Assembly: GCA_945897915.1 (NCBI GenBank)
Contig: CAMDGB010000011.1
Location: 1 to 64,000, forward strand
Length of the DNA: 64,000 nt
Source of the DNA: Chryseobacterium gleum
Lineage (GTDB): Bacteria > Bacteroidota > Bacteroidia > Flavobacteriales > Flavobacteriaceae
Direction: 5' to 3'
Shown here piece by piece: positions 1-64,000 of this stretch (position 1 is its first letter; each line of letters begins with the position of its first letter). The position numbers were made by a program, and so were the translations under genes. Under the pieces are notes generated by a model. That model made no database searches, had not been told where the DNA came from, and saw nothing but the letters and a program-made list of their open reading frames with translations.

Positions 1-3
1 ATA

Positions 4-663
4 TTATTTTGTAAGTTTTTTCAAATCAGCAATTGTTTCAGTTGGATTGGCAGCTCCAAACACGTAATTTCCTGCAACTAATACATCTGCACCAGCATCA
101 GCTAATTGTTTCGCGTTTTTGTTGGTTACACCGCCATCAATTTCTATAATGGTATTAGCTTTACATCTCTTTATTATTTCTTTCAATTGGCCAACTTTGT
201 CGTATGTTTTTTCAATAAAACTTTGTCCGCCAAATCCTGGATTTACACTCATGATACAAACCAAATCAATATCCTGAATAATGTCTTCTAAAACTTTTAC
301 GCTAGTGTGAGGGTTGATGGCTACTCCTGCTTTCATGCCTTCTGCTTTGATAGCTTGAAGCGTTCTGTGTAAATGATTACAGGCTTCATAATGAACGGTT
401 AATACATTAGCGCCTAATTTGGCAAAAGTAGTAATGTATCTGTCAGGATCTACTATCATTAAATGGACATCTATTGTTTTTTTTGCATGCTTTGAAATAG
501 CTTGCAAAACAGGCATTCCAAAAGATATATTGGGTACAAAAACGCCATCCATGATGTCAATATGAAACCAATCAGCTTCACTGGCATTAATCATTTCAAT
601 GTCGCGTTGTAAATTAGCAAAATCCGCAGCTAAAACCGAAGGAGCGATAAGTGTATTTTTCAT
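4..663 (-). CDS. rpe: ribulose-phosphate 3-epimerase
   Basis: Interconverts D-ribulose 5-phosphate and D-xylulose 5-phosphate in the cytosolic pentose phosphate pathway. The 219-residue product has the usual length and reads as a complete TIM barrel. Family signatures are present: the N-terminal APSVLAADF, then FHIDIMDG with metal and catalytic residues His34, Asp36 and Asp39, a second metal histidine in DVHLMI near residue 67, the NPGFGGQ phosphate loop and the EIDGGV strand carrying the second catalytic Asp. The ATG start gives the expected N-terminus. It lies downstream of the sigma factor gene on the same strand but behind a terminator, and a promoter-like box at 682-712 suggests its own transcript. 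Assignment is secure. Confidence 0.96.
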   Translation of the reverse strand: MKNTLIAPSVLAADFANLQRDIEMINASEADWFHIDIMDGVFVPNISFGMPVLQAISKHAKKTIDVHLMIVDPDRYITTFAKLGANVLTVHYEACNHLHRTLQAIKAEGMKAGVAINPHTSVKVLEDIIQDIDLVCIMSVNPGFGGQSFIEKTYDKVGQLKEIIKRCKANTIIEIDGGVTNKNAKQLADAGADVLVAGNYVFGAANPTETIADLKKLTK

Positions 664-681
664 TTAAGTATATTGTTTGTG

Positions 682-712
682 CAAAAATAGATATTTTAAA
701 AAAACTCCGAAA
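682..712 (-). promoter_or_regulatory. candidate rpe promoter
   Basis: On the minus strand TTTC, 19 bases, then TATTTTTG match the Bacteroidota -33/-7 pattern (TTTG-N19-TAnnTTTG) with one mismatch. The -7 box ends 18 bases before the rpe ATG. The -33 part overlaps the terminator hairpin of the upstream sigma gene. Confidence 0.4.
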
Positions 713-728
713 GTATTTCCGGAGTTTT
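701..728 (-). terminator. terminator of the sigma factor gene
   Basis: A 9-bp inverted repeat (AAAACTCCG / CGGAGTTTT) with a 10-base loop, followed on the minus strand by a run of T. It lies 39 bases past the sigma factor stop codon and separates that gene from rpe. Confidence 0.8.
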
Positions 729-766
729 GATGTTAAGACTTTTGATTTTCGACTTTACGACTAAAT

Positions 767-1630
767 TTATCCTAAATATGTTTTTAATATTTTACTTCTT
801 GATGTATGTTTTAATCTTCTAATGGCTTTTTCTTTAATTTGACGTACACGTTCACGAGTTAAATCAAATGTTTCGCCAATTTCTTCTAATGTCATTGGAT
901 GCTGATCGCTTAATCCAAAATACAAACGCACTACGTCTGCTTCTCTAGGTGTTAAGGTTTCTAAAGCACGTTCAATTTCAGTTTGAAGTGATTCGTGAAT
1001 TAATTCTCTATCTGGATTTGGTGATTCACCCGAACGTAAAACGTCGTATAAATTTGAATCTTCTCCTTCTACAAGTGGAGCATCCATTGACAAGTGACGA
1101 CCAGAGTTTTTCATAGACTCTTTTACGTCATTCACCGTCATGTCTAATTCTTTTGCAATTTCTTCAGCAGAAGGTGGTCTTTCATTAGATTGCTCTAATA
1201 AAGCGTACATTTTGTTGATTTTATTGATCGAACCAATTTTGTTCAAAGGCAAACGAACAATACGAGATTGTTCTGCTAACGCTTGTAAAATCGATTGACG
1301 AATCCACCAAACCGCATACGAAATGAATTTGAAACCACGTGTTTCATCAAAACGTTGTGCCGCTTTAATCAAACCTAAGTTTCCTTCGTTAATTAAATCG
1401 GGCAAAGTCAAACCTTGATTTTGATATTGTTTGGCAACCGATACTACGAAACGTAAATTCGCTTTTGTTAATTTTTCTAAGGCACTTTGGTCACCCGCTT
1501 TAATACGTTGTGCTAATTCTACTTCTTCATCGGCAGTAATTAAGTCTACTTTACCAATTTCTTGTAAATATTTGTCTAAAGAAGCAGTTTCACGATTGGT
1601 AACCTGCTTGGTTATTTTAAGTTGTCTCAT
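767..1630 (-). CDS. rpoD: primary RNA polymerase sigma factor (RpoD/SigA)
   Basis: Housekeeping sigma-70 factor that directs core RNA polymerase to TTTG/TAnnTTTG promoters. The 287-residue protein is the short Bacteroidota form: it starts [10 protein letters not shown], goes directly into region 1.2 (LDKYLQEIG) and lacks region 1.1. Region 2 is intact ([16 protein letters not shown] and [11 protein letters not shown], about residues 83-118), followed by region 3 (SINKINKM) and region 4 with the -35 helix-turn-helix ([20 protein letters not shown], about residues 244-263). Unusually for this phylum a strong purine ribosome-binding site precedes the ATG. A terminator follows it. Identity as the primary rather than an alternative sigma factor rests on the full set of regions and the characteristic N-terminus. 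Confidence 0.95.
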
Positions 1631-1637
1631 TGAATTT

Positions 1638-1644
1638 CCCCCTC
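1638..1644 (-). promoter_or_regulatory. strong Shine-Dalgarno of rpoD
   Basis: GAGGGGG on the minus strand sits 7 bases upstream of the rpoD ATG. Most genes in this window have no recognisable Shine-Dalgarno, so this one stands out and fixes the start codon. The rest of the 182-base gap to the carotenoid genes is AT-rich with no clear consensus promoter. Confidence 0.6.
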
Positions 1645-1812
1645 AATTTATTAGTTCTATTTATTATACGTAAGAAAAAGTAAAAAGTTACAAAAAATAG
1701 TAATAAGTTTAACACCAACTTAAAAATTCTGTTTTAAGAATACAAAAGAGTTTTAAAAAATTGGGATTGTTTAAATATATTAATTATATTCAAATAAGAA
1801 TTAAAAATTTAA

Positions 1813-2520
1813 TTACACCTCTAAAAAATTGGCAACATTTTTGCCGTTCCATTTTCCTAAAAATTTATAAGGGATAAATCTTGCAAATAGTTCTTCTTTG
1901 TACCATTTAAGTTTTCTGGTTAGACGAACAACTTCTTTGTGCTTTTCGTTTTTGTAGGCATAATCAATCATTTCTGCTTGTGTTTTCCATATGCTTAAAG
2001 TCGCTTGTTGAATTAAAGGCCATTCGCCAACACCAATTGACAGTGCTAATCCATCATAGTCTTCTAAACTTTTACTTACATTACCCACTTTTCTCCAGAA
2101 AGAAATTAATTTTGAAAGTCGAATGCTGGCTCGTGTTAAAACCATAACGGGTTTGTCTAAAGCCAAAGTGGCATCTGAAACAAAAGGTTGCTTTCCGTCC
2201 CATTTTCCGTGTGCCTCTGCAGCATGTGCAAAAACGGTAAATGATTCGGCACTTTTAGATTTATACTTGTTAAAGAAAGAATTTTTTTCAAAAAAAGTAG
2301 TGGCATGCATTTCTGATTCCCAAATGCATAATAAGGCATACGTACCGAAGTTGGGTTTCGAACTAAAACCATTTTCAGCGCCAGAACCTAATAGCTTGTA
2401 AAATACAAGTCCTTCAATATTTTTGAAATGAGCGTGTCCTAATTGCATTTGCGAAAATGCCCAAAGTTTATTGGAAAAAGATTCCAGTTTAAAAAAGGTA
2501 CAAGTTGTTATTTGGCTCAT
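1813..2520 (-). CDS. CrtA-like carotenoid hydroxylase/monooxygenase
   Basis: Resembles spheroidene monooxygenase (CrtA), a family recognised by the N-terminal block around FSQMQLGHAHFKNIEGLVFYK, the LGSGAENGFS motif near residue 45, and the FAHAAEAHGKWDGKQPF block. The length of 235 residues is normal. In flavobacteria a CrtA-related protein has been described as a carotenoid 2-hydroxylase of the acyclic end group in myxol synthesis, and the neighbours here (CrtZ, CruF-like and a CrtI/CrtD-like desaturase) fit that role. It is the last gene of the minus-strand cluster, 12 bases after crtZ. The family is recognised with fair confidence; the precise substrate is inferred from context. A 2-ketolase activity is the alternative. 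Confidence 0.75.
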   Translation of the reverse strand: MSQITTCTFFKLESFSNKLWAFSQMQLGHAHFKNIEGLVFYKLLGSGAENGFSSKPNFGTYALLCIWESEMHATTFFEKNSFFNKYKSKSAESFTVFAHAAEAHGKWDGKQPFVSDATLALDKPVMVLTRASIRLSKLISFWRKVGNVSKSLEDYDGLALSIGVGEWPLIQQATLSIWKTQAEMIDYAYKNEKHKEVVRLTRKLKWYKEELFARFIPYKFLGKWNGKNVANFLEV

Positions 2521-2532
2521 GAATATGAATTC

Positions 2533-3015
2533 TTATTGCGCATACTGGGTTTTAGATTTTTTTAAAGCGTCTTGAATGTATTTTTTCTTAATAATTAACA
2601 TTCCAAAACTTTCTCCACCATCTTTACCTATATTTTTGTGATGCATTTTGTGTGCGCGACGCAATGCTAAAACATATACGTTTTTTGATTTAGTAAGCAC
2701 TTTGAAACGTTGGTGTATTACTAAGTCGTGTACAACAAAATAAGCTAAACCATAAAGTAAAATACCAAAACCAACCCAAGTGTACCAGGCATATTGGTTC
2801 ATCATTCCAAACATTATTAGCAACCAACTTGGTACTGCATAAGTGATAAAAAATAAATCATTTCGTTCAAACCAACTTTTATGGTCTTTTTTGTGATGAT
2901 CAGCATGAAAATACCACATAAAGCCATGCATGATGTACTTGTGATTTGCCCAAGCCGAAAATTCGGTTAGTATAAATGTGACTAAAACAATGCTGCAATT
3001 AATTATTATTTCCAT
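2533..3015 (-). CDS. crtZ: beta-carotene 3-hydroxylase (CrtZ type)
   Basis: Non-haem di-iron membrane hydroxylase that adds the 3-hydroxyl group to beta-ionone rings, giving zeaxanthin-type rings. The 160-residue protein shows the full set of histidine clusters of the fatty acid hydroxylase superfamily: HKYIMH (25-30), HADHH (37-41), HDLVIH (96-101) and HKMHH (122-126). Hydrophobic stretches at about 5-22, 54-72 and 80-95 would place it in the inner membrane. It is preceded by the CruF-like gene (91-base gap) and followed 12 bases later by the CrtA-like gene. Identification is strong from the histidine pattern and length. Confidence 0.92.
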   Translation of the reverse strand: MEIIINCSIVLVTFILTEFSAWANHKYIMHGFMWYFHADHHKKDHKSWFERNDLFFITYAVPSWLLIMFGMMNQYAWYTWVGFGILLYGLAYFVVHDLVIHQRFKVLTKSKNVYVLALRRAHKMHHKNIGKDGGESFGMLIIKKKYIQDALKKSKTQYAQ

Positions 3016-3106
3016 GTTAAATAAATATAAATAATGATGTAAAAAATATAATTTGTAAAATCAATATAATTAAAGACACTTTACGATTGGCTTTAATAAT
3101 GATAGG

Positions 3107-3643
3107 TTAAAAAAAGTACGATATAAAAAAAGCAACTCCAATCCAACCCAAATAATTATGTAAACCAGGTAATCCATTTTCAAATTGCCAAAAATCAAGT
3201 TTAGGAGCTACTTGTTCTATCAACAAATCAATAAGTGTAACTAGTAAAGCCGCTACAAACAATACTGTTATTTTGTTTACAAAGATACTACTTACTATTC
3301 TAATTCCTGCACAAATAAGCATTGCCCAATTGATAGAAATGATTAGTGGGACTTCAAGTAATTTTATGCCTAATCCATTCCCGTAGGAATATTTTCCAAA
3401 AATTAACCCAGTTTTTACGCCAATTACTTCAAAAATATACCCTAAAAAAGCTATAGAAAAAAAGGCTAAAATGAATTTTTTGTCGGCTACTGGACTATGA
3501 ATTAAAAAAACTAAACAAGTCAATAATAAAGTATAAGGCGTAAAAGGACTAAAAAAACTAGGATTGATTACAAACCCAATTGACCCGGAAATATAGACCA
3601 GAATTAAGAAATATAATAAATAGGATTTATATGTTTTTATCAT
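3107..3643 (-). CDS. CruF-like carotenoid biosynthesis membrane protein (DUF422)
   Basis: Hydrophobic 178-residue protein with about six membrane segments. The block FEVIGVKTGLIFGKYSYG (about residues 71-88) is the hallmark of the DUF422/CruF family, whose characterised members hydrate the 1,2 double bond of acyclic carotenoid ends. The C-terminal part has the acidic DLLIEQ and the conserved Trp/Asn-rich LDFWQFENG and HNYLGW blocks. The start codon lies 17 bases inside the end of the upstream desaturase gene, so the two are translationally linked. With CrtA-like and CrtZ proteins it would give a 1-hydroxylated acyclic end as in saproxanthin or myxol. Family call is good; the reaction is inferred. 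Confidence 0.75.
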   Translation of the reverse strand: MIKTYKSYLLYFLILVYISGSIGFVINPSFFSPFTPYTLLLTCLVFLIHSPVADKKFILAFFSIAFLGYIFEVIGVKTGLIFGKYSYGNGLGIKLLEVPLIISINWAMLICAGIRIVSSIFVNKITVLFVAALLVTLIDLLIEQVAPKLDFWQFENGLPGLHNYLGWIGVAFFISYFF

Positions 3644-5111
3644 TTTTTTCTCTTTCTACTATTATTTGACTCGCAATTTTTGCACTAAAAAGGCATAAAG
3701 GAATTCCTCCGCCAGGATGCACACTTCCGCCTACAAGAAACAAATTTTTAATGCTTGACGAAAAATTAGCATGTCGTAAAAATGCCGCAAATTTATTGTT
3801 GCTGGAGTTTCCATAAAGTGATCCGCCGTAAGACGAAGTTTGGTTTTCTATATCAATGGGACTTAACGTACTTTCTGAAATGATGTATTTTTCAATATCG
3901 GTTTTTAAAATGGCATTAATTTTTTCAACAACATTTTTCCTAATATCGGCTGCATAGTTTATACTTTCGTTTTTATTGTGTGGCACATTTACCATTACAA
4001 ACCAGTTTTCACAACCTTCTGGCGCATCATCTTTACAATATTTTGAAGTAATATTAATATAAACCGTTGGATCGTCAGTTGGAAATTGTTTTGAAAACAA
4101 ATAATCAAATTCCTTTTTGTAATCATCACTAAACAAAATATTATGTAGTCCCAAAGCTGCAAATTCTTTGTTTATTCCCCAATAAAAAACATACGCACTA
4201 CTTGATTTTTCTTGTTGAATTAGCTTTTTAGGAGTAAAAGATTTTGGCAACAAATACTTGTAAAGCACATGCAGATCCACATCGCTTGCTACAATATCAA
4301 AGGCATAATTCACACCATTACTTTTAATGGAAGTAATCTGGTTATTAGATTCTACTTCTAATTTTTCAACGGCTGCATTGTATTTAATTTCCACATTAGC
4401 TTCTTCTGCAAGTTTGACTAAATGTGTTGTAATTTGATGCATGCCTTTTTTAGGTAAATAGGCCCCAAGATTAAACTCTAAATGCGAAATCATATTCATT
4501 AATGCAGGAGCTTTGTATGGATTTGAACCATTATAAGTCGCAAATCGATTGAAAAGTTTTACCGTTTTTGGATTTGAAAACGTTCTTGAATTTTTTTCGT
4601 GCATCGTACTGAATAATCCCAAAAATGGTGAAAATAATATGCCTTTTAAAGTTTTAAAATTTATAAAATTTTTCAGTTGATGAAGCGATTGGTTTAAAAA
4701 TAAATCTTCTGTGGTTTTAAAATAAAATGCGTTGCGCTTGATGTGTTTTAAAACGCTTTCTTTTTTTTCATTTAATTTTAAATGCACTTCATCTGCAAAA
4801 TCTTCCAAATTAGCAGATGCTTTTAGCTGCGTTCCATCCGAATAAAAATAGTTAGTTATGACATCTAATTTCTGGTATTCAAATGTATGGGCGCTTCCTT
4901 GTAAATTAGTCAATTCATCTATCAACGAAGGCATTGTAAATAATGATGGCCCTTTATCAAATCGGAATCCGTTTATTTTAAGTTCACTCAATTTACCGCC
5001 TGGATAACTATTTTTTTCAAAAATTGTTACCTTAAACCCTTGATTAGCTAGTCGAATTGCTAATGCAAGACCTCCAATTCCAGATCCAATTATACCAACG
5101 GTTTTTGTCAT
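3627..5111 (-). CDS. CrtI/CrtD-family carotenoid desaturase
   Basis: FAD-dependent amine-oxidase-fold desaturase. The N-terminus has the dinucleotide-binding GSGIGGLALAIRLA (residues 9-22), then FEKNSYPGGKLSE, and the C-terminal FAD signature GGSVHPGGGIPLCLFSAKI (about 460-478). At 494 residues it has the normal length of phytoene desaturase CrtI and of the 3,4-desaturase CrtD, which are hard to separate by eye. No phytoene synthase (crtB) lies next to it, whereas a CruF-like hydratase overlaps its end, so I favour the CrtD role, introducing the 3,4 double bond after 1,2-hydration. It is the first gene of the cluster; I found no convincing consensus promoter in front of it. Confidence 0.8.
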   Translation of the reverse strand: MTKTVGIIGSGIGGLALAIRLANQGFKVTIFEKNSYPGGKLSELKINGFRFDKGPSLFTMPSLIDELTNLQGSAHTFEYQKLDVITNYFYSDGTQLKASANLEDFADEVHLKLNEKKESVLKHIKRNAFYFKTTEDLFLNQSLHQLKNFINFKTLKGILFSPFLGLFSTMHEKNSRTFSNPKTVKLFNRFATYNGSNPYKAPALMNMISHLEFNLGAYLPKKGMHQITTHLVKLAEEANVEIKYNAAVEKLEVESNNQITSIKSNGVNYAFDIVASDVDLHVLYKYLLPKSFTPKKLIQQEKSSSAYVFYWGINKEFAALGLHNILFSDDYKKEFDYLFSKQFPTDDPTVYINITSKYCKDDAPEGCENWFVMVNVPHNKNESINYAADIRKNVVEKINAILKTDIEKYIISESTLSPIDIENQTSSYGGSLYGNSSNNKFAAFLRHANFSSSIKNLFLVGGSVHPGGGIPLCLFSAKIASQIIVEREKNDKNI

Positions 5112-5248
5112 TATATTTAATTAAAAATAGTGACGTAAAATTAATTTTTTACTAAAGGTTAAAAGTATAACAAAAGTTAAAAAAATCCTATAAATAATTA
5201 AAACTAACTATTAAACAAAAACTACAAATCTACATTTGCTTAAAATTA

Positions 5249-5281
5249 AAAACCCCAATTTAGATTATAAATTGGGGTTTT
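5249..5281 (-). terminator. terminator of pnp
   Basis: A 14-bp inverted repeat built on CCCCAATTTA / TAAATTGGGG with a 5-base loop and a T run on the minus strand, 22 bases past the pnp stop. The A/T flanks make it potentially bidirectional. The remainder of the gap to the carotenoid cluster (5112-5248) is AT-rich without a clear signal. Confidence 0.85.
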
Positions 5282-5302
5282 TGGTAAACTATAAAATATA
5301 AA

Positions 5303-7438
5303 TTATTCTTTTCTCTCTTCTCTTGGAGGTCTTGGTAAAAGTGCTTTTCTTGACACTTTTTCTTTTCTAGTTTTTGGGTCAAGTCCTAAGTATTTCACTT
5401 GGAATACATCGCCCATATTCACTACATCCGTAACGTTTTCTGTACGTTCCCAAGCCAATTCAGATACGTGTAATAAAACTTCGTTTCCTGGTGCATCAGT
5501 ATATTCTACAACCGCACCAAAATCTAACATTTTAATTACTTTTACTTCATATGCTTCACCCATTGCTGGTTTGAAAATGATAGAATCAATTTTAGCCAAT
5601 ACTGCTGCAATCCCATCAGGATCTGTTCCAAGAATTTCAACTACACCTTGCTCATCAACTTCGTTGATAACGATAGTACAACCAGTAGCTTTTTGTAATT
5701 CTTGAATTACTTTCCCGCCAGGTCCAATCAACGCTCCAATAAAGTTACCAGGAATTGTTCTCATGATAATTTTTGGCGCATGAACTTTAACGTCAGTATT
5801 TGGTTTGTCTAATGTTTCCATTAATTTTCCTAAGATATGCAAACGGCCATCACGAGCTTGTGCCAAAGCAGCTTCCATAATTTCGTATTTCAATCCGTCA
5901 ATTTTGATGTCCATTTGACAAGCTGTAATACCTTCTGAAGTTCCAGTAACTTTGAAATCCATATCTCCTAAATGATCTTCATCACCTAAAATGTCAGATA
6001 AAACCGCGAAACGTTCTCCATCCGTAATTAATCCCATCGCAATTCCTGAAACAGGACGAATCATTTGAATACCGGCATCCATTAAAGATAATGTTCCGGC
6101 ACAAACAGTAGCCATTGAAGACGAACCATTCGATTCTAATACTTCAGAAACCACACGAATTGTATAAGGACAATCAGCAGGAATCATATTTTTCAAGGCT
6201 CTTTGTGCTAAATTTCCGTGACCAACTTCTCTTCTTGAAGTTCCTCTCAATGGACGCGCTTCTCCTGTAGAAAATGGTGGAAAATTATAGTGTAAGTAGA
6301 ATTTTTCTTCTCCTTGTTCAGATGGGGAATCAATTTGGTTTGCTTCTCTAGAAGTTCCTAAAGTAGCTGTTGCTAATGCTTGAGTTTCTCCACGAGTAAA
6401 TAATGCCGATCCGTGAACTGATGGTAAATAATCTACTTCACACCAAATTGGGCGAATTTCTGTAGTTTTTCTACCGTCTAAACGCGTACCTAAATCTAAG
6501 GTTACGTTACGAACCGCTTCTTTATTAGTTTTATAAAAATATTTAGAAACTAAATCGCCATTTTCTGCTAATTCTTCTTCTGTAAACAACGCTTTAACTT
6601 CTTCTTTTACAGCGTCAAAGGAAGCAGTACGTTCTTGTTTAGAAGAACCTTTACTTGCAATTGCGTATATTTTATCGTAAGCGGCTGCTTTTACTTTTGC
6701 ATAAATAGCATCGTCTGTTCTTTCAGTTTCGTAGGTACGAACTTCTTTTTTACCAAAAGCTTGCGCTAATCTTTCTTGTGCAGCAATTTGTACTTTAATG
6801 TGTCCATGAGCAAATTTAATTGCTTCTACCATTTCAGCTTCTGAAATTTCTTTCATTTCTCCTTCTACCATCGCGATAGAATCAGTTGAAGCTCCAATCA
6901 TCATGTCAATATCAGACAATTCTAATTGTGCGCGAGATGGATTGATGATGAATTTACCATCAATTCTTCCCACTCTAGCTTCAGAAATCAAAGTTTCAAA
7001 AGGAATGTCAGACAAAGCAAGTGCTGCTGATGCCGCTAATCCTGCTAAAGCATCTGGCATAACGTCTTCGTCATGAGACATTAATTGAATCATTACTTGA
7101 ACTTCAGCATGGTAATCAGATGGGAAAAGTGGACGTAATACACGGTCAACTAAACGCATCGTTAACACTTCGTTATCACTTGGACGTGCTTCTCTTTTGA
7201 AGAAACCACCAGGAAAACGACCTGCTGCTGCAAATTTTTCACGGTAATCTACCGTCAAAGGTAAAAAGTCAATGCCTGGGCTTGCTTTTCTTGAAGAAAC
7301 AACTGTACCTAAAATAACAGTATTTCCAATTCTTACTACTACAGATCCGTCTGCTTGTTTAGCTAAACGTCCTGTCTCGATTGTGATGCTTCTGCCATCA
7401 CCTAAATCGATTTTTTCTACAAATAATTGTGGAATCAT
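5303..7438 (-). CDS. pnp: polyribonucleotide nucleotidyltransferase (PNPase)
   Basis: Phosphorolytic 3'-5' exoribonuclease of mRNA turnover. The 711-residue protein has the standard order: first RNase PH domain ([17 protein letters not shown] type motif as [16 protein letters not shown]), an alpha-helical linker, the second RNase PH domain ([14 protein letters not shown], later [13 protein letters not shown] with the catalytic Asp pair), a KH domain with the loop [11 protein letters not shown], and a C-terminal S1 domain ([20 protein letters not shown]). The frame stays open 27 codons upstream, but the ATG giving [16 protein letters not shown] matches the family N-terminus. It follows rpsO, the widely conserved order, with a terminator and a structured leader between. 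Confidence 0.97.
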
Positions 7439-7466
7439 AAATTTAATTCTCAAAAGGTTATACAAA

Positions 7467-7506
7467 GGGTTAGTTGTGTTGTTGTTGTAGTAGTTGTGTC
7501 TAACCC
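7467..7506 (-). promoter_or_regulatory. pnp 5' leader hairpin with ACAAC-rich loop
   Basis: A perfect 7-bp inverted repeat (GGGTTAG / CTAACCC) encloses a 26-base loop that on the RNA is almost only A and C (ACAAC/ACA repeats) and therefore unstructured. It lies 28 bases upstream of the chosen pnp start, in the untranslated region. Function is not known; leader-mediated control of pnp is known in other bacteria. Confidence 0.4.
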
Positions 7507-7544
7507 AATGAAAAACCAAACTTTTCTGCGTTGTTTATAAACAA

Positions 7545-7565
7545 AAAGGGGCGCAAAGCCCCTTT
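7545..7565 (-). terminator. terminator or attenuator between rpsO and pnp
   Basis: An 8-bp inverted repeat AAAGGGGC / GCCCCTTT with a 5-base loop, followed by TTTTTGTTT on the minus strand. It begins 6 bases past the rpsO stop. Readthrough would feed pnp. Confidence 0.8.
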
Positions 7566-7571
7566 AGTGTA

Positions 7572-7841
7572 TTATTTTCTAATTCCTAATTCTTTAATTA
7601 TTTCACGGTATCTTAAGATATCTTTCTTCTTTAAGTAATCTAAAAGACTTCTTCTTTTACCTACTAAAAGCACCAAAGATCTTTCTGTGTTGTAATCGTG
7701 ACGATTTTTTTTCAAGTGTTCTGTTAAGTGCGAAATTCTAAATGTGAATAACGCAATTTGTCCTTCTGCAGAACCTGTGTTTTCAGCTTTTCCTCCGTGC
7801 TTAGCGAAGATGTCAGCTTTTGTTTCTTTAGTCAAATACAT
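7572..7841 (-). CDS. rpsO: 30S ribosomal protein S15
   Basis: Primary 16S rRNA-binding protein of the small-subunit platform. The 89-residue length is exact for S15. The conserved core is visible: TGSAEGQIALFTFRISHLTEHLK (about 22-44), HDYNTERSLVLLVGKRRSLLDYL with the rRNA-contacting HD and the RRxLLxYL motif, and the C-terminal YREIIKELGIRK. It has its own promoter (7896-7926), a short leader with a hairpin and its own terminator, so it can be made separately from pnp downstream. Confidence 0.97.
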   Translation of the reverse strand: MYLTKETKADIFAKHGGKAENTGSAEGQIALFTFRISHLTEHLKKNRHDYNTERSLVLLVGKRRSLLDYLKKKDILRYREIIKELGIRK

Positions 7842-7871
7842 GCTAATATTATTTAAATGATTATTATGTAG

Positions 7872-7888
7872 ATTGAGTTTATCTCAAT
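7872..7888 (-). promoter_or_regulatory. hairpin at the 5' end of the rpsO leader
   Basis: ATTGAG / CTCAAT, a perfect 6-bp stem with a 5-base loop, starting within a few bases of the predicted transcription start. S15 controls its own synthesis through leader structures in several bacteria; whether this hairpin does so is inference. Confidence 0.4.
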
Positions 7889-7895
7889 ACGGGTG

Positions 7896-7926
7896 CAAAT
7901 TTACAAATTAATTTTGAAGTTGCAAC
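7896..7926 (-). promoter_or_regulatory. rpsO promoter
   Basis: On the minus strand GTTG, 19 bases, then TAAATTTG (followed by C), a very good match to the Bacteroidota housekeeping promoter. The predicted start lies about 50 bases upstream of the rpsO ATG. Confidence 0.6.
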
Positions 7927-7928
7927 TT

Positions 7929-9230
7929 TTAGCTCTTTTTTTTTAACCACAAATTTCTAAACGATTTACTTTTGTCATAATCGCCAGCTTGTTTCTCAAT
8001 ATTGAAGTAGCGATGCCCTCTTGGATCGTTGCCAACCCCAGCTAAATAGGCCCAATTTCCCCAATTGCTACAAACGTCATAATCGATAAGTTGCTCTTCA
8101 AAATAAGCTGCTCCAAAACGCCAATCCATGTTCAATTCATTGCAAAAATAACTGGCAACATTTTGCCTTCCACGATTACTCATAAATCCGGTTTGTTGCA
8201 ATTCGAGCATATTGGCATTAATAAAATCAGAAGGTGTTGCGCCATTCATCCATTGCGAAAGTAGTTTTTCATTCAAGGATTTCGAATTCACTTTTTCGGT
8301 TTTTATTCCTTCATATAAGAAAAATTTCGTTTGGTATTTTTTAAACATAAATCGGAAAAAGTCCCTCCAAAGTAATTCAAAAACCAACCAATAAGTGGAA
8401 TCATTTGCACCAAACTGCTTTTCGTATTTTTTAATTTCAGCATAAATAAATCGCGCTGAAATACAACCCATAGCCAACCAAGCTGAAAATTTAGAAGAAT
8501 AATCAGCGCCCACCATTCCGTTTCTAGTTTCTTTATACGATGACAAACATTGTGTATCGTAAAAATAATGATGCAATCTTTGTAAAGCTACTGATTCGCC
8601 ACCTTTAAATTGTAAAACTGCCCTAGAATCGATTGTAGTTTTGGTTAAGCCTAAAGCTTCTAATGTTGGTAATTCCAAAGGCGAAATTTTAGGCGAATTA
8701 ATTTTTGTTGGTGCTTCAAAAGGTGCTCTTATTTGAGAATCTTTTTCTGTTTTTTTTTTGAAATTAGAAAACACATCCGGAATGTCTTTGATAGAAAAAG
8801 GCAAATCTTCGGCGTGATATAAAGTACTTGTGCTAATTTTTTCTAATTCGCAACGCACTTTAAATAATTCATCTTGCACCTTTTTCTCAGTTTGTCTTTC
8901 TTCAAAAGCCACTTCTCGCTTGGCAAACACTTTTTGTGCTTTAAATTGATTTACAATTTTAGGGATTTCTATTTCAGGTTTTCCTTTTAAAATAAGTAAT
9001 CCCGAACCTAAAGTTCTTAACCTTGCATCTAAATCTTGAAGCGATTCCAATAAAAATTGTGCTCTGAAACTGCCTGTTTTTTTAAATCCGTAGGATGTTG
9101 TTTCAAAATGGGATTCGTCAAAACAATACACGGGAATTACATTCTCGCTAATGGCGATAGCTTTTACAAGGGTTTCGTTGTCTTCTATTCGTAAGTCGGT
9201 TTTAAACCAAACAATTGCTGTTTTTATCAT
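7929..9230 (-). CDS. DASH-family cryptochrome/photolyase
   Basis: Flavoprotein of the cryptochrome-DASH branch, which repairs cyclobutane pyrimidine dimers mainly in single-stranded DNA and may also sense light. The 433-residue product has the N-terminal antenna domain (IVWFKTDLRIEDNETLVKA) and a C-terminal FAD domain with GADYSSKFSAWLAMGCISAR, FELLWRDFFRFM, GFMSNRGRQNVASYF, and the DYDVCSNWGNWAYLAGVG block that contains the flavin-contacting Asn and the Trp of the electron-transfer chain. The DASH-type ending NDPRGHRYFNIEKQ is present. Its ATG overlaps the stop of the upstream iron-sulfur photolyase gene by 4 bases (ATGA), so the two are co-translated. It is the last gene of the photolyase operon. 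Confidence 0.93.
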   Translation of the reverse strand: MIKTAIVWFKTDLRIEDNETLVKAIAISENVIPVYCFDESHFETTSYGFKKTGSFRAQFLLESLQDLDARLRTLGSGLLILKGKPEIEIPKIVNQFKAQKVFAKREVAFEERQTEKKVQDELFKVRCELEKISTSTLYHAEDLPFSIKDIPDVFSNFKKKTEKDSQIRAPFEAPTKINSPKISPLELPTLEALGLTKTTIDSRAVLQFKGGESVALQRLHHYFYDTQCLSSYKETRNGMVGADYSSKFSAWLAMGCISARFIYAEIKKYEKQFGANDSTYWLVFELLWRDFFRFMFKKYQTKFFLYEGIKTEKVNSKSLNEKLLSQWMNGATPSDFINANMLELQQTGFMSNRGRQNVASYFCNELNMDWRFGAAYFEEQLIDYDVCSNWGNWAYLAGVGNDPRGHRYFNIEKQAGDYDKSKSFRNLWLKKKS

Positions 9231-10762
9231 AACTCATTCATATTTTTCAAATAATAATCCGCTTGTTCTAACAAGGCAACTTTATCATCAGGTTTCATTT
9301 TTCGCCACACATTATACATCATTCCAATGCGGGGATTTTTGCCTAATTTGTCTTCGTTTTTATCATAGAAATTCCAATACAGACTATTGAACGGGCAAGC
9401 TTTTTCACCTGTTTTTATTGCTTTTTTATAGTAACAGCTTCCGCAATAATGACTCATTTTGTCAATATAAGATGCAGAACTTACATAGGGTTTTGTACCA
9501 ACAATGCCGCCATCTGCAAACTGACTCATGCCGCGTGTATTCGTAATTTCTACCCATTCAATCGCATCAATATAAATGCCCAAATACCAAGCATCTACTT
9601 CATCGGGATGAATTCCCGCTAAAAGGGCAAAATTTCCTGTAATCATCAATCGCTGAATATGGTGTGCGTAAGCGTAATTTAAGGATTGGTTAATCGCGTC
9701 TTTCAAACAATTCATTTTTGTTTTGCCGGTCCAAAACCATTCTGGAAGTTGGTTTTCGTTATTGAAATAATTCATTGTGGCAAATTCTGGCATTTTTTCC
9801 CAATAAATCCCACGCATGTATTCGCGCCAGCCGATAATTTGGCGCACAAATCCTTCCAACTGATTGTAAGCAATTTCTTCAGGCCGATTTTCCCATTCTG
9901 TAATGGCTCGTTGGATCACTTCCAAAGGTGAAATCAATTTTATATTCATCGAAAACGAAATTCTCGCATGATACAACGACCATTCGTTTGGTGTCATGGC
10001 ATCTTGATAACTTCCAAAAAGCGCCAAACATTCGGTTACAAAAAAATCGAGTAATTTTAACGATTGTGCTCTGTTGATGGGCCATACAAAATTTTCAGCA
10101 TCAATATTTCCGATGGTTTTGATGTCTGTTTTTTGAATTTCAGAAACGATTTTCGAAACATTATTATTGAAAACCAAAGGCGGTGTTGGTTTGTGATCTT
10201 TTGGCAATTTTTTTCTGTTTTCGCCATCATAATTCCATTTTCCTGTCAACGGTTTAGCGCCTTCCATTAAAATATGGTGTTTTTTGCGCATCATGTGGTA
10301 AAAACTTTCCATTAAAAAGGTTTTTTTACCTTCAAAAAAATCACCTAATTCGTTTCTAGAACTCATAAAATGTTCCGAATCGCAAACTGAAGTTGGTATA
10401 GATAGCGATTGGCACAAATTTTTCAGCTGTTCATCCAAACGGTATTCATCAGGAAATTGGTAATCAAAATGGGTGAATTGCACTTTTTCAACTAAAAAGC
10501 GAATGTTTTTTTCGAACGATTGTAAATTCGATGCATCATTCAAATGCAAATAAATTACTTTGTGTTTTTGCATTTGTAATTCAGAGGCAAATTGTTGCAT
10601 CGCAGAGAAAAAACCAGCAATTTTTTGAATATGATGTTTGGCATAATCGGTTTCTGTGCGAATTTCCATCAAAACATAAGTCACGGAATCATCCACCGCT
10701 TGAAACCAAGAATGATTGCTATTTAATTGATCTCCGAGAAGTAATCGTAACGTTTTTGACAT
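9227..10762 (-). CDS. iron-sulfur bacterial cryptochrome/photolyase (PhrB/CryB type, DPRP)
   Basis: Deoxyribodipyrimidine photolyase-related protein of the iron-sulfur branch, whose characterised members are (6-4) photolyases. The 511-residue length fits. Four cysteines, 352, 440, 443 and 456, have exactly the spacing of the [4Fe-4S] ligands in Agrobacterium PhrB (350, 438, 441, 454); the last three lie in YCGSCYYKK...ACPFNSLYW. The N-terminus LRLLLGDQLNSNHSWF and the central RQIIGWREYMRGIYW are family signatures, as is NTRGMSQFADGG before the cluster. It lies 6 bases after the DUF2256 gene and overlaps the DASH gene by 4 bases. Assignment is firm; whether the lesion is (6-4) or CPD is inferred. 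Confidence 0.93.
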   Translation of the reverse strand: MSKTLRLLLGDQLNSNHSWFQAVDDSVTYVLMEIRTETDYAKHHIQKIAGFFSAMQQFASELQMQKHKVIYLHLNDASNLQSFEKNIRFLVEKVQFTHFDYQFPDEYRLDEQLKNLCQSLSIPTSVCDSEHFMSSRNELGDFFEGKKTFLMESFYHMMRKKHHILMEGAKPLTGKWNYDGENRKKLPKDHKPTPPLVFNNNVSKIVSEIQKTDIKTIGNIDAENFVWPINRAQSLKLLDFFVTECLALFGSYQDAMTPNEWSLYHARISFSMNIKLISPLEVIQRAITEWENRPEEIAYNQLEGFVRQIIGWREYMRGIYWEKMPEFATMNYFNNENQLPEWFWTGKTKMNCLKDAINQSLNYAYAHHIQRLMITGNFALLAGIHPDEVDAWYLGIYIDAIEWVEITNTRGMSQFADGGIVGTKPYVSSASYIDKMSHYCGSCYYKKAIKTGEKACPFNSLYWNFYDKNEDKLGKNPRIGMMYNVWRKMKPDDKVALLEQADYYLKNMNEL

Positions 10763-10768
10763 CTTATT

Positions 10769-10906
10769 TTATTTTTTTCCTCTGCATCTATCACTACAAT
10801 ATTTTACTTCGTCCCAAACTTTCTCCCATTTTTTCCGCCAAGTGAATGGTTTTTGGCATACTAAACAAATTTTAGTCGGTAGGTTTTGTTTTTTTACTCC
10901 TCGCAT
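10769..10906 (-). CDS. DUF2256 zinc-finger-like small protein
   Basis: A 45-residue protein reading [18 protein letters not shown], then [20 protein letters not shown] and DRCRGKK. The pattern CxxC (Cys14, Cys17), [18 protein letters not shown] and C-terminal DRCR (Cys37, Cys41) is that of the DUF2256 family, small putative zinc-binding proteins commonly found beside photolyase genes. Its function is not known. The gene starts 35 bases inside the end of the divergent photolyase gene and stops 6 bases before the iron-sulfur photolyase gene, so it is embedded in the operon. It is easy to miss because of its size. The four-cysteine pattern makes chance unlikely. Confidence 0.9.
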
Positions 10907-12380
10907 TTTTCAATTTGTTGGGATTGCTCACGTGTTTTTGCAAAATTCGTTTGCCTTCTTCTTTCACTTCTTCTTTTTTTCGAAAGCTCCAAACAATATC
11001 AATAGCATACTTCCGAGTTTCTTCAATATTTACGATAGGTGCTGGATAATCTTTGCCAATGGTACAATTGTAAAATTGCTGTTCCATTTCGTTCATTTTC
11101 CATGGTTCATGTAGCAAATGAACTGGTATTTCTGCTAATTCAGGCAACCATTGTTTGATGAAGATTCCTTCTGAATCATGTTCTTCTGAATTTTTAATTG
11201 GACTGTAAATTCGTATCGTATTAATTCCCGTAGTGCCTGATTGCATTTGAATTTGCGGATAATGAATCCCAGGTTCGTAATCTAAAAATTGCCTTGCTAA
11301 GAAATGCAATTCGCGCCAATCTTGCCATAAATTAAAGGTAAAAAACGACACCACCATTGCGCGCATTCTAAAATTAATGTAACCTGTTGCAACCAAACAT
11401 CGCATGCAAGCATCTACAATTGGCACACCAGTTTTTCCTTCTTGCCAAGCTTTTATGTAGGTTTCGTTTTTGGGTTTAATCAAAGTATCATAAGCTCGGT
11501 TTGCGTTTTCAAATTCCATTTCGCATTCGTCTTCAAATTTTTGAATAAAATGGCAATGCCAATGCAAACGGGAAACAAAATTCAGGATGGCTCTTTTGTT
11601 TTTGGAAGTTTCGTAATGCTGATTCGTATATTGATAAATCATCCGCATGCTAATGTTTCCATAGGCCAAATATGGTGACAATCGGCTACAGCCTTTTCTG
11701 CTCAAAGCTGGTTTCGAAATGTGTTTGCTGTAATTGACATAGCGTTCTTTGATAAAACTGTCCAAATAGCGCCATGCCCAGTATTCACCACCTCGTTGAA
11801 AGTTGGGATTTGGAGATGTAATTTCGATTGGTAAATTGTTGCCTTTTAAAGTATCGTAAAATTCAGAATCTAATTCTATTGTATTTAAATCGGATTCTTT
11901 TATATTTTTAAGGGTATCTTGCATGACTTGCTCCCAACGTTTGTCCCAATCTTGTCTTGATTTTAGTCTACGAATAACGCCGTGCATTTGAAATTCTTTC
12001 CAAGTTATTTCATTGGAACTGAAAAACGACTTCATTTCCAAATCGCGGTCATAGGTTACTTTATTTCCTATTTCTTGATGAGAAAAAACAGTTTTCACTT
12101 CGAATTTATATATTAATTCAGAAAAAACGGTTTTTACTTCGTTATGGAAAAAATAGATTACAGCATTAAAAGGTGCTAGTTTTTTATTCAAATCCTGAAT
12201 GGATTCGTAAATAAATCGCCAATGTCGCACATCTGAATCATCATAATTCATTACGGATGGTTCGAAAACATAAATCAGCAATAAAGGCAAATCAGATTGG
12301 TGAGCATAAAAAAGCGCTTCGTTGTCAACCAAACGAAGGTCACGTTTGAACCATACAATATTGATTGCTTTTTTTGTCAA
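10872..12380 (-). CDS. divergent class I-like photolyase/cryptochrome
   Basis: A 502-residue photolyase homologue with an antenna domain ([19 protein letters not shown]) and a FAD domain containing [15 protein letters not shown] (about 232-246), [18 protein letters not shown] (317-334) and the C-terminal FIKQWLPEL and HEPW. It departs from E. coli PhrB at key places: MHNRLR becomes INFRMR (335-340), and the loop with Asn378 and Trp382 is replaced by [10 protein letters not shown] (371-380), so no Asn faces the flavin N5 and the proximal Trp is absent. The chain ends in a Lys-rich tail. The start is TTG, 2 bases after the flavin reductase stop. Activity as a CPD photolyase is uncertain; a photoreceptor or different lesion specificity is possible. 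Confidence 0.85.
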
Positions 12381-12382
12381 AA

Positions 12383-13033
12383 TTAAATTAGAGTTGTAAT
12401 TATTTTGTCAGGTTTGGCATAACTCAATCTTGATATTTGTGTAGTTTTATGATAACTATCTAATCCGGAACAAGTTATTGATTCTGCTTTTTCAATATCT
12501 AGAAAACCATCTTTTTGCAAACAGTTTTCTGGAAAATAAACGTCTTTAACTTCACCAATTATAAGAACGGTATTATTGATGGAAAGCGTTATTTTTTCTT
12601 TAAATTCTATTGCCAATTGTACGTTGCTTTCTTTTACAAAAGGCGCAAAAAAGTTATTTTTAAATTCAGGTGTTAAGCCAGTTTCGTCAAATTCTGAGCA
12701 ATCTCTATCATACCTAGCTGAGGTTTGATGGGCTTGTTCGTGAATTTTTTCATTGATGTGATTAATAGTATAAAAACCTGTTTTTAATATATTTTCAAGA
12801 GTATGTCGTTCTACAACTCCTGGACGAAAAACCATTCCGAATAATGGCGGATTGCTTCCAATATGTAAAATAGAATCTACAATAGCCAAATTGGTTTGAT
12901 TTTTTTTGTTTTGTGTGCCAATTAATCCAACGCTTTTAAAACCACCTAAGCTATTTGCAAAATGAACACGTTCTTGTTTTTCCATGTTCAAAATTTGTTC
13001 TTGGGTAATATGTTTTACTAAAGTTTCACCCAT
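12383..13033 (-). CDS. flavin reductase-like FMN-binding split-barrel protein
   Basis: A 216-residue protein of the flavin reductase-like family that typically binds FMN and uses NAD(P)H. Visible features are the N-terminal [22 protein letters not shown], the substrate-side LFGMVFRPG, and [17 protein letters not shown], which correspond to the conserved flavin-binding strands of this fold. It overlaps the end of the DUF2452 gene by 16 bases and precedes the divergent photolyase by 2 bases. A source of reduced flavin next to three flavin-dependent photolyases is a sensible partnership, but this is inference; an independent oxidoreductase role cannot be excluded. Confidence 0.8.
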
Positions 13034-13413
13034 TTTTTATCACTATTTAATTGAAAGGTTCCAATATGTTCTTTATTCCATTCGTTTGGTGGAATTAAGG
13101 ACAAAAAATAAGTGGCATTACCTGATGCGTACAAATGATATATCTCTCCAATTATAGGTTCAAATGAAAATTTTGAATTGTAAACCATTTCATTCCATTC
13201 AAATTCTTCCATTAAATTTTGGTACTGTAATTTTAGTTCATTGAATTTATTTTCAAATTCTTTGTTCACATTTCTAACGCCCCTGCCTTTCCATGCGGCA
13301 ACATCATCAACTTTAATTATAGGCGCACTTACAGTTGTTGCATAAGGTAAAAAACTTGCATTGTATCCATTTTCCTCTGAATAAACCACATTATCAGGCT
13401 TTTTGTTTTCCAT
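13018..13413 (-). CDS. DUF2452 domain protein
   Basis: A 131-residue cytosolic protein without signal peptide or membrane segment. I recognise the DUF2452 pattern: N-terminal KPDNVVYSEENGYNASFLPY, the Trp/Gly/Arg block AAWKGRGVRNVN near residue 41, a helical FNELKLQYQNLMEEFEW, and the C-terminal FEPIIGEIYHLY with LSLIPPNEW. The middle segment may form a short coiled coil. Function is unknown. It sits 8 bases after the TIGR03643-type gene and overlaps the flavin reductase gene by 16 bases, so it belongs to the photolyase operon. Confidence 0.8.
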   Translation of the reverse strand: MENKKPDNVVYSEENGYNASFLPYATTVSAPIIKVDDVAAWKGRGVRNVNKEFENKFNELKLQYQNLMEEFEWNEMVYNSKFSFEPIIGEIYHLYASGNATYFLSLIPPNEWNKEHIGTFQLNSDKKWVKL

Positions 13414-13421
13414 TTTTTCTT

Positions 13422-13724
13422 TTATCTTTTTGATATTTTATTATTAGAAATAGCTCTTTGTAATTTGCATTTGAATCGGTCGATTCCTTCAGCACGTTTT
13501 GCTGTATGTTTGGTTTTGCAATTTTCAACCCGTTTTCGCCACAGTTTGTAACTTGAAAATTTTAATTCTTTTTTCATTAAAGCTTTTACATCAGCTTCAG
13601 CTAAACCAAATTGAAATTTTATGGCATCAAAAGGCGTTCTGTCTTCCCATGCCATTTCGATAATTCTATCAATGGCAATGTCGTCCAATTCAGTTTTTTG
13701 CGTAACAGGCATTTTGTTTAACAT
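13422..13724 (-). CDS. TIGR03643/DUF2805 family protein
   Basis: A 100-residue basic protein, first of the photolyase operon. The pattern LDDIAIDRIIEMAWEDRTPF, then FGLAEADVKALMKKEL and YKLWRKRVENCKTKH is typical of the DUF2805/TIGR03643 family. The central part looks like a helix-turn-helix (IKFQFGLAEADVKALMKKEL), so nucleic acid binding is conceivable, for instance as a local regulator, but no function is established. The ATG at 13724 lies 18 bases below a good promoter; a second ATG four codons in is an alternative start. Confidence 0.8.
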   Translation of the reverse strand: MLNKMPVTQKTELDDIAIDRIIEMAWEDRTPFDAIKFQFGLAEADVKALMKKELKFSSYKLWRKRVENCKTKHTAKRAEGIDRFKCKLQRAISNNKISKR

Positions 13725-13742
13725 TAATTAAAAAATAATAAA

Positions 13743-13773
13743 CAAAATTAAGTAGAATAATTTGATTTTCAAT
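13743..13773 (-). promoter_or_regulatory. promoter of the photolyase operon
   Basis: On the minus strand ATTG, exactly 19 bases, then TAATTTTG, one mismatch from the Bacteroidota consensus. It lies 18 bases upstream of the first gene and just below the terminator of the preceding gene, so the seven genes down to the DASH cryptochrome can form one transcript. Confidence 0.6.
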
Positions 13774-13791
13774 ACTGGAAGGAAATAAAAA

Positions 13792-13819
13792 ATCCGTTAC
13801 TTAAATTAATGTAACGGAT
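13792..13819 (-). terminator. terminator of the methionine sulfoxide reductase gene
   Basis: Perfect 9-bp inverted repeat ATCCGTTAC / GTAACGGAT with a 10-base loop and a T-rich tail on the minus strand, 12 bases past the stop codon. Confidence 0.85.
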
Positions 13820-13831
13820 GTAACTATTTTT

Positions 13832-14284
13832 TTAGAAGAGCGAAGCCACCTGTTCGGTTACAAATTCTAAAAAACGTTCATCTGCTTCTGTAAATGGGTC
13901 AATCACATGACTGTCGATATCTATTTGACCAATATTTATTCCATTTACAAATAAAGGCACAACAATTTCCGATTTTACGGTAAAGCTACAAGCAATGTAA
14001 TTATCTTGGGCAGAAACGTCAGGCACAACAAAGTTAGCGTTGCTTTCTGCTACTTGGCCGCAAATACCTTTTCCGAAAGGGATTACGGTATGATCTGTTT
14101 TAGCACCTACGTATGGTCCAAGATGTAAAGTTTTGGTTTCATGATTGGCAAAATAAAAACCAACCCAATTGTAATATGAAATAGAATCTTGTAATAATTG
14201 ACAAATATTAGAAAGCTTTTCATCTCTATTTTCATTAGTTTTAATGATGTTTTTTACTTCTGTTTTTATAAGTTCAAATTCCAT
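13832..14284 (-). CDS. msrC: free methionine-(R)-sulfoxide reductase (GAF domain)
   Basis: A single GAF-domain protein of 150 residues, the normal size of fRMsr. It reduces free methionine-R-sulfoxide in the cytosol using thioredoxin. Diagnostic blocks are YYNWVGFYFA (about 39-48), LHLGPYVGA, the cysteine-bearing FGKGICGQVAES, IACSFTVKSEIVVPLF with the second conserved Cys, and DIDSHVIDPF near the C-terminus. The start chosen gives MEFELIKTEV; the frame stays open 27 codons upstream but that extension is Phe/Asn/Lys-rich noise overlapping the divergent promoter region. It is transcribed away from xrtF with 70 bases between the starts. Confidence 0.9.
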   Translation of the reverse strand: MEFELIKTEVKNIIKTNENRDEKLSNICQLLQDSISYYNWVGFYFANHETKTLHLGPYVGAKTDHTVIPFGKGICGQVAESNANFVVPDVSAQDNYIACSFTVKSEIVVPLFVNGINIGQIDIDSHVIDPFTEADERFLEFVTEQVASLF

Positions 14285-14331
14285 TTTTAATTTTTTTGTA
14301 AAATTATACATTAATAAGAAAGTAAAAATTA

Positions 14332-14339
14332 TATTTTTG
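14332..14339 (+). promoter_or_regulatory. -7 box of the xrtF promoter
   Basis: TATTTTTG fits TAnnTTTG and ends 15 bases before the TTG start of xrtF. No good -33 TTTG is seen at the right distance. Its position argues against the upstream in-frame starts. Confidence 0.4.
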
Positions 14340-14354
14340 TTAAAATTTAAAATT

Positions 14355-14906
14355 TTGAAAAACATATTTCAGCAGCATAAAGTATTTTTTATTTTTCTAA
14401 TAAAGTTTTTATTGAGCTATTTTATTGTTACGATAATTTACTCGCTTTATTTAAATCAATACCACACACAAAAAAATGAGGTAGATGGTATTACGCATTT
14501 TGTAGCAAAACAAACTGAAAACATTCTCGTTTTTTTTAGTGCAAATTGCGAGATAATAAAGCATGAATTGGAACCTTCCTATAAAATAATTTACAATTCT
14601 AAGTACATCGCTCGAATAGTGGAAGGTTGTAATTCGGTAAGTGTAATTATTTTATTTGCTGCCTTTATATTTTCGTTTTCAAATAAATTTATTACTACTT
14701 TTTTGTATATATTTTTGGGTTCAATAGTGATTTTTATATTGAATATTTTCAGAATTGCTTTACTTACGGCAGGACTTTATAAGTATCCAGAATACGGCAC
14801 TTTTTTACATGATATTTTGTTTCCTTTAGTTATTTATGGATTGGTTTTTGTGTTATGGATTGTTTGGGTTATTAAATTTTCAGCGTATGCAAAATCGAAA
14901 AAATAA
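14355..14906 (+). CDS. xrtF: exosortase F (XrtF)
   Basis: Integral-membrane cysteine protease/transpeptidase of the exosortase family, expected to process C-terminally tagged surface proteins. Counting from the TTG start the protein has 183 residues with several membrane segments and the exosortase catalytic triad: Cys92 in RIVEGCNSVS, Arg133 in NIFRIALLTAG and His152 in TFLHDILFP. The frame is open 37 codons further upstream, but that stretch overlaps the divergent gene and lies above the -7 box, so the TTG start is preferred. The next gene, its typical partner, starts 20 bases before the end of xrtF. No tagged substrate is visible in the window. Confidence 0.9.
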   Translation: MKNIFQQHKVFFIFLIKFLLSYFIVTIIYSLYLNQYHTQKNEVDGITHFVAKQTENILVFFSANCEIIKHELEPSYKIIYNSKYIARIVEGCNSVSVIILFAAFIFSFSNKFITTFLYIFLGSIVIFILNIFRIALLTAGLYKYPEYGTFLHDILFPLVIYGLVFVLWIVWVIKFSAYAKSKK

Positions 14907-15333
14907 AGCCATAAATATATCAGTTATTGGCATTTTGGCGTTATCCTTATTGCTAATTAGAATGTTTGAAAAAGATTTGTTTTACGATCCTTTTTTAGAA
15001 TTTTTTCATGGTGACACACAAAATAAAATTTTGCCAGAATTTGATACTTTTAAATTATTTTTAGGACTTTTATTTAGGTATTTCATGAATGGAATACTTA
15101 CAATTCTGATACTATATTTTTTATTTAAGGATGTTTCCATAATAAAATTGACTTCATTTTTATTACTTTTTTTCTTTGTTGTTTTGATAATAATTTTTTA
15201 CAGTTTATTACATTTTTCTGTATCACCAGATTATTTATATGTTTTCTATGTAAGAAGATTTCTAATTCAACCTTTATTTTTAATTTTATTTGTTCCAGCT
15301 TTTTTTTATCAAAAAAGTGTTAATAAACAATAA
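14887..15333 (+). CDS. exosortase F system-associated membrane protein
   Basis: A 148-residue hydrophobic protein with about four membrane segments (roughly residues 8-24, 56-75, 84-108 and 123-143). It resembles the small protein always found next to XrtF in flavobacteria (TIGR04127), including MFEKDLFYDPFLEFFHG after the first membrane segment and the C-terminal RRFLIQPLFLILFVPAFF. The ATG lies inside the end of xrtF (20-base overlap), so translation is coupled. Its function is unknown; a role in folding or substrate presentation to XrtF is inference from the constant pairing. Confidence 0.85.
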   Translation: MQNRKNKAINISVIGILALSLLLIRMFEKDLFYDPFLEFFHGDTQNKILPEFDTFKLFLGLLFRYFMNGILTILILYFLFKDVSIIKLTSFLLLFFFVVLIIIFYSLLHFSVSPDYLYVFYVRRFLIQPLFLILFVPAFFYQKSVNKQ

Positions 15334-15350
15334 GTTATAAAATAAAGCTA

Positions 15351-15358
15351 TAAATTTG
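15351..15358 (+). promoter_or_regulatory. -7-like box just before the Cys-rich protein gene
   Basis: TAAATTTG followed by C fits TAnnTTTG but ends only 5 bases before the ATG at 15364, which would make a leaderless or nearly leaderless mRNA. No clear -33 element. Confidence 0.35.
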
Positions 15359-15363
15359 CAGTA

Positions 15364-15783
15364 ATGAATTTTAAAAAACACATAAGTATTTATTTGGCAT
15401 TATTTATTTTATTAGTAAATAGTAGTGCTAGTTTGGTATTGCATTTTTGTAATGACCAAATTGCTTATGTATCCTTAGTTTATCAAGAAAACAAATTAGT
15501 TGATTCTACTTCTGAAGCCTCTTGTTGTACTTCAGAAACAATATATACTGATGATAAAGGATGTTGCTCAAACGAAGAAATAAAAGTTGAAAAAAAGAAC
15601 GAGTATTCTGTTTTAAAAGATATATCATATACTTTTTCACCGCTTTTTTTTGAAAATAATTGTACTGCTTTTTTAGATCATAAATGTTTTTTGGTAACAC
15701 CAAAGCAAACAGTATCATATTGCTGCGACTCTAATGCGCCTCCTTTTTATAAACTCTATTCTCAACTTATTTTTTACGCATAA
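15364..15783 (+). CDS. small exported Cys-rich protein, HYC_CC_PP family-like
   Basis: A 139-residue protein with a signal peptide (about residues 1-23) ending near NSSAS, followed by LHFC (His27, Cys29), a CC pair in EASCCTSE, another in KGCCSNEE, SYCCDSN and a terminal APPFYKLYSQLIFYA. The order His-aromatic-Cys, CC, then PP near the end is that of the HYC_CC_PP family, small proteins found beside TonB-dependent receptors and HMA-domain proteins in Bacteroidota. The cysteines suggest metal binding in the periplasm. It is 47 bases upstream of the receptor gene, and the set reads as a copper or other heavy-metal uptake/handling operon. Specific function unknown. Confidence 0.7.
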   Translation: MNFKKHISIYLALFILLVNSSASLVLHFCNDQIAYVSLVYQENKLVDSTSEASCCTSETIYTDDKGCCSNEEIKVEKKNEYSVLKDISYTFSPLFFENNCTAFLDHKCFLVTPKQTVSYCCDSNAPPFYKLYSQLIFYA

Positions 15784-15830
15784 TTTATATTGTTTTTAGT
15801 TTTTTAAATTATAAACTTTATTAATTAATT

Positions 15831-18101
15831 ATGTATAAAATCTTATTTTTGGTATTAATGCCATTATTTTCTTTAGCTCAAAGTAGCGTCCAAGGAAAAA
15901 TTATTGATAAGGAAAAAACCCCTATCACAAATGTAAAAATCACAATTCCAGAATTAAATACCGTATTGTTTTCCAACGAAAGCGGATTGTTTAGTTTGAT
16001 TCAAGGAAACCGCAATCTATTATTATTTATAGAAAAAAACGGATTTCAGACCCTTGAAATTCAACAAAGCGTAAAATCAGATTTTACCATTCAATTAGCA
16101 AAAACCGATTCGGAAAGCAATATTGCAACTGTAAATATTGTAAAGAAGCAAAATACGTTGGGAAGAAAACAAAAAGCAGTTACAAATACGCAAAATTTAT
16201 CACAAGGCGAATTGCAAAAAGCGGCTTGCTGTAATTTATCGGAAAGTTTTGAAACCAATCCGTCTATAGATGTAAATTTTTCTGATGCTGTAACCGGGAA
16301 TAAGCAAATTAAAATGTTAGGATTAACTAGTCCGTATATTTTAATGAGTGAAGAAAATATTCCAGCAATTAGAGGTGCTTTACAAGCTACAGGTTTAAAT
16401 TTCATTCCAGGATCTTGGGCAGAAAGCATTCAAATTACAAAAGGCGCCGGAAGTGTGGTGAATGGATATGAAAGTATTTCGGGTCAAATAAATTATGAAT
16501 TAGTTAAACCACAAAAAGAAGATCCGTTTTTTGCCAATGTTTATGCTTCAAATGATGGTAGATATGAATTGAATACTCATTTTGCAAATAAATATTCAGA
16601 TAAATTAAGTTCCTTGGTTCTTTTGCACGGCAATACTCGAAATATTAAAAATGATATGAATCATGATGGATTTTTAGACAATCCTTTAGGAAAACAAGTC
16701 AATATTTTAAATCGTTGGCAATATAATAATGTAGAAAAAGGAATTGTGTCATTCTTAAATATCAAATATTTTTCTGATGAAAAAACGGGCGGAACTATAA
16801 ATGATAATTCCCACGAAATGGTAATGAATCCAAACTTATGGACCAGTCATGTGAATACGGACAAAATAGAAATTTCCAACAAAATAGGCTATGTTTATCC
16901 AAGCATGCCATTTCAAAGTATTAGTTTTCAACAGGCTTTTCAATACAATAAAATGCATTCTGAATTTGGCGATAAAGTACATCATATTCATCATAAAAAT
17001 TATTTTTCTAATCTTATTTTTAATTCGATTATTAACAATACTAAACATAAATTTATTACGGGTTTGAATTTTAATTTTGATAAATTTCAAGAACATTTAG
17101 AAGCCAATTTTATGGCAGAATACGATAGAATTGATACTTCAATTGGTTCGTTTTTTGAATATTCTTTTGACAATTTAAATAATTTTAGTTTCGTTTTAGG
17201 TGCCAGAGCCGATAATCACAACAGATTGGGCTTGTTTTTCACGCCTAGAGCACACGTTAAATACAATCCGTTTGATAAAACCACGTTTCGTTTTTCTGCG
17301 GGGAGAGGAAAAAGAGCCTCAAATATTTTTGCTGAAAATATTAATGTTTTGGCTAGTTCCAGAGACATTATTATTAAAAATGAAAACGGAAAATTGTACG
17401 GTTTAAATCCAGAAATAGCCTGGAATTTTGGCGCGAGTTTTATTCAGAAATTTTATATATTTGGAAAAGAAAATGAAATTGTTGTAGATTATTATAAAAC
17501 CGATTTTAGTAATCAAATTGTGGTAGATTTAGAAAATGTAAGACAAGTAACTTTCTCTAACTTGAATGGGAAAAGTTTTGCGGAATCTTTTCAATTAGAA
17601 TGGAATATTAATTTAATGACGCACTTAAATTTAAGAACTGCCTATAAATATTTAAATGTAAAAACTGATTACGCAACTGGATTATTAGACAAGCCGTTAC
17701 AAGCCAAAAATCGTTTTTTTGCTAATATTGCTTATGAAACACATATTTTAGACAAAGGACAACAATGGAAATTTGATGCTACTTTTAATTGGATTGGTCA
17801 GCAGCGTTTGCCAAATACACTTGCCAATCCAATTGAGTATCAATTATCGGAATTTACGCCAAGTTACCAACTTATTAATGCGCAAATAACGCGCACATTT
17901 TCAAGTACATTTGAAATGTATTTTGGAACTGAAAACTTAGGAAATTTTAAACAGAAAAATGCAATCATTGCTTCGGATAATCCCAATAGTCCGTATTTTG
18001 ATAGTACCATGATTTATGGCCCAGTTTTTGGTACAATGTATTACGCAGGAATAAGATTTAAAATAAAAGATAAAAAAGAACAAAATCAAATAAATCATTA
18101 A
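15831..18101 (+). CDS. TonB-dependent outer-membrane receptor, probably for a metal
   Basis: A 756-residue outer-membrane receptor. It starts with a signal peptide ending near SLAQ, then a carboxypeptidase-like regulatory domain (about 20-90, GKIIDKEKTPITNVKI), a plug domain with ACCNLSESFETNPSIDV, the GLTSPYILMSEENIP block and GAGSVVNGYESISGQINYEL (about 130-230), and a 22-strand barrel to the terminal aromatic residues of GIRFKIKD. The CC in the plug start and its neighbours (Cys-rich HYC_CC_PP-like protein, HMA protein 11 bases downstream) suggest copper or another soft metal. The repeated His residues in HHIHHKNYF (about 384-392) may also bind metal. Substrate is inferred, not shown. Confidence 0.85.
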   Translation: MYKILFLVLMPLFSLAQSSVQGKIIDKEKTPITNVKITIPELNTVLFSNESGLFSLIQGNRNLLLFIEKNGFQTLEIQQSVKSDFTIQLAKTDSESNIATVNIVKKQNTLGRKQKAVTNTQNLSQGELQKAACCNLSESFETNPSIDVNFSDAVTGNKQIKMLGLTSPYILMSEENIPAIRGALQATGLNFIPGSWAESIQITKGAGSVVNGYESISGQINYELVKPQKEDPFFANVYASNDGRYELNTHFANKYSDKLSSLVLLHGNTRNIKNDMNHDGFLDNPLGKQVNILNRWQYNNVEKGIVSFLNIKYFSDEKTGGTINDNSHEMVMNPNLWTSHVNTDKIEISNKIGYVYPSMPFQSISFQQAFQYNKMHSEFGDKVHHIHHKNYFSNLIFNSIINNTKHKFITGLNFNFDKFQEHLEANFMAEYDRIDTSIGSFFEYSFDNLNNFSFVLGARADNHNRLGLFFTPRAHVKYNPFDKTTFRFSAGRGKRASNIFAENINVLASSRDIIIKNENGKLYGLNPEIAWNFGASFIQKFYIFGKENEIVVDYYKTDFSNQIVVDLENVRQVTFSNLNGKSFAESFQLEWNINLMTHLNLRTAYKYLNVKTDYATGLLDKPLQAKNRFFANIAYETHILDKGQQWKFDATFNWIGQQRLPNTLANPIEYQLSEFTPSYQLINAQITRTFSSTFEMYFGTENLGNFKQKNAIIASDNPNSPYFDSTMIYGPVFGTMYYAGIRFKIKDKKEQNQINH

Positions 18102-18112
18102 ACACAAAAATT

Positions 18113-18463
18113 ATGAAAAAAATAGTATTAGTAGTTTTAATTGCCTTTTTAGGAATTAATGTAAATGCACAAGAACAAGCAAATAAAAATAAAAAAGTAG
18201 AAGTTGAAGTCAAAGGTGTGTGTGATATGTGTAAAAAACGCATCGAAAAAGCCGCTTATTCTGTCAAAGGAGTAAAAAGCGCTATTTGGTATGCAGAAGA
18301 TCAAGATCTACATTTAATCATTGATGAAACAAAATGTAAGGTTTTAGATGTAGAAAAAGCAGTAGCAATAGCTGGACATGACACCAAAGACATAAAAGCT
18401 ACTGACGCACAATATGCAAAAATTCATGGATGTTGTAAATATAGAACTGATGAAAAGCATTAA
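18113..18463 (+). CDS. exported heavy-metal-associated (HMA) domain protein
   Basis: A 116-residue protein with a signal peptide (1-19, ending VNAQ) and one HMA ferredoxin-like fold. The metal site is VCDMCKKRIEKA with Cys37 and Cys40; the usual first residue of the motif is replaced, giving CxMC. A C-terminal HGCCKYR (about 105-111) offers two more cysteines. It lies 11 bases after the TonB receptor gene, so it is probably the periplasmic carrier for the metal, most likely copper. A strong terminator follows. Copper-specificity is inference. Confidence 0.88.
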   Translation: MKKIVLVVLIAFLGINVNAQEQANKNKKVEVEVKGVCDMCKKRIEKAAYSVKGVKSAIWYAEDQDLHLIIDETKCKVLDVEKAVAIAGHDTKDIKATDAQYAKIHGCCKYRTDEKH

Positions 18464-18514
18464 AAGTGCTAAATTTTATTTGATGACAATAATTAACATT
18501 TATTTATAAAATAG

Positions 18515-18540
18515 AAGTCCTACATTTGTGGGACTTTTTT
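18515..18540 (+). terminator. terminator after the metal operon
   Basis: AAGTCCTAC / GTGGGACTT, 9 bp with one G-T pair and a 4-base loop, followed by TTTTTT. It closes the transcript of the HMA gene and overlaps the first bases of the next reading frame. Confidence 0.85.
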
Positions 18541-18545
18541 ATGCC

Positions 18546-19691
18546 TTGAAAAAAATCACTATAAAAATATTCGAAACCATTAACGACTTTCCGGAAAATT
18601 GGAATGCAGTTGCTGCTGCCAATCATTTTCTGCAAATTCCATATTTAAAGGTTTTAGAACGTTCATCACCAACCAATATGCAATGTTTTTATATTGGTTT
18701 TTATGAAAATTCAGAGCTAATTGGCGTTTCGATAGCACAATATTTAGATTTGAATAAACTAGAATCTTTTGGAGAAAGAGACAACTGTTTCAAAACATTC
18801 ATACGAAATTTTATTTTTCGAAATTTCGCTTCGCATACTTTATTTATTGGAAATAATATGATAACTGGACAAAATAGTTTTACTTTTCAGAAAGAAATTA
18901 GTTTTGAGGATGTTAGTTATATTTTAATACAAAGTTCAAAAGAAATAGAGGCTTACTTCAAACAAAAAGGAATTAAAATTCATTTGGTTTCTTTTAAGGA
19001 TTTTTATCAAAATTGTGCCGTTGAATTTAAAAAATATGCCTTCGAAAAAGTGTACGAATTCAATACACAGCCTAATATGATTTTTGAAATACCAATGAAT
19101 TGGAAATCAATTGAAGATTATTATAACGCCTTTTCAAAAAAATATCGAGATCAATATAAAAGAGCACATAAAAAATTTGAAGGAATTTCTGTGAAAGAAT
19201 TAGATGTAAATGAGGTTGTTTTGTTTGAATCACGAATAAATGAATTATATCATCACGTAGCCAAAAACGCACCTTTTAATACTTTTTTCTTGGCTGAAAA
19301 CCATTTTTCAACATTTAAAAACCAATGTGGAGATGGCTTTAAAATTTTTGGTTATTTTTTGGAAGAAAAACTAATTGGTTTTCATTCCGTTTTACTAAAC
19401 GACGCTGTTTTAGAAACCTATTTTTTAGGATACGATGAACAAATTCAAAAAGAAAAAATGTTGTATTTAAATATGTTGTACAACATGACCGAATTTGGAA
19501 TTACACAGCAATTTAAAAAAATTATTTTTGGCAGAACGGCTTTAGAAATTAAAAGTTCTATTGGAGCGACGCCTGTTATGATGACTGGTTTTATTTACCA
19601 TAGTAACAAATTAATCAACAGATTTTTAGGAAAAATATTCAGAAATTTAGAACCTGAAACCGTTTGGCAGCAACGTCATCCGTTTAAATAA
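18546..19691 (+). CDS. GNAT/FemAB-like acyltransferase-fold protein, function unknown
   Basis: A protein of about 381 residues from the TTG start; no signal peptide or membrane segment. The C-terminal half looks like a GNAT/FemAB fold: KKYRDQYKRAHKKFEG (about 195-210), a catalytic-domain strand DGFKIFGYFLEEKLIGFHSVL, LETYFLGYDEQ and the basic end TVWQQRHPFK. Members of this broad family transfer acyl or aminoacyl groups to lipids, amino acids or peptidoglycan. I cannot name the substrate. A GTG 6 codons upstream is also in frame, but it lies inside the terminator hairpin, so the TTG is more likely; neither has a clear ribosome-binding site. Confidence 0.6.
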   Translation: MKKITIKIFETINDFPENWNAVAAANHFLQIPYLKVLERSSPTNMQCFYIGFYENSELIGVSIAQYLDLNKLESFGERDNCFKTFIRNFIFRNFASHTLFIGNNMITGQNSFTFQKEISFEDVSYILIQSSKEIEAYFKQKGIKIHLVSFKDFYQNCAVEFKKYAFEKVYEFNTQPNMIFEIPMNWKSIEDYYNAFSKKYRDQYKRAHKKFEGISVKELDVNEVVLFESRINELYHHVAKNAPFNTFFLAENHFSTFKNQCGDGFKIFGYFLEEKLIGFHSVLLNDAVLETYFLGYDEQIQKEKMLYLNMLYNMTEFGITQQFKKIIFGRTALEIKSSIGATPVMMTGFIYHSNKLINRFLGKIFRNLEPETVWQQRHPFK

Positions 19692-19721
19692 AGAAAACAC
19701 CTATTTAGTAGTTCTTTTTTA

Positions 19722-19752
19722 TTGAAAAAAACGATTTGTTTTCTTATTTTTG
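19722..19752 (+). promoter_or_regulatory. promoter of the TPR protein gene
   Basis: TTG at 19722-19724, 20 bases, then TATTTTTG at 19745-19752. The predicted start lies above the ATG at 19770 and excludes the more upstream in-frame start. Confidence 0.5.
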
Positions 19753-19769
19753 AAAATAATTTTAAACCC

Positions 19770-20444
19770 ATGAAAAAATACATTTTCTTTTTATTGCTTT
19801 TTTCTCAATGCTTGTTTTCTCAGTCTTTATTTGAGAAAGCGGAAAATTTATTTAATGAAAAAAAGTTTGAAGAAGCCAAAAAATTGTTTGAAAATTATTT
19901 AAAATCGGCTCCTAATCATCAAAAAACCATTGAGTATTTGGGCGATATAGCAGGCAATTCAAAAAAATGGGATGAAGCAATTAAGTATTACAATAAGTTA
20001 AGACAACAAAATCTAAACAGCGCTAATTATTGGTATAAATACGGCGGCGCAATAGGAATGAAAGCCAAATCCATTAATAAGTTTAAAGCGCTTGGCATGA
20101 TAGACGATATAGAAACCGCTTTTTTAACAGCTGCCAATTTAGATAAAAAACATGTTGAATCTCGCTGGGCGTTAGTATTTTTATATATTGAATTACCTGG
20201 AATTATTGGTGGTAGCGAAACCAAAGCTTTAAAGTACGCTGACGAAATTATGAACATTTCAAAAGTAGAAGGTTATTTAGCAAAAGGGCACATTGATGTG
20301 TATTACAAAAGATACAAAGCGGCGGAAGTCAATTTATTAAAAGCACATCAAATTGGAAAATCAGCCACAACCTATGCCAAGTTATTCGATTTATACATGA
20401 ATAAATTAAAAGACAAAGAAAAAGCACAAAGCTTAAAAAAATAA
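19770..20444 (+). CDS. exported tetratricopeptide-repeat protein
   Basis: A 224-residue protein with a signal peptide (1-17, ending CLFSQS) and several TPR-like helical pairs: LFEKAENLFNEKKFEEAKKL (about 19-38), TIEYLGDIAGNSKKWDEAIK, and a later AEVNLLKAHQIGKSATTYAK. TPR domains mediate protein contacts; the signal peptide places it in the periplasm or on the outer membrane. The ATG at 19770 is preferred over an in-frame start 16 codons upstream because of the promoter and the clean signal peptide. Partners are unknown; it precedes mpl by 60 bases that hold inverted repeats. Confidence 0.75.
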   Translation: MKKYIFFLLLFSQCLFSQSLFEKAENLFNEKKFEEAKKLFENYLKSAPNHQKTIEYLGDIAGNSKKWDEAIKYYNKLRQQNLNSANYWYKYGGAIGMKAKSINKFKALGMIDDIETAFLTAANLDKKHVESRWALVFLYIELPGIIGGSETKALKYADEIMNISKVEGYLAKGHIDVYYKRYKAAEVNLLKAHQIGKSATTYAKLFDLYMNKLKDKEKAQSLKK

Positions 20445-20454
20445 TCAACATTTT

Positions 20455-20499
20455 AATTCCAATAATAATTTGGAATTTAGAATTTTTAAAATTGGAATT
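20455..20499 (+). repeat. overlapping inverted repeats before mpl
   Basis: AATTCCAA (20455-20462) can pair perfectly with TTGGAATT (20470-20477) or with the copy inside AATTGGAATT (20490-20499). The alternative stems lie directly in front of the mpl ATG at 20505. This may be a decayed terminator of the TPR gene or a switchable leader. Confidence 0.35.
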
Positions 20500-20504
20500 T
20501 TCAC

Positions 20505-21860
20505 ATGCGTACACATTTTATAGCAATTGGCGGAGCCGCCATGCACAATTTAGCATTAGCTTTACATAATAAAGGATATCAAATAACCGGTAGCGATGAT
20601 GCTATTTTTGAACCTTCAAAATCTCGATTAGAGAAAAAAGGATTATTGCCTAAAGAAATGGGTTGGTTTCCAGAAAAAATTACAACTGATATTGAGGCTG
20701 TTATTTTAGGAATGCATGCAAAAGAAGACAACCCAGAATTATTGATAGCGCAAGAGCTTGGGTTGAAAATTTATTCGTATCCCGAATTTTTGTACGAACA
20801 GTCTAAAAATAAAACTCGAGTTGTAATTGGTGGTTCGCATGGAAAAACAACTATTACGTCTATGATTTTACACGTAATGCATTATCATAATATTGAAGTT
20901 GATTATATGGTTGGCGCTCAATTAGAAGGTTTTGATACGATGGTGCACCTTACGGAAACTAATGATTTTATCGTTTTAGAAGGTGATGAATATTTATCAT
21001 CTCCAATGGATAGACGACCAAAATTTCATTTATACCAACCTAATATTGCGTTACTTTCAGGCATTGCTTGGGACCATATTAATGTGTTTCCAACGTTTGA
21101 AAATTATGTAGAACAATTTAGTATTTTTACTTCGCAAATTACAAATGGCGGCATTCTAGTTTATAATGAAGAAGACGCAACCGTTAAACAAGTGGCTGAT
21201 GAAACTACGAATCCAATTCGTAAAATTGCCTATCAAACGCCAAGTTATTCGGTTGAAAACGGAACTACATTATTAGATACCCCAGAAGGGCCTATGCCAA
21301 TTGAAGTTTTTGGAGCACACAACTTAAATAATTTAGCAGGTGCCAAATGGATTTGCCAATGTATGGGCGTGGATGAGGTTGATTTTTATGAGGCAATAGC
21401 TACTTTTAAAGGTGCAAGTAAACGTTTAGAAAAAATTGCAGAAAGCAGCAATAAAGTCGCCTACAAAGATTTTGCCCATTCGCCAAGTAAAGTTTCAGCT
21501 ACTACAAAAGCTGTAAAAGATCAATATCCTGACAGAAAACTAATCGCTTGTTTAGAATTACATACTTATAGTAGTTTAAATGCCGAATTTTTAAAAGAAT
21601 ACGAAGGCGCCTTAGATGCGGCAGATGTTGCGGTTGTTTTTTATTCGCCAGATTCAGTAAAAATTAAACAATTAGAAGAAGTGTCGCAAGAGCAAATTGC
21701 AAAAGCATTCAACAGAAAAGATTTAATTATTTATACCAATCCAACAGAATTTAAAGACTATTTATTTGCACAAGATTTCGATAATTCTGCATTATTATTA
21801 ATGAGTTCTGGTAATTACGGCGGATTGAATTTTGATGAAGTTAAACAATTGGTCAATTAG
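20505..21860 (+). CDS. mpl: Mpl: UDP-N-acetylmuramate:tripeptide ligase
   Basis: Mur-ligase family enzyme of peptidoglycan recycling that joins UDP-MurNAc to the L-Ala-gamma-D-Glu-meso-DAP peptide with ATP. The 451-residue length matches. The N-terminal Rossmann part starts HFIAIGGAAMHNLALAL and GSDD; the ATP loop is GGSHGKTTITSMI (about 108-120); EGDEYLSS and ALLSGIAWDHINVF follow, then GAHNLNNLAGA and the C-terminal domain with KDFAHSPSKV, which stands where the D-H-P of Mur ligases lies. The N-terminal MRTHFIAIGG fits the family start. Related MurC would be longer and has different central motifs, so Mpl is preferred. Confidence 0.92.
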   Translation: MRTHFIAIGGAAMHNLALALHNKGYQITGSDDAIFEPSKSRLEKKGLLPKEMGWFPEKITTDIEAVILGMHAKEDNPELLIAQELGLKIYSYPEFLYEQSKNKTRVVIGGSHGKTTITSMILHVMHYHNIEVDYMVGAQLEGFDTMVHLTETNDFIVLEGDEYLSSPMDRRPKFHLYQPNIALLSGIAWDHINVFPTFENYVEQFSIFTSQITNGGILVYNEEDATVKQVADETTNPIRKIAYQTPSYSVENGTTLLDTPEGPMPIEVFGAHNLNNLAGAKWICQCMGVDEVDFYEAIATFKGASKRLEKIAESSNKVAYKDFAHSPSKVSATTKAVKDQYPDRKLIACLELHTYSSLNAEFLKEYEGALDAADVAVVFYSPDSVKIKQLEEVSQEQIAKAFNRKDLIIYTNPTEFKDYLFAQDFDNSALLLMSSGNYGGLNFDEVKQLVN

Positions 21861-21888
21861 ATAATTAGTCAATGTGCCAATTTTTAAA

Positions 21889-21922
21889 AACCTCCAAGAA
21901 TTTATAACTTTTGGAGGTTTTT
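21889..21922 (+). terminator. terminator of mpl
   Basis: AACCTCCAA / TTGGAGGTT, perfect 9-bp stem, 13-base loop, then a T run. It starts about 28 bases past the mpl stop. Confidence 0.88.
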
Positions 21923-21968
21923 TTATTAAATAAACACGAAAATTATTTCTTGTTTGGTATATTTAAAT

Positions 21969-21976
21969 TAAATTTG
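21969..21976 (+). promoter_or_regulatory. -7 box upstream of radC
   Basis: TAAATTTG matches TAnnTTTG, 27 bases before the radC ATG. The nearest TTTG/TTG upstream is too close for a standard -33 element. Confidence 0.4.
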
Positions 21977-22003
21977 ATTTTATAAACGCCAAAATAAATT
22001 TTT

Positions 22004-22687
22004 ATGTACACGCCAATTAATCAGTGGGCCGAAGATGATCGACCACGTGAAAAACTACAACTTAAAGGTAAATCAACCTTATCAGACTCCGAATTATTAG
22101 CCATTTTAATAGGATCAGGCTCTAGAAATGAAAGCGCAGTGCAATTGTGTCAGCGTATTTTAGCAGCATCAAACAATAATCTCAATCAACTTAGTAAACT
22201 CTCTGTTAATCAATTAATTCAATTTAAAGGTATCGGCGAAGCTAAAGCCATAAGTATTGTTGCTGCTTTAGAATTAGGTAGAAGAAGAAGGTTAGAAGAA
22301 GCAACTGAATTACCCAGAATTACTTCGAGTAAAAGTATATTCGAAATTATGCAACCTATAATTGGCGAATTACCTCATGAAGAATTTTGGGTATTGTATT
22401 TAAATAACTCTAATAAAGTTATTCATAAATCGCAAATTAGTAAAGGTGGTATCACAGGAACTGTTGTAGATAATAGAATGGTTTTCAAAACCGCATTTGA
22501 ATACCATGCCACCTCAATAATTTTAGCGCATAATCATCCTTCTGGCAAATTACAAGCCAGTGAACCCGATTTGCAATTGACTAAAAAGCTAAAATTAGCA
22601 GGTCAAGCTTTAGATGTTTTAGTATTAGACCACATTATTATCACTGAATTTGGTTATTTGAGTTTTAAAGATACCGGAATTTTTTGA
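22004..22687 (+). CDS. radC: RadC-family JAB/MPN domain protein
   Basis: A 227-residue cytosolic protein with an N-terminal helix-hairpin-helix region (FKGIGEAKAISIVAALELGR, about 74-93) and a C-terminal JAMM metalloprotease-like domain with the metal motif ILAHNHPSG followed by the conserved Asp in SEPDLQLTKKL (about 174-196), plus the earlier Glu in EEFWVLYLNNSNKVI. RadC was named as a DNA repair protein, but the repair role is doubtful and the true function of the family is not settled. The start MYTPINQWAEDDRPREKL is the typical family N-terminus. It has a promoter box and stands alone. Confidence 0.95.
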   Translation: MYTPINQWAEDDRPREKLQLKGKSTLSDSELLAILIGSGSRNESAVQLCQRILAASNNNLNQLSKLSVNQLIQFKGIGEAKAISIVAALELGRRRRLEEATELPRITSSKSIFEIMQPIIGELPHEEFWVLYLNNSNKVIHKSQISKGGITGTVVDNRMVFKTAFEYHATSIILAHNHPSGKLQASEPDLQLTKKLKLAGQALDVLVLDHIIITEFGYLSFKDTGIF

Positions 22688-22765
22688 GTATGGGAACACA
22701 GATTTTTATTGATTCATCACATAAATAAAAAAAGCTATGTGCCTAAGTGTTTAAAATAGTTAATG

Positions 22766-22773
22766 TACTTTTG
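22766..22773 (+). promoter_or_regulatory. -7 box upstream of the gene at 22798
   Basis: TACTTTTG followed by C matches TAnnTTTG and lies 24 bases before the ATG at 22798. It also lies below the in-frame upstream start at 22747, which it therefore argues against. Confidence 0.45.
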
Positions 22774-22797
22774 CAAAATAAATTTACAGTTAATACA

Positions 22798-23268
22798 ATG
22801 AAAGAATTATACCAATTTTCCAATTCCGATTTAGATTTAGTTTCACAAATAAAAAAACAACAAAACATTACGGCTATATTTTATCATTTTTGGATAAATT
22901 TAGTAAATCCAGAAGAGAAATTTGTTTTTGTGGACACTATTGAAATTGTTTTTGATAAATCAACCACCTATTTTTTCAAAATTAATGAAGAAGATTCGGG
23001 TTACACCATCTCAACTACTTATAATTTTGAAGAAGAACAAAAAATGTTAGCCGCAAAATTTCAAGACGTACTTTCATTAAAAAGAATTGATGTAAGTACT
23101 GCAACTATTTGGAAAGAAAAAATAAAAACACCGCTTTTGTCAGTAAATACTGTTGTTGATTATGATATGAATAATGAGAATTTTATTCATTTTGATTTTA
23201 TTGATGGCTCATTAGCAATTTATTACAACGAAGAAAAAGGATTATTAGTAGAAGATTACGAACCATAA
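22798..23268 (+). CDS. conserved hypothetical cytosolic protein
   Basis: A 156-residue acidic protein that I cannot assign to a family. It begins MKELYQFSNSDLDLVSQIKK, has no signal peptide or membrane segment, and shows alternating beta-strand-like stretches such as EKFVFVDTIEIVFDKSTTYF (about 40-59) and FIHFDFIDGSLAIYYNEEKG near the end. This suggests a small alpha/beta or all-beta domain. It stands between radC and the ABC transporter pair with its own promoter box. Codon use looks like the neighbours, so it is native. Function unknown. Confidence 0.7.
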   Translation: MKELYQFSNSDLDLVSQIKKQQNITAIFYHFWINLVNPEEKFVFVDTIEIVFDKSTTYFFKINEEDSGYTISTTYNFEEEQKMLAAKFQDVLSLKRIDVSTATIWKEKIKTPLLSVNTVVDYDMNNENFIHFDFIDGSLAIYYNEEKGLLVEDYEP

Positions 23269-23356
23269 TAATTTATATTTAATTGAAATAAAATTTTGTT
23301 AATACGTTTTCAAACTTATTCCAATATTCTTATCTTGCCACATAATATTACACAAA

Positions 23357-23986
23357 ATGATAAGCACAAAAAATATTACATTTTATTACGATAAAAATCA
23401 AAATTTCATCATGCCCGATTTATTCTGTCAGGCAGGAAGTACCATTTTGGTTACAGGAAATTCTGGAAAAGGAAAAACCACATATTTGCACATTTTAGCA
23501 GGTTTGTTGCAGCCACATTCTGGAGAAATTTTTATTGATAACACTAGTTTTACAAATCTTAAAGGCAGTAAAGCTGACCAATTTAGAGGTAAAAATATTG
23601 GAGTAGTTTTTCAAAAATCTCACTTTATTGCATCACTTTCTGTTTTAGAAAATTTAGAAATGGCAAGTTGGTTGGCCTCTGGAAAAAAACATACGAAACG
23701 TGCTAAAGAACTTTTACGAAAATTAGATATTTTAGAACAAGCACACAAACAACCAAGTCAATTGAGTGTTGGACAACAACAACGTGTGTCAATAGCTCGT
23801 GCATTAATCAATGAGCCAAAAGTATTATTAGCAGATGAACCTACATCAAGTTTAGACGATAAAAATGCAGACAACGTAATTGAGATATTAGAAACATTAT
23901 CTAAAGAATATAAAACGGCTTTAATAATTGTTACGCATGACAATCGCATCAAAGCCAAATTCACCAATCAAATTACAATGGTATGA
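23357..23986 (+). CDS. ABC transporter ATPase (LolD/MacB-like)
   Basis: A 209-residue ABC ATPase with the Walker A GNSGKGKTT (about 35-43), Q-loop in GVVFQKSHFIASLSVLEN, signature LSVGQQQRVSIARALI (about 137-152), Walker B VLLADEPTSSLDD and switch His in VTHD. The short chain and the LSVLEN motif are typical of the LolD/MacB/FtsE group that work with FtsX-like permeases. Its stop overlaps the ATG of the permease gene by 4 bases. With the permease and the Cys-motif protein it forms a three-gene unit; related sets in proteobacteria are associated with zinc, which is only an analogy here. Confidence 0.92.
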   Translation: MISTKNITFYYDKNQNFIMPDLFCQAGSTILVTGNSGKGKTTYLHILAGLLQPHSGEIFIDNTSFTNLKGSKADQFRGKNIGVVFQKSHFIASLSVLENLEMASWLASGKKHTKRAKELLRKLDILEQAHKQPSQLSVGQQQRVSIARALINEPKVLLADEPTSSLDDKNADNVIEILETLSKEYKTALIIVTHDNRIKAKFTNQITMV

Positions 23987-25305
23987 TCGGAAAATTAGCA
24001 TGGAAAAATATTTGGTTCAAACCATTGAATACCATTTTGAGTATTTTGTTATTAACGGCTTCAGTAGCCATCATAACAATTTTAATTTTAGTTGAAAAAC
24101 AATTCGAGGAAAAATACCAAAGCAATTTAGACGGCGTCGACTTGGTATTAGGCGCTCAAGGAAGTCCTTTACAACTCGTGCTGTCTTCTGTGTATCAAGT
24201 CGATGATCCCACAGGAAATATTAGTTATGATTCGGTAAAAGTTTGGATGCAACATCCTTATGTAAAAAAAGCCATTCCGTTAGCGTATGGCGATAATTAT
24301 GTAGGATTTAAAATTGTTGGTACAACACCAGATTATATAGAAAAATATCAGGCTAAAATTGCAGAAGGCAAATTATTCGAGCATAATTTTGAAGTCGTAA
24401 TTGGAGCTGATGTTGCTGAAAAACTGAATTTAAAATTAGGAGATACTTTTAAAGGAACACACGGTAGCGCTGCTGAAGGTGAAGTTCATGACCACGGAGA
24501 ATATATAATTGTAGGAATTGCTTCTAAAACAGGAAAAGTAATTGACAATTTAATTTTGTCAAATATTCCAACCGTTTGGCAAATGCACCAAGATGAAGGT
24601 CACGAAGAAAGTCACGAAGAAGTTGCCGAAAATCCTGCACATGGAGAAGAAGGTCATGTGCACCATGAAGAGGAAATTGTTGCTAAAAATCCTGCACATG
24701 GAGAAGAAGGTCACATTCATGAGGAACACGAATCTGATATGACTATCGATGAACCAAACATGGAAATAACTTCAGTTTTAATTGAGTTTAAAAACAAAAT
24801 GGGTGTTTTTATGTGGCCTAATATTATTGCACAAAACACTAAAATGCAAGCCGCTTTACCAACTTATCAAATGAATAGATTGTTTGATATGTTTGGCGTT
24901 GGATTAAATGCATTGAAGTATTTGGCATTCGGAATTATGCTAATTTCTGGAATATCAATTTTTATTGCATTATTCAATACATTAAAAGAAAGAAAAGCCG
25001 AATTTGCCTTAATGCGCGTAAACGGAGCTAAAAAACACCAACTGCTTTTAGTGGTGTTACTCGAAAGTATTTTACTTTGTATAGTTGGCTATTTTTTCGG
25101 AACTGTTTTAGGCAGATTAGGAATAGTGCTGTTATCAAAAGCATCAGAATCAGATTTTAAATTAGGATTTGATCCTATGGAAATTATCTGGGAAAAAGAA
25201 GGACTTTTATTTGGATTAACCCTTTTAATTGGATTATTAGCCGCTTTAATTCCTGCTATAAAAGCATATACAATTAATATATCAAAAACATTAGCAAATG
25301 CGTAA
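23983..25305 (+). CDS. FtsX/MacB-like ABC permease with His/Glu-rich loop
   Basis: A 440-residue permease with one N-terminal membrane segment (about 16-36), a large periplasmic domain and three C-terminal membrane segments (about 308-330, 350-375, 405-428), the MacB/FtsX layout. The periplasmic domain has an unusual insertion, residues about 205-250, very rich in His and Glu, in which NPAHGEEGH occurs twice (217-225 and 236-244). The underlying DNA is an in-frame 57-base duplication. Such loops bind Zn, Ni or Cu. It overlaps the ATPase gene by 4 bases and the next gene by 8. Metal-linked transport or lipoprotein release are both possible. Confidence 0.88.
   Translation: MIGKLAWKNIWFKPLNTILSILLLTASVAIITILILVEKQFEEKYQSNLDGVDLVLGAQGSPLQLVLSSVYQVDDPTGNISYDSVKVWMQHPYVKKAIPLAYGDNYVGFKIVGTTPDYIEKYQAKIAEGKLFEHNFEVVIGADVAEKLNLKLGDTFKGTHGSAAEGEVHDHGEYIIVGIASKTGKVIDNLILSNIPTVWQMHQDEGHEESHEEVAENPAHGEEGHVHHEEEIVAKNPAHGEEGHIHEEHESDMTIDEPNMEITSVLIEFKNKMGVFMWPNIIAQNTKMQAALPTYQMNRLFDMFGVGLNALKYLAFGIMLISGISIFIALFNTLKERKAEFALMRVNGAKKHQLLLVVLLESILLCIVGYFFGTVLGRLGIVLLSKASESDFKLGFDPMEIIWEKEGLLFGLTLLIGLLAALIPAIKAYTINISKTLANA
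24631..24713 (+). repeat. in-frame 57-base duplication encoding His-rich repeats
   Basis: A 26-base stretch beginning AATCCTGCACATGGAG is repeated exactly at 24631-24656 and 24688-24713, a period of 57 bases (19 codons). It encodes the two NPAHGEEGH copies of the permease loop and looks like a recent tandem duplication. Confidence 0.9.
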
Positions 25306-25786
25306 TTCAATAAAAATGATGACGGCCTTAATACTTGGCGTTTTCTTATTCAGTTTTCAAAATCAAAGTGAAGAAGTTACTTTTTCCAATTCAAAAAAAG
25401 CATTTACAGCAACAGATACTTTGAACTGGAAATTGTTAGGTGAAATTAAATATATGAAGAAAAAACATGCGTCGTACGGCGAAGTTGATTTTCCAATTAT
25501 CAATACCAAATTGAAAAAATTAGCCAAAAAAACAATCGTAATGAGTGGGTTTATTGTGCCTATTGATAACAAAAATTATGCTTTAAGCAAAAACGTTTTT
25601 GCTTCTTGTTTTTTCTGCGGAAAATCAGGTCCAGAAACCATTATGGGTATCAAATTTAAAGGAGCTACACCAAAATTAAAAACAGATACTTATCTAACCA
25701 TAAAAGGTACTTTTCGCCCAAATGAAGATGACGTAGAAGATTGGATTTATAATTGTGATAATGCCGAAATTGTAAAAGGAAAATAA
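25298..25786 (+). CDS. exported Cys-motif protein, DUF3299-like
   Basis: A 162-residue protein with a signal peptide (about 1-20). The core VMSGFIVPIDNKNYALSKNV followed by ASCFFCGKSGPETIMGIKF (about 83-121) with CFFCG is reminiscent of the DUF3299-type proteins that accompany LolD/FtsX-like transporters in zinc-regulated operons of proteobacteria. Both cysteines could bind a metal. The ATG overlaps the permease stop by 8 bases, so it is translated together with the transporter. The DUF3299 relationship is from memory of the motif and would need a profile search; the protein is probably periplasmic. Confidence 0.6.
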   Translation: MRNSIKMMTALILGVFLFSFQNQSEEVTFSNSKKAFTATDTLNWKLLGEIKYMKKKHASYGEVDFPIINTKLKKLAKKTIVMSGFIVPIDNKNYALSKNVFASCFFCGKSGPETIMGIKFKGATPKLKTDTYLTIKGTFRPNEDDVEDWIYNCDNAEIVKGK

Positions 25787-25788
25787 AT

Positions 25789-26475
25789 TTGGAAGATATA
25801 AAACATCTTTTTTTCGATTTAGATCATACGCTTTGGGATTTTGAAAAAAATTCAGGTTTAGCGTTTGAAAAAATATTTCAAGAACTAAATTTTGATATTG
25901 ATTCTGAAGCATTTATGGGTATTTATAATCCTATAAATGTTGCGTATTGGAAATTATATGAAAAAAACGAAATTGATCAAGAAACACTTCGTGTTAGACG
26001 TGTTAAAGATTCTTTTGAAGCATTAAATTACTTTATTACATCAGATGAAATTGATGCTGTTTCGAATTTGTTTATAGAGTATTTAACTTCAAATAATCAT
26101 TTAATTGAAGGCACAATTGAAACTTTGGAATATTTAAAAGATAAATATGTTTTACATATTATTACCAATGGATTTTCATTTGTACAAGATGTAAAATTAC
26201 AAAAAAGCAACTTGGATAAATATTTTGTTACCATTACCAATTCGGAAGCAGCGGGACATAAAAAACCTCATGAAAATATATTTAAACATGCGTTATCTGT
26301 CGCAAATGCAGAAAAAAACCAAAGTATAATGATTGGTGATAGTTTTGAAGCAGATGTTTTAGGTGCGCTAAATTTCGGAATAAAAGCCGTTTATTTTAAT
26401 CCAAAAGCGGAAATGATTTCGCAAAATCAAATAATTCAAATACAAAGTTTAACCCAATTAAAAAATTTATTATGA
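25789..26475 (+). CDS. YjjG-type HAD-superfamily nucleotidase
   Basis: A 228-residue HAD phosphatase, YjjG family (noncanonical pyrimidine nucleotidase). Motif I is HLFFDLDHTLWDFEKNS (about 5-21) with the nucleophile Asp and the family-typical LWDFEKN; motif II is IITNGF, motif III Lys lies in EAAGHKKPHENIF, and motif IV is IMIGDSFEADVLGA. The start is TTG, 2 bases after the upstream stop; an ATG alternative within the conserved N-terminus does not exist. It cleaves phosphate from damaged or dUMP-type nucleotides in characterised members. It is probably co-transcribed with the transporter genes without an evident functional link. Confidence 0.88.
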   Translation: MEDIKHLFFDLDHTLWDFEKNSGLAFEKIFQELNFDIDSEAFMGIYNPINVAYWKLYEKNEIDQETLRVRRVKDSFEALNYFITSDEIDAVSNLFIEYLTSNNHLIEGTIETLEYLKDKYVLHIITNGFSFVQDVKLQKSNLDKYFVTITNSEAAGHKKPHENIFKHALSVANAEKNQSIMIGDSFEADVLGALNFGIKAVYFNPKAEMISQNQIIQIQSLTQLKNLL

Positions 26476-27149
26476 TGAAAAATTTCTCCATTTTAGCATT
26501 GGTTTTCTTATCAATCAATTCATTTGCACAGCAAAACAAGGCAATTATTATTTCTAATAAATACGAATTTCAAAAAGAAAAAAACACGTACAACATTAAT
26601 AATATGCTAAAAGCAATTTTAGTTTCAAATAATTATCAAGTGTTTTTTGATGATGAAATTTTGCCTGCAGAAATTGCTCAAAACAGATGTAATGCTTTAA
26701 CCGGCGTTTTATTGGATAACAGTAATTTTTTAGTAACGAAACTAAAATTTCAAATTAGAGATTGTAAAAACAATTTACTATTTGAAACGGCAGAAGTAAA
26801 AACAAGAGAAAAAGACTATCAAAATGCTTATATTGAAACAGTTAGAATGTTAAGCCCGGAATTAAAAAAATATAATGGAACTGTAATTCAAGTTAAAGAA
26901 GTTGTTGAAACGCCATCTGTTGTTGTATCTTCATCAAAATCAAAATATCAATTTGTAGAAATTGCAAATGGTTTTGCTATTATGGATGCGGCTCCTAAAG
27001 TGATTTTACAAATCTATAAAACCACAAATCCAAACGTTTTTATTGCTGATAAGTTTGGTTTAAAAGGCGTTTTTACTAAAATAGAAAACAAAGGAATATT
27101 CGAATATTATTTGAATGATAAATTAGTAGTTGAAGAATATTTATTTTAG
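26472..27149 (+). CDS. exported hypothetical protein
   Basis: A 225-residue protein with a signal peptide (about 1-19, cleaved after SFAQ). The mature part contains NNMLKAILVSNNYQVFFDDE, a single strand-rich LKFQIRDCKNNLLFETAEVK (about 95-114) and a C-terminal domain FVEIANGFAIMDAAPKVILQ. I do not recognise a family. The ATG overlaps the TGA of the nucleotidase gene by 4 bases, so the two are coupled. It ends only 16 bases from the convergent rarA, with no strong terminator between. Probably periplasmic; function unknown. Confidence 0.7.
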   Translation: MMKNFSILALVFLSINSFAQQNKAIIISNKYEFQKEKNTYNINNMLKAILVSNNYQVFFDDEILPAEIAQNRCNALTGVLLDNSNFLVTKLKFQIRDCKNNLLFETAEVKTREKDYQNAYIETVRMLSPELKKYNGTVIQVKEVVETPSVVVSSSKSKYQFVEIANGFAIMDAAPKVILQIYKTTNPNVFIADKFGLKGVFTKIENKGIFEYYLNDKLVVEEYLF

Positions 27150-27165
27150 GTAAAAGTTAATTATC

Positions 27166-28443
27166 CTAATAGCCATATTTATTTTTCCATCGGTTTTTTA
27201 AAAACTGACGAATTTCCTTTTCCCTGGCGTTTTCACCTGGTTCAAAAAAAGTAGTTTCAGAAATTTCGTTTGGTAAAAATTCTTGTTCGGCAAAATTATT
27301 AGCAAAATCGTGTGAATATTTGTATGCCTCGCCATAACCTAATTCTTTCATTAATTTAGTTGGTGCATTTCGTAAATGTATCGGAACAGATAAATCTCCG
27401 GTTTGTTTTACTACTTGTTGCGCTTTTCCAATGGCCATATAACTGGCGTTGCTTTTTGCTGAAGTAGCCAAATAAATCGCACATTGACTTAAAATAATTC
27501 TGCTTTCTGGATAGCCAATTGTACTCACAGCCTGAAAGGTATTATTTGCCAGTATAAATGCTGTTGGATTAGCGTTTCCAATGTCTTCACTTGATAAAAT
27601 CAACATTCTACGCGCGATAAATTTTACATCTTCGCCACCTTCAATCATTCTGGCTAACCAATAAACCGCGCCATTTGGGTCGCTTCCACGAATTGATTTT
27701 ATAAATGCTGAAACAATATCGTAATGTTGTTCGCCTGTTTTATCGTACAATACCGTATTTTTTTGTACCAACTGCATTACTTTTTCATTAGTAATTTCAA
27801 TGGTGTTGCCTTCAGTTGCGTTAATTACCAACTCAAAAACGTTTAATAATTTTCTACCATCACCACCAGATAATCTCAATAAAGCTTCGGTTTCAATTAA
27901 ACTAATTTTTTTGGTTTTTAGATAGTCATCTGTCGCAATGGCTCGGTGTAAAATACTCTCTAAATCTTCTTTTGTAAACGCATTTAATATATAAACCTGA
28001 CATCGTGACAAAAGTGCAGGAATTACTTCAAAACTCGGATTTTCAGTAGTGGCGCCAATTAAAGTGATCCAACCTTTTTCTACTGCCGCTAAAAGCGAAT
28101 CTTGTTGCGATTTACTAAAACGATGAATCTCATCAATAAATAAAATTGGATTTTTGGCTGTGAATAAACCACCGCTTTGTTTGGCTTTTTCAATAACATC
28201 TCTAATGTCTTTTACCCCAGAATTTATTGCACTTAACTCGTAAAACGGACGTTTGCTTTCCTGTGCCATAATTTGTGCCAAGGTAGTTTTTCCTGTTCCT
28301 GGAGGCCCCCATAAAATTAAACTCGGAATGATTCCTTTCTCAATTTGTTGGGTCAATGAACCGTTTTCGCCAACCAAATGAGATTGGCTAATGTATTCCG
28401 ATAAAGTTTTCGGACGAATTCGTTCTGCTAAAGGTATTGTCAT
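27166..28443 (-). CDS. rarA: RarA/MgsA AAA+ ATPase, replication-associated recombination factor
   Basis: A 425-residue AAA+ ATPase related to clamp-loader subunits, acting at stalled replication forks. Walker A is [17 protein letters not shown] (about 44-60), Walker [19 protein letters not shown] (about 101-118), sensor 1 [13 protein letters not shown] and the arginine finger region [10 protein letters not shown] follow, then the C-terminal tetramerisation domain with [20 protein letters not shown] and the terminal [15 protein letters not shown]. The N-terminal [20 protein letters not shown] is characteristic of the family. A -7 box lies 4 bases before the ATG. The gene is convergent with the gene at 26472. 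Confidence 0.95.
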
Positions 28444-28447
28444 AAAG

Positions 28448-28455
28448 CAAATTTA
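28448..28455 (-). promoter_or_regulatory. -7-like box directly before rarA
   Basis: TAAATTTG followed by C on the minus strand, ending 4 bases before the ATG. A TTTG lies upstream at 28472-28475 but with only 16 bases between. If active the mRNA would be leaderless or nearly so. Confidence 0.35.
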
Positions 28456-28553
28456 AACAATGCAATCTTCTCAAACAATTTTTTTTAATTTTAATATGAT
28501 ATGCCAAATTTTCATACCTTGTACTTTGGCTTCATTTTTGACTTTTCTTGAAT

Positions 28554-29333
28554 ATGATTAAATCGACTATAGATAAAAATTTTTATTATTCACTTTCCGT
28601 GATTCTATTTCCGTTGCTCTTTGTAATGTTGTTATGGATCACGTATTATTTGAATTTGCATTATTTTCCTGAAATGTATCAATACGGAATTTTGCCAAAA
28701 ACGGTTAAAGGTTTGCGAGGCATTCCATTACATATTTTTATTCACGGAAATTTCAAACATTTACTTAATAATTCTATTCCGATTTTCTTTTTGGTAATGG
28801 CTTTAAAGTATTTTTACCGCCAACAGTTTTTTAAAGTGTTGTTTTTAGGTATTTTATTTACGGGTTTTGGAACGTGGCTTTTGGGTAGAAATTCCTATCA
28901 CATTGGCGCTAGCGGATTGGTGTATTGTTTGGTGAGTTTTATCTTTTTTAAAGGAATTTTAACCAAATATTACCGATTAGTCGCCTTGTCATTAACCATC
29001 GTTTTGTTATATGGCGGAATTATTTGGTATATGTTTCCCAATGCAGAAACCTTAAAGGGAAATGTTTCCTGGGAAGGACATTTTGCAGGTTTTGTAACGG
29101 GTTTGATTATGGCAATTTTCATGAAAACACTTCAGTTTGACAAACCTATTTTTTACGATTGGGAACATCCAGATTTCGACCCAACAGATAAACCATTCTT
29201 TAAACAATTTGACGAAAACGGCAATTTTATCAATCCTCCAAAACCTGAAATTGTTGAGGAAACCGAAGTAGATTCGTATTTTAAATCTTCAGTAAAAGTG
29301 ATTTATGATTTTTTAAAAATGAAAAATAATTAA
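28554..29333 (+). CDS. rhomboid family intramembrane serine protease
   Basis: A 259-residue membrane protein with about six membrane segments. The catalytic serine is in IGASGLVYCLVSF (motif GASG) and the catalytic histidine in WEGHFAGFVTG, the standard rhomboid pair. The first loop has the helix-forming HIFIHGNFKHLLNNS with the conserved His-x-Asn arrangement before the active site. A cytosolic C-terminal tail of about 60 residues follows the last membrane helix (from residue about 195). The ATG at 28554 is preferred to a TTG two codons earlier. Its stop codon overlaps that of the convergent rlmB. Substrates are unknown. Confidence 0.9.
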   Translation: MIKSTIDKNFYYSLSVILFPLLFVMLLWITYYLNLHYFPEMYQYGILPKTVKGLRGIPLHIFIHGNFKHLLNNSIPIFFLVMALKYFYRQQFFKVLFLGILFTGFGTWLLGRNSYHIGASGLVYCLVSFIFFKGILTKYYRLVALSLTIVLLYGGIIWYMFPNAETLKGNVSWEGHFAGFVTGLIMAIFMKTLQFDKPIFYDWEHPDFDPTDKPFFKQFDENGNFINPPKPEIVEETEVDSYFKSSVKVIYDFLKMKNN

Positions 29334-30067
29334 ACAAGTCGCTGCCTAACAACTTCATATAAAAAAGCACCACAAGCTACTGAAACATTTAAAGATTCAA
29401 TAGTTCCGTACATCGGTAATTTTGCTTTTTCATCAACCACTTTTAACACGGATGGGTTTACACCGCGTTCTTCGTTACCCATAATAATTGCTACGGGAAC
29501 TTTAAAATCGATATCATAAATGGTATTTTCGGTTTTTTCTGTTGCTGCAACGGTTTTGATGTCGCAACTTTGCAAGTGAAAAACGGCATCTTTAATATGA
29601 TCTACTTTACAAATTGGAATATTAAAAACGGCACCAGCACTTGTTTTTACTGTGTCGCCATTTACTGGAGCGGAACCTTGTTTTTGAACAATAATGCCAT
29701 TAACGCCAACACATTCTGCCGTTCTAATAATCGCACCAAAGTTTCTCGCATCAGATAATTGATCTAAAACTAAAAATAAAGGCGTTTTACCACTTTCTAA
29801 AGTTTGTTCAATTAAAGTATCTAAATCATGAAAAGCAATTGGTGAAATTGTTGCCACCGCCCCTTGGTGATTTAACGAAGTAAAACGATTCAGTTTTTCT
29901 ACTGGCACATAGCTAAAATTTACATTATTTGCTTTTATAGCTTTCATCAAATCTTTCATTAAGTCGCCCTGAGCTTCTTTCTGAATAAATACTTTGTCTA
30001 TAACTGCGCCGGAATGTATGGCTTCAATAATGGCTCTAATTCCAAAAATCTGATTGTCGTTTTTCAT
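29330..30067 (-). CDS. rlmB: RlmB-type 23S rRNA 2'-O-ribose methyltransferase (SpoU/TrmH)
   Basis: A 245-residue SPOUT methyltransferase that uses SAM to methylate the ribose of a guanosine in 23S rRNA. It has the small N-terminal RNA-binding domain starting NDNQIFGIRAIIEAI, and the SpoU motifs: LVLDQLSDARNFGAIIRTAE (motif 1, about 102-121), IIMGNEERGVNPSVL (motif 2) and LPMYGTIESLNVSVACGAFL (motif 3 with the knot). The frame is open 22 codons upstream but the ATG giving MKNDNQIFG is the family start. It is 34 bases downstream of the outer-membrane protein gene on the same strand. Target nucleotide is inferred from subfamily. Confidence 0.92.
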   Translation of the reverse strand: MKNDNQIFGIRAIIEAIHSGAVIDKVFIQKEAQGDLMKDLMKAIKANNVNFSYVPVEKLNRFTSLNHQGAVATISPIAFHDLDTLIEQTLESGKTPLFLVLDQLSDARNFGAIIRTAECVGVNGIIVQKQGSAPVNGDTVKTSAGAVFNIPICKVDHIKDAVFHLQSCDIKTVAATEKTENTIYDIDFKVPVAIIMGNEERGVNPSVLKVVDEKAKLPMYGTIESLNVSVACGAFLYEVVRQRLV

Positions 30068-30101
30068 GGTGTAAATATAGGCAAGTTTATTCCAATTTAT
30101 T

Positions 30102-31757
30102 TTAAAAATACGTTTTAAAACTAATTTGCACAATAGAATTGGAGAGTTTTATGGTTTGGTTTCCGGTATTTCCATTGGCATACACTAAATTAAATAAGCC
30201 CCCATTGCTTAGTAATCCGAAACCAAAACCCAGTCCGAAAAGTTGGTCTTTTGTGTCGTTGGCTTTGTCTTGGTAATAGCCAAAATCGGTAATGCTATAA
30301 AAATATAAATTTGGTGCCGCAACATATCTGTATTCTGCAAAAAGACCGCTAAAAACATTTCCCTGCAAGCTATTTTCGTTAAATCCTCTAATGGATTGAA
30401 TGCCTCCAAATCGGTACAATTCGTTTGTGAAATAATCATTACTTTGCAGATAATACGTGTCTGTTTTTATATGAATAAAGTTATTTTTATTGAGTTCGAG
30501 CAATTTTTGCAGCTGAATTTGAGCAAAAAACTGATTGGTTTTAATATTTGAAGTAGTTCGGTTTCCCATTCCGAATTTTGTAAAAACGCTAAATTTATCT
30601 GGAAATAAAGAAGTGTCAAAATCTGTTTTCTTATGTTCAAAAACGGAAGTAATAAATGTTGATTGTAAATCTTTAATGGTAGAAGATGTTATTTTTTGAA
30701 TGGCTTCCGAAACGTTGTCTTTATAACCTATAAAAACTTTGGTGTTGTAATTGATCATATAACCCAAATCGAAATCAAAACTACTATTTTGAAAAATGGT
30801 GTCTTGTTTAAAGATTTTTAAATTTGTTTTTAACGCCATCGGACTTTTAAAAATATAAGCCAAATCTAAATTGACATTAAATGTACTTTGTTTGTTGCCA
30901 TCATTTTTCCAATACAAATTAAAGCGTTCTCCAGAATTTAAATTGTTAAATAAGTTCAAATCCACATAACCATTAAATTGCAATTTTTGGGTTTCTTCTT
31001 TGTTGCCAAATCCTAAAAAACCATCAAAACTATTGTTTTTTCTTTTTTCTAAATACAAATACACTTTGGTAGAATCTGTGGTGAGCAAAACTTCTGGATA
31101 TTTTATTTGCGATACAAAAAGTAAAGCATTAAAATCGGAATGAATTTTTTTAATCACAGCTTTGTTAAAAGGTTTAGCGTTGTATTTTCTTAAAAAAACT
31201 TTTTTAATGCCCTCCGGAAATTGATCATATCCTTGAAAAACCAATTGGTTAATTTTTCTGATTTTGTTTAATTCAATTACTAAATCAGCTTGTAAAAGGG
31301 TATTGGTTTTAGTAAAATTTCTTAGTTGTATTTTGGATTGGGCAAAACCTTTTTTTTCTAAGACATTTAATTTTTCATTCATGTAATTTTCTGTCTGCGA
31401 CAGCAAAATAATTTCAGAAGTTGTTAAGTTTAAAATTTCTTTTACTTCATTTTCTAAACTATCTATTTTAATTTCGATGTTCTTAGTCAGATTTCCTAAC
31501 TTATATATAAAGGTAAAACTACTGTCGTTATTTTTTTTGGTTTGAAGCAATTCGTTTTCTAAAAAACCAATTTTTAACAAACTTTGATTGAATGTTTTTT
31601 GAGTTTCTAAAATGCTTTTTATTTCAGTATGTTTTTTAGTGTAGCCAATACTATCAATTATTTTATTTTCAGTTGAGGAACTTCCTTCAATTTTCAAATA
31701 AAATTGCTGACTATATATATAAGGTGAAAATAAAAATAAGAATATTAGATATTTCAT
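30102..31757 (-). CDS. BamA/TamA-like outer-membrane barrel protein (Omp85 superfamily)
   Basis: A 551-residue protein with a signal peptide (1-16, ending YIYSQ), an N-terminal part of probable POTRA-type repeats (about 20-230, including LVIELNKIRKINQLVFQGYD and VFLRKYNAKPFNKAVIKKIH) and a C-terminal 16-strand-like barrel that ends in a terminal aromatic residue (VQISFKTYF). The block YRFGGIQSIRGFNENSLQGN contains the (V/I)RG(Y/F) signature of Omp85 proteins. It is shorter than BamA, so it is a paralogue of unknown cargo, perhaps TamA- or patatin-associated. It precedes rlmB by 34 bases. I do not see a recognisable enzyme domain. Confidence 0.75.
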   Translation of the reverse strand: MKYLIFLFLFSPYIYSQQFYLKIEGSSSTENKIIDSIGYTKKHTEIKSILETQKTFNQSLLKIGFLENELLQTKKNNDSSFTFIYKLGNLTKNIEIKIDSLENEVKEILNLTTSEIILLSQTENYMNEKLNVLEKKGFAQSKIQLRNFTKTNTLLQADLVIELNKIRKINQLVFQGYDQFPEGIKKVFLRKYNAKPFNKAVIKKIHSDFNALLFVSQIKYPEVLLTTDSTKVYLYLEKRKNNSFDGFLGFGNKEETQKLQFNGYVDLNLFNNLNSGERFNLYWKNDGNKQSTFNVNLDLAYIFKSPMALKTNLKIFKQDTIFQNSSFDFDLGYMINYNTKVFIGYKDNVSEAIQKITSSTIKDLQSTFITSVFEHKKTDFDTSLFPDKFSVFTKFGMGNRTTSNIKTNQFFAQIQLQKLLELNKNNFIHIKTDTYYLQSNDYFTNELYRFGGIQSIRGFNENSLQGNVFSGLFAEYRYVAAPNLYFYSITDFGYYQDKANDTKDQLFGLGFGFGLLSNGGLFNLVYANGNTGNQTIKLSNSIVQISFKTYF

Positions 31758-31761
31758 AGTC

Positions 31762-31769
31762 CAAATATA
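31762..31769 (-). promoter_or_regulatory. -7-like box directly before the Omp85-like gene
   Basis: TATATTTG on the minus strand ends 4 bases before the ATG. No -33 match at the standard distance. Would imply a nearly leaderless mRNA. Confidence 0.35.
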
Positions 31770-31908
31770 ACGTAATTTTTATAATATTTATTTTGGGGTT
31801 TAATTTTAAAAATAACACAAATTTAAGACTTTTGACATTTTAACTTTAAGACATTCGACAATATCTGGTTATCAAAAAGTTAGAAAATTAAAAATAAATA
31901 ATATAGAG

Positions 31909-31939
31909 TTTGGATAATTAAAATTAATTTCTACCTTTG
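31909..31939 (+). promoter_or_regulatory. str operon (rpsL) promoter
   Basis: TTTG, exactly 19 bases, then TACCTTTG (followed by C): a perfect match to the Bacteroidota housekeeping consensus. The predicted start is about 45 bases upstream of the rpsL ATG. This is the best promoter in the window. Confidence 0.85.
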
Positions 31940-31989
31940 CATCCCTTAAAATAAGGTAATAATAAACAAAGTTTAATTAAAATTTAATT

Positions 31990-32376
31990 ATGCCAACAAT
32001 TCAGCAGTTAGTTAGAACAGGAAGAACCAAAATAACTAAGAAGAGTAAATCGGCGGCTTTAGATTCATGTCCTCAAAGAAGAGGTGTATGTACTCGTGTT
32101 TACACAACGACTCCAAAAAAACCAAACTCAGCAATGAGAAAGGTAGCTAGGGTTCGTTTAACAAACGGAAACGAAGTAAATGCATACATTCCTGGAGAGG
32201 GGCATAATTTACAAGAGCACTCGATAGTATTAGTTAGAGGTGGAAGGGTAAAAGATTTACCAGGAGTTAGATACCACATTGTGCGTGGTGCTTTAGACAC
32301 AGCAGGTGTTAAAGACAGAACACAACGTAGATCTAAATACGGTACAAAACGCCCTAAAGAAGCAGCTAAAAAGTAA
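31990..32376 (+). CDS. rpsL: 30S ribosomal protein S12
   Basis: Decoding-centre protein of the small subunit and first gene of the str operon. The 128-residue protein starts [12 protein letters not shown], contains [31 protein letters not shown] with the PNSA decoding loop (Lys at the streptomycin position, about residue 43), the second loop near [19 protein letters not shown], and a Lys-rich end. The sequence predicts a wild-type streptomycin-sensitive S12 at Lys43 and Lys88 as far as can be seen. Confidence 0.98.
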
Positions 32377-32402
32377 TTATTTAACACTTTTAAAGAAAAG
32401 AC

Positions 32403-32879
32403 ATGAGAAAAAGACAGGCCAAAAAAAGACCTCTTTTGCCAGATCCAAAATTCAACGATCAGTTGGTAACACGTTTCGTAAACAACTTAATGTGGGATGG
32501 TAAAAAATCAGTTGCTTTTAAAGTATTTTATGATGCTTTAGAAATAGTTGAGACAAAAAAACAAGATGCAGAGAAATCAGCATTAGAAATTTGGAAAGAT
32601 GCATTAACAAACGTTATGCCTCACGTAGAAGTACGTTCACGAAGAGTGGGTGGTGCTACATTTCAAATTCCAATGCAAATTCGCCCAGATAGAAAAGTAT
32701 CTATGGCAATTAAATGGTTAATTCTTTACACTAGAAGAAGAAATGAAAAATCTATGGCTGGTAAATTAGCTGCAGAAATTTTAGCAGCGTCCAAAGAAGA
32801 AGGTGCAGCCGTTAAGAAAAGAATGGATACTCACAAAATGGCAGATGCTAACAAAGCATTCTCTCACTTTAGATTTTAA
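32403..32879 (+). CDS. rpsG: 30S ribosomal protein S7
   Basis: Primary binding protein of the 16S rRNA 3' major domain. 158 residues starting [20 protein letters not shown]; core motifs [20 protein letters not shown], the beta-hairpin [16 protein letters not shown] (about 77-92) and the C-terminal AFSHFRF are intact. Located 26 bases after rpsL and 11 before fusA, the conserved str order. Confidence 0.98.
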
Positions 32880-32890
32880 TTTGAATAGAG

Positions 32891-35047
32891 ATGGCTAGAG
32901 AACTTAAATATACAAGAAATATTGGTATTGCTGCTCACATTGATGCTGGTAAAACAACAACAACTGAGCGTATATTATTCTATACTGGTAAATCACACAA
33001 AATTGGTGAAGTACATGATGGTGCTGCAACAATGGACTGGATGGCTCAAGAGCAAGAAAGAGGTATTACAATTACTTCAGCAGCTACAACTTGTGAGTGG
33101 AATTTTCCAACTACACAAGGTAAATTGTTGCCGGAATCATTACCTTATCACTTTAATATTATTGATACTCCTGGACACGTTGATTTTACTGTAGAAGTAA
33201 ACAGATCTTTACGTGTATTAGATGGTTTAGTTTTCTTATTTAGTGCAGTAGATGGTGTTGAGCCACAATCTGAAACTAACTGGAGATTAGCAGATCAATA
33301 CAAAGTACCGCGTATCGGTTTCGTTAATAAAATGGACAGACAAGGATCTAACTTTTTGATGGTATGTCAACAAGTAAGAGATATGTTAAAGTCTAACGCA
33401 GTTGCAATTACTTTACCTATTGGTGAAGAAAATGATTTCAAAGGTGTTGTTGATTTAGTAAAAAACCAAGCAATTGTTTGGGATGATGAGGGAATGGGAG
33501 CAACTTATGAAGTTGTTGATATTCCTAATGATATGCTTGATGAAGTAAAAGAATACAGAGATATCCTTATTGAAGCAGTAGCTGATTACGATGAGAACTT
33601 GCTTGATAAGTACATGGAAGATCCGGATTCAATTACTGAAGAAGAAATCAACATTGCATTAAGAGCTGCGGTTATGGATATGGCTATTATTCCTATGATT
33701 GCAGGTTCGTCTTTCAAAAATAAAGGTGTTCAATTCATGTTAGATGCAGTATGTAAATACTTACCATCTCCAATGGATAAAGAAGGAATCGAAGGAATTC
33801 ACCCTGATGACGCTGAATTATTAGAAGAAGATCAAACAAAAATATTACGTAAGCCTGATGTTAAAGAGCCATTCGCAGCTTTAGCATTTAAAATTGCTAC
33901 TGATCCATTCGTAGGTCGTTTAGCATTCTTCCGTGCTTACTCAGGTCGTTTAGATGCTGGTTCTTATGTGTTAAATACACGTTCTGGAAGTAAAGAAAGA
34001 ATTTCTCGTATCTATCAAATGCACGCTAACAAACAAAATCCAATCGAATATATCGAAGCTGGAGATATTGGAGCAGCAGTTGGTTTTAAAGATATCAAAA
34101 CTGGAGATACATTGTGTGATGAAAAACACCCAATTATTTTAGAGTCAATGAAATTCCCTGCACCAGTAATTGGTATTGCTATTGAACCAAAAACAAAAGC
34201 TGACGTAGATAAAATGGGTATGGCTTTAGCTAAATTAGCTGAAGAAGATCCAACATTTACAGTAAGAACTGATGAAGCTTCAGGTCAAACTATTATTTCA
34301 GGAATGGGTGAGTTACACTTAGATATTCTTGTTGATAGAATGAAACGTGAATTTAAAGTTGAAGTAAACCAAGGTGAGCCTCAAGTTGAATACAAAGAAG
34401 CGTTTACAAAAACTGCAACGCACAGAGAAACATACAAAAAACAATCTGGAGGTCGTGGTAAATTCGGTGATATCGTATTTACATTAGAGCCAGCAGATGA
34501 AGTTGATGGTAAAACTCCAAAAGGATTACAGTTTATCAACGCAGTAAAAGGTGGTAACGTTCCAAAAGAATATATTCCTTCAGTTGAAAAAGGTTTCCGT
34601 GAAGCTATGAAAACGGGTCCTTTAGCAGGATACCAAGTTGATAGTTTAAAAGTAACTTTAACAGACGGATCTTTCCACCCTGTCGATTCTGATGCACTTT
34701 CTTTTGAATTAGCAGCTAGAATGGGGTATAGAGAAGTAGCAAAAGCTGCAGGAGCTATCGTATTAGAGCCTATCATGAAAATGGAAGTAATTACACCAGA
34801 AGAAAACATGGGAGATATCGTAGGTGATATTAACCGTCGTAGAGGTCAGGTGAATGACATGGGTGACAGAAATGGCGCTAAAACTATCAAAGCAGATGTA
34901 CCATTATCAGAAATGTTTGGTTATGTAACTACATTAAGAACATTGTCTTCAGGTAGAGCAACTTCAACAATGGAGTTCTCACATTACGCTGAAACACCTG
35001 CTAATATTTCAGAAGCGGTAATTAAAAAAGCAAAAGGTAACGCTTAA
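32891..35047 (+). CDS. fusA: translation elongation factor G
   Basis: GTPase that drives translocation and, with RRF, ribosome recycling. The 718-residue chain has all five domains: G1 [16 protein letters not shown] (about 14-29), switch region [13 protein letters not shown]3 DTPGHVDF, G4 NKMDRQG, domain II with [13 protein letters not shown], domain III around [20 protein letters not shown], domain IV with the [11 protein letters not shown] region and YRE, and domain [20 protein letters not shown]. No tuf gene follows, unlike in proteobacteria. Confidence 0.98.
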
Positions 35048-35058
35048 TTCTTAAGAAA

Positions 35059-35364
35059 ATGAGTCAAAAAATCAGAATAAAATTGAAATCTTACGATCAC
35101 ATGTTGGTAGACAAGTCTGCTGAGAAGATTGTAAAAACTGTAAAGAGTACAGGTGCTGTAGTAACGGGTCCAATTCCTTTGCCAACACACAAAAGAATTT
35201 TTACAGTATTACGTTCTCCACACGTAAACAAAAAGTCTAGAGAGCAGTTTGAATTAATGTCATATAAAAGACTTTTAGATATTTATAGTTCTTCTTCAAA
35301 AACGATTGATGCGTTAATGAAGTTGGAATTACCAAGTGGTGTAGAAGTAGAAATTAAAGTATAA
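35059..35364 (+). CDS. rpsJ: 30S ribosomal protein S10
   Basis: S10 (NusE), 101 residues, a 16S rRNA 3' domain protein that also joins transcription antitermination complexes. It begins [20 protein letters not shown] and includes [29 protein letters not shown] with the long loop. It sits 11 bases after fusA and is followed by a strong terminator, so here S10 belongs to the str transcript rather than to the rplC transcript. Confidence 0.97.
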
Positions 35365-35384
35365 CTTTATTTCATAATAATTAA

Positions 35385-35417
35385 AAAACCGAGTTGAAAT
35401 ACTACTCGGTTTTTTTA
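35385..35417 (+). terminator. terminator of the str operon
   Basis: AAAAACCGAGT / ACTCGGTTTTT around a 9-base loop, followed by a T run, 20 bases past the rpsJ stop. It separates the str group from the rplC-rplQ group. Confidence 0.9.
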
Positions 35418-35476
35418 TATTCTCAAGGGAAAAATACTAGATTTTTATTGTTTTTAAAAATAAGTTAATATTTATT

Positions 35477-35506
35477 TTTGAGAATAATAAAATATTTATA
35501 TATTTG
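35477..35506 (+). promoter_or_regulatory. promoter of the rplC (S10-spc-alpha) operon
   Basis: TTTG at 35477-35480, 18 bases, then TATATTTG (followed by C) at 35499-35506. The predicted start gives a leader of about 60 bases containing a hairpin. Confidence 0.7.
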
Positions 35507-35520
35507 CACCCTTGAAAAAA

Positions 35521-35538
35521 TTCAGCAATCGTGCTGAA
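35521..35538 (+). promoter_or_regulatory. hairpin in the rplC leader
   Basis: TTCAGCA-ATCG-TGCTGAA, a perfect 7-bp stem with a 4-base loop, in the 5' untranslated region about 10 bases from the predicted start. It is not followed by T and so is not a terminator. A ribosomal protein binding site for autoregulation is a reasonable guess. Confidence 0.45.
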
Positions 35539-35569
35539 AAATCAATGTTTAATTAAATAATATGTATTT

Positions 35570-36187
35570 ATGTCTGGGTTAATCGGAAGAAAAATCGGTA
35601 TGACTAGCATCTTTGACGAGAATGGAAAGAATATTCCATGCACCGTTATTGAAGCTGGACCATGCGTTGTGACCCAAGTCAGAACCAATGCAATTGATGG
35701 GTATGAAGCCCTTCAATTAGGTTTCGATGACAAAACTGAAAAGCATACAGTAAAAGCTGAAGAAGGTCACTTCAAGAAAGCTGGAACTGCTGCAAAGAAG
35801 AAAGTTGTTGAATTCCAAGGTTTTGATGCGGAGTTTAAGTTGGGAGATTCAATTGATGTAAACTTATTCGCTGAAGGTGAATTTGTGGATGTTGTTGGGA
35901 CTTCAAAAGGTAAAGGATTTCAAGGTGTTGTAAAACGTCATGGTTTCGGTGGGGTAGGTCAAGCCACTCACGGTCAACATAACCGTTTACGTGCGCCAGG
36001 ATCTGTTGGAGCGTCATCTTATCCTTCTAGAGTATTCAAAGGAATGAGAATGGCAGGAAGAATGGGTGGAGATAATGTAAAAGTTCAAAACTTAAAAGTT
36101 TTGAAAGTTGTTGCAGAGAAAAATCTTTTAGTAATTAAAGGGTGTGTACCAGGGTGCAAAAACTCTTATGTAATCATTCAGAAGTAA
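35570..36187 (+). CDS. rplC: 50S ribosomal protein L3
   Basis: 205-residue early-assembly protein near the peptidyl transferase centre. Starts [14 protein letters not shown], has the long extension with [19 protein letters not shown] and the [20 protein letters not shown] loop that reaches the active site. First gene of the large ribosomal operon; its TAA shares one base with the rplD ATG. Confidence 0.98.
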
Positions 36188-36816
36188 TGGAAGTAAAAGT
36201 TTTAGATATCAACGGAAAAGAAACAGGTCGTAAAGTAAATCTTGACGATACCGTTTTCGCTATAGAACCTAACAAACATGCTGTATATTTAGACGTTAAG
36301 CAATACTTGGCTAACCAAAGACAAGGGACGCATAAAGCTAAAGAAAGAGCAGAAGTTGCAGGTAGTACACGTAAAATTAAAAAACAAAAAGGTACAGGTA
36401 CTGCTCGTGCAGGATCAAAAAAATCTCCTTTATTCAAAGGTGGTGGTACTGTTTTTGGACCAAGACCAAGAAGTTATTCATTCAAATTGAATAAAAACTT
36501 AAAAAGATTAGCACGTAAATCTGCTTTTTCTATAAAGGCTTTGGAATCAAATATTCTTGTTGTTGAAGATTTTACTTTCGACGAACCAAACACTAAAAAA
36601 TTCATTAATGTATTGGGTTCTTTAGGGTTAGAAAACAAAAAATCTCTATTTATATTGGGTGATTCAAATAAAAATGTATATTTGTCGTCGCGTAATTTAA
36701 AAACAACTTCTGTTGTAACTAGCTCAGAATTAAGTACTTATGCGATTTTAAACGCAAAATGTTTGGTTCTTTTAGAAGGTTCAATTGAAGCGATAGAAGC
36801 TAATTTAAGTAAATAA
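36187..36816 (+). CDS. rplD: 50S ribosomal protein L4
   Basis: 209 residues starting [17 protein letters not shown]; the tunnel loop contains QRQGTHKAKERAEVAGSTRK and the KGTGTARAGS with GPRPRSYSFKLN blocks. L4 lines the exit tunnel and is an autoregulator in E. coli. The ATG overlaps the rplC stop by one base; an in-frame start 15 codons earlier lies inside rplC and is rejected. Confidence 0.98.
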   Translation: MEVKVLDINGKETGRKVNLDDTVFAIEPNKHAVYLDVKQYLANQRQGTHKAKERAEVAGSTRKIKKQKGTGTARAGSKKSPLFKGGGTVFGPRPRSYSFKLNKNLKRLARKSAFSIKALESNILVVEDFTFDEPNTKKFINVLGSLGLENKKSLFILGDSNKNVYLSSRNLKTTSVVTSSELSTYAILNAKCLVLLEGSIEAIEANLSK

Positions 36817-36824
36817 TTCAGATC

Positions 36825-37115
36825 ATGAGTGTTATTATCAAGCCAATTGTAACTGAAAAGTTAACTAAAGATGGTGAAGTTTTTAACCGTTTTGGTTTTA
36901 TAGTTGAAAAGAAGGCTAACAAAGTACAAATCAAACAAGCTGTTGAAGCTGCATTTGGTATTACTGTAGTTGCTGTAAGAACAATGAACTATAGAGCTGA
37001 TAGAAGTGTAAAATACACTAAAAGCGGATTAATCAGTGGAAAAACAAATGCTTACAAAAAAGCAGTTGTTCAAGTTAAAGAAGGAGAATCGATAGATTTT
37101 TATACTAATATCTAA
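36825..37115 (+). CDS. rplW: 50S ribosomal protein L23
   Basis: 96 residues; starts SVIIKPIVTEKLT, contains FIVEKKANKVQIKQAVEAAF and the Lys/Tyr loop. L23 sits at the tunnel exit and docks trigger factor and SRP. Ends 9 bases before rplB. Confidence 0.96.
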   Translation: MSVIIKPIVTEKLTKDGEVFNRFGFIVEKKANKVQIKQAVEAAFGITVVAVRTMNYRADRSVKYTKSGLISGKTNAYKKAVVQVKEGESIDFYTNI

Positions 37116-37124
37116 TATACAACA

Positions 37125-37949
37125 ATGTCAGTTAGAAAATTAAAACCTATTACCCCAGGTCAGCGTTTTAGAGTTGTTAATAGCTTTGACACTATTACAA
37201 CTGATAAGCCGGAGCGTTCATTGATCGCACCGAAAAAAAACTCTGGAGGTAGAAATAGTCAAGGAAAAATGACCATGCGTTATACAGGTGGTGGTCATAA
37301 ACAAAAGTATCGTTTAGTTGATTTTAAAAGAACAAAAGCTGGAGTTCCTGCTAATGTAAAAACAATCGAATACGATCCAAACCGTTCTGCATTCATTTCA
37401 TTATTATATTATGCAGATGGAGCAAAAACTTATGTTATTGCACAGAATGGTTTACAAGTTGGGCAAACTATAGTTTCAGGAGAAGATGCTTCACCAGAAA
37501 TTGGAAATGCGTTACCTTTAAGTAAAATTCCATTAGGAACAGTTATTTCTTGTATCGAATTAAGACCTGGTCAAGGTGCGGTAATCGCTCGTTCGGCAGG
37601 TACATTTGCTCAGTTAATGGCTAGAGATGGAAAATATGCAACAATTAAAATGCCATCAGGAGAAACAAGATTAATCTTGTTAACTTGCTCGGCTACAATT
37701 GGAGCAGTATCTAACTCTGACCACCAATTAGTAGTATCTGGTAAAGCAGGTAGGTCTAGATGGTTAGGAAGAAGACCTAGAACAAGACCAGTAGCTATGA
37801 ACCCAGTTGATCACCCTATGGGAGGTGGAGAAGGACGCTCTTCAGGAGGTCATCCACGATCAAGAAAAGGTTTGCCAGCTAAAGGTTATAGAACTCGTTC
37901 TAAGGTTAACCCGAGTAACAAGTATATTGTAGAACGTAGAAAGAAATAA
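37125..37949 (+). CDS. rplB: 50S ribosomal protein L2
   Basis: 274 residues with the SH3-like and OB-like domains and the conserved C-terminal [20 protein letters not shown] (about 219-238), in which the histidine near the peptidyl transferase centre is retained. Typical start [15 protein letters not shown]. Confidence 0.98.
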
Positions 37950-37955
37950 TAAGAT

Positions 37956-38234
37956 ATGGCACGTTCATTAAAAAAAGGACCATTTGTACACTTTAAATTA
38001 GAGAAAAAAGTACAAGAGAATATAGAAGGTGGAAATAAAAATGTTGTGAAGACTTGGTCTAGAGCATCTATGATTATTCCAGATTTTGTAGGACAAACTA
38101 TCGCTGTTCACAATGGCCGTCAATTCGTTCCAGTTTATGTAACTGAGAACATGGTGGGTCATAAATTAGGAGAATTCTCACCAACAAGATCTTTTAGAGG
38201 TCACGCGGGTGCGAAAAATAAAGGTAAAAAATAA
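37956..38234 (+). CDS. rpsS: 30S ribosomal protein S19
   Basis: 92 residues; [39 protein letters not shown] and [15 protein letters not shown] are intact. Located in the head of the 30S subunit with S13. Six bases after rplB. Confidence 0.97.
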
Positions 38235-38240
38235 GAAGTC

Positions 38241-38651
38241 ATGGGAGTTCGTAAAAGAGAAGCCGCTGACGCAAGAAAAGAAGCTAATAAGCAAATTGCG
38301 TTTGCAAAATTAAATAACTGCCCTTCTTCACCTAGAAAAATGCGCTTAGTTGCGGATCAAGTAAGAGGTCAGAAGGTAGAAAATGCTCTTAATATATTAA
38401 GATTCAGTCCAAAAGAAGCTTCAAAAAAATTAGAGAAATTAGTTTTATCAGCTATCGCCAATTGGTCAGCTAAAAACGAAGGATCTAGTATGGAAGACGC
38501 TGGCTTATTTATAAAAGAGATTCGCGTTGATGGTGGTATGATGTTAAAAAGATTACGTCCTGCACCTCAAGGTAGAGCACACAGAATTAGAAAACGTTCT
38601 AATCACGTAACCGTGGTTTTAGGAGCTATCAATAACACACAAAGTAATTAA
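38241..38651 (+). CDS. rplV: 50S ribosomal protein L22
   Basis: 136 residues. Core [20 protein letters not shown] (about 29-48), with the tunnel beta-hairpin [20 protein letters not shown] (about 99-118). The N-terminal 20 residues ([20 protein letters not shown]) are the usual Bacteroidota extension. Confidence 0.97.
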
Positions 38652-38659
38652 TTAACAGT

Positions 38660-39400
38660 ATGGGACAAAAGACAAATCCAATAGGAAACAGACTTGGTAT
38701 CATCAGAGGATGGGACTCAAACTGGTATGGTGGAAATGATTACGGGGATAAAATCGCCGAAGATTATAAAATCAGAAAGTATATCCATGCACGTTTAACG
38801 AAAGCTAGTGTATCAAAAATAATTATCGAGAGAACTTTAAAACTTGTAACCGTTACTATCACTACTGCTAGACCTGGTATTATTATCGGAAAAGGCGGAC
38901 AAGAGGTAGACAAGTTAAAAGAAGAACTTAAGAAAATTACCGATAAGGAAATTCAAATTAACATTTTCGAAATCAAAAGACCTGAATTAGATGCTTACTT
39001 AGTCGGTAACTCTATTGCTCGTCAAATCGAAAGTCGTATTTCTTACAGAAGAGCTATCAAAATGGCTATCGCAGCAGCAATGAGAATGAATGCAGAAGGA
39101 ATTAAGGTTCTTATTTCTGGTCGTTTAAATGGTGCAGAGATGGCGCGTTCTGAAGGCTTCAAAGAAGGAAGAATTCCATTATCAACTTTCAGAGCAGACA
39201 TTGATTATGCATTATCTGAAGCACATACTACTTATGGTAGAATGGGAATCAAAGTATGGATAATGAAGGGTGAAGTTTATGGTAAAAGAGATTTATCTCC
39301 ATTAGTAGGTATGGACAAAAAAGGTCCAAAATCTTCTGAAAGAGGTGGTTTTGATTCAAAAGGAAAAGGCGGTAAACCAGCTCCACGCAAAAGAAAGTAA
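38660..39400 (+). CDS. rpsC: 30S ribosomal protein S3
   Basis: 246 residues with the KH domain ([17 protein letters not shown], about 74-90), the C-terminal S3 domain ([18 protein letters not shown]) and a Gly/Lys-rich tail. It forms part of the mRNA entry channel. Confidence 0.97.
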
Positions 39401-39421
39401 TTTTTTAAATTAAAAGACAAA

Positions 39422-39841
39422 ATGTTACAACCTAAAAGAACAAAATATCGTAAGGTACAAAAGGGAAGAATGAAAGGTAATTCTCAAAGAGGACACATCC
39501 TTTCAAACGGAATGTTTGGTATTAAATCTATGGATTCTTCTTTTATCACGTCTCGTCAAATTGAAGCATCTCGTATTGCTGCAACTCGTTACATGAAAAG
39601 AGAGGGTCAATTATGGATCAAAATATTTCCAGACAAACCTATTACAAAAAAACCACTTGAGGTACGTATGGGTAAAGGAAAAGGGGCAGTCGAATATTGG
39701 GCTGCTGTTGTAAAACCAGGAAAAATTATGTTTGAAGTAGGTGGAGTGCCTATCTCAATAGCTAAAGAGGCATTACGTCTTGCAGCACAAAAACTTCCTG
39801 TAAAAACTAAGTTTATCGTTGCTAGAGATTTCGAAGAATAA
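39422..39841 (+). CDS. rplP: 50S ribosomal protein L16
   Basis: 139 residues. [63 protein letters not shown] are intact. L16 helps position the A-site tRNA. 21 bases after rpsC. Confidence 0.97.
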
Positions 39842-39853
39842 TAAAAATTAATT

Positions 39854-40045
39854 ATGAAACAATCTGAAATAAAAAATCTATCTGTAGCTGACTTACAAGC
39901 AAAGCTTGTTCAGGTAAAGAAAACGTATAACGACCTTAAAATGGCTCATGCTATTTCTCCAATAGAGAATCCGCTTCAAATGAGAACATTAAGAAGATCA
40001 GTGGCAAGAATTGCTACTGAAATTACTAAAAGAGAGTTACAATAA
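39854..40045 (+). CDS. rpmC: 50S ribosomal protein L29
   Basis: 63 residues in two helices: SEIKNLSVADLQAKLVQVKK and IENPLQMRTLRRSVARIAT with the conserved Pro/Arg residues. Tunnel-exit protein next to L23. Confidence 0.95.
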   Translation: MKQSEIKNLSVADLQAKLVQVKKTYNDLKMAHAISPIENPLQMRTLRRSVARIATEITKRELQ

Positions 40046-40062
40046 TTGTATTCTGCTGAAAG

Positions 40063-40320
40063 ATGGAAAAAAGAAATTTAAGAAAAGAAAGAGTTGGTGT
40101 TGTTACTAGTAATAAAATGGATAAATCTATTGTTATTTCAGAAACAAAAAGAGTAAAACACCCTATGTATGGTAAGTTCGTGTTGAAAACTAAGAAATAT
40201 GTTGCACACGACGAAACAAACGACTGTAATATTGGTGATACTGTAAAGATTAGCGAAACGCGTCCTTTAAGTAAAACAAAATGTTGGAGATTAGTTGAAA
40301 TTATTGAAAGAGCTAAGTAA
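40063..40320 (+). CDS. rpsQ: 30S ribosomal protein S17
   Basis: 85 residues, OB fold. [39 protein letters not shown] and [20 protein letters not shown] are the family motifs. Ends 2 bases before rplN. Confidence 0.96.
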
Positions 40321-40322
40321 TT

Positions 40323-40691
40323 ATGGTACAACAAGAATCAAGATTAAAAGTAGCAGATAACACAGGAGCAAAAGAAGTTTTGACTATCCGTGTCTTAGGT
40401 GGAACGAAACGTCGTTACGCATCTGTAGGTGATAAAATTGTAGTTTCAATAAAAGACGCAGCTCCTAACAGTAATGTAAAAAAAGGATCTGTTTCAACTG
40501 CAGTTGTAATACGTACCAAAAAAGAAGTGAGAAGAGCCGATGGTTCATACATTAGATTTGATGATAACGCATGCGTGTTATTAAATGCTGGTGGTGAAAT
40601 GAGAGGTACTCGTGTTTTTGGTCCAGTAGCTAGAGAACTTCGTGAAAAACAATTCATGAAAATTGTATCATTAGCACCTGAGGTGCTTTAA
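40323..40691 (+). CDS. rplN: 50S ribosomal protein L14
   Basis: 122 residues, the exact family length. [38 protein letters not shown] and [15 protein letters not shown] are intact. It forms part of the intersubunit bridge B8. Confidence 0.98.
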
Positions 40692-40702
40692 TTCTCAAGG
40701 AA

Positions 40703-41017
40703 ATGATGAAAATTAAAATAAAATCAGGTGACCTAGTAAGAGTCAATTCTGGTGATCATAAAGGACAAGAAGGTAAAGTTTTACGTGTAATTCGCGATAA
40801 AAACAAAGCTGTAGTGGAAGGATTAAACATGGTTTCAAAACATACGAAACCAAGTGCAAAAAGCCCACAAGGTGGAATCGTGAAAAAAGAAGCTCCTATT
40901 CATATTTCTAACTTAGCGTTATTAGACGCTAAAACTAAAGAAACTTCTAAAGTTGGTTTTAGAATGGATGGAGAAACAAAAGTAAGATTTTCAAAAAAAT
41001 CTAATCAAGTTATATAG
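40703..41017 (+). CDS. rplX: 50S ribosomal protein L24
   Basis: 104 residues with a KOW motif ([20 protein letters not shown], about 6-25) and [20 protein letters not shown]. Assembly initiator of the large subunit. The gene begins ATGATG; the second ATG is an equal alternative. Ends 2 bases before rplE. Confidence 0.96.
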
Positions 41018-41019
41018 TT

Positions 41020-41571
41020 ATGGGATACTTACCAAGACTAAAGGAAGAATATAAAAGCAGAATAGTTGCTGCTTTGAAAGAAGAATTTGGTTACAAAAAT
41101 GTAATGCAAGTTCCAAAATTGGAAAAAATTGTTATTAGCCGCGGCGTAGGTGCTGCAGTGTCTGACAAAAAATTAGTAGATTACGCTGTTGATGAGTTAA
41201 CTAAAATTACAGGTCAAAGAGCAGTTGCTACAATTTCAAAGAAAGACGTTGCTTCATTCAAACTAAGAAAAGGAATGCCAATTGGTGCTAAAGTAACTTT
41301 ACGTGGAGAAAGAATGTATGAGTTTTTAGATAGACTTATTACTTCATCTTTACCTCGTGTAAGAGATTTTGGTGGGATTAAATCTACTGGATTTGATGGA
41401 AGAGGTAATTATAACTTAGGTGTACTTGAGCAAATCATTTTCCCAGAAATTGATATTGATAAAGTAAACAAAATTTCAGGAATGGATATTACTTTTGTTA
41501 CCTCTGCTGATACAGATAAAGAAGCGAAATCATTATTAACCGAATTAGGTTTACCTTTCAAAAAGAACTAA
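41020..41571 (+). CDS. rplE: 50S ribosomal protein L5
   Basis: 183 residues; [60 protein letters not shown] and [10 protein letters not shown] are conserved. It binds 5S rRNA and contacts P-site tRNA. Three bases before rpsN. Confidence 0.97.
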
Positions 41572-41574
41572 GTT

Positions 41575-41844
41575 ATGGCAAAAGAATCAATGAAAGCCCG
41601 TGAGGTTAAAAGACAAGCTGTTGTAGATAAGTATGCTGAAAAAAGAAAAGCTTTGAAAAAAGCTGGAGATTATGAAGCTTTACAAAAATTACCTAAAAAT
41701 GCTTCGCCAATTCGTTTACACAATCGTTGTAAATTAACTGGTAGACCAAGAGGGTATATGCGTCAATTCGGTCTTTCACGTGTTACATTCCGTGAAATGG
41801 CTAATCAAGGGTTAATACCAGGAGTTAAAAAAGCTTCTTGGTAA
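41575..41844 (+). CDS. rpsN: 30S ribosomal protein S14 (zinc-independent type)
   Basis: 89 residues, the long form without the CxxC zinc ribbon. Core [20 protein letters not shown] (about 54-73) and [22 protein letters not shown]. Only one cysteine remains. A 104-base gap with a probable internal promoter follows before rpsH. Confidence 0.97.
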
Positions 41845-41868
41845 TCTCGCAAAAAGTTATTACTTTTG
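41838..41868 (+). promoter_or_regulatory. internal promoter before rpsH
   Basis: TTG at 41838-41840, 20 bases, then TACTTTTG (followed by C) at 41861-41868, in an otherwise tightly packed operon. It would start a transcript with a leader of about 75 bases in front of rpsH. The 104-base gap is the longest within the operon. Confidence 0.5.
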
Positions 41869-41948
41869 CAAACCAAAAAATAATTTTAATTGGTTAAAGG
41901 TTCAGGAAGTGAGTGCTTTTTGAAAACCATAATCGCAAATTTATACAT

Positions 41949-42347
41949 ATGTATACAGATCCAATTGCCGATTATCTTACTAGAGTAAGAAATGCAGCTA
42001 GAGTAAATCACAAAGTGGTTGAAATTCCTGCTTCAAACTTGAAAAAAGAAATCACAAAGATTTTATTCGATCAAGGATATATCTTAAGTTACAAGTTTGA
42101 AGACGCTACTGTTCAAGGTACTATCAAAATCGCTTTAAAGTATGATAAAGATACTAAAGAGTCTGTAATTAAAGATATCCAAAGGATTAGTAAACCAGGT
42201 TTACGTAAATATGCAAGTTCTACGAATATCCCAAGAATTTTAAATGGTTTAGGTATCGCTATCGTGTCAACTTCTAAAGGAGTGATGACTGGTAAAATGG
42301 CTAAACAATTAAATGTTGGTGGTGAAGTAATTTGTTACGTATACTAA
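41949..42347 (+). CDS. rpsH: 30S ribosomal protein S8
   Basis: 132 residues beginning [17 protein letters not shown], ending with GGEVICYVY; the 16S rRNA-binding [20 protein letters not shown] block is intact. S8 is the translational repressor of the spc operon in E. coli. The ATG at 41949 gives the family N-terminus; an in-frame start 12 codons earlier is rejected. Confidence 0.97.
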
Positions 42348-42365
42348 TTTTAAAGACCATATAAG

Positions 42366-42908
42366 ATGTCAAGAATAGGTAAAAATCCAATTGCAATTCC
42401 AGCAGGAGTAACTGTAGAGGTTAAAGATGCTGTTGTTACAGTAAAAGGAAAATTAGGCGAGCTTACTCAGGAATATTCTGATGTAACGATCAAAATTGAA
42501 GATAACAATGTTATCGTTGAACGTTCATCTGACCATAAGAATGAGAGAGCGAAACACGGACTTTATCGCTCATTAATCAATAACATGATTATTGGAGTAG
42601 CAGACGGTTTCACAAAAGAATTAGAATTAGTTGGAGTAGGATATAGAGCATCAAACCAAGGGCAAAAATTAGATTTAGCTTTAGGTTTTTCACACAATAT
42701 CGTACTAGAGGTAGTATCTGAAGTAAATGTTGAAACCATCTCGGAAAAAGGTAAAAATCCGATAGTGAAATTAACTTCATTTGACAAACAATTATTAGGA
42801 CAAGTTGCTGCTAAAATCAGAGCTTTCCGTAAACCAGAACCGTACAAAGGTAAAGGGGTTAAGTTTGTAGGTGAGGAAGTAAGAAGAAAAGCAGGTAAAT
42901 CAGCTTAA
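42366..42908 (+). CDS. rplF: 50S ribosomal protein L6
   Basis: 180 residues, two repeated domains. [20 protein letters not shown] at the start, [20 protein letters not shown] in the middle and the C-terminal [20 protein letters not shown]. Located near the sarcin-ricin loop. Confidence 0.97.
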
Positions 42909-42919
42909 ATTATAAAGTT

Positions 42920-43270
42920 ATGTCATTAACAAAATCTGAAAGAAGACAAAGAATACAGTTTAGAATTAGAAAGACTGTAAGCGGAACTGCTGCTCAACCT
43001 AGACTTTCTGTTTATAGAAGCAATAAAGAAATCTATGCACAAATCATAGATGACGTAAACGGTGTTACTTTAGTTGCTGCTTCATCGAGAGATAAAGGAG
43101 TTACTGCAGGTACTAAAATCGAAACTGCAAATGCAGTTGGTAAATTGATCGCTGAAAAAGCACTTAAAGCTGGTGTTTCTACTATCTCTTTTGATAGAGG
43201 AGGAAACTTATACCACGGACGAGTAAAATCGTTAGCTGAAGGCGCTAGAGAAGCGGGACTTAAATTCTAA
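42920..43270 (+). CDS. rplR: 50S ribosomal protein L18
   Basis: 116 residues; basic N-terminus, [18 protein letters not shown] (about 27-44) and [20 protein letters not shown] with the usual end REAGLKF. 5S rRNA-binding protein. Confidence 0.97.
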
Positions 43271-43273
43271 GGT

Positions 43274-43798
43274 ATGTATCAAAATTATAAAAACGTAGAA
43301 TTAGTGAAACCAGCAGGTCTTGAATTAAAAGATCGTTTGGTTAGTGTTAATCGTGTTACTAAAGTAACTAAAGGTGGTAGGGCTTTTGGTTTTTCAGCTA
43401 TCGTTGTAGTTGGAGATGAAAATGGAGTAGTAGGCCATGGTTTAGGAAAATCTAAAGATGTTTCTGAAGCAATTGCAAAAGCAGTAGAAGATGCTAAGAA
43501 AAATTTAGTAAAAATTCCTTTAAGTGGACAATCTGTTCCTCATGAGCAAAAAGGTAAATTTGGTGGTGCTAGAGTATTCTTAATGCCAGCTTCACACGGT
43601 ACTGGAGTTATTGCTGGTGGTGCTGTACGTGCGGTATTAGAATCAGTTGGTGTACACGATGTATTATCTAAATCTCAAGGTTCATCAAACCCTCACAACG
43701 TAGTGAAAGCAACTTTTGATGCTTTGTTACAAATGAGAAGTGCTCTTACTGTTGCAAAACAAAGAGGAGTATCTTTAGATAAAGTATTTAAAGGATAA
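43274..43798 (+). CDS. rpsE: 30S ribosomal protein S5
   Basis: 174 residues; double-stranded RNA-binding-like N domain with [20 protein letters not shown] and [20 protein letters not shown], and the C domain with [20 protein letters not shown]. It contributes to decoding accuracy and the mRNA entry helicase. Confidence 0.97.
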
Positions 43799-43809
43799 AT
43801 CAAGGAGAT

Positions 43810-43989
43810 ATGAAAATTTTAGTAAAACAAGTAAGAAGTAAAATCAACTGTCCATTAGACCAAAAGAGAACATTAATCGCTCTTGGTATCAGAAAAATGG
43901 GTCAAGTTGTTGAGCACGATGCAAGTCCTGCTGTACTTGGAATGGTAAATAAAGTTAAACACTTAGTTTCTGTTGAAGAAACTAAATAA
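43810..43989 (+). CDS. rpmD: 50S ribosomal protein L30
   Basis: A 59-residue protein that is easily overlooked. It reads MKILVKQVRSKINCPLDQKR with the family block RTLIALGIRKMGQVVEHDAS and ends VKHLVSVEETK, matching L30 throughout. A good AAGGAG ribosome-binding site at 43802-43807 sits just upstream. The position between rpsE and rplO is the conserved one. Confidence 0.97.
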   Translation: MKILVKQVRSKINCPLDQKRTLIALGIRKMGQVVEHDASPAVLGMVNKVKHLVSVEETK

Positions 43990-44002
43990 CAAGATACATG
44001 TT

Positions 44003-44455
44003 ATGAATTTAAGTAATTTACAACCAGCAGAAGGTTCTGTTCACAACCAAAATAAAAGAGTAGGTAGAGGTGAAGGTTCTGGTAAAGGTGGTACCTCAAC
44101 AAGAGGTCACAAAGGAGCCAAATCTCGTTCTGGTTATTCAAAGAAAATTGGTTTTGAAGGAGGTCAAATGCCCCTTCAACGAAGAGTACCAAAGTTTGGT
44201 TTTAAAAACATCAATAGAGTAGAATATCAAGGTATAAATCTTGATACTTTACAAGGTTTAGTAGAAAACGGTGTAATCTCAGAAACTGTAGATTTTACAG
44301 TATTTGTAGAAACACGTTTGGCTACCAAAAATAGCTTAGTAAAGATTTTAGGAAGAGGCGAACTAAAAACAAAATTAAAAGTTAGTGCTCACAAATTTAC
44401 TGCAACTGCAAAAGCGGCTATCGAAGCTGCTGGAGGAGAAGTAGTAATTCTTTAA
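44003..44455 (+). CDS. rplO: 50S ribosomal protein L15
   Basis: 150 residues: MNLSNLQPAEGSVHNQNKRV, the Gly-rich GRGEGSGKGGTSTRGHKGAK and FEGGQMPLQRRVPKFGFKN, and a C-terminal HKFTATAKAAIEAAGGEV. The ATG at 44003 fits the family; an in-frame start 10 codons upstream lies in rpmD. Confidence 0.97.
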   Translation: MNLSNLQPAEGSVHNQNKRVGRGEGSGKGGTSTRGHKGAKSRSGYSKKIGFEGGQMPLQRRVPKFGFKNINRVEYQGINLDTLQGLVENGVISETVDFTVFVETRLATKNSLVKILGRGELKTKLKVSAHKFTATAKAAIEAAGGEVVIL

Positions 44456-44466
44456 TTAGTATAACT

Positions 44467-45810
44467 ATGAAGAAATTTATAGAATCATTTATCAATGTTT
44501 GGAAAATAGAAGAACTAAAAAATAAAATTTTAGTGACTCTAGGTATCTTACTTGTTTACCGTTTTGGTTCGCAAGTAACATTACCAGGTATTGATTCAAC
44601 AAAATTACAAAGTCTTAGTAATCAAACTGAAGGTGGAATCGGTTGGTTAATTAATGTATTTACAGGTGGTGCTTTCTCGGAAGCTTCTATCTTTGCATTA
44701 GGAATCATGCCTTACATCTCTGCATCGATTGTTGTTCAGTTAATGGGAATTGCGATTCCGTATTTACAAAAACTTCAAAAAGATGGTGAAAGTGGTAGAA
44801 AAACACTTAATCAAATTACACGTTGGTTAACTATAGCAATTACATTGGTTCAAGGCCCAGGTTATATTTTTAATTTAAAACAAACCTTACCTGCTGAAGC
44901 ATTTGTAAATCCTGATTTCTTTACTTTCTTCCCTTTATTTGGGTCCGTATTAATTATCGTTTCGGGAACTATTTTCGCAATGTGGTTAGGAGAAAGAATT
45001 ACAGAGAAAGGAATTGGTAACGGAATATCACTATTAATCATGGTGGGGATTTTAGCAAGAATGCCAGAAGCATTTATACAAGAATTCGCAACTGCAATTA
45101 ACAATGGTGGTCCAATGAAAATTATTATTGAAGTAATTATTTGGTTAGTGGTTATTATTGCTACCATATTATTAGTAATGGCTTTGAGAAAAGTTCAGGT
45201 TCAATATGCAAGACGATCAGTTTCTGGAGATTTCGAATCTGATTCAATGGATGATAATAGACAATTTATTCCATTAAAATTGAATTCTGCAGGTGTTATG
45301 CCAATTATTTTTGCGCAAGCAATCATGTTTATACCTGCTGCATTAGCTGGATTATCTAAGTCGGACACGGCTTTAAGCATTTCAAATATGTTTAAAGACC
45401 CATTCGGTTTAGTTTATAATATAGTTTTTGCTTTATTAATTGTTATTTTTACGTATTTTTACACCGCTATTACGGTACCAACCAATAAAATGGCAGATGA
45501 CTTAAAAAGAAGTGGAGGTTTTATTCCAGGTATTAAACCAGGAGCAGAAACAGGAGATTTCTTAGACAAGTTAATGTCTCTAATCACATTTCCAGGTTCA
45601 TTATTCTTGGCTTTAATTGCAGTGTTCCCTGCTATTATCCATGGAGTGTTAGATGTTCAAGGAGCATGGGCTTACTTTTATGGAGGTACTTCGTTAATTA
45701 TTATGGTCGGAGTTGCAATCGATACGATTCAACAAATCAATTCATACTTGTTAAACAAACATTATGATGGTTTAATGAAAAGTGGTAAAAATAGAAAAGC
45801 TGTCGCTTAA
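44467..45810 (+). CDS. secY: preprotein translocase subunit SecY
   Basis: Core channel of the Sec translocon in the inner membrane, 447 residues with ten predicted membrane helices. Family motifs: LLVYRFGSQVTLPGID, GIMPYISASIVVQLM in helix 2, LGERITEKGIGNGISLLIM (about 177-195), ADDLKRSGGFIPGIKPG in the cytosolic C4/C5 region and TAITVPTNKMA. Unlike in many phyla no adk or map gene follows; infA starts 6 bases later. Confidence 0.97.
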   Translation: MKKFIESFINVWKIEELKNKILVTLGILLVYRFGSQVTLPGIDSTKLQSLSNQTEGGIGWLINVFTGGAFSEASIFALGIMPYISASIVVQLMGIAIPYLQKLQKDGESGRKTLNQITRWLTIAITLVQGPGYIFNLKQTLPAEAFVNPDFFTFFPLFGSVLIIVSGTIFAMWLGERITEKGIGNGISLLIMVGILARMPEAFIQEFATAINNGGPMKIIIEVIIWLVVIIATILLVMALRKVQVQYARRSVSGDFESDSMDDNRQFIPLKLNSAGVMPIIFAQAIMFIPAALAGLSKSDTALSISNMFKDPFGLVYNIVFALLIVIFTYFYTAITVPTNKMADDLKRSGGFIPGIKPGAETGDFLDKLMSLITFPGSLFLALIAVFPAIIHGVLDVQGAWAYFYGGTSLIIMVGVAIDTIQQINSYLLNKHYDGLMKSGKNRKAVA

Positions 45811-45816
45811 TTAATT

Positions 45817-46032
45817 ATGGCAAAACAATCAGCAATAGAACAAGATGGAAGCATTGTAGAAGCATTATCTAATGCAATGTTTCGTGTGGAATTAGAAAAC
45901 GGACATGTTGTAATTGCTCATATCTCAGGTAAAATGCGTATGCATTACATTAAATTATTACCAGGAGACAAGGTAAAACTTGAAATGAGTCCTTACGATT
46001 TGTCAAAAGCTAGAATTACTTATAGATACTAA
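45817..46032 (+). CDS. infA: translation initiation factor IF-1
   Basis: 71-residue OB-fold protein that binds the A site during initiation. [40 protein letters not shown] and [20 protein letters not shown] are the typical blocks. Followed by a 70-base gap filled with AGCA-type repeats before rpmJ. Confidence 0.97.
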
Positions 46033-46035
46033 AAA

Positions 46036-46098
46036 AGCAATAGGCGATAGGCAATAAGCATTAAGCTTAAAGCAAAAAGCATATAGCATAAAGCAAAT
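46036..46098 (+). repeat. degenerate AAGCA-type short repeats inside the operon
   Basis: The infA-rpmJ gap consists of imperfect units such as AAGCAATAGGCGATAGGCAA, TAAGCATTAAGCTTAAAGC and AAAGCATATAGCATAAAGCA, with an AGC about every 6-10 bases. Low-complexity repeat of unknown role, unexpected within a ribosomal operon. Confidence 0.7.
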
Positions 46099-46102
46099 TA
46101 AG

Positions 46103-46219
46103 ATGAAAGTAAGAGCATCAGTTAAAAAAAGAAGCGCAGAATGTATTATCGTGCGTAGAAAAGGAAGATTATACGTTATTAACAAAAAGAATCCTAGATT
46201 TAAACAAAGACAAGGATAA
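46103..46219 (+). CDS. rpmJ: 50S ribosomal protein L36 (without zinc ligands)
   Basis: A 38-residue protein reading [20 protein letters not shown], then [18 protein letters not shown]. The ends match L36 exactly, but of the four zinc ligands of the classical form (Cys11, Cys14, Cys27, His33) only Cys14 remains; the others are Ser, Asn and Phe. It is therefore the zinc-independent type. Conserved position between infA and rpsM, ending 2 bases before rpsM. Confidence 0.96.
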
Positions 46220-46221
46220 TT

Positions 46222-46596
46222 ATGGCAAGAATAGCAGGGGTCGATATCCCAAAAAACAAAAGAGGAGTTATCGCTTTAACATACATTTTTGGTATGGGTA
46301 AAAGTAGAGCTATTGAGGTTTTAGAAAAAGCCAAAGTAAGCCAAGATAAAAAAGTATCTGATTGGAATGATGACGAAATCGGAGCAATTCGTGAAGCGGT
46401 TTCATCATTTAAAATCGAAGGTGAATTACGTTCAGAAATCACATTAAACATCAAACGTTTAATGGATATCGGATGTCAAAGAGGTATTCGCCACAGAGCG
46501 GGATTACCTTTAAGAGGTCAAAGAACAAAAAACAACTCGAGAACAAGAAAAGGTAAAAGAAAAACTGTTGCTAACAAGAAAAAAGCAACTAAATAG
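46222..46596 (+). CDS. rpsM: 30S ribosomal protein S13
   Basis: 124 residues: [38 protein letters not shown] and the C-terminal basic [20 protein letters not shown]. It forms intersubunit bridges in the head. Nine bases before rpsK. Confidence 0.97.
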
Positions 46597-46604
46597 TAAA
46601 TAAT

Positions 46605-46988
46605 ATGGCTAAGGCAACTGCAAAAAAACGTAAAGTTATCGTTGAGTCTTCTGGAGAAGCACATATTAGCGCTACTTTTAACAACATCATCATTTCGTTA
46701 ACAAACAAAAAAGGTGAAGTTATTTCTTGGTCGTCAGCTGGTAAAATGGGTTTCAGAGGTTCTAAAAAGAATACTCCTTATGCTGCCCAAATGGCCGCTG
46801 AAGATTGTGGAAAAGTAGCTCTTGAAGCTGGACTTAAAAAAGTAAAAGTTTACGTTAAAGGTCCAGGAAATGGTAGAGAATCTGCTATACGATCAATTCA
46901 TAATAGTGGAATAGAAGTAACTGAAATTATTGATGTTACTCCAATGCCACATAATGGATGTCGTCCTCCAAAGAGAAGAAGAGTATAA
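46605..46988 (+). CDS. rpsK: 30S ribosomal protein S11
   Basis: 127 residues; [40 protein letters not shown] and the end [17 protein letters not shown] identify it. Followed by an 88-base gap with potential RNA structure before rpsD. Confidence 0.97.
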
Positions 46989-46994
46989 CAATTA

Positions 46995-47070
46995 GTATAA
47001 AACAAAGGTAGGAATTTAGATTATCGAAGGAAAGACCTTAATTCATAATCCCTATCTTAAAATTAAAATT
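46995..47070 (+). promoter_or_regulatory. possible structured leader of rpsD
   Basis: The rpsK-rpsD gap is 88 bases. Segments GGTAGG and GATTAT (about 47007-47025) can pair with ATAATC and CCTATC (about 47045-47057), enclosing an inner AAGGAAAG/CCTT region. S4 is an autoregulator in other bacteria, so a leader is conceivable. No terminator or strong promoter is seen. Confidence 0.3.
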
Positions 47071-47076
47071 TGTAAA

Positions 47077-47682
47077 ATGGCAAGATATACTGGTCCAAAA
47101 ACAAGAATCGCCCGTAAGTTTGGTGAAGCAATTTTCGGAGAAGATAAAGCTTTCGAAAGAAGAAATTATCCTCCTGGTCAACATGGTTTGGCAAAAAGAA
47201 GAGGAAAAAAATCTGAATATGCTGTCCAGTTAATGGAAAAGCAAAAAGCAAAATATACCTACGGTATTTTAGAGCGTCAATTCAGAAATTTATTTGAAAA
47301 AGCAGCTGCTGCTTCAGGCGTAACAGGTGAAATCTTGTTGCAACTTTGCGAAGCTCGTTTAGACAATGTAGTTTACAGAATGGGTATTGCACCTACTCGT
47401 AGATCTGCACGTCAGTTCGTTTCTCACAGACACATCACAGTAAATGGTGAATTGGTAAATGTAGCTTCTTACCACTTAAAACCTGGCGATATTGTTGCAG
47501 TTCGTGAAAAATCTAAATCTTTAGAAGCAATTGAAAGCTCTTTGGCTAACAATTCTTCTGTATATGAATGGATTACATGGAATAATGATACGAAACAAGG
47601 AACGTTTGTAACGGTTCCTCAAAGACTTCAAATTCCAGAAAATATTAAAGAGCAACTAATCGTTGAGTTGTATAACAAATAA
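47077..47682 (+). CDS. rpsD: 30S ribosomal protein S4
   Basis: 201 residues with the S4 RNA-binding domain: [20 protein letters not shown] at the start, [40 protein letters not shown] (about 101-120) and [20 protein letters not shown]. No N-terminal zinc cysteines. Primary assembly protein and known translational regulator elsewhere. Confidence 0.97.
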
Positions 47683-47703
47683 TAATTGACATTAGTCGAA
47701 GAT

Positions 47704-48696
47704 ATGGCAATATTTAATTTTCAAAAGCCCGATAAAGTTATCATGATCGATTCAACCGATTTTGAAGGTAAATTCGAATTTAGACCTTTAGAACCTGGTT
47801 ACGGATTGACAGTTGGTAACGCTTTAAGAAGAGTATTACTTTCTGCATTAGAAGGTTTTGCTATTACATCTGTAAGAATAGAAGGTGTTGAACATGAATT
47901 TTCAACAATTTCTGGTGTAGTAGAAGATGTAACTGAAATTATCTTAAATCTGAAACAAGTACGTTTTAAACGTCAAATTGAAGATGTAGATAACGAATCA
48001 GTTTCAATCTCTCTTTCTGGTAAAGATCAAATTACAGCTGGTGATTTCCAAAAATTTATTTCTGGTTTTCAAGTTTTAAATCCAGATTTAGTAATTTGTA
48101 ATCTAGAGAGCAAAACAACTATCAACATGGAACTTTCTATCGAAAAAGGTAGAGGATATGTTCCTGCTGAAGAAAACAAAAAACCTAACGCTCCTATTGG
48201 AACAATTTTTACAGACTCTATTTATACCCCTGTAAAAAATGTGAAGTATTCAATTGAAAACTTCCGTGTTGAACAAAAAACAGATTACGAAAAATTAGTT
48301 TTCGAAATCAAAACTGATGGTTCAATTAATCCAAAAGATGCATTAACAGAAGCAGCCAAAACGTTGATTCATCATTTTATGTTGTTTTCTGACGAAAGAA
48401 TCACTTTAGAAGCTGATGAAATTGCTCAAACTGAGTCTTATGATGAGGAATCATTACACATGAGACAACTATTGAAAACTAAATTAGTTGATATGGACTT
48501 GTCAGTAAGAGCTTTAAACTGCTTAAAAGCGGCTGAAGTTGATACACTTGGAGACTTAGTTTCTTTCAACAAAAACGATTTAATGAAATTCCGTAATTTC
48601 GGTAAAAAATCACTAACTGAATTAGATGAGTTAGTGGCAAATAAAAACCTTACTTTCGGAATGGATTTAGCAAAATACAAGTTAGATAAAGAATAA
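47704..48696 (+). CDS. rpoA: RNA polymerase subunit alpha
   Basis: 330 residues. N-terminal dimerisation domain with [20 protein letters not shown] (about 21-40) and [22 protein letters not shown], and a C-terminal domain with [20 protein letters not shown] and [15 protein letters not shown], the UP-element/activator contact region. The ATG at 47704 gives [12 protein letters not shown], the Bacteroidota N-terminus; an upstream in-frame start 6 codons earlier is rejected. Confidence 0.97.
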
Positions 48697-48757
48697 TTCA
48701 TTCATATTTTGCTCTCCAAAGCGGATTGATGCAAGATGAAGATAAAATAATTACGTC

Positions 48758-49255
48758 ATGAGACACGGAAAAAAATTCAACCATTTAAGCAGACAAACAG
48801 GTCATAGGAAAGCAATGCTTGCTAATATGGCATGTTCGCTAATTGAACACAAGCGTATCAATACAACTGTTGCGAAAGCGAAAGCTTTAAAACAATTTTT
48901 TGAACCTCTTGTAACAAAATCAAAAGAAGATACAACTCACAATAGACGTATTTGTTTTTCTTATTTAAGAAGTAAATATGCTGTTACTGAATTGTTCAGA
49001 GAAGTTGCTGATAAAGTAGCTGATCGTCCAGGAGGTTATACACGTATCATTAAGTTAGGAAACCGTTTAGGGGATAACGCCGATATGGCAATGATTGAAC
49101 TTGTAGATTTCAATACAATTTATTCAACTGCTAAAAAAGAAGTTAAAAAAGCATCTACTCGTAGAGGTAAATCTAAAAAAGCAGATGAAACTGTAGCGGA
49201 AACTCCTGCTGAAGAATCAACTCATACAACTGATACAACAGAAGCTTCTGAATAA
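48758..49255 (+). CDS. rplQ: 50S ribosomal protein L17
   Basis: 165 residues. The core [40 protein letters not shown] and [20 protein letters not shown] is followed by a low-complexity tail of about 40 residues rich in Lys, Ala, Thr and Glu (from [12 protein letters not shown] on) that is common in Bacteroidota and absent in E. coli. Last gene of the operon. Confidence 0.97.
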
Positions 49256-49288
49256 TCATGAAACAATTGATTTAAAATACTTAAAAAA

Positions 49289-49320
49289 GGATAAACAAAT
49301 TTTTGTTTATCCTTTTTTTT
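49289..49320 (+). terminator. terminator of the ribosomal operon
   Basis: GGATAAACAAA / TTTGTTTATCC, 11-bp stem with a very short loop, flanked by A and followed by nine T. It closes the long rplC-rplQ transcript. Confidence 0.92.
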
Positions 49321-49336
49321 TATAAATACTATAATG

Positions 49337-49344
49337 TAATTTTG
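49337..49344 (+). promoter_or_regulatory. -7 box upstream of carA
   Basis: TAATTTTG followed by C matches TAnnTTTG, 62 bases before the carA ATG. No TTTG at the standard distance. Confidence 0.4.
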
Positions 49345-49406
49345 CAATATAAATAAGGTAACTTAAAATTAGATGTTTATCTCTTTTTTAAAAACTACAA
49401 CAACTG

Positions 49407-50516
49407 ATGAAATACAACAACAAACAACAAGCAGTGCTTTTATTAAAAGATGGAACTATTTTCTACGGAAAATCAATTGGAATTTCAGGTACAACTTTTG
49501 GGGAAATTGCGTTTAATACTGGAACAACCGGCTATCAAGAAATATTCACAGATCCTTCGTATTATGGGCAAATTATGGTTACAACAAATGCGCATATCGG
49601 TAATTATGGGGTCAATACAAATGAAGTAGAATCAGATTCTGTTAAAATTTCTTGTTTGGTTTGTAAAAACTTTAGTATGAATTATTCTCGAGTTGAAGCT
49701 TCTGAAAGTCTGTACGACTATCTAGAAAAACAAAACTTAATTGTGATTTCAGACGTTGACACTCGCGCTTTAGTTAGTTATATCAGAGATAACGGCGCAA
49801 TGAATGCAATTATTTCTACAGATGATACTTCAATTGAAGATTTGAAAATCAAATTAGAACAAGCGCCCAATATGGAAGGGTTAGATTTAGCTTCTGTAGT
49901 TTCTACAAAAGAACCTTATTTTTTCGGAAATGAAAATGCCAAATATAAAATAGCCGCTTTAGATTTAGGAATCAAAACAAATATCTTAAGAAATTTAGCC
50001 AAACGTGATTGCTACATTAAAGTGTACCCATACAATGCTACTTTTAACGATATGAAAGCATTTACTCCTGATGGATATTTTTTATCAAACGGTCCTGGAG
50101 ATCCAGATCCGCTAACTACCGCACAAGAAGTAGCCAGAAATATTTTAGCAGAAAACAAGCCTTTATTCGGAATTTGTTTAGGACATCAAGTAATTGCTTT
50201 AGCTAATGGCATTTCAACATATAAAATGTTCAACGGGCACAGAGGCATTAATCATCCGGTTAAAAATCTTGTTACTGGCAAAGGTGAAATTACTTCTCAA
50301 AATCATGGGTTTGCAGTAAATAAAGAGCAATTAGAAAAGCATCCTGATTTTCAATTAACACATGTACACTTAAACGACGGTACCGTAGCAGGTATGAAAA
50401 TGAAATCTAAAAATTGTTTTTCTGTGCAATATCATCCAGAAGCAAGCCCTGGACCTCACGATTCTAGTTACTTATTTGATGAATTCATCGAAAACATAAA
50501 ATCTTCTAAAAACTAA
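49407..50516 (+). CDS. carA: carbamoyl-phosphate synthase small subunit
   Basis: Glutaminase subunit that supplies ammonia to CarB for arginine and pyrimidine synthesis. 369 residues: the N-terminal domain begins LLLKDGTIFYGKSIG and contains FNTGTTGYQEIFTDPSYYGQ, and the class I amidotransferase domain has the nucleophile Cys in FGICLGHQVIALANG (about 254-268) with the His-Glu pair in QYHPEASPGP (about 345-354). carB is not adjacent. It follows the ribosomal terminator and has its own -7 box. Confidence 0.97.
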   Translation: MKYNNKQQAVLLLKDGTIFYGKSIGISGTTFGEIAFNTGTTGYQEIFTDPSYYGQIMVTTNAHIGNYGVNTNEVESDSVKISCLVCKNFSMNYSRVEASESLYDYLEKQNLIVISDVDTRALVSYIRDNGAMNAIISTDDTSIEDLKIKLEQAPNMEGLDLASVVSTKEPYFFGNENAKYKIAALDLGIKTNILRNLAKRDCYIKVYPYNATFNDMKAFTPDGYFLSNGPGDPDPLTTAQEVARNILAENKPLFGICLGHQVIALANGISTYKMFNGHRGINHPVKNLVTGKGEITSQNHGFAVNKEQLEKHPDFQLTHVHLNDGTVAGMKMKSKNCFSVQYHPEASPGPHDSSYLFDEFIENIKSSKN

Positions 50517-50571
50517 AACGTTATCGTTTATAAGTTTTGTAATAATTACGAAATTCGAAAAAAAATATATT

Positions 50572-50579
50572 TAACTTTG
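50572..50579 (+). promoter_or_regulatory. -7 box upstream of eno
   Basis: TAACTTTG matches TAnnTTTG, 37 bases before the eno ATG; the -33 region has no clear TTTG at the standard distance. Confidence 0.4.
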
Positions 50580-50610
50580 TTAAATTAATAATATAGAATT
50601 TTAAAAATAA

Positions 50611-51909
<1,299 letters not shown>

Positions 51910-51921
51910 AACATATTTGTC

Positions 51922-51942
51922 ATGCTGAACTCGTTTCAGCAT
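51922..51942 (+). repeat. dispersed-type inverted repeat ATGCTGAA-TTCAGCAT
   Basis: ATGCTGAA and TTCAGCAT, an 8-bp stem with a 5-base loop, inside TGTCATGCTGAACTCGTTTC. A related shorter element (ATCTGAA / TTCAGAT) lies after queA at 54846-54864. I recognise this type of repeat as common between flavobacterial genes. Not followed by a T run. Confidence 0.65.
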
Positions 51943-51962
51943 CACATTAATTTAACTCACCT

Positions 51963-52001
51963 AACACCTAATTGGCTTAAAAACCTTTTAGGTGTTTTTT
52001 T
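51963..52001 (+). terminator. terminator of eno
   Basis: AACACCTAA / TTAGGTGTT, perfect 9-bp stem with a 16-base loop, then a T run, 54 bases past the eno stop. Confidence 0.85.
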
Positions 52002-52211
52002 ATCGTGTTCATTTCTGTCTATGTAGTTGTTTTTGAAAGTTATTATTTGTCTATAATTTAAATAGTTTTAAATGTAACTTAAATACAATATTTGCTATAA
52101 ATTTTATATATACCTATTGTGCAATTTATCTATGCATTAATTTTAAAATTCAAGAATAAATTATTAAATTCGCAACAGAGATTATTATATATACAAAATA
52201 TACCTATTATC

Positions 52212-53498
52212 ATGTCAAAAAATGCAATTTTAGAAATTAATGGTAACAAATATGAACTTCCTGTTGTTTTGGGAAGCGAAAATGAAACTGCTATTGATAT
52301 TAGTAAATTAAGAGATTTATCAGGTGCGATTACTTATGATCCAGGATATAAAAATTCAGGTGTTTGTAAAAGTGATATTACATTTCTTGATGGTGAAGAA
52401 GGAATTTTAAGATATCGTGGGTATTCAATTGAAGATTTAGCCGCTAAAGGTAACTTTTTAGAGGTTTCCTATTTGGTAATTTTTGGTGAATTACCAACAA
52501 AAAAGCAATTAGCAGATTTTGAAAAGGGTATTCATAAATATACTTTAGTTAATGAAGAAATGAAAAACATCATTGATGGTTTTCCAAAAACTGCTCACCC
52601 AATGGGCGTTTTATCTGCTTTAACAAGTGCACTTACCGCTTTTAATCCAAAAGTTGTAAATGTTGAAAACGAAAAAGAAATGTATGAAGCCATTTGTAAA
52701 ACTATGGGCAAATTCCTAGTTTTAGCAACTTGGACATACAGAAAAAGCATGGGATTTCCATTAAATTATTACGACAATACCATTGGATATGTAGATAATT
52801 TTATGCAATTAATGTTTAAATTACCTACAGAACCATACAGTATTAATCCTACAGTAGTAGCTGCTTTAGATAAACTATTTATCCTACACGCTGATCATGA
52901 ACAAAACTGTTCAACTTCTACAGTTCGTATGGTAGGTTCTTCTCATGCCGGATTATTTGCTTCCATTTCTGCCGGAGTTTCTGCATTATGGGGTCCATTA
53001 CACGGTGGTGCCAATCAAGCAGTTTTGGAAATGTTAGAAGCTATTCAAAAAGATGGTGGCGATGCCGATAAGTATTTAGCAAAAGCAAAAGATAAAAATG
53101 ACGAATTCCGTTTAATGGGATTTGGACATAGAGTATATAAAAATTTCGATCCCAGAGCAAAAATTATCAAAAAGGCTGCAGACGAAGTTTTAGCTGAGTT
53201 AGGTGTAAATGACCCAATTTTAGCCATAGCAAAAAAATTAGAAGAATCTGCTTTAGTAGATCCGTATTTCGTAGAAAGAAAATTATATCCTAATGTTGAC
53301 TTCTACTCAGGTATTATTTATCGTGCTTTAGGTATCCCAACAGATATGTTTACTGTATTATTCGCAATTGGTCGATTACCAGGTTGGATTGCTCAATGGA
53401 AAGAAATGCGACTAAATAAAGAACCAATTGGTCGTCCAAGACAAGTTTATACAGGTCATCCATTAAGAGATTTTGTAAAATTTGAAGACAGAAAATAA
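52212..53498 (+). CDS. gltA: citrate synthase
   Basis: First enzyme of the TCA cycle, condensing oxaloacetate and acetyl-CoA. The 428-residue protein is the Gram-negative large type: N-terminal SKNAILEINGNKYELPV, then the core with HPMGVLSALTSALTAF, NCSTSTVRMVGSSHAGLFAS and WGPLHGGANQAVLEML (catalytic His), GFGHRVYKNFDPRAKI (about 301-316) with the second active-site His, and NVDFYSGIIYRALGIP. The ATG at 52212 is preferred; the open frame upstream to 52119 codes for an unconserved hydrophobic stretch. Confidence 0.97.
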   Translation: MSKNAILEINGNKYELPVVLGSENETAIDISKLRDLSGAITYDPGYKNSGVCKSDITFLDGEEGILRYRGYSIEDLAAKGNFLEVSYLVIFGELPTKKQLADFEKGIHKYTLVNEEMKNIIDGFPKTAHPMGVLSALTSALTAFNPKVVNVENEKEMYEAICKTMGKFLVLATWTYRKSMGFPLNYYDNTIGYVDNFMQLMFKLPTEPYSINPTVVAALDKLFILHADHEQNCSTSTVRMVGSSHAGLFASISAGVSALWGPLHGGANQAVLEMLEAIQKDGGDADKYLAKAKDKNDEFRLMGFGHRVYKNFDPRAKIIKKAADEVLAELGVNDPILAIAKKLEESALVDPYFVERKLYPNVDFYSGIIYRALGIPTDMFTVLFAIGRLPGWIAQWKEMRLNKEPIGRPRQVYTGHPLRDFVKFEDRK

Positions 53499-53506
53499 AT
53501 TAAATT

Positions 53507-53532
53507 AATCCCGATTTTATCGGGATTTTTTA
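53507..53532 (+). terminator. terminator of gltA
   Basis: AATCCCGAT / ATCGGGATT with a 3-base loop and a T run, 8 bases past the gltA stop. Confidence 0.9.
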
Positions 53533-53670
53533 TTTTTAAGTAATAGCTTTAATTTGGATTAAAATAAATTTATTTACTCTAAAACAAAGATATATTGTTT
53601 GTTTTGAGAAATTCTCTGAATTATTTCATAAAATAATACCTTGCGACCTTCCGTGTTTGTGACGTATTAA

Positions 53671-53751
53671 AAAATAAATACGTTTTTACTTGACAACGCC
53701 TATCTCACAATTGTATATTTGCATTCGGATTTAAAAATAAACACGTTTTTA
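53671..53751 (+). repeat. pair of near-palindromic direct repeats around the queA promoter
   Basis: AAAATAAATACGTTTTTA at 53671-53688 and AAAATAAACACGTTTTTA at 53734-53751 differ at one base and are 63 bases apart, flanking the -33/-7 region. The core TAAAnACGTnTTTA is a near-perfect palindrome, as expected for a dimeric repressor site. Confidence 0.55.
53690..53721 (+). promoter_or_regulatory. queA promoter
   Basis: TTG at 53690-53692, 21 bases, then TATATTTG (followed by CA) at 53714-53721, a full -7 match. The predicted leader is about 50 bases and contains one copy of the repeat. Confidence 0.6.
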
Positions 53752-53776
53752 AATTATAATCTCTTAAATTCAAAAC

Positions 53777-54826
53777 ATGAAATTATCTCACTTCCATTTT
53801 AATTTACCTGAAGAACTATTAGCCGAATTTCCTTCAGAAAATAGAGATGAATCTCGATTAATGGTGATTCACAGAAAAACAGGTGAAATAGAACATAAAA
53901 TGTTTAAAGATATTATTGACTATTTTGACGATGGAGATGTAATGGTGCTCAACAATTCTAAGGTTTTTCCAGCTCGTTTGTATGGTAATAAAGAAAAAAC
54001 AGGAGCAAGAATTGAAGTTTTCTTATTGAGAGAATTAAATGCAGAGCAACGTTTGTGGGATGTTTTAGTAGACCCAGCTCGAAAAATAAGAATTGGAAAT
54101 AAATTATATTTTGGAGATGATGATTCTTTAGTAGCTGAAGTTATTGATAATACAACTTCCCGCGGTAGAACATTACGTTTTTTATATGACGGTTCTTATG
54201 AAGAATTTAGAGAAAAATTAATAGAATTAGGTGAAACGCCTATTCCAAAATTCATTAATCGTGAAGTAACTCCTGAAGACTCGGAACGTTATCAAACTAT
54301 TTATGCAAAAGAAGAAGGTTCTGTAGCGGCGCCGTCTGCTGGATTGCATTTTTCTAAGCATTTAATGAAACGTCTTGAAATTAAAGGAATTAATTTTGCT
54401 GAAGTTACTTTACACGTAGGATTAGGTACTTTTAATCCTGTTGAAGTAGAAGATTTATCTAAACATAAAATGGATTCTGAAGAAATGGTCGTAGCGCAAG
54501 AAGCTTGCGATATTATCAACGGCGCCAGAACTAAGAAAAATAAAGTATGTTGCATCGGAACTACTTCTATGCGTGCCATGGAAAGTACCGTATCTTCTAT
54601 GCGAACTTTAAACCCATATTCAGGATGGACAAATAAATTTATTTATCCACCATACGATTTTAGTCTAGCAGATGCAATGGTTTCTAATTTTCATATACCA
54701 AAATCAACTTTATTAATGATGGTTTCTGCATTTTGTGGTCATGATTTAATGAAAAAAGCATACGAAATTGCCATAAAAGAGAAATATAATTTCTATTCTT
54801 ATGGTGATGCAATGTTAATTTTATAA
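53777..54826 (+). CDS. queA: QueA: tRNA preQ1(34) S-adenosylmethionine ribosyltransferase-isomerase
   Basis: Transfers the ribosyl part of S-adenosylmethionine to preQ1 in tRNA, giving epoxyqueuosine in the queuosine pathway. The 349-residue protein starts [20 protein letters not shown] and contains [35 protein letters not shown] (about 182-197), [20 protein letters not shown] and [20 protein letters not shown] with the terminal YGDAMLIL. It stands alone with its own promoter and a terminator. A nearby queG or tgt is not seen. Confidence 0.96.
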
Positions 54827-54845
54827 TCAAATTTAATAATTGTTC

Positions 54846-54864
54846 ATCTGAACTTATTTCAGAT
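54846..54864 (+). repeat. dispersed-type inverted repeat after queA
   Basis: ATCTGAA and TTCAGAT (7-bp stem, 5-base loop) in a sequence similar to the element after eno (51922-51942). Confidence 0.55.
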
Positions 54865-54875
54865 TTTTAAAATAT

Positions 54876-54902
54876 AAGCCCAACATTTAGTTGGGTTTTT
54901 TT
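54876..54902 (+). terminator. terminator of queA
   Basis: CCCAAC / GTTGGG, 6 bp extended by a G-T and two A-T pairs, 5-base loop, then seven T. About 50 bases past the queA stop. Confidence 0.85.
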
Positions 54903-54947
54903 ATATCTTATTTTTTTGTTACTTTTACGCTTTAAAACCTACTAAAA

Positions 54948-56225
54948 ATGAACTTTCAAAATACTAAGGAATTCGCAAAAATTTTAGATGCCCAGGATGA
55001 ATTAAAATCGTATAAAAACCAATTTTATTTTCCGCAACATAACAATCAAAATGTAATTTATTTTACAGGAAATTCATTAGGATTGCAACCAAAAATCACC
55101 AAAAAATATGTAGATGACATAATGAATGATTGGGCAAATATGGCTGTTGAAGGTCATTTTTATTCAGAAAAGCCATGGTGGGATTATCATGAAAGATTTT
55201 GCGAACCTTTGGCTAAAATTGTTGGATCTAAGCCATCAGAAGTAGGGGTAATGAATACTTTAACTGTAAATTTGCATCTGCTTTTTGTTTCTTTTTACCA
55301 ACCAAAAGGAAAGAGAATTAAAATTTTATGCGAAGAAAAAGCGTTTCCATCAGATCAATATATGTTGCAAAGTCAGGTGAAATTTCATGGTTTTGATCCG
55401 GAAGATGCTATTGTTGAAATCAAAAGAAGAGAAGGCGAACTAACCACGCGGCCAGAAGATATCTTAGCCAAAATTGAAGAATTAGGGGACGAGTTGGCTC
55501 TGGTTTTCATCGGTGGCGTAAATTATTATACAGGTCAAGTTTTTGATATGAAAACCATCACGGCAGCCGGACATAAAGCAGGGGCTATAGTAGGTTGGGA
55601 TTTAGCACATGCTGCTGGAAATATAGAATTAAATTTACACGATTGGCAAGTAGATTTCGCCGCCTGGTGTAGTTATAAATATATGAATTCAGGTCCAGGA
55701 AATGCTTCTGGATATTTTGTACACGAAAAACACCACTCCAATAAAAATTTAGACCGATTTGCAGGTTGGTATGGTCATAATAAATCCCGACGCTTTTTAA
55801 TGGAACCCAATTTTGATGCGGTTGAAGGCGCAAATGGCTGGCAAGTAAGCAATTTGCCTGTTTTGTCTTTAGCTCCCTATTTGGCAACAGTCGAAATGTT
55901 TGCGGAAGTTGGTATGGAAAAATTAATTGCTAAAAGAAATCAAATCACTTCTTATTTAGAATTTATTCTTCATGAAATTGATAAGGAAATTCCACAAGCA
56001 AATTTTGAAGTCATCACACCTTCTAATCAATCTGAAAGAGGTTGTCAGCTCTCAGTATATTTACACGGACAAGGCAAAGAATTATTTACTTATTTAATGC
56101 AAAACGGTGTGATTACAGATTGGCGCGAACCTAATGTTATTCGTTTAGCACCAGTTCCTTTTTATACCTCTTTTGAAGACATTTATAATTTTGGACAAAT
56201 TTTGAAAAAAGGAATTTTGAAATAG
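54948..56225 (+). CDS. kynU: kynureninase
   Basis: PLP enzyme cleaving kynurenine to anthranilate or 3-hydroxykynurenine to 3-hydroxyanthranilate. The 425-residue chain follows the family: FYFPQHNNQNVIYFTGNSLG (about 26-45), VEGHFYSEKPWWDYHE, GVMNTLTVNLHLL, GWDLAHAAGNIELNLHDW (about 214-231) and the PLP lysine in AAWCSYKYMNSGPG (about 237-250). First gene of a three-gene set with the arginase-like gene 40 bases downstream and kmo. Tryptophan dioxygenase and 3-hydroxyanthranilate dioxygenase are not in the window. Confidence 0.95.
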   Translation: MNFQNTKEFAKILDAQDELKSYKNQFYFPQHNNQNVIYFTGNSLGLQPKITKKYVDDIMNDWANMAVEGHFYSEKPWWDYHERFCEPLAKIVGSKPSEVGVMNTLTVNLHLLFVSFYQPKGKRIKILCEEKAFPSDQYMLQSQVKFHGFDPEDAIVEIKRREGELTTRPEDILAKIEELGDELALVFIGGVNYYTGQVFDMKTITAAGHKAGAIVGWDLAHAAGNIELNLHDWQVDFAAWCSYKYMNSGPGNASGYFVHEKHHSNKNLDRFAGWYGHNKSRRFLMEPNFDAVEGANGWQVSNLPVLSLAPYLATVEMFAEVGMEKLIAKRNQITSYLEFILHEIDKEIPQANFEVITPSNQSERGCQLSVYLHGQGKELFTYLMQNGVITDWREPNVIRLAPVPFYTSFEDIYNFGQILKKGILK

Positions 56226-56265
56226 AATTATTGATTTTTAGATTTTCAGAAAAAATAAATTTATT

Positions 56266-57351
56266 ATGCATAATTATAAACAACAAAAAATAGAAAATTT
56301 CGATCCATCACAACCAGGACTAGCTGATGCTAACGTTTTTGGATTGCCTTTTACAGCAGAAGAATCTGAAATTATTATTATTCCGGTGCCTTGGGAAGTT
56401 ACGGTTAGTTATGGTGCGGGTGCTTCTGAAGGCCCTGCTGCAATTTTTGATGCTTCATTTCAAGTAGATTTATTGCATCAAGATTTTCCAGAATTGTGGA
56501 AACTAGGCATTTATATGGATGAAGCGCCAGAGCAATGGGCAAAAAACTCTGAAAAATATAAAGATTTAGCGCAACCTATTATTGAAGCACTAGAAAATGG
56601 AGAAGATTTAGAAACATTTCCAGCTTTATTGGAGGATTTACATAAAATTAATACTGCATGCAGAACACTTAATACAGAAGTAAAAGAAAAAGTAATATTT
56701 TGGCAAAATAAAGGTAAAAAAGTAGCGCTTTTAGGTGGTGATCACAGTACACCGCTTGGTTATTACGAAGCTTTGGCTACAAAATATGACAGTTTTGGTA
56801 TCCTGCATTTAGATGCGCACATGGATTTACGAATAGCTTATGAAGGCTTTACCTATTCCCATGCCTCTATTATGTATAACACATTACAAATACCTCAAGT
56901 TTCAAAAATTGTTCAAGTAGGAATTAGAGATTTCTGCGAACAAGAAGTAAATATATTGAAAGAAGCCAAAGGAAGAGTTATTGTACATACAGATGCAGAT
57001 ATGAAAGCGAAAGCATTTGAAGGGCAAACTTGGAAACAACAATGCGACGAAATTATAACACAATTACCTCAAAAAGTCACTATTTCTTTTGATATTGATG
57101 GATTGTATCCTTGGTATTGTCCAAATTCGGGAACGCCAGTTCCTGGTGGTTTTTCATTTGAACAAGCTACTTATTTGTTTAATTTATTAGCTCAGTCTGG
57201 TAAAGAAATAATTGGTTTTGATTTAGTAGAAGTGGCACCCGGAGAAAATGACGATTGGGATGGAAATGTTGGCGCAAGAATGTTATTTCATATGTGTGGC
57301 ATTTTTGCAAAATCACAAAAATTAAACGTTGGTAACCGCGTTCAGTTTTAA
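56266..57351 (+). CDS. arginase/agmatinase-family metallohydrolase in the kynurenine operon
   Basis: A 361-residue ureohydrolase-fold protein. The two-metal site is present: His in LLGGDHSTPLG (about 154-164), the HLDAHMDLR block (about 182-190) giving two Asp and a His, and two Asp in ISFDIDGLYPWYC (about 272-284). The usual DPxxxPGTGTP sequence after this strand is changed to YPWYCPNSGTPVPGG, so substrate recognition differs from arginase. Arginine-specific residues are not obvious. Its place between kynU and kmo, with no kynurenine formamidase gene nearby, makes hydrolysis of N-formylkynurenine a possible role; formiminoglutamate hydrolysis is the other option. Confidence 0.8.
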   Translation: MHNYKQQKIENFDPSQPGLADANVFGLPFTAEESEIIIIPVPWEVTVSYGAGASEGPAAIFDASFQVDLLHQDFPELWKLGIYMDEAPEQWAKNSEKYKDLAQPIIEALENGEDLETFPALLEDLHKINTACRTLNTEVKEKVIFWQNKGKKVALLGGDHSTPLGYYEALATKYDSFGILHLDAHMDLRIAYEGFTYSHASIMYNTLQIPQVSKIVQVGIRDFCEQEVNILKEAKGRVIVHTDADMKAKAFEGQTWKQQCDEIITQLPQKVTISFDIDGLYPWYCPNSGTPVPGGFSFEQATYLFNLLAQSGKEIIGFDLVEVAPGENDDWDGNVGARMLFHMCGIFAKSQKLNVGNRVQF

Positions 57352-57402
57352 AAATCAAACAATATCGTATTTATTTAAAACTGCATAAGTAGTATATAGT
57401 AT

Positions 57403-58752
57403 ATGTCAAAGCAAACACCAAAAAAAATTGCAATAGTAGGTTCCGGATTAGTAGGAACTTTATTAGGAATTTATCTTAAAAAAAGAGGTCACATCGTTCA
57501 CGTATACGACAGAAGTCCAGATATTCGAAAAATCAATTTTTCAGGACGATCAATTAATCTTGTTTTGTCAGATAGAGGTGTAAAAGCATTATGCAATGTG
57601 GGCTTAGACCAGGAAGTTTTAGGAATAGGAATTCCTGTTGACAAACGAGCCATTCATACTGAAAAAGATACCGTAAATGAACAGTTTTACGGAAAAGACG
57701 GCGAAGTAATTTATTCACTTTCAAGAGGTTTGTTGAATAAAAAAATGGTGGATTTAGCAGAAATGGCAGGAGTGGTTTTTTTCTTTGAAGAAAAAGTATG
57801 GGATGTCGATTTGACTTCAGCAACAATTTCTATTGGTGATTCGGAAAAAGGCGAGTGGACAACTCATGATTATGACATTACTTTTGGTGCCGATGGCGCT
57901 TTTTCCAGAATCAGACATAAAATGCAACGTCAAAGCATGTTTAATTATTCTCAAGAATTTTTAAATGTTGGATATAAAGAATTAAATATTCCCGCCAACG
58001 CTGATGGTACACATAAATTAGATAAAAACTCTTTACATATTTGGCCTCGAGGCAATTTTATGTTAATGGCTTTGGCCAATTTAGATGGTAGTTTTACGTG
58101 TACACTTTTTATGCCGCATGATGGTGAAAATTCGTTCGAATCTATAAAAAATAAGGAACAATTGGTCGGTTTCTTTGCTAATCATTTTCCTGATACTAAA
58201 GAAGTAATACCAGATTTAGTCGAGGATTTTTTTAAAAATCCAACAAGTTATTTGGTAACTATGAAGTGTTTTCCTTGGACTTTCAGCGATAAAGTAGCTC
58301 TTATTGGCGATGCTTGTCATGCCATTGTTCCCTTTTATGGGCATGGTATGAATGCGGGATTTGAGGACATTACCGTTTTAGAAGAAATGTTTGAAAAATA
58401 TGGTGATGATTGGGCAAACTTATTAAATGATTACGAAAATTCTAGAAAACCAAATGCAGATGCCATTGCTGAACTTTCGTACAGAAATTTTATGGAAATG
58501 AGTTCTAAAACAGCAGATGCCAATTTCTTATTACAAAAGAAAATAGAAAAATGGTTTTCAGATAAGCACCCTCAATTATGGGTGCCGTTATATTCTCGTG
58601 TAACTTTTAGCCATCAACCTTATTCAGAAGCATTAGCAATTGGCGACAGACAAAATGAAATCATGCAAGAAGTATTAAAAATGGAAAACATTAACCAAAT
58701 ATGGAATAGTCAAGCAGTTGAAAGTAAGATTATTGATCTTCTAAAAAAATAA
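57403..58752 (+). CDS. kmo: kynurenine 3-monooxygenase
   Basis: FAD- and NADPH-dependent hydroxylase making 3-hydroxykynurenine. 449 residues. Rossmann GxGxxG in IAIVGSGLVGTLLGIYL (about 8-24), HVYDRSPDIRKINFSGRSIN (about 31-50), the class A signature with the DG motif DITFGADGAFSRIRHKM, and the second FAD block VALIGDACHAIVPFYGHGMN (about 299-318) that is near-diagnostic for KMO, including HGMN. The C-terminal part is soluble-looking apart from a possible membrane-interacting helix. Together with kynU it can carry kynurenine to 3-hydroxyanthranilate, feeding NAD synthesis or degradation. Confidence 0.95.
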   Translation: MSKQTPKKIAIVGSGLVGTLLGIYLKKRGHIVHVYDRSPDIRKINFSGRSINLVLSDRGVKALCNVGLDQEVLGIGIPVDKRAIHTEKDTVNEQFYGKDGEVIYSLSRGLLNKKMVDLAEMAGVVFFFEEKVWDVDLTSATISIGDSEKGEWTTHDYDITFGADGAFSRIRHKMQRQSMFNYSQEFLNVGYKELNIPANADGTHKLDKNSLHIWPRGNFMLMALANLDGSFTCTLFMPHDGENSFESIKNKEQLVGFFANHFPDTKEVIPDLVEDFFKNPTSYLVTMKCFPWTFSDKVALIGDACHAIVPFYGHGMNAGFEDITVLEEMFEKYGDDWANLLNDYENSRKPNADAIAELSYRNFMEMSSKTADANFLLQKKIEKWFSDKHPQLWVPLYSRVTFSHQPYSEALAIGDRQNEIMQEVLKMENINQIWNSQAVESKIIDLLKK

Positions 58753-58953
58753 TTTTTATCGGTGTGAACAAGAAATAATTCCACAGTTCCTTGTTTCGAA
58801 ACTTTAATTGTTTATGATTTTGTAAAAATTAATCAAAAGCTGAAAAACTTTACAATAACTTAACATTAAAAGTCACATAATTACCTCAATTTTTTTGAAT
58901 AATTATTAAAAAATAACACTAAAACTTGAAAATAATCTTGCTATGTCTGTTTT

Positions 58954-58971
58954 TTGGTATGATTGTTGCAT
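58954..58971 (+). promoter_or_regulatory. sigma-54-type (-24/-12) promoter upstream of exbB
   Basis: TTGGTATGATTGTTGCAT: GG at 58956-58957 and GC at 58968-58969 are separated by exactly 10 bases, as in TGGCACG-N4-TTGCA. The TTGCA half is perfect; the first half has two substitutions. The predicted start is about 120 bases above the exbB-like ATG. Confidence 0.5.
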
Positions 58972-59031
58972 ATTTTCAAAAAGTTAATGTAAATTTTATA
59001 GAATTAGTTTTTTTTTCAAATCTAATTCACA

Positions 59032-59039
59032 TAAATTTG
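59032..59039 (+). promoter_or_regulatory. housekeeping -7 box upstream of exbB
   Basis: TAAATTTG followed by C matches TAnnTTTG, 62 bases before the first gene. The -33 region is a T run without TTTG. It could give constitutive expression beside the sigma-54-like site. Confidence 0.45.
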
Positions 59040-59101
59040 CGACTATCAAAATAAAAATGAAATCAAATAATTAATCAATTCAAACTAAAAAATTTTAAAA
59101 A

Positions 59102-59926
59102 ATGGGACATGATTTAAACGTTTCTGTAGAGAACAAAGGAAGCAAAGGAAGTAGTGTTTTTGCATCTTTAACTATTGTTATTTGTATAGTTATTGGCGCT
59201 TTATTATGGAAATTTGTAATGGGAGCACCAGCAAACTTTATTAAAGGTGATCCATTAGGACAGCCATTACCAGGAAACTATTTAGGAATGGTTTACAAAG
59301 GTGGTATGATTGTTCCTGTATTAATGGGATTATTATTAATGACTATCGTTTTCTCTGTAGAAAGATTTAACGTTTTGAAAAAAGCAGCTGGAAAAGGAAA
59401 TTTAGATAACTTCGTAAAAGATGTTTTATCTCAAATTAAAACTGGAGATGTTCAAGGAGCAATGGCTGCATGTGACGCTCAAGAAGGTTCTGTTGCCAAT
59501 GTAATTAAAGCGGGTTTATTAAAATCTGAACAAGTTAAAAAAGACGGCTTAGATGTTGATACAGCTACAGAAAATATTACTAAAGAAGTAGAACAAGCTA
59601 CAGCATTAGAAATGCCAATGTTAGAAAAACACTTAACTATTATTTCTACATTAGTGTCAATTGGTACTTTATTAGGTTTATTAGGAACGGTATCTGGTAT
59701 GATTAAAGCGTTCGCTGGATTAGCAGAAGGTACTCCAGACCAAGCTGAATTAGCAAATGGTATTTCTGAAGCGTTAATTAATACGGCTACAGGTATCTCA
59801 ACTTCTACTTTAGCAGTAATCGCTTATAACTATTTTACTTCAAAAATTGATACTTTAACTTATTTCATTGACGAAGCTGGTTTCGCAATTTCTCAAGCTT
59901 ACAAAAGAGCTAAAGGAAGCAACTAA
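59102..59926 (+). CDS. exbB: MotA/TolQ/ExbB-family proton channel subunit
   Basis: Inner-membrane subunit of a proton-driven motor that energises TonB. The 274-residue protein has membrane segments at about 18-38, 65-85, 175-200 and 220-240, and the family block LEMPMLEKHLTIISTLVSIG with TLLGLLGTVSGMIKAF (about 194-209), followed by NGISEALINTATGISTSTLA. It is the first gene of a seven-gene run (exbB, exbD, exbD, tonB, small membrane protein, PstS-like, TPR). TolQ is the alternative name, but the following tonB gene supports ExbB. Confidence 0.92.
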   Translation: MGHDLNVSVENKGSKGSSVFASLTIVICIVIGALLWKFVMGAPANFIKGDPLGQPLPGNYLGMVYKGGMIVPVLMGLLLMTIVFSVERFNVLKKAAGKGNLDNFVKDVLSQIKTGDVQGAMAACDAQEGSVANVIKAGLLKSEQVKKDGLDVDTATENITKEVEQATALEMPMLEKHLTIISTLVSIGTLLGLLGTVSGMIKAFAGLAEGTPDQAELANGISEALINTATGISTSTLAVIAYNYFTSKIDTLTYFIDEAGFAISQAYKRAKGSN

Positions 59927-59964
59927 GATTTCATAAAATAAATATTAAGTTAAAATAAAGTAAA

Positions 59965-60606
59965 ATGGCAAATATAAAAACATCTAAAAAAAGCACAAGA
60001 ATCGACATGACGGCCATGTGTGACGTTGCGTTTTTGTTATTGTCCTTTTTTATCATGACAGCAACATCAAAAGTACCTGAGCCAAAGCCAGTAGATACGC
60101 CTGCGTCAACCATAAAAGCTAAATTGCCAGAAAGAAACTTATTTACTATTACTGTTGGTGATAGCGCAGTATATATTGGAATGTCTGAAAGAGAAACCAG
60201 AATTGCTGCTTTAGAAGCTATGTCGTTAAAATATGATATCGCCTTCACACCACAAGAAATAAATGAGTTTTCTTTATTAGATTCATTCGGCGTTCCTTTG
60301 GAACAATTAAAGTCTTTATTAGCTTTAAAAAATGCTGAAAGAAACAAACCAGGTACGCAAGTTGGTATTCCTTACAAAGGAGATATTTCTGAAAATGAAT
60401 TGTCTTTCTGGGTATATTATGCAAATGCAGCAGTTGTTATGGAACAACAAGCTAAAGGCGCAGAAAAGATTAAGGAGATTGAAATAGCTATAAAAGGTAG
60501 TTCTAAAGAAAAATATCCAGTTGTTAAGAATATTTTTGATATTCTTCAAAAACAAAATATGAATGATTTTTATTTAGTAACTTCTCTAAGAGATGAAGAT
60601 TTTTAA
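59965..60606 (+). CDS. exbD: ExbD/TolR-family biopolymer transport protein (first copy)
   Basis: A 213-residue protein with a short cytosolic N-terminus (ANIKTSKKSTRIDMTAMCDV), one membrane helix (about 20-36, FLLLSFFIMTAT) preceded by the conserved Asp19 of the proton path, and a periplasmic domain longer than in E. coli, ending NDFYLVTSLRDEDF. Contacts ExbB in the inner membrane. It is 18 bases upstream of a second exbD-like gene, the usual pairing in Bacteroidota. Confidence 0.9.
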   Translation: MANIKTSKKSTRIDMTAMCDVAFLLLSFFIMTATSKVPEPKPVDTPASTIKAKLPERNLFTITVGDSAVYIGMSERETRIAALEAMSLKYDIAFTPQEINEFSLLDSFGVPLEQLKSLLALKNAERNKPGTQVGIPYKGDISENELSFWVYYANAAVVMEQQAKGAEKIKEIEIAIKGSSKEKYPVVKNIFDILQKQNMNDFYLVTSLRDEDF

Positions 60607-60624
60607 TTAAAATAAAAAAATAAC

Positions 60625-61194
60625 ATGGCAGAATTAAATACCGGTGGCGGTGGCGGTAAAGGCGGTAAAGTAAGAAGTAAAAAATCGAATCCAGGTGTTG
60701 ATTTAACAGCGATGGTAGATTTGGCTTTCTTGCTGATTACCTTCTTTATCCTAACAACCACATTGTCTAAGCCACAATCTATGGATTTAGCTTTACCAGA
60801 TAATACAAAAACAGATGATCCTAACCCACCAGAAACTCCAGCTTGGAGAACTTTAACGGTTGTTTTAGGAAAAAATGATAAGTTAGTGTATTATATTGGT
60901 ATGACTGATGCACCTTACATGGAAGATGGTTTAAATGGAAAACCAAAGTTAGATAACTATGGAGGAAAAGGTATCAGAAAAGTACTTTTGACACATAATA
61001 AATATGTAATGGATCGTGTCGAAAACCCTAAAACACAAGGAATGGTAGTGCTTATAAAAGCAAGTAAATCGGCAAATTATAAAAATTTGGTTGACATTTT
61101 AGATGAGATGGCAATAGTGAAACCGTTTTCGTATTCAATTGTAGATGTAACTCCAGGCGATTTAAAAATGCTTGAAGACAATAAAATTAAATAA
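60625..61194 (+). CDS. exbD: ExbD/TolR-family biopolymer transport protein (second copy)
   Basis: A 189-residue protein with a Gly/Lys-rich N-terminus, the motif NPGVDLTAMVDLAFLLITFF (about 22-41) where Asp32 is the proton-path residue, one membrane helix, and a periplasmic domain with NKYVMDRVENPKTQGMVVLI and YKNLVDILDEMAI. It differs clearly from the first copy, so the motor probably uses a heterodimer of ExbD subunits. 21 bases before tonB. Confidence 0.9.
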   Translation: MAELNTGGGGGKGGKVRSKKSNPGVDLTAMVDLAFLLITFFILTTTLSKPQSMDLALPDNTKTDDPNPPETPAWRTLTVVLGKNDKLVYYIGMTDAPYMEDGLNGKPKLDNYGGKGIRKVLLTHNKYVMDRVENPKTQGMVVLIKASKSANYKNLVDILDEMAIVKPFSYSIVDVTPGDLKMLEDNKIK

Positions 61195-61215
61195 CATAAC
61201 TTTAAATATATAAAA

Positions 61216-62031
61216 ATGAGTGAAATTCAAAACATTAGCGAAGCTAGTTTACTTGACAATATATTCGAAGGACGTAATAAAAGTTATGGCGCATACGAAT
61301 TAAGAACAAATAGTTCAAAAAGAACAGTTTTTGCATTAATTGTTTCTTCAATATTTTTTATTGTGTTGGTTTTTGCTTTATATCTTTCAATGAAAAGTAA
61401 AGATAAAGTAGAAGATAAAATTACCAAGGTAGAACTTAAGAAAGTGAAAACGCCTATTAAAAAGGAAAAGAAAATTTTAGAACAAAAAAAGGTAGAACCT
61501 ATTAAAAAGGTAAAATCTGTGGTTGACATCGTAAAAAATGTGCCTCCAGTTGTTGTAAATAAAAAAACAGTTGTAAATGAAATTCCTCCAGTTGATCCTG
61601 ATAAAAAATCAGGTTCAGAAACAGCTAAAGGAGATGCAAATGCAAACCTTGATAAAGGCGCTGAATTAGCTCAAGAAGAACAAAAAGGAGATGATACAGA
61701 TTACAATCAAATTTTTACCTCTGTACAAGTTCAAGCTTCGCCTCCAGGAGGTATGAATGCTTTCAGAAAACAAATTGCAAGTTCATTCCGTTTACCAGAA
61801 GTTGATGAAACTACTACCGGAAGTGTTATAGCAAAATTTGTAGTTTGGGATGATGGCTCAATTAGAGATGTCGTAATTGTAAAAGAAAATCCTGCAGGAT
61901 TAGGTTTAGGAAAAGAGGCAACAAGAATCTTATCTAAATCTCCAAAATGGACACCAGGTGTATATAATGGTAGAAGTGTAAAACAATACTATACATTACC
62001 TATTTCAATCCAAATTACAGCTAACGAATAA
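61216..62031 (+). CDS. tonB: energy transducer TonB
   Basis: A 271-residue protein with a cytosolic start (SEIQNISEASLLDNIFEGRN), one membrane helix at about 36-58 (VFALIVSSIFFIVLVFALYL), a Lys/Val/Pro-rich periplasmic spacer (about 70-145) and a C-terminal TonB domain: GGMNAFRKQIASSFRLPEVD (about 177-196), IAKFVVWDDGSIRDVVIVKE, LSKSPKWTPGVYNGRSVKQY. The FEGRNKSYGAYELR block near the N-terminus is typical of Bacteroidota TonB. It couples the ExbBD motor to outer-membrane receptors. One base before the next gene. Confidence 0.93.
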   Translation: MSEIQNISEASLLDNIFEGRNKSYGAYELRTNSSKRTVFALIVSSIFFIVLVFALYLSMKSKDKVEDKITKVELKKVKTPIKKEKKILEQKKVEPIKKVKSVVDIVKNVPPVVVNKKTVVNEIPPVDPDKKSGSETAKGDANANLDKGAELAQEEQKGDDTDYNQIFTSVQVQASPPGGMNAFRKQIASSFRLPEVDETTTGSVIAKFVVWDDGSIRDVVIVKENPAGLGLGKEATRILSKSPKWTPGVYNGRSVKQYYTLPISIQITANE

Positions 62032-62032
62032 T

Positions 62033-62257
62033 ATGAATTGGTTAAATAAATTAAAACAGAAATCGCCCAAACAGCGATTTCTGTTTATTTTAGGACTTTT
62101 AATATTCTGTTTTTATTTAGTCTTGGCCTATATGGTTGCTTTTTGGGATAATTTTCCTCTAGAAGTAGTATTAACAAGAAGAAGAATATTTGGAGGTTTG
62201 CTAGTATTATATGCTGGTTTCAGGTTATACAGATTAATAAAAAAAGAGGATGAGTAA
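62033..62257 (+). CDS. small membrane protein of unknown function
   Basis: A 74-residue protein with two hydrophobic helices (about 13-35, RFLFILGLLIFCFYLVLAYM, and 47-63, GGLLVLYAGFRLY) and a basic, charged end (RLIKKEDE). I do not recognise a family. It starts 1 base after the tonB stop and overlaps the start of the PstS-like gene by 8 bases, so it is translationally fixed in the operon and probably works with the TonB/PstS pair in the inner membrane. Real rather than spurious because of the tight spacing and the clean membrane topology. Confidence 0.7.
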   Translation: MNWLNKLKQKSPKQRFLFILGLLIFCFYLVLAYMVAFWDNFPLEVVLTRRRIFGGLLVLYAGFRLYRLIKKEDE

Positions 62258-63149
62258 CATTAAAAAAAATACTGCTGTTTTTCTGCTTACTATTTTAGTG
62301 ATTTTAGCTTGTAAAAAATCTGAAAATACCACTGTAGATGAATCTTACGTTAAAGGAAAAGCCACAATTTATGTAGACGAATCTTTGTTGCCAATTGTGG
62401 AAGATCAAGAAATGGTTTTTGAAAGTAAATACCAAAAAGCTGCTATTACACTTATTCCAAAATCAGATTCGGATATTGTAAATTTATTATTACAACGAAA
62501 AATTGATATCGCGGTACTTTCCCATGAATTGTCAAAAACTCAAGAAGACAAATTAAAAGCTATTGATGTAATTGGTAAAAACACACCTTTTTGTTCTGAT
62601 GCTATTGCTTTAATTGTCAACGCAGGAAATTCAAAAACTACTATTACAACTTCAGAAATTTATGATGTTTTAAAAGGAAAAAACACAAGTGTTCAATTTG
62701 TTTTTGATAATGAAAATTCAAGCACATTAAGTTATTTATTAGATAAAGCTAATGTTAAATCTTTATCAAAAAGTGTAACAGCATTGAAAAACAACCTAGA
62801 AGTTATTAAATTTGTCTCCGAAAATAATAATTCAATTGGTTTTGTGGGCGTAAATTGGCTTTTGAATCCATCAATTGAATTGGAAAGTACAATTAAAAAA
62901 GTTAAAGTTTTAGCAGTAGGAGAAAGCGGTAAAAAAGCGGTAAAACCTACTCAATCATACATAGAAACAAAAGAATATCCATTTATAAGAAAAATATATT
63001 TGTTAAATTATCAAGGTAGAACAGGTTTAGGCATGGGTTTTGCTTCTTTTGTTAAAAGTGAAGTGGGACAACGCATTACTCTTAAATCAGGATTAGCGCC
63101 AACTAAAATTCCAACTAGAGAAATAAGAATAATAAAAAACAATAAATAG
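62250..63149 (+). CDS. PstS-like substrate-binding lipoprotein
   Basis: A 299-residue periplasmic binding-protein fold. The N-terminus has a lipobox, VILACKKSEN, with Cys21 as the lipidation site. The mature protein follows the phosphate-binding PstS fold: KGKATIYVDESLLPIVEDQE, IDIAVLSHELSKTQ, DAIALIVNAGNS (about 121-132), and NNNSIGFVGVNWLL. Only weak identity to classic PstS is expected and no pstCAB genes are near. In this family of operons the protein is a lipoprotein of unknown ligand, phosphate being the obvious guess. Its ATG overlaps the previous gene by 8 bases; the TPR gene follows 16 bases later. Confidence 0.8.
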   Translation: MSNIKKNTAVFLLTILVILACKKSENTTVDESYVKGKATIYVDESLLPIVEDQEMVFESKYQKAAITLIPKSDSDIVNLLLQRKIDIAVLSHELSKTQEDKLKAIDVIGKNTPFCSDAIALIVNAGNSKTTITTSEIYDVLKGKNTSVQFVFDNENSSTLSYLLDKANVKSLSKSVTALKNNLEVIKFVSENNNSIGFVGVNWLLNPSIELESTIKKVKVLAVGESGKKAVKPTQSYIETKEYPFIRKIYLLNYQGRTGLGMGFASFVKSEVGQRITLKSGLAPTKIPTREIRIIKNNK

Positions 63150-63165
63150 AAATAAAAAAGTAGAA

Positions 63166-64000
63166 ATGAGAACAATTATTTTATCAAGTTTTGCCACTAT
63201 TTTTGCTGCAGTTGCGGTAAATGCTCAAGATTTAGAGCAAGTTAAGAAAACAATCGATGCCGAAAAATTTTCAGAAGCTAGAAAATCATTACAGTTAATG
63301 GTTGAAACAGCGCCAGATAAAGGTAAAAATTATTTTTATTTAGGTCAAGTATATTTAGCATTAGAAAAACAAGATTCGGCTAAAGTATATTTTGATAAAG
63401 GGAAAGCAGCAAAAGATGCCGGTCATTTAAATTTAATTGGTTTAGGTCATTTGGAGTTGTTAGATGGAAAAGCCTCAAATGCAGAAGCAAATTTTTCAGC
63501 AGCATTAGCATTAGCAAAAAAGAAAAACACCGAAGAACAAATTTTTATTACGCAAGCTTATTTAAAAGCTGCTAATCCAGATGTTTCTAAAGCTTTAGCA
63601 GCAGCTAAATTAGCTGTGGCAAGCGATGCAAAATCAGCGCAAGCACAAATTGCTCTAGGTGACGCTTTGGTGGCGAATAAAAACATCAATGATGCCTATG
63701 TGGCTTATAGAACAGCTGGCGAACTTGACAAAACGTCATTAAGAGCACCTTTGCAATTGGCGATTATCACCAGAAATGCACAAGCGTTCCCAGAAGCGTT
63801 AAAAGCTTTTAATGATATTTTGGCAATCAATCCAAGTTACGGACCAGCTTTTCGTGAAAAAGCAGAAACTAATTTAGCTTGGGCGTATGCAAAAAAATCG
63901 CTTTTCGAAGAAAAAATTGCAGCCGCTTTACAAGATTATAAAAAATATATGACTTTAACTGATGTTTCAACAGATGCGAAAATCAAATATGCTGATTTCT
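63166..64000 (+). CDS. exported TPR-repeat protein (cut by the window end)
   Basis: An open frame of 278 codons that runs off the window. Signal peptide of about 20 residues (TIILSSFATIFAAVAVNAQ), then successive TPR-like pairs: DLEQVKKTIDAEKFSEARKS, APDKGKNYFYLGQVYLALEK, GHLNLIGLGHLELLDGKASN, AEANFSAALALAKKKNTEEQ, and later IALGDALVANKNINDAYVAY and FREKAETNLAWAYAKKSLFE. Sixteen bases after the PstS-like gene. It is probably a periplasmic partner of the lipoprotein and TonB complex; its C-terminus is not visible. Confidence 0.85.
   Translation, partial: MRTIILSSFATIFAAVAVNAQDLEQVKKTIDAEKFSEARKSLQLMVETAPDKGKNYFYLGQVYLALEKQDSAKVYFDKGKAAKDAGHLNLIGLGHLELLDGKASNAEANFSAALALAKKKNTEEQIFITQAYLKAANPDVSKALAAAKLAVASDAKSAQAQIALGDALVANKNINDAYVAYRTAGELDKTSLRAPLQLAIITRNAQAFPEALKAFNDILAINPSYGPAFREKAETNLAWAYAKKSLFEEKIAAALQDYKKYMTLTDVSTDAKIKYADF

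Follow-up and report, generated by a model that had tools for sequence, protein, structure and literature searches.

Among the closest described systems is the LitR/CarH regulon of Pseudomonas (PplR/PmlR), whose light-inducible targets, according to the available excerpts of PMC9758184, include phrB, cryB, folE and pplR1, itself a regulator gene. The same excerpts present PmlR2 as a repressor in vitro and give T(G/A)TACA-N12-TGTA(C/T)A as the footprinted LitR consensus. Among marine Flavobacteriia, those with proteorhodopsin (PR+) are enriched in photolyase genes and their relatives, which lie in a gene-proximity cluster (excerpts of PMC5932025). According to the excerpted text of PMC9649867, which deals with an operon in Synechococcus PCC 7335, photolyases in operons had been the subject of just two earlier reports. 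The window, by which we mean the whole stretch of 64,000 nucleotides that was analysed, contains the following features:

13743..13774, minus strand: Bacteroidota-type promoter, TATTG-N19-TAATTTTG, read from the sequence
13713..13746, minus strand: candidate operator, a perfect 34-bp inverted repeat, TTTGTTTA-N18-TAAACAAA
13724-13422, minus strand: gene 1, DUF2805/TIGR03643 protein of 100 aa, helical by prediction and possibly HTH-like, basic tail
13413-13018, minus strand: gene 2, DUF2452 protein, 131 aa, 41.4 bits against a cut-off of 25
13033-12383, minus strand: gene 3, flavin reductase-like protein, 216 aa, Flavin_Reduct 58.9 bits
12380-10872, minus strand: gene 4, divergent photolyase/cryptochrome-like protein, TTG start, FAD_binding_7 221 bits
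10906-10769, minus strand: gene 5, DUF2256 protein, 45 aa, 83 bits
10762-9227, minus strand: gene 6, FeS (6-4) photolyase (FeS-BCP/CryPro), 511 aa, DPRP PF04244 250 bits
9230-7929, minus strand: gene 7, cryDASH, 433 aa, TIGR02765 563.7 bits against a cut-off of 317.05

The putative regulator of this operon, like that of the Pseudomonas regulon, combines a MerR domain with a B12-binding domain. However, the operator predicted here from sequence differs from the consensus excerpted from PMC9758184, and the predicted members include proteorhodopsin/blh, the three-photolyase operon, DUF2805 and DUF2452, unlike the Pseudomonas targets named there. Photolyase genes are grouped both here and in the PR+ Flavobacteriia, but the excerpts of PMC5932025 contain no description of a shared operator, a regulator or an enzyme pocket for that cluster. 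Several photolyases share an operon here as in Synechococcus PCC 7335, with seven genes here and two there in the excerpted account (PMC9649867). Among the open-access titles and opening abstracts listed, none reports the present operator or connects DUF2256 or DUF2805 with photolyases; the four papers naming these two families do not contain the word photolyase.

We consider it roughly 70% probable that the seven genes form a light-inducible photorepair operon within a LitR/CarH-type regulon. This reading joins a predicted binding, a predicted light response and a predicted chemistry of the third photolyase-like protein to the gene order, families, co-occurrence, operator, operator distribution, link to LitR and pocket residues that were computed here.

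The preliminary description had placed a seven-ORF run on the minus strand at 7929-13724, and our reading of the ORFs recovered all of them; neighbouring genes are separated by 8 nt at most and overlap by up to 35 nt. Its family assignments were borne out by Pfam and NCBIfam profile matches. The product of gene 1 scores 120 bits against DUF2805 and 114.6 bits against TIGR03643 (cut-off 66.55), and its AlphaFold model (pLDDT 70) gives weak fold matches, with Z of at most 4.8, that are mixed with folds that are not DNA-binding. DUF2256 contains four invariant cysteines of the CxxC and CSxxC type and a WRKKW motif in 38 aligned sequences. The FeS photolyase has its best PDB match in 7ykn (575 bits, residues 4-509), and four of its cysteines, which we take to be the ligands of the [4Fe-4S] cluster, align with those of 7ykn and 5kcm. 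With its DPRP domain and these cysteines, gene 6 is assigned to the FeS-BCP (6-4) photolyases as a predicted enzyme, and differs in nothing notable from 7ykn and 8a1h. Gene 7 is classified as a cryDASH by the family cut-off; it matches 6kii (450 bits) and 1np7 (438 bits) over its full length and is likewise similar to them in all notable respects.

The promoter claimed earlier, ATTG followed after 19 nt by TAATTTTG (13750-13743), is present. The inverted repeat, which matches the operator pattern with 0 mismatches at 13712-13747 and has arms of 15 nt that are 87% complementary, overlaps both the -7 box and the gene 1 start codon. The sequence TAnTTTTG runs into the left operator arm in the window and in eight of nine aligned relatives, the exception being L103, where the operator site is located about 0.5 kb upstream. 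We rejected the idea that the operator lies over the -7 box at every site, as TAnn precedes an arm in 13 of 41 sites compared with 6 of 50 background occurrences of TTTGTTTA. The preliminary description says nothing of an inverted repeat at the promoter.

The 2.14 Mb genome contains only three exact copies of the operator, to which two near-exact copies can be added:

Exact copy 1: in front of the seven-gene operon
Exact copy 2: 8 bp before folE
Exact copy 3: 29 bp before a pair of genes for an SRPBCC-like protein and a class I (CPD) photolyase
One-mismatch copy: between blh and the proteorhodopsin gene
Two-mismatch copy: overlapping the start of the MerR-B12 gene, which is LitR/CarH-like and has a crtI-like gene behind it

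A loose search with up to three mismatches gave no excess, with 214 matches per strand in the genome versus 308 for the control, and the number of loose matches within the window was also at chance level. That the operon, proteorhodopsin, folE and the photolyase pair have the operator in common suggests a sunlight programme run by a single vitamin-B12 light sensor.

Across 148 Bacteroidota genomes, the exact repeat was found at 41 sites in 18 genomes, compared with a single site for a reversed-pattern control. In 2.13 Mb of loci there were 17 exact matches with N18 and none with any other spacer from 8 to 29 or with the control. Of the 80 loci retrieved by way of the divergent photolyase, 14 contain an exact site (control 0). 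Over the genomes, the targets include crt genes, litR, folE/PTPS, rhodopsin/blh, photolyases, the flavin reductase with the FeS photolyase, and DUF2452. A stand-alone DUF2452 gene is preceded by an exact operator in three further genomes; 14 other DUF2452 loci have no site with fewer than three mismatches. Eight of the 41 exact sites have no sensible light target, and seven of the 41 precede fasciclin-like lipoproteins. At 40 photolyase or DUF2805 loci (L055-L094), a site with at most two mismatches was identified in only 11 of 21 loci from genomes with litR (control 3 of 21) versus none of 19 from genomes without it (control 0).

The candidate regulator gene (G000:C13:36089), located upstream of crtI, encodes a MerR_1 domain (PF13411, 52.9 bits) and a B12-binding_2 domain (PF02607, 38.7 bits). 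It also contains the Wx9EH motif, here WTTNTITPAHEH, which is presumably the cobalamin motif of LitR/CarH regulators and is found in 27 of 30 LitR orthologues, of which 29 were read. By domains and motif the protein is a putative LitR/CarH-type regulator, for which light-released DNA binding is predicted. Orthologues scoring at least 140 bits were identified in 30 of the 148 genomes, and these include all 18 genomes with the operator, which is absent from each of the 118 genomes without an orthologue. Since both the regulator and the operator are confined to one class, kinship explains part of this phylum-wide correlation. Within the class, the operator is present in 18 of 30 litR genomes versus none of the seven others (p 0.005), which leaves 12 of the 30 litR genomes without an exact site. 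A site with at most two mismatches lies within 1.5 kb of litR at 23 of the 30 litR loci (control 0 of 30). To our knowledge, the light switching of proteorhodopsin and photoprotection in flavobacteria is not settled; with 41 exact operator sites in the surveyed genomes, a candidate photoreceptor and known target genes to examine, it becomes directly testable in one strain.

The repeat may be a true light-regulon operator that is bound by another protein, namely a TetR_C_23 regulator, the ECF factor encoded before crtI, or DUF2805, and this is the strongest of the alternatives, albeit an improbable one. A TetR-type (PF17931) protein could be the binder because its gene has an operator site directly in front in L251, with similar genes in L062, L149 and L174; sites are also located directly before ECF genes, and DUF2805, which may be HTH-like according to its model, stands first in the operon. 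The presence of LitR in all 18 operator genomes and the sites near its own gene argue against these candidates. An operator tied to DUF2805 as such was rejected, as 19 of 20 further DUF2805 loci (L035-L054) have at least three mismatches at the best site within 500 bp, L045 being the only one with a two-mismatch site in that interval, and this also speaks against DUF2805 as the binder.

Slightly less probable still is a repair module induced by UV or damage, of which the inverted repeat would be a part. The preliminary description had proposed that the operon may be a complete UV-response module, and three photolyase-family genes do occur in a single gene run. Moreover, an exact site in L243 lies before an ECF gene that has mutY- and ssb-like genes behind it. 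In Synechococcus PCC 7335, UV-B induces the operon of two photolyase genes, according to the excerpts of PMC9649867. However, most other readable targets of the repeat are light-harvesting, pigment, pterin and photolyase genes rather than genes for excision repair or the SOS response. Because the operator is common to proteorhodopsin/blh, folE and carotenoid genes, a predicted light response replaces the UV part of that description; the association of three of its families with photolyases stands and that of DUF2452 mostly does not.

The third photolyase-like protein (Photolyase 75.5 bits, FAD_binding_7 221 bits) falls in a separate clade with a non-canonical pocket. Its predicted structure (pLDDT 93) has the photolyase fold, with a TMq of 0.80 against 4u63. 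It thus resembles the class I/III CPD and (6-4) photolyases (4u63, 7ayv) in the two-domain fold, with TMq about 0.80, but is only 20-27% identical in the listed structure matches. The pocket consists of R266, F332, A336, H368 and M374 (numbers counted from 12365). All of E274, N341, M345, N378, W382 and W384 of the class I/III enzymes are substituted. The first four, presumably functional positions of class I CPD photolyase, are R, F, A and H in the window protein, which sets it apart from class I. The W306/W359/W382 columns, which we take to be the Trp triad of that enzyme, are K/W/I, with W359 alone retained. In all 73 clade sequences, the catalytic Glu is replaced by Arg, the Asn beside FAD N5 by His, and Trp384 by Met. 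The retained FAD-contact columns include Y222, S238, R344 and D372. In an alignment with 2wb2, the columns of H365/H369 (fly numbering), presumably the active-site histidine pair of animal (6-4) photolyase, contain F and A. The pocket of this family breaks the rules that separate CPD from (6-4) enzymes. That the third protein is a class I photolyase that has decayed or become redundant and lacks any special function, as the loss of the canonical catalytic residues and its presence at 300 bits or more in only 20 of 148 genomes might suggest, is very improbable given the replacement residues R266, F332, H368 and M374 invariant in 73 of 73 sequences, the retention of the family across several Bacteroidota families and the confidently predicted fold.

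Under the preferred reading of a LitR-controlled light regulon, the MerR-family, B12-binding LitR would occupy the 34-bp repeat in the dark, masking the -7 element together with the transcription start and so repressing the operon, and light would release it and turn the operon on. Co-induction would extend to proteorhodopsin with the enzyme that makes its retinal; to GTP cyclohydrolase I, which feeds the pterin/folate pathway that yields the MTHF antenna; to the SRPBCC-like and CPD photolyase pair; and to carotenoid synthesis. Repair of (6-4) lesions would fall to the FeS-BCP enzyme and that of CPDs in single-stranded DNA to the cryDASH, while the zinc-finger-like DUF2256 and DUF2805, perhaps an HTH protein, may serve as small DNA-binding or assembly helpers of the photolyases. 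The divergent photolyase would be an FAD protein with a specialised pocket; because its Trp chain is broken, it would have to be reduced from outside, and the flavin reductase of the operon is the natural candidate for this step. We tentatively propose, as a possibility somewhat short of even odds, that the divergent protein is reduced by this flavin reductase and either repairs a different lesion or serves as a light sensor, and that the operon is part of a previously unrecognised regulon in which a B12 photoreceptor jointly controls proteorhodopsin-based phototrophy, carotenoids, antenna folate and DNA repair in Flavobacteriia. DUF2256, DUF2805 and DUF2452 gain a concrete light and DNA-repair setting through the proposed regulon.

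The complete seven-gene order on one strand was recovered in six of the 80 divergent-photolyase loci (L096, L098-L102), although the cryDASH is partial in L100 and the FeS gene is split into two frames in L101; the order is therefore not due to chance. The genome of F. macrobrachii contains the seven-gene run. The co-occurrence of the families with photolyases was surveyed in the 148 genomes as raw counts that ignore kinship, with proximity defined as within 10 kb. DUF2256 and the FeS photolyase are present in 49 genomes each, 46 of them in common, and are proximal in 22. Of the 43 genomes with DUF2805, 37 also have the FeS photolyase (proximal in nine); among the matches listed, 11 genomes combine DUF2805 with a short photolyase-like gene, and in six of these the two are proximal. 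The flavin-reductase subfamily is near the FeS photolyase in eight of 20 genomes with both, but near the divergent photolyase in just three of 11, and is thus not specially tied to the latter. These shared genomes and proximities indicate that DUF2256, DUF2805 and the flavin reductase travel with photolyases, as had been proposed. For DUF2452, the proposal applies only among close relatives: the gene is near an operon partner in the present genome alone among 18 surveyed genomes that have it, and is present in 10 of the 80 divergent-photolyase loci, which led us to reject it as a universal operon partner.

Mutual exclusion of cryDASH and the short photolyase-like gene was not significant over the 148 genomes (35 and at least 13 genomes, at least one with both), where counts of the short gene are those among the matches listed and low-scoring copies may be absent. 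Among the 49 genomes with the FeS photolyase, the two genes do exclude each other (31 and at least 13 genomes, at least one with both, on the same matches listed; 2e-6).

The seven genes that the preliminary description placed in one minus-strand run do form a single tight run in the window, from 13724 down to 7929, and domain searches bore out the families assigned to them. The FeS photolyase scores 575 bits against the FeS-BCP structure 7ykn, with all four cluster cysteines aligned, and the DASH cryptochrome (cryDASH) scores 450 bits against 6kii and 563.7 bits against its own NCBIfam model. A GAF-domain protein is encoded directly upstream (13832-14365), with a T-run hairpin between it and the operon; its gene is probably a separate unit.

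The upstream regions of related operons align at TTTTGTTTAA and TTAAACAAAA, which lie on either side of the start region, and this inverted repeat, here called the operator, is exact in the window at 13713-13746. When the fetched loci (2.13 Mb) were scanned with spacers from 8 to 29, all 17 exact pairs of TTTGTTTA and TAAACAAA had a spacer of 18, and the reversed pattern used as control gave none; since these loci were chosen mostly for photolyases or DUF2805, the scan gives the spacer and not a genome-wide rate. The 2.14 Mb genome holding the window (G000; C, contig) contains three exact copies and none of the control.

Operator copies in the genome
13713-13746, exact: before the seven-gene operon
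G000:C8:75001-75034 (L176), exact: 8 bp before folE
G000:C18:43432-43465 (L178), exact: 29 bp before an SRPBCC-like gene, then a class I CPD photolyase gene
G000:C15:1960-1993 (L179), one mismatch: between the beta-carotene dioxygenase gene blh (PF15461) and a rhodopsin/proteorhodopsin gene (PF01036)
Two mismatches: over the start of a MerR_1 and B12-binding_2 gene (litR), then a phytoene-desaturase-like gene

Looser matching alone carries no signal, as up to three mismatches gave 214 matches per strand and 308 for the control. The two-mismatch copy at litR is counted because 23 of 30 litR loci have such a site, with no more than two mismatches, within 1.5 kb of the gene (control, 0 of 30). 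For the SRPBCC-like protein no Pfam family was found, and its name is given by resemblance. The class I CPD photolyase gene is apparently split between the end of contig C18 and the start of contig C51, which probably brings the photolyase-family genes of this genome to four.

In a single draw of 148 Bacteroidota genomes, a LitR orthologue of at least 140 bits was present in 30, all within one class. The exact repeat occurred at 41 sites in 18 genomes (control, one site); all 18 have a LitR orthologue, and the operator was found in none of the seven genomes of the same class that lack LitR. Of 40 photolyase or DUF2805 regions (L055-L094), 21 belong to genomes with litR and 19 to genomes without it. 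Sites with at most two mismatches were present in 11 of the former and none of the latter (control, 3 and 0), and sites with at most one mismatch in 6 and 0 (control, 0 and 0). The flanks of all 41 sites were read; Pfam was run on ten proteins, and the other names were given by resemblance.

Genes at the 41 exact sites (number of sites)
ECF gene with crtI/crtB: 5
ECF gene without crt: 1
crtI directly behind litR: 4
litR: 2
PTPS-folE: 1
folE: 1
Rhodopsin/blh: 1
Flavin reductase and FeS photolyase: 2
DUF2452: 3
SRPBCC-like with photolyase: 2
DUF2256-cryDASH: 1
TetR-AarF ahead of photolyase genes: 1
SDR/DUF2867: 1
Seven-gene operon of the window: 1
Fasciclin-like lipoproteins (L247, L250, L255, L262, L265, L273, L277; one protein Pfam-checked): 7
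Unclear or chance: 8

The fasciclin-like lipoproteins may represent an unrecognised light-regulated surface protein. At locus L243, the exact operator precedes an ECF sigma gene followed by mutY- and ssb-like genes, not carotenoid genes. The logic of such a regulon is already known, since Pseudomonas has LitR/CarH regulons that include phrB, cryB and folE (PMC9758184), and photolyase genes form a cluster that is enriched in those Flavobacteriia that bear proteorhodopsin (PMC5932025). In the parts of the literature searched, no description was found of the operator, of its extension to proteorhodopsin and the seven-gene operon, or of the pocket of the third photolyase.

The third photolyase (10872-12380, minus strand) has photolyase and FAD-binding domains, but even its best sequence match to a solved structure, at 136.5 bits, is a distant relative. 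Its AlphaFold model has a pLDDT of 93, and among the matches listed the class III photolyase 4u63 comes first of the solved folds (TMq 0.80, 24% identity). In a sampled tree built without animal (6-4), plant, class II and FeS sequences, it forms a single clade (SH-aLRT 100%), whose branch measures 2.05 changes per column. The pocket was compared in 73 members, the protein of the window and those of 72 of 80 loci (the 80 best-scoring among at least 590 relatives), at E. coli photolyase columns between E274 and W384. The E274 column is R, N341 is F, M345 is A or S, N378 is H and W384 is M in all 73 members, while W382 is replaced by F, L, I or V in 72 of 73 and W306 by K in 43, with varied residues in the rest. 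W359 is W in all 73, and several FAD-contact columns are conserved. Because the set of unusual residues is invariant, the alignment argues for a specialised protein and against a decayed one. As the Trp chain is broken, one may reasonably guess, and no more than guess, that an external flavin reductase reduces the protein.

The same 80 best-scoring loci, out of at least 590, came from searching named genomes for relatives of the third photolyase. At six of them (L096, L098-L102) the operon is complete, with its gene order unchanged and all seven genes on a single strand; these are labelled Flavobacterium (four), uncultured Bacteroidetes (one) and Sphingobacterium (one, a MAG). Other loci have partial, often rearranged operons. 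DUF2256 was present at 42 of the 80 loci, DUF2805 at 34, cryDASH at 22, flavin reductase at 20 and DUF2452 at 10, and absences are uninformative because many contigs are short.

The three small families had been proposed as possible parts of a UV-response module, with a lack of co-occurrence with photolyases named as the refuting condition; in the 148 genomes two of the three, DUF2256 and DUF2805, do co-occur with photolyases. In raw counts that ignore kinship, DUF2256 was present in 50 genomes (49 above the cut-off), FeS photolyase in 49, DUF2805 in 43 and DUF2452 in 18; DUF2256 shared 46 genomes with FeS photolyase and 33 with cryDASH, each within 10 kb in 22, DUF2805 shared 37 with FeS photolyase (9 within 10 kb), and all 20 third-photolyase genomes have both DUF2256 and FeS photolyase. 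DUF2452 shared 17 genomes with DUF2256 and was near an operon partner only in this genome.

DUF2256, which belongs to the TRASH zinc-binding clan according to PMC4047054, has four cysteines and a WRKKW motif that are invariant in 38 sequences. DUF2805 has a conserved MAWEDRTPF core, a basic tail and a weak model (pLDDT 70). A diverged second DUF2805 gene (G000:C5:15634-15819; L035 7578-7907) adjoins an AlkB-type 2OG-Fe(II) oxygenase gene (PF13532), and of three further Flavobacterium loci two (L036, L037) have such a gene within 1 kb of DUF2805. The presence of one family in two direct-reversal repair settings suggests a role near DNA repair.

Elsewhere, a short photolyase-like gene adjoins the DUF2256 and FeS genes in place of this genome's cryDASH. 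Its product has FAD_binding_7 only, without PF00875 (two proteins checked), and resembles the single-strand photolyases with an N-terminal FAD domain described in PMC9426592. The 49 FeS-photolyase genomes include 31 with cryDASH and, among the matches listed, 13 with the short gene and one with both. The FeS photolyases beside DUF2256 (loci L055-L174) are of two types: those of the first score above 450 bits and are close to the FeS photolyase of the window, whereas those of the second are distant from it, mostly at about 240-310 bits.
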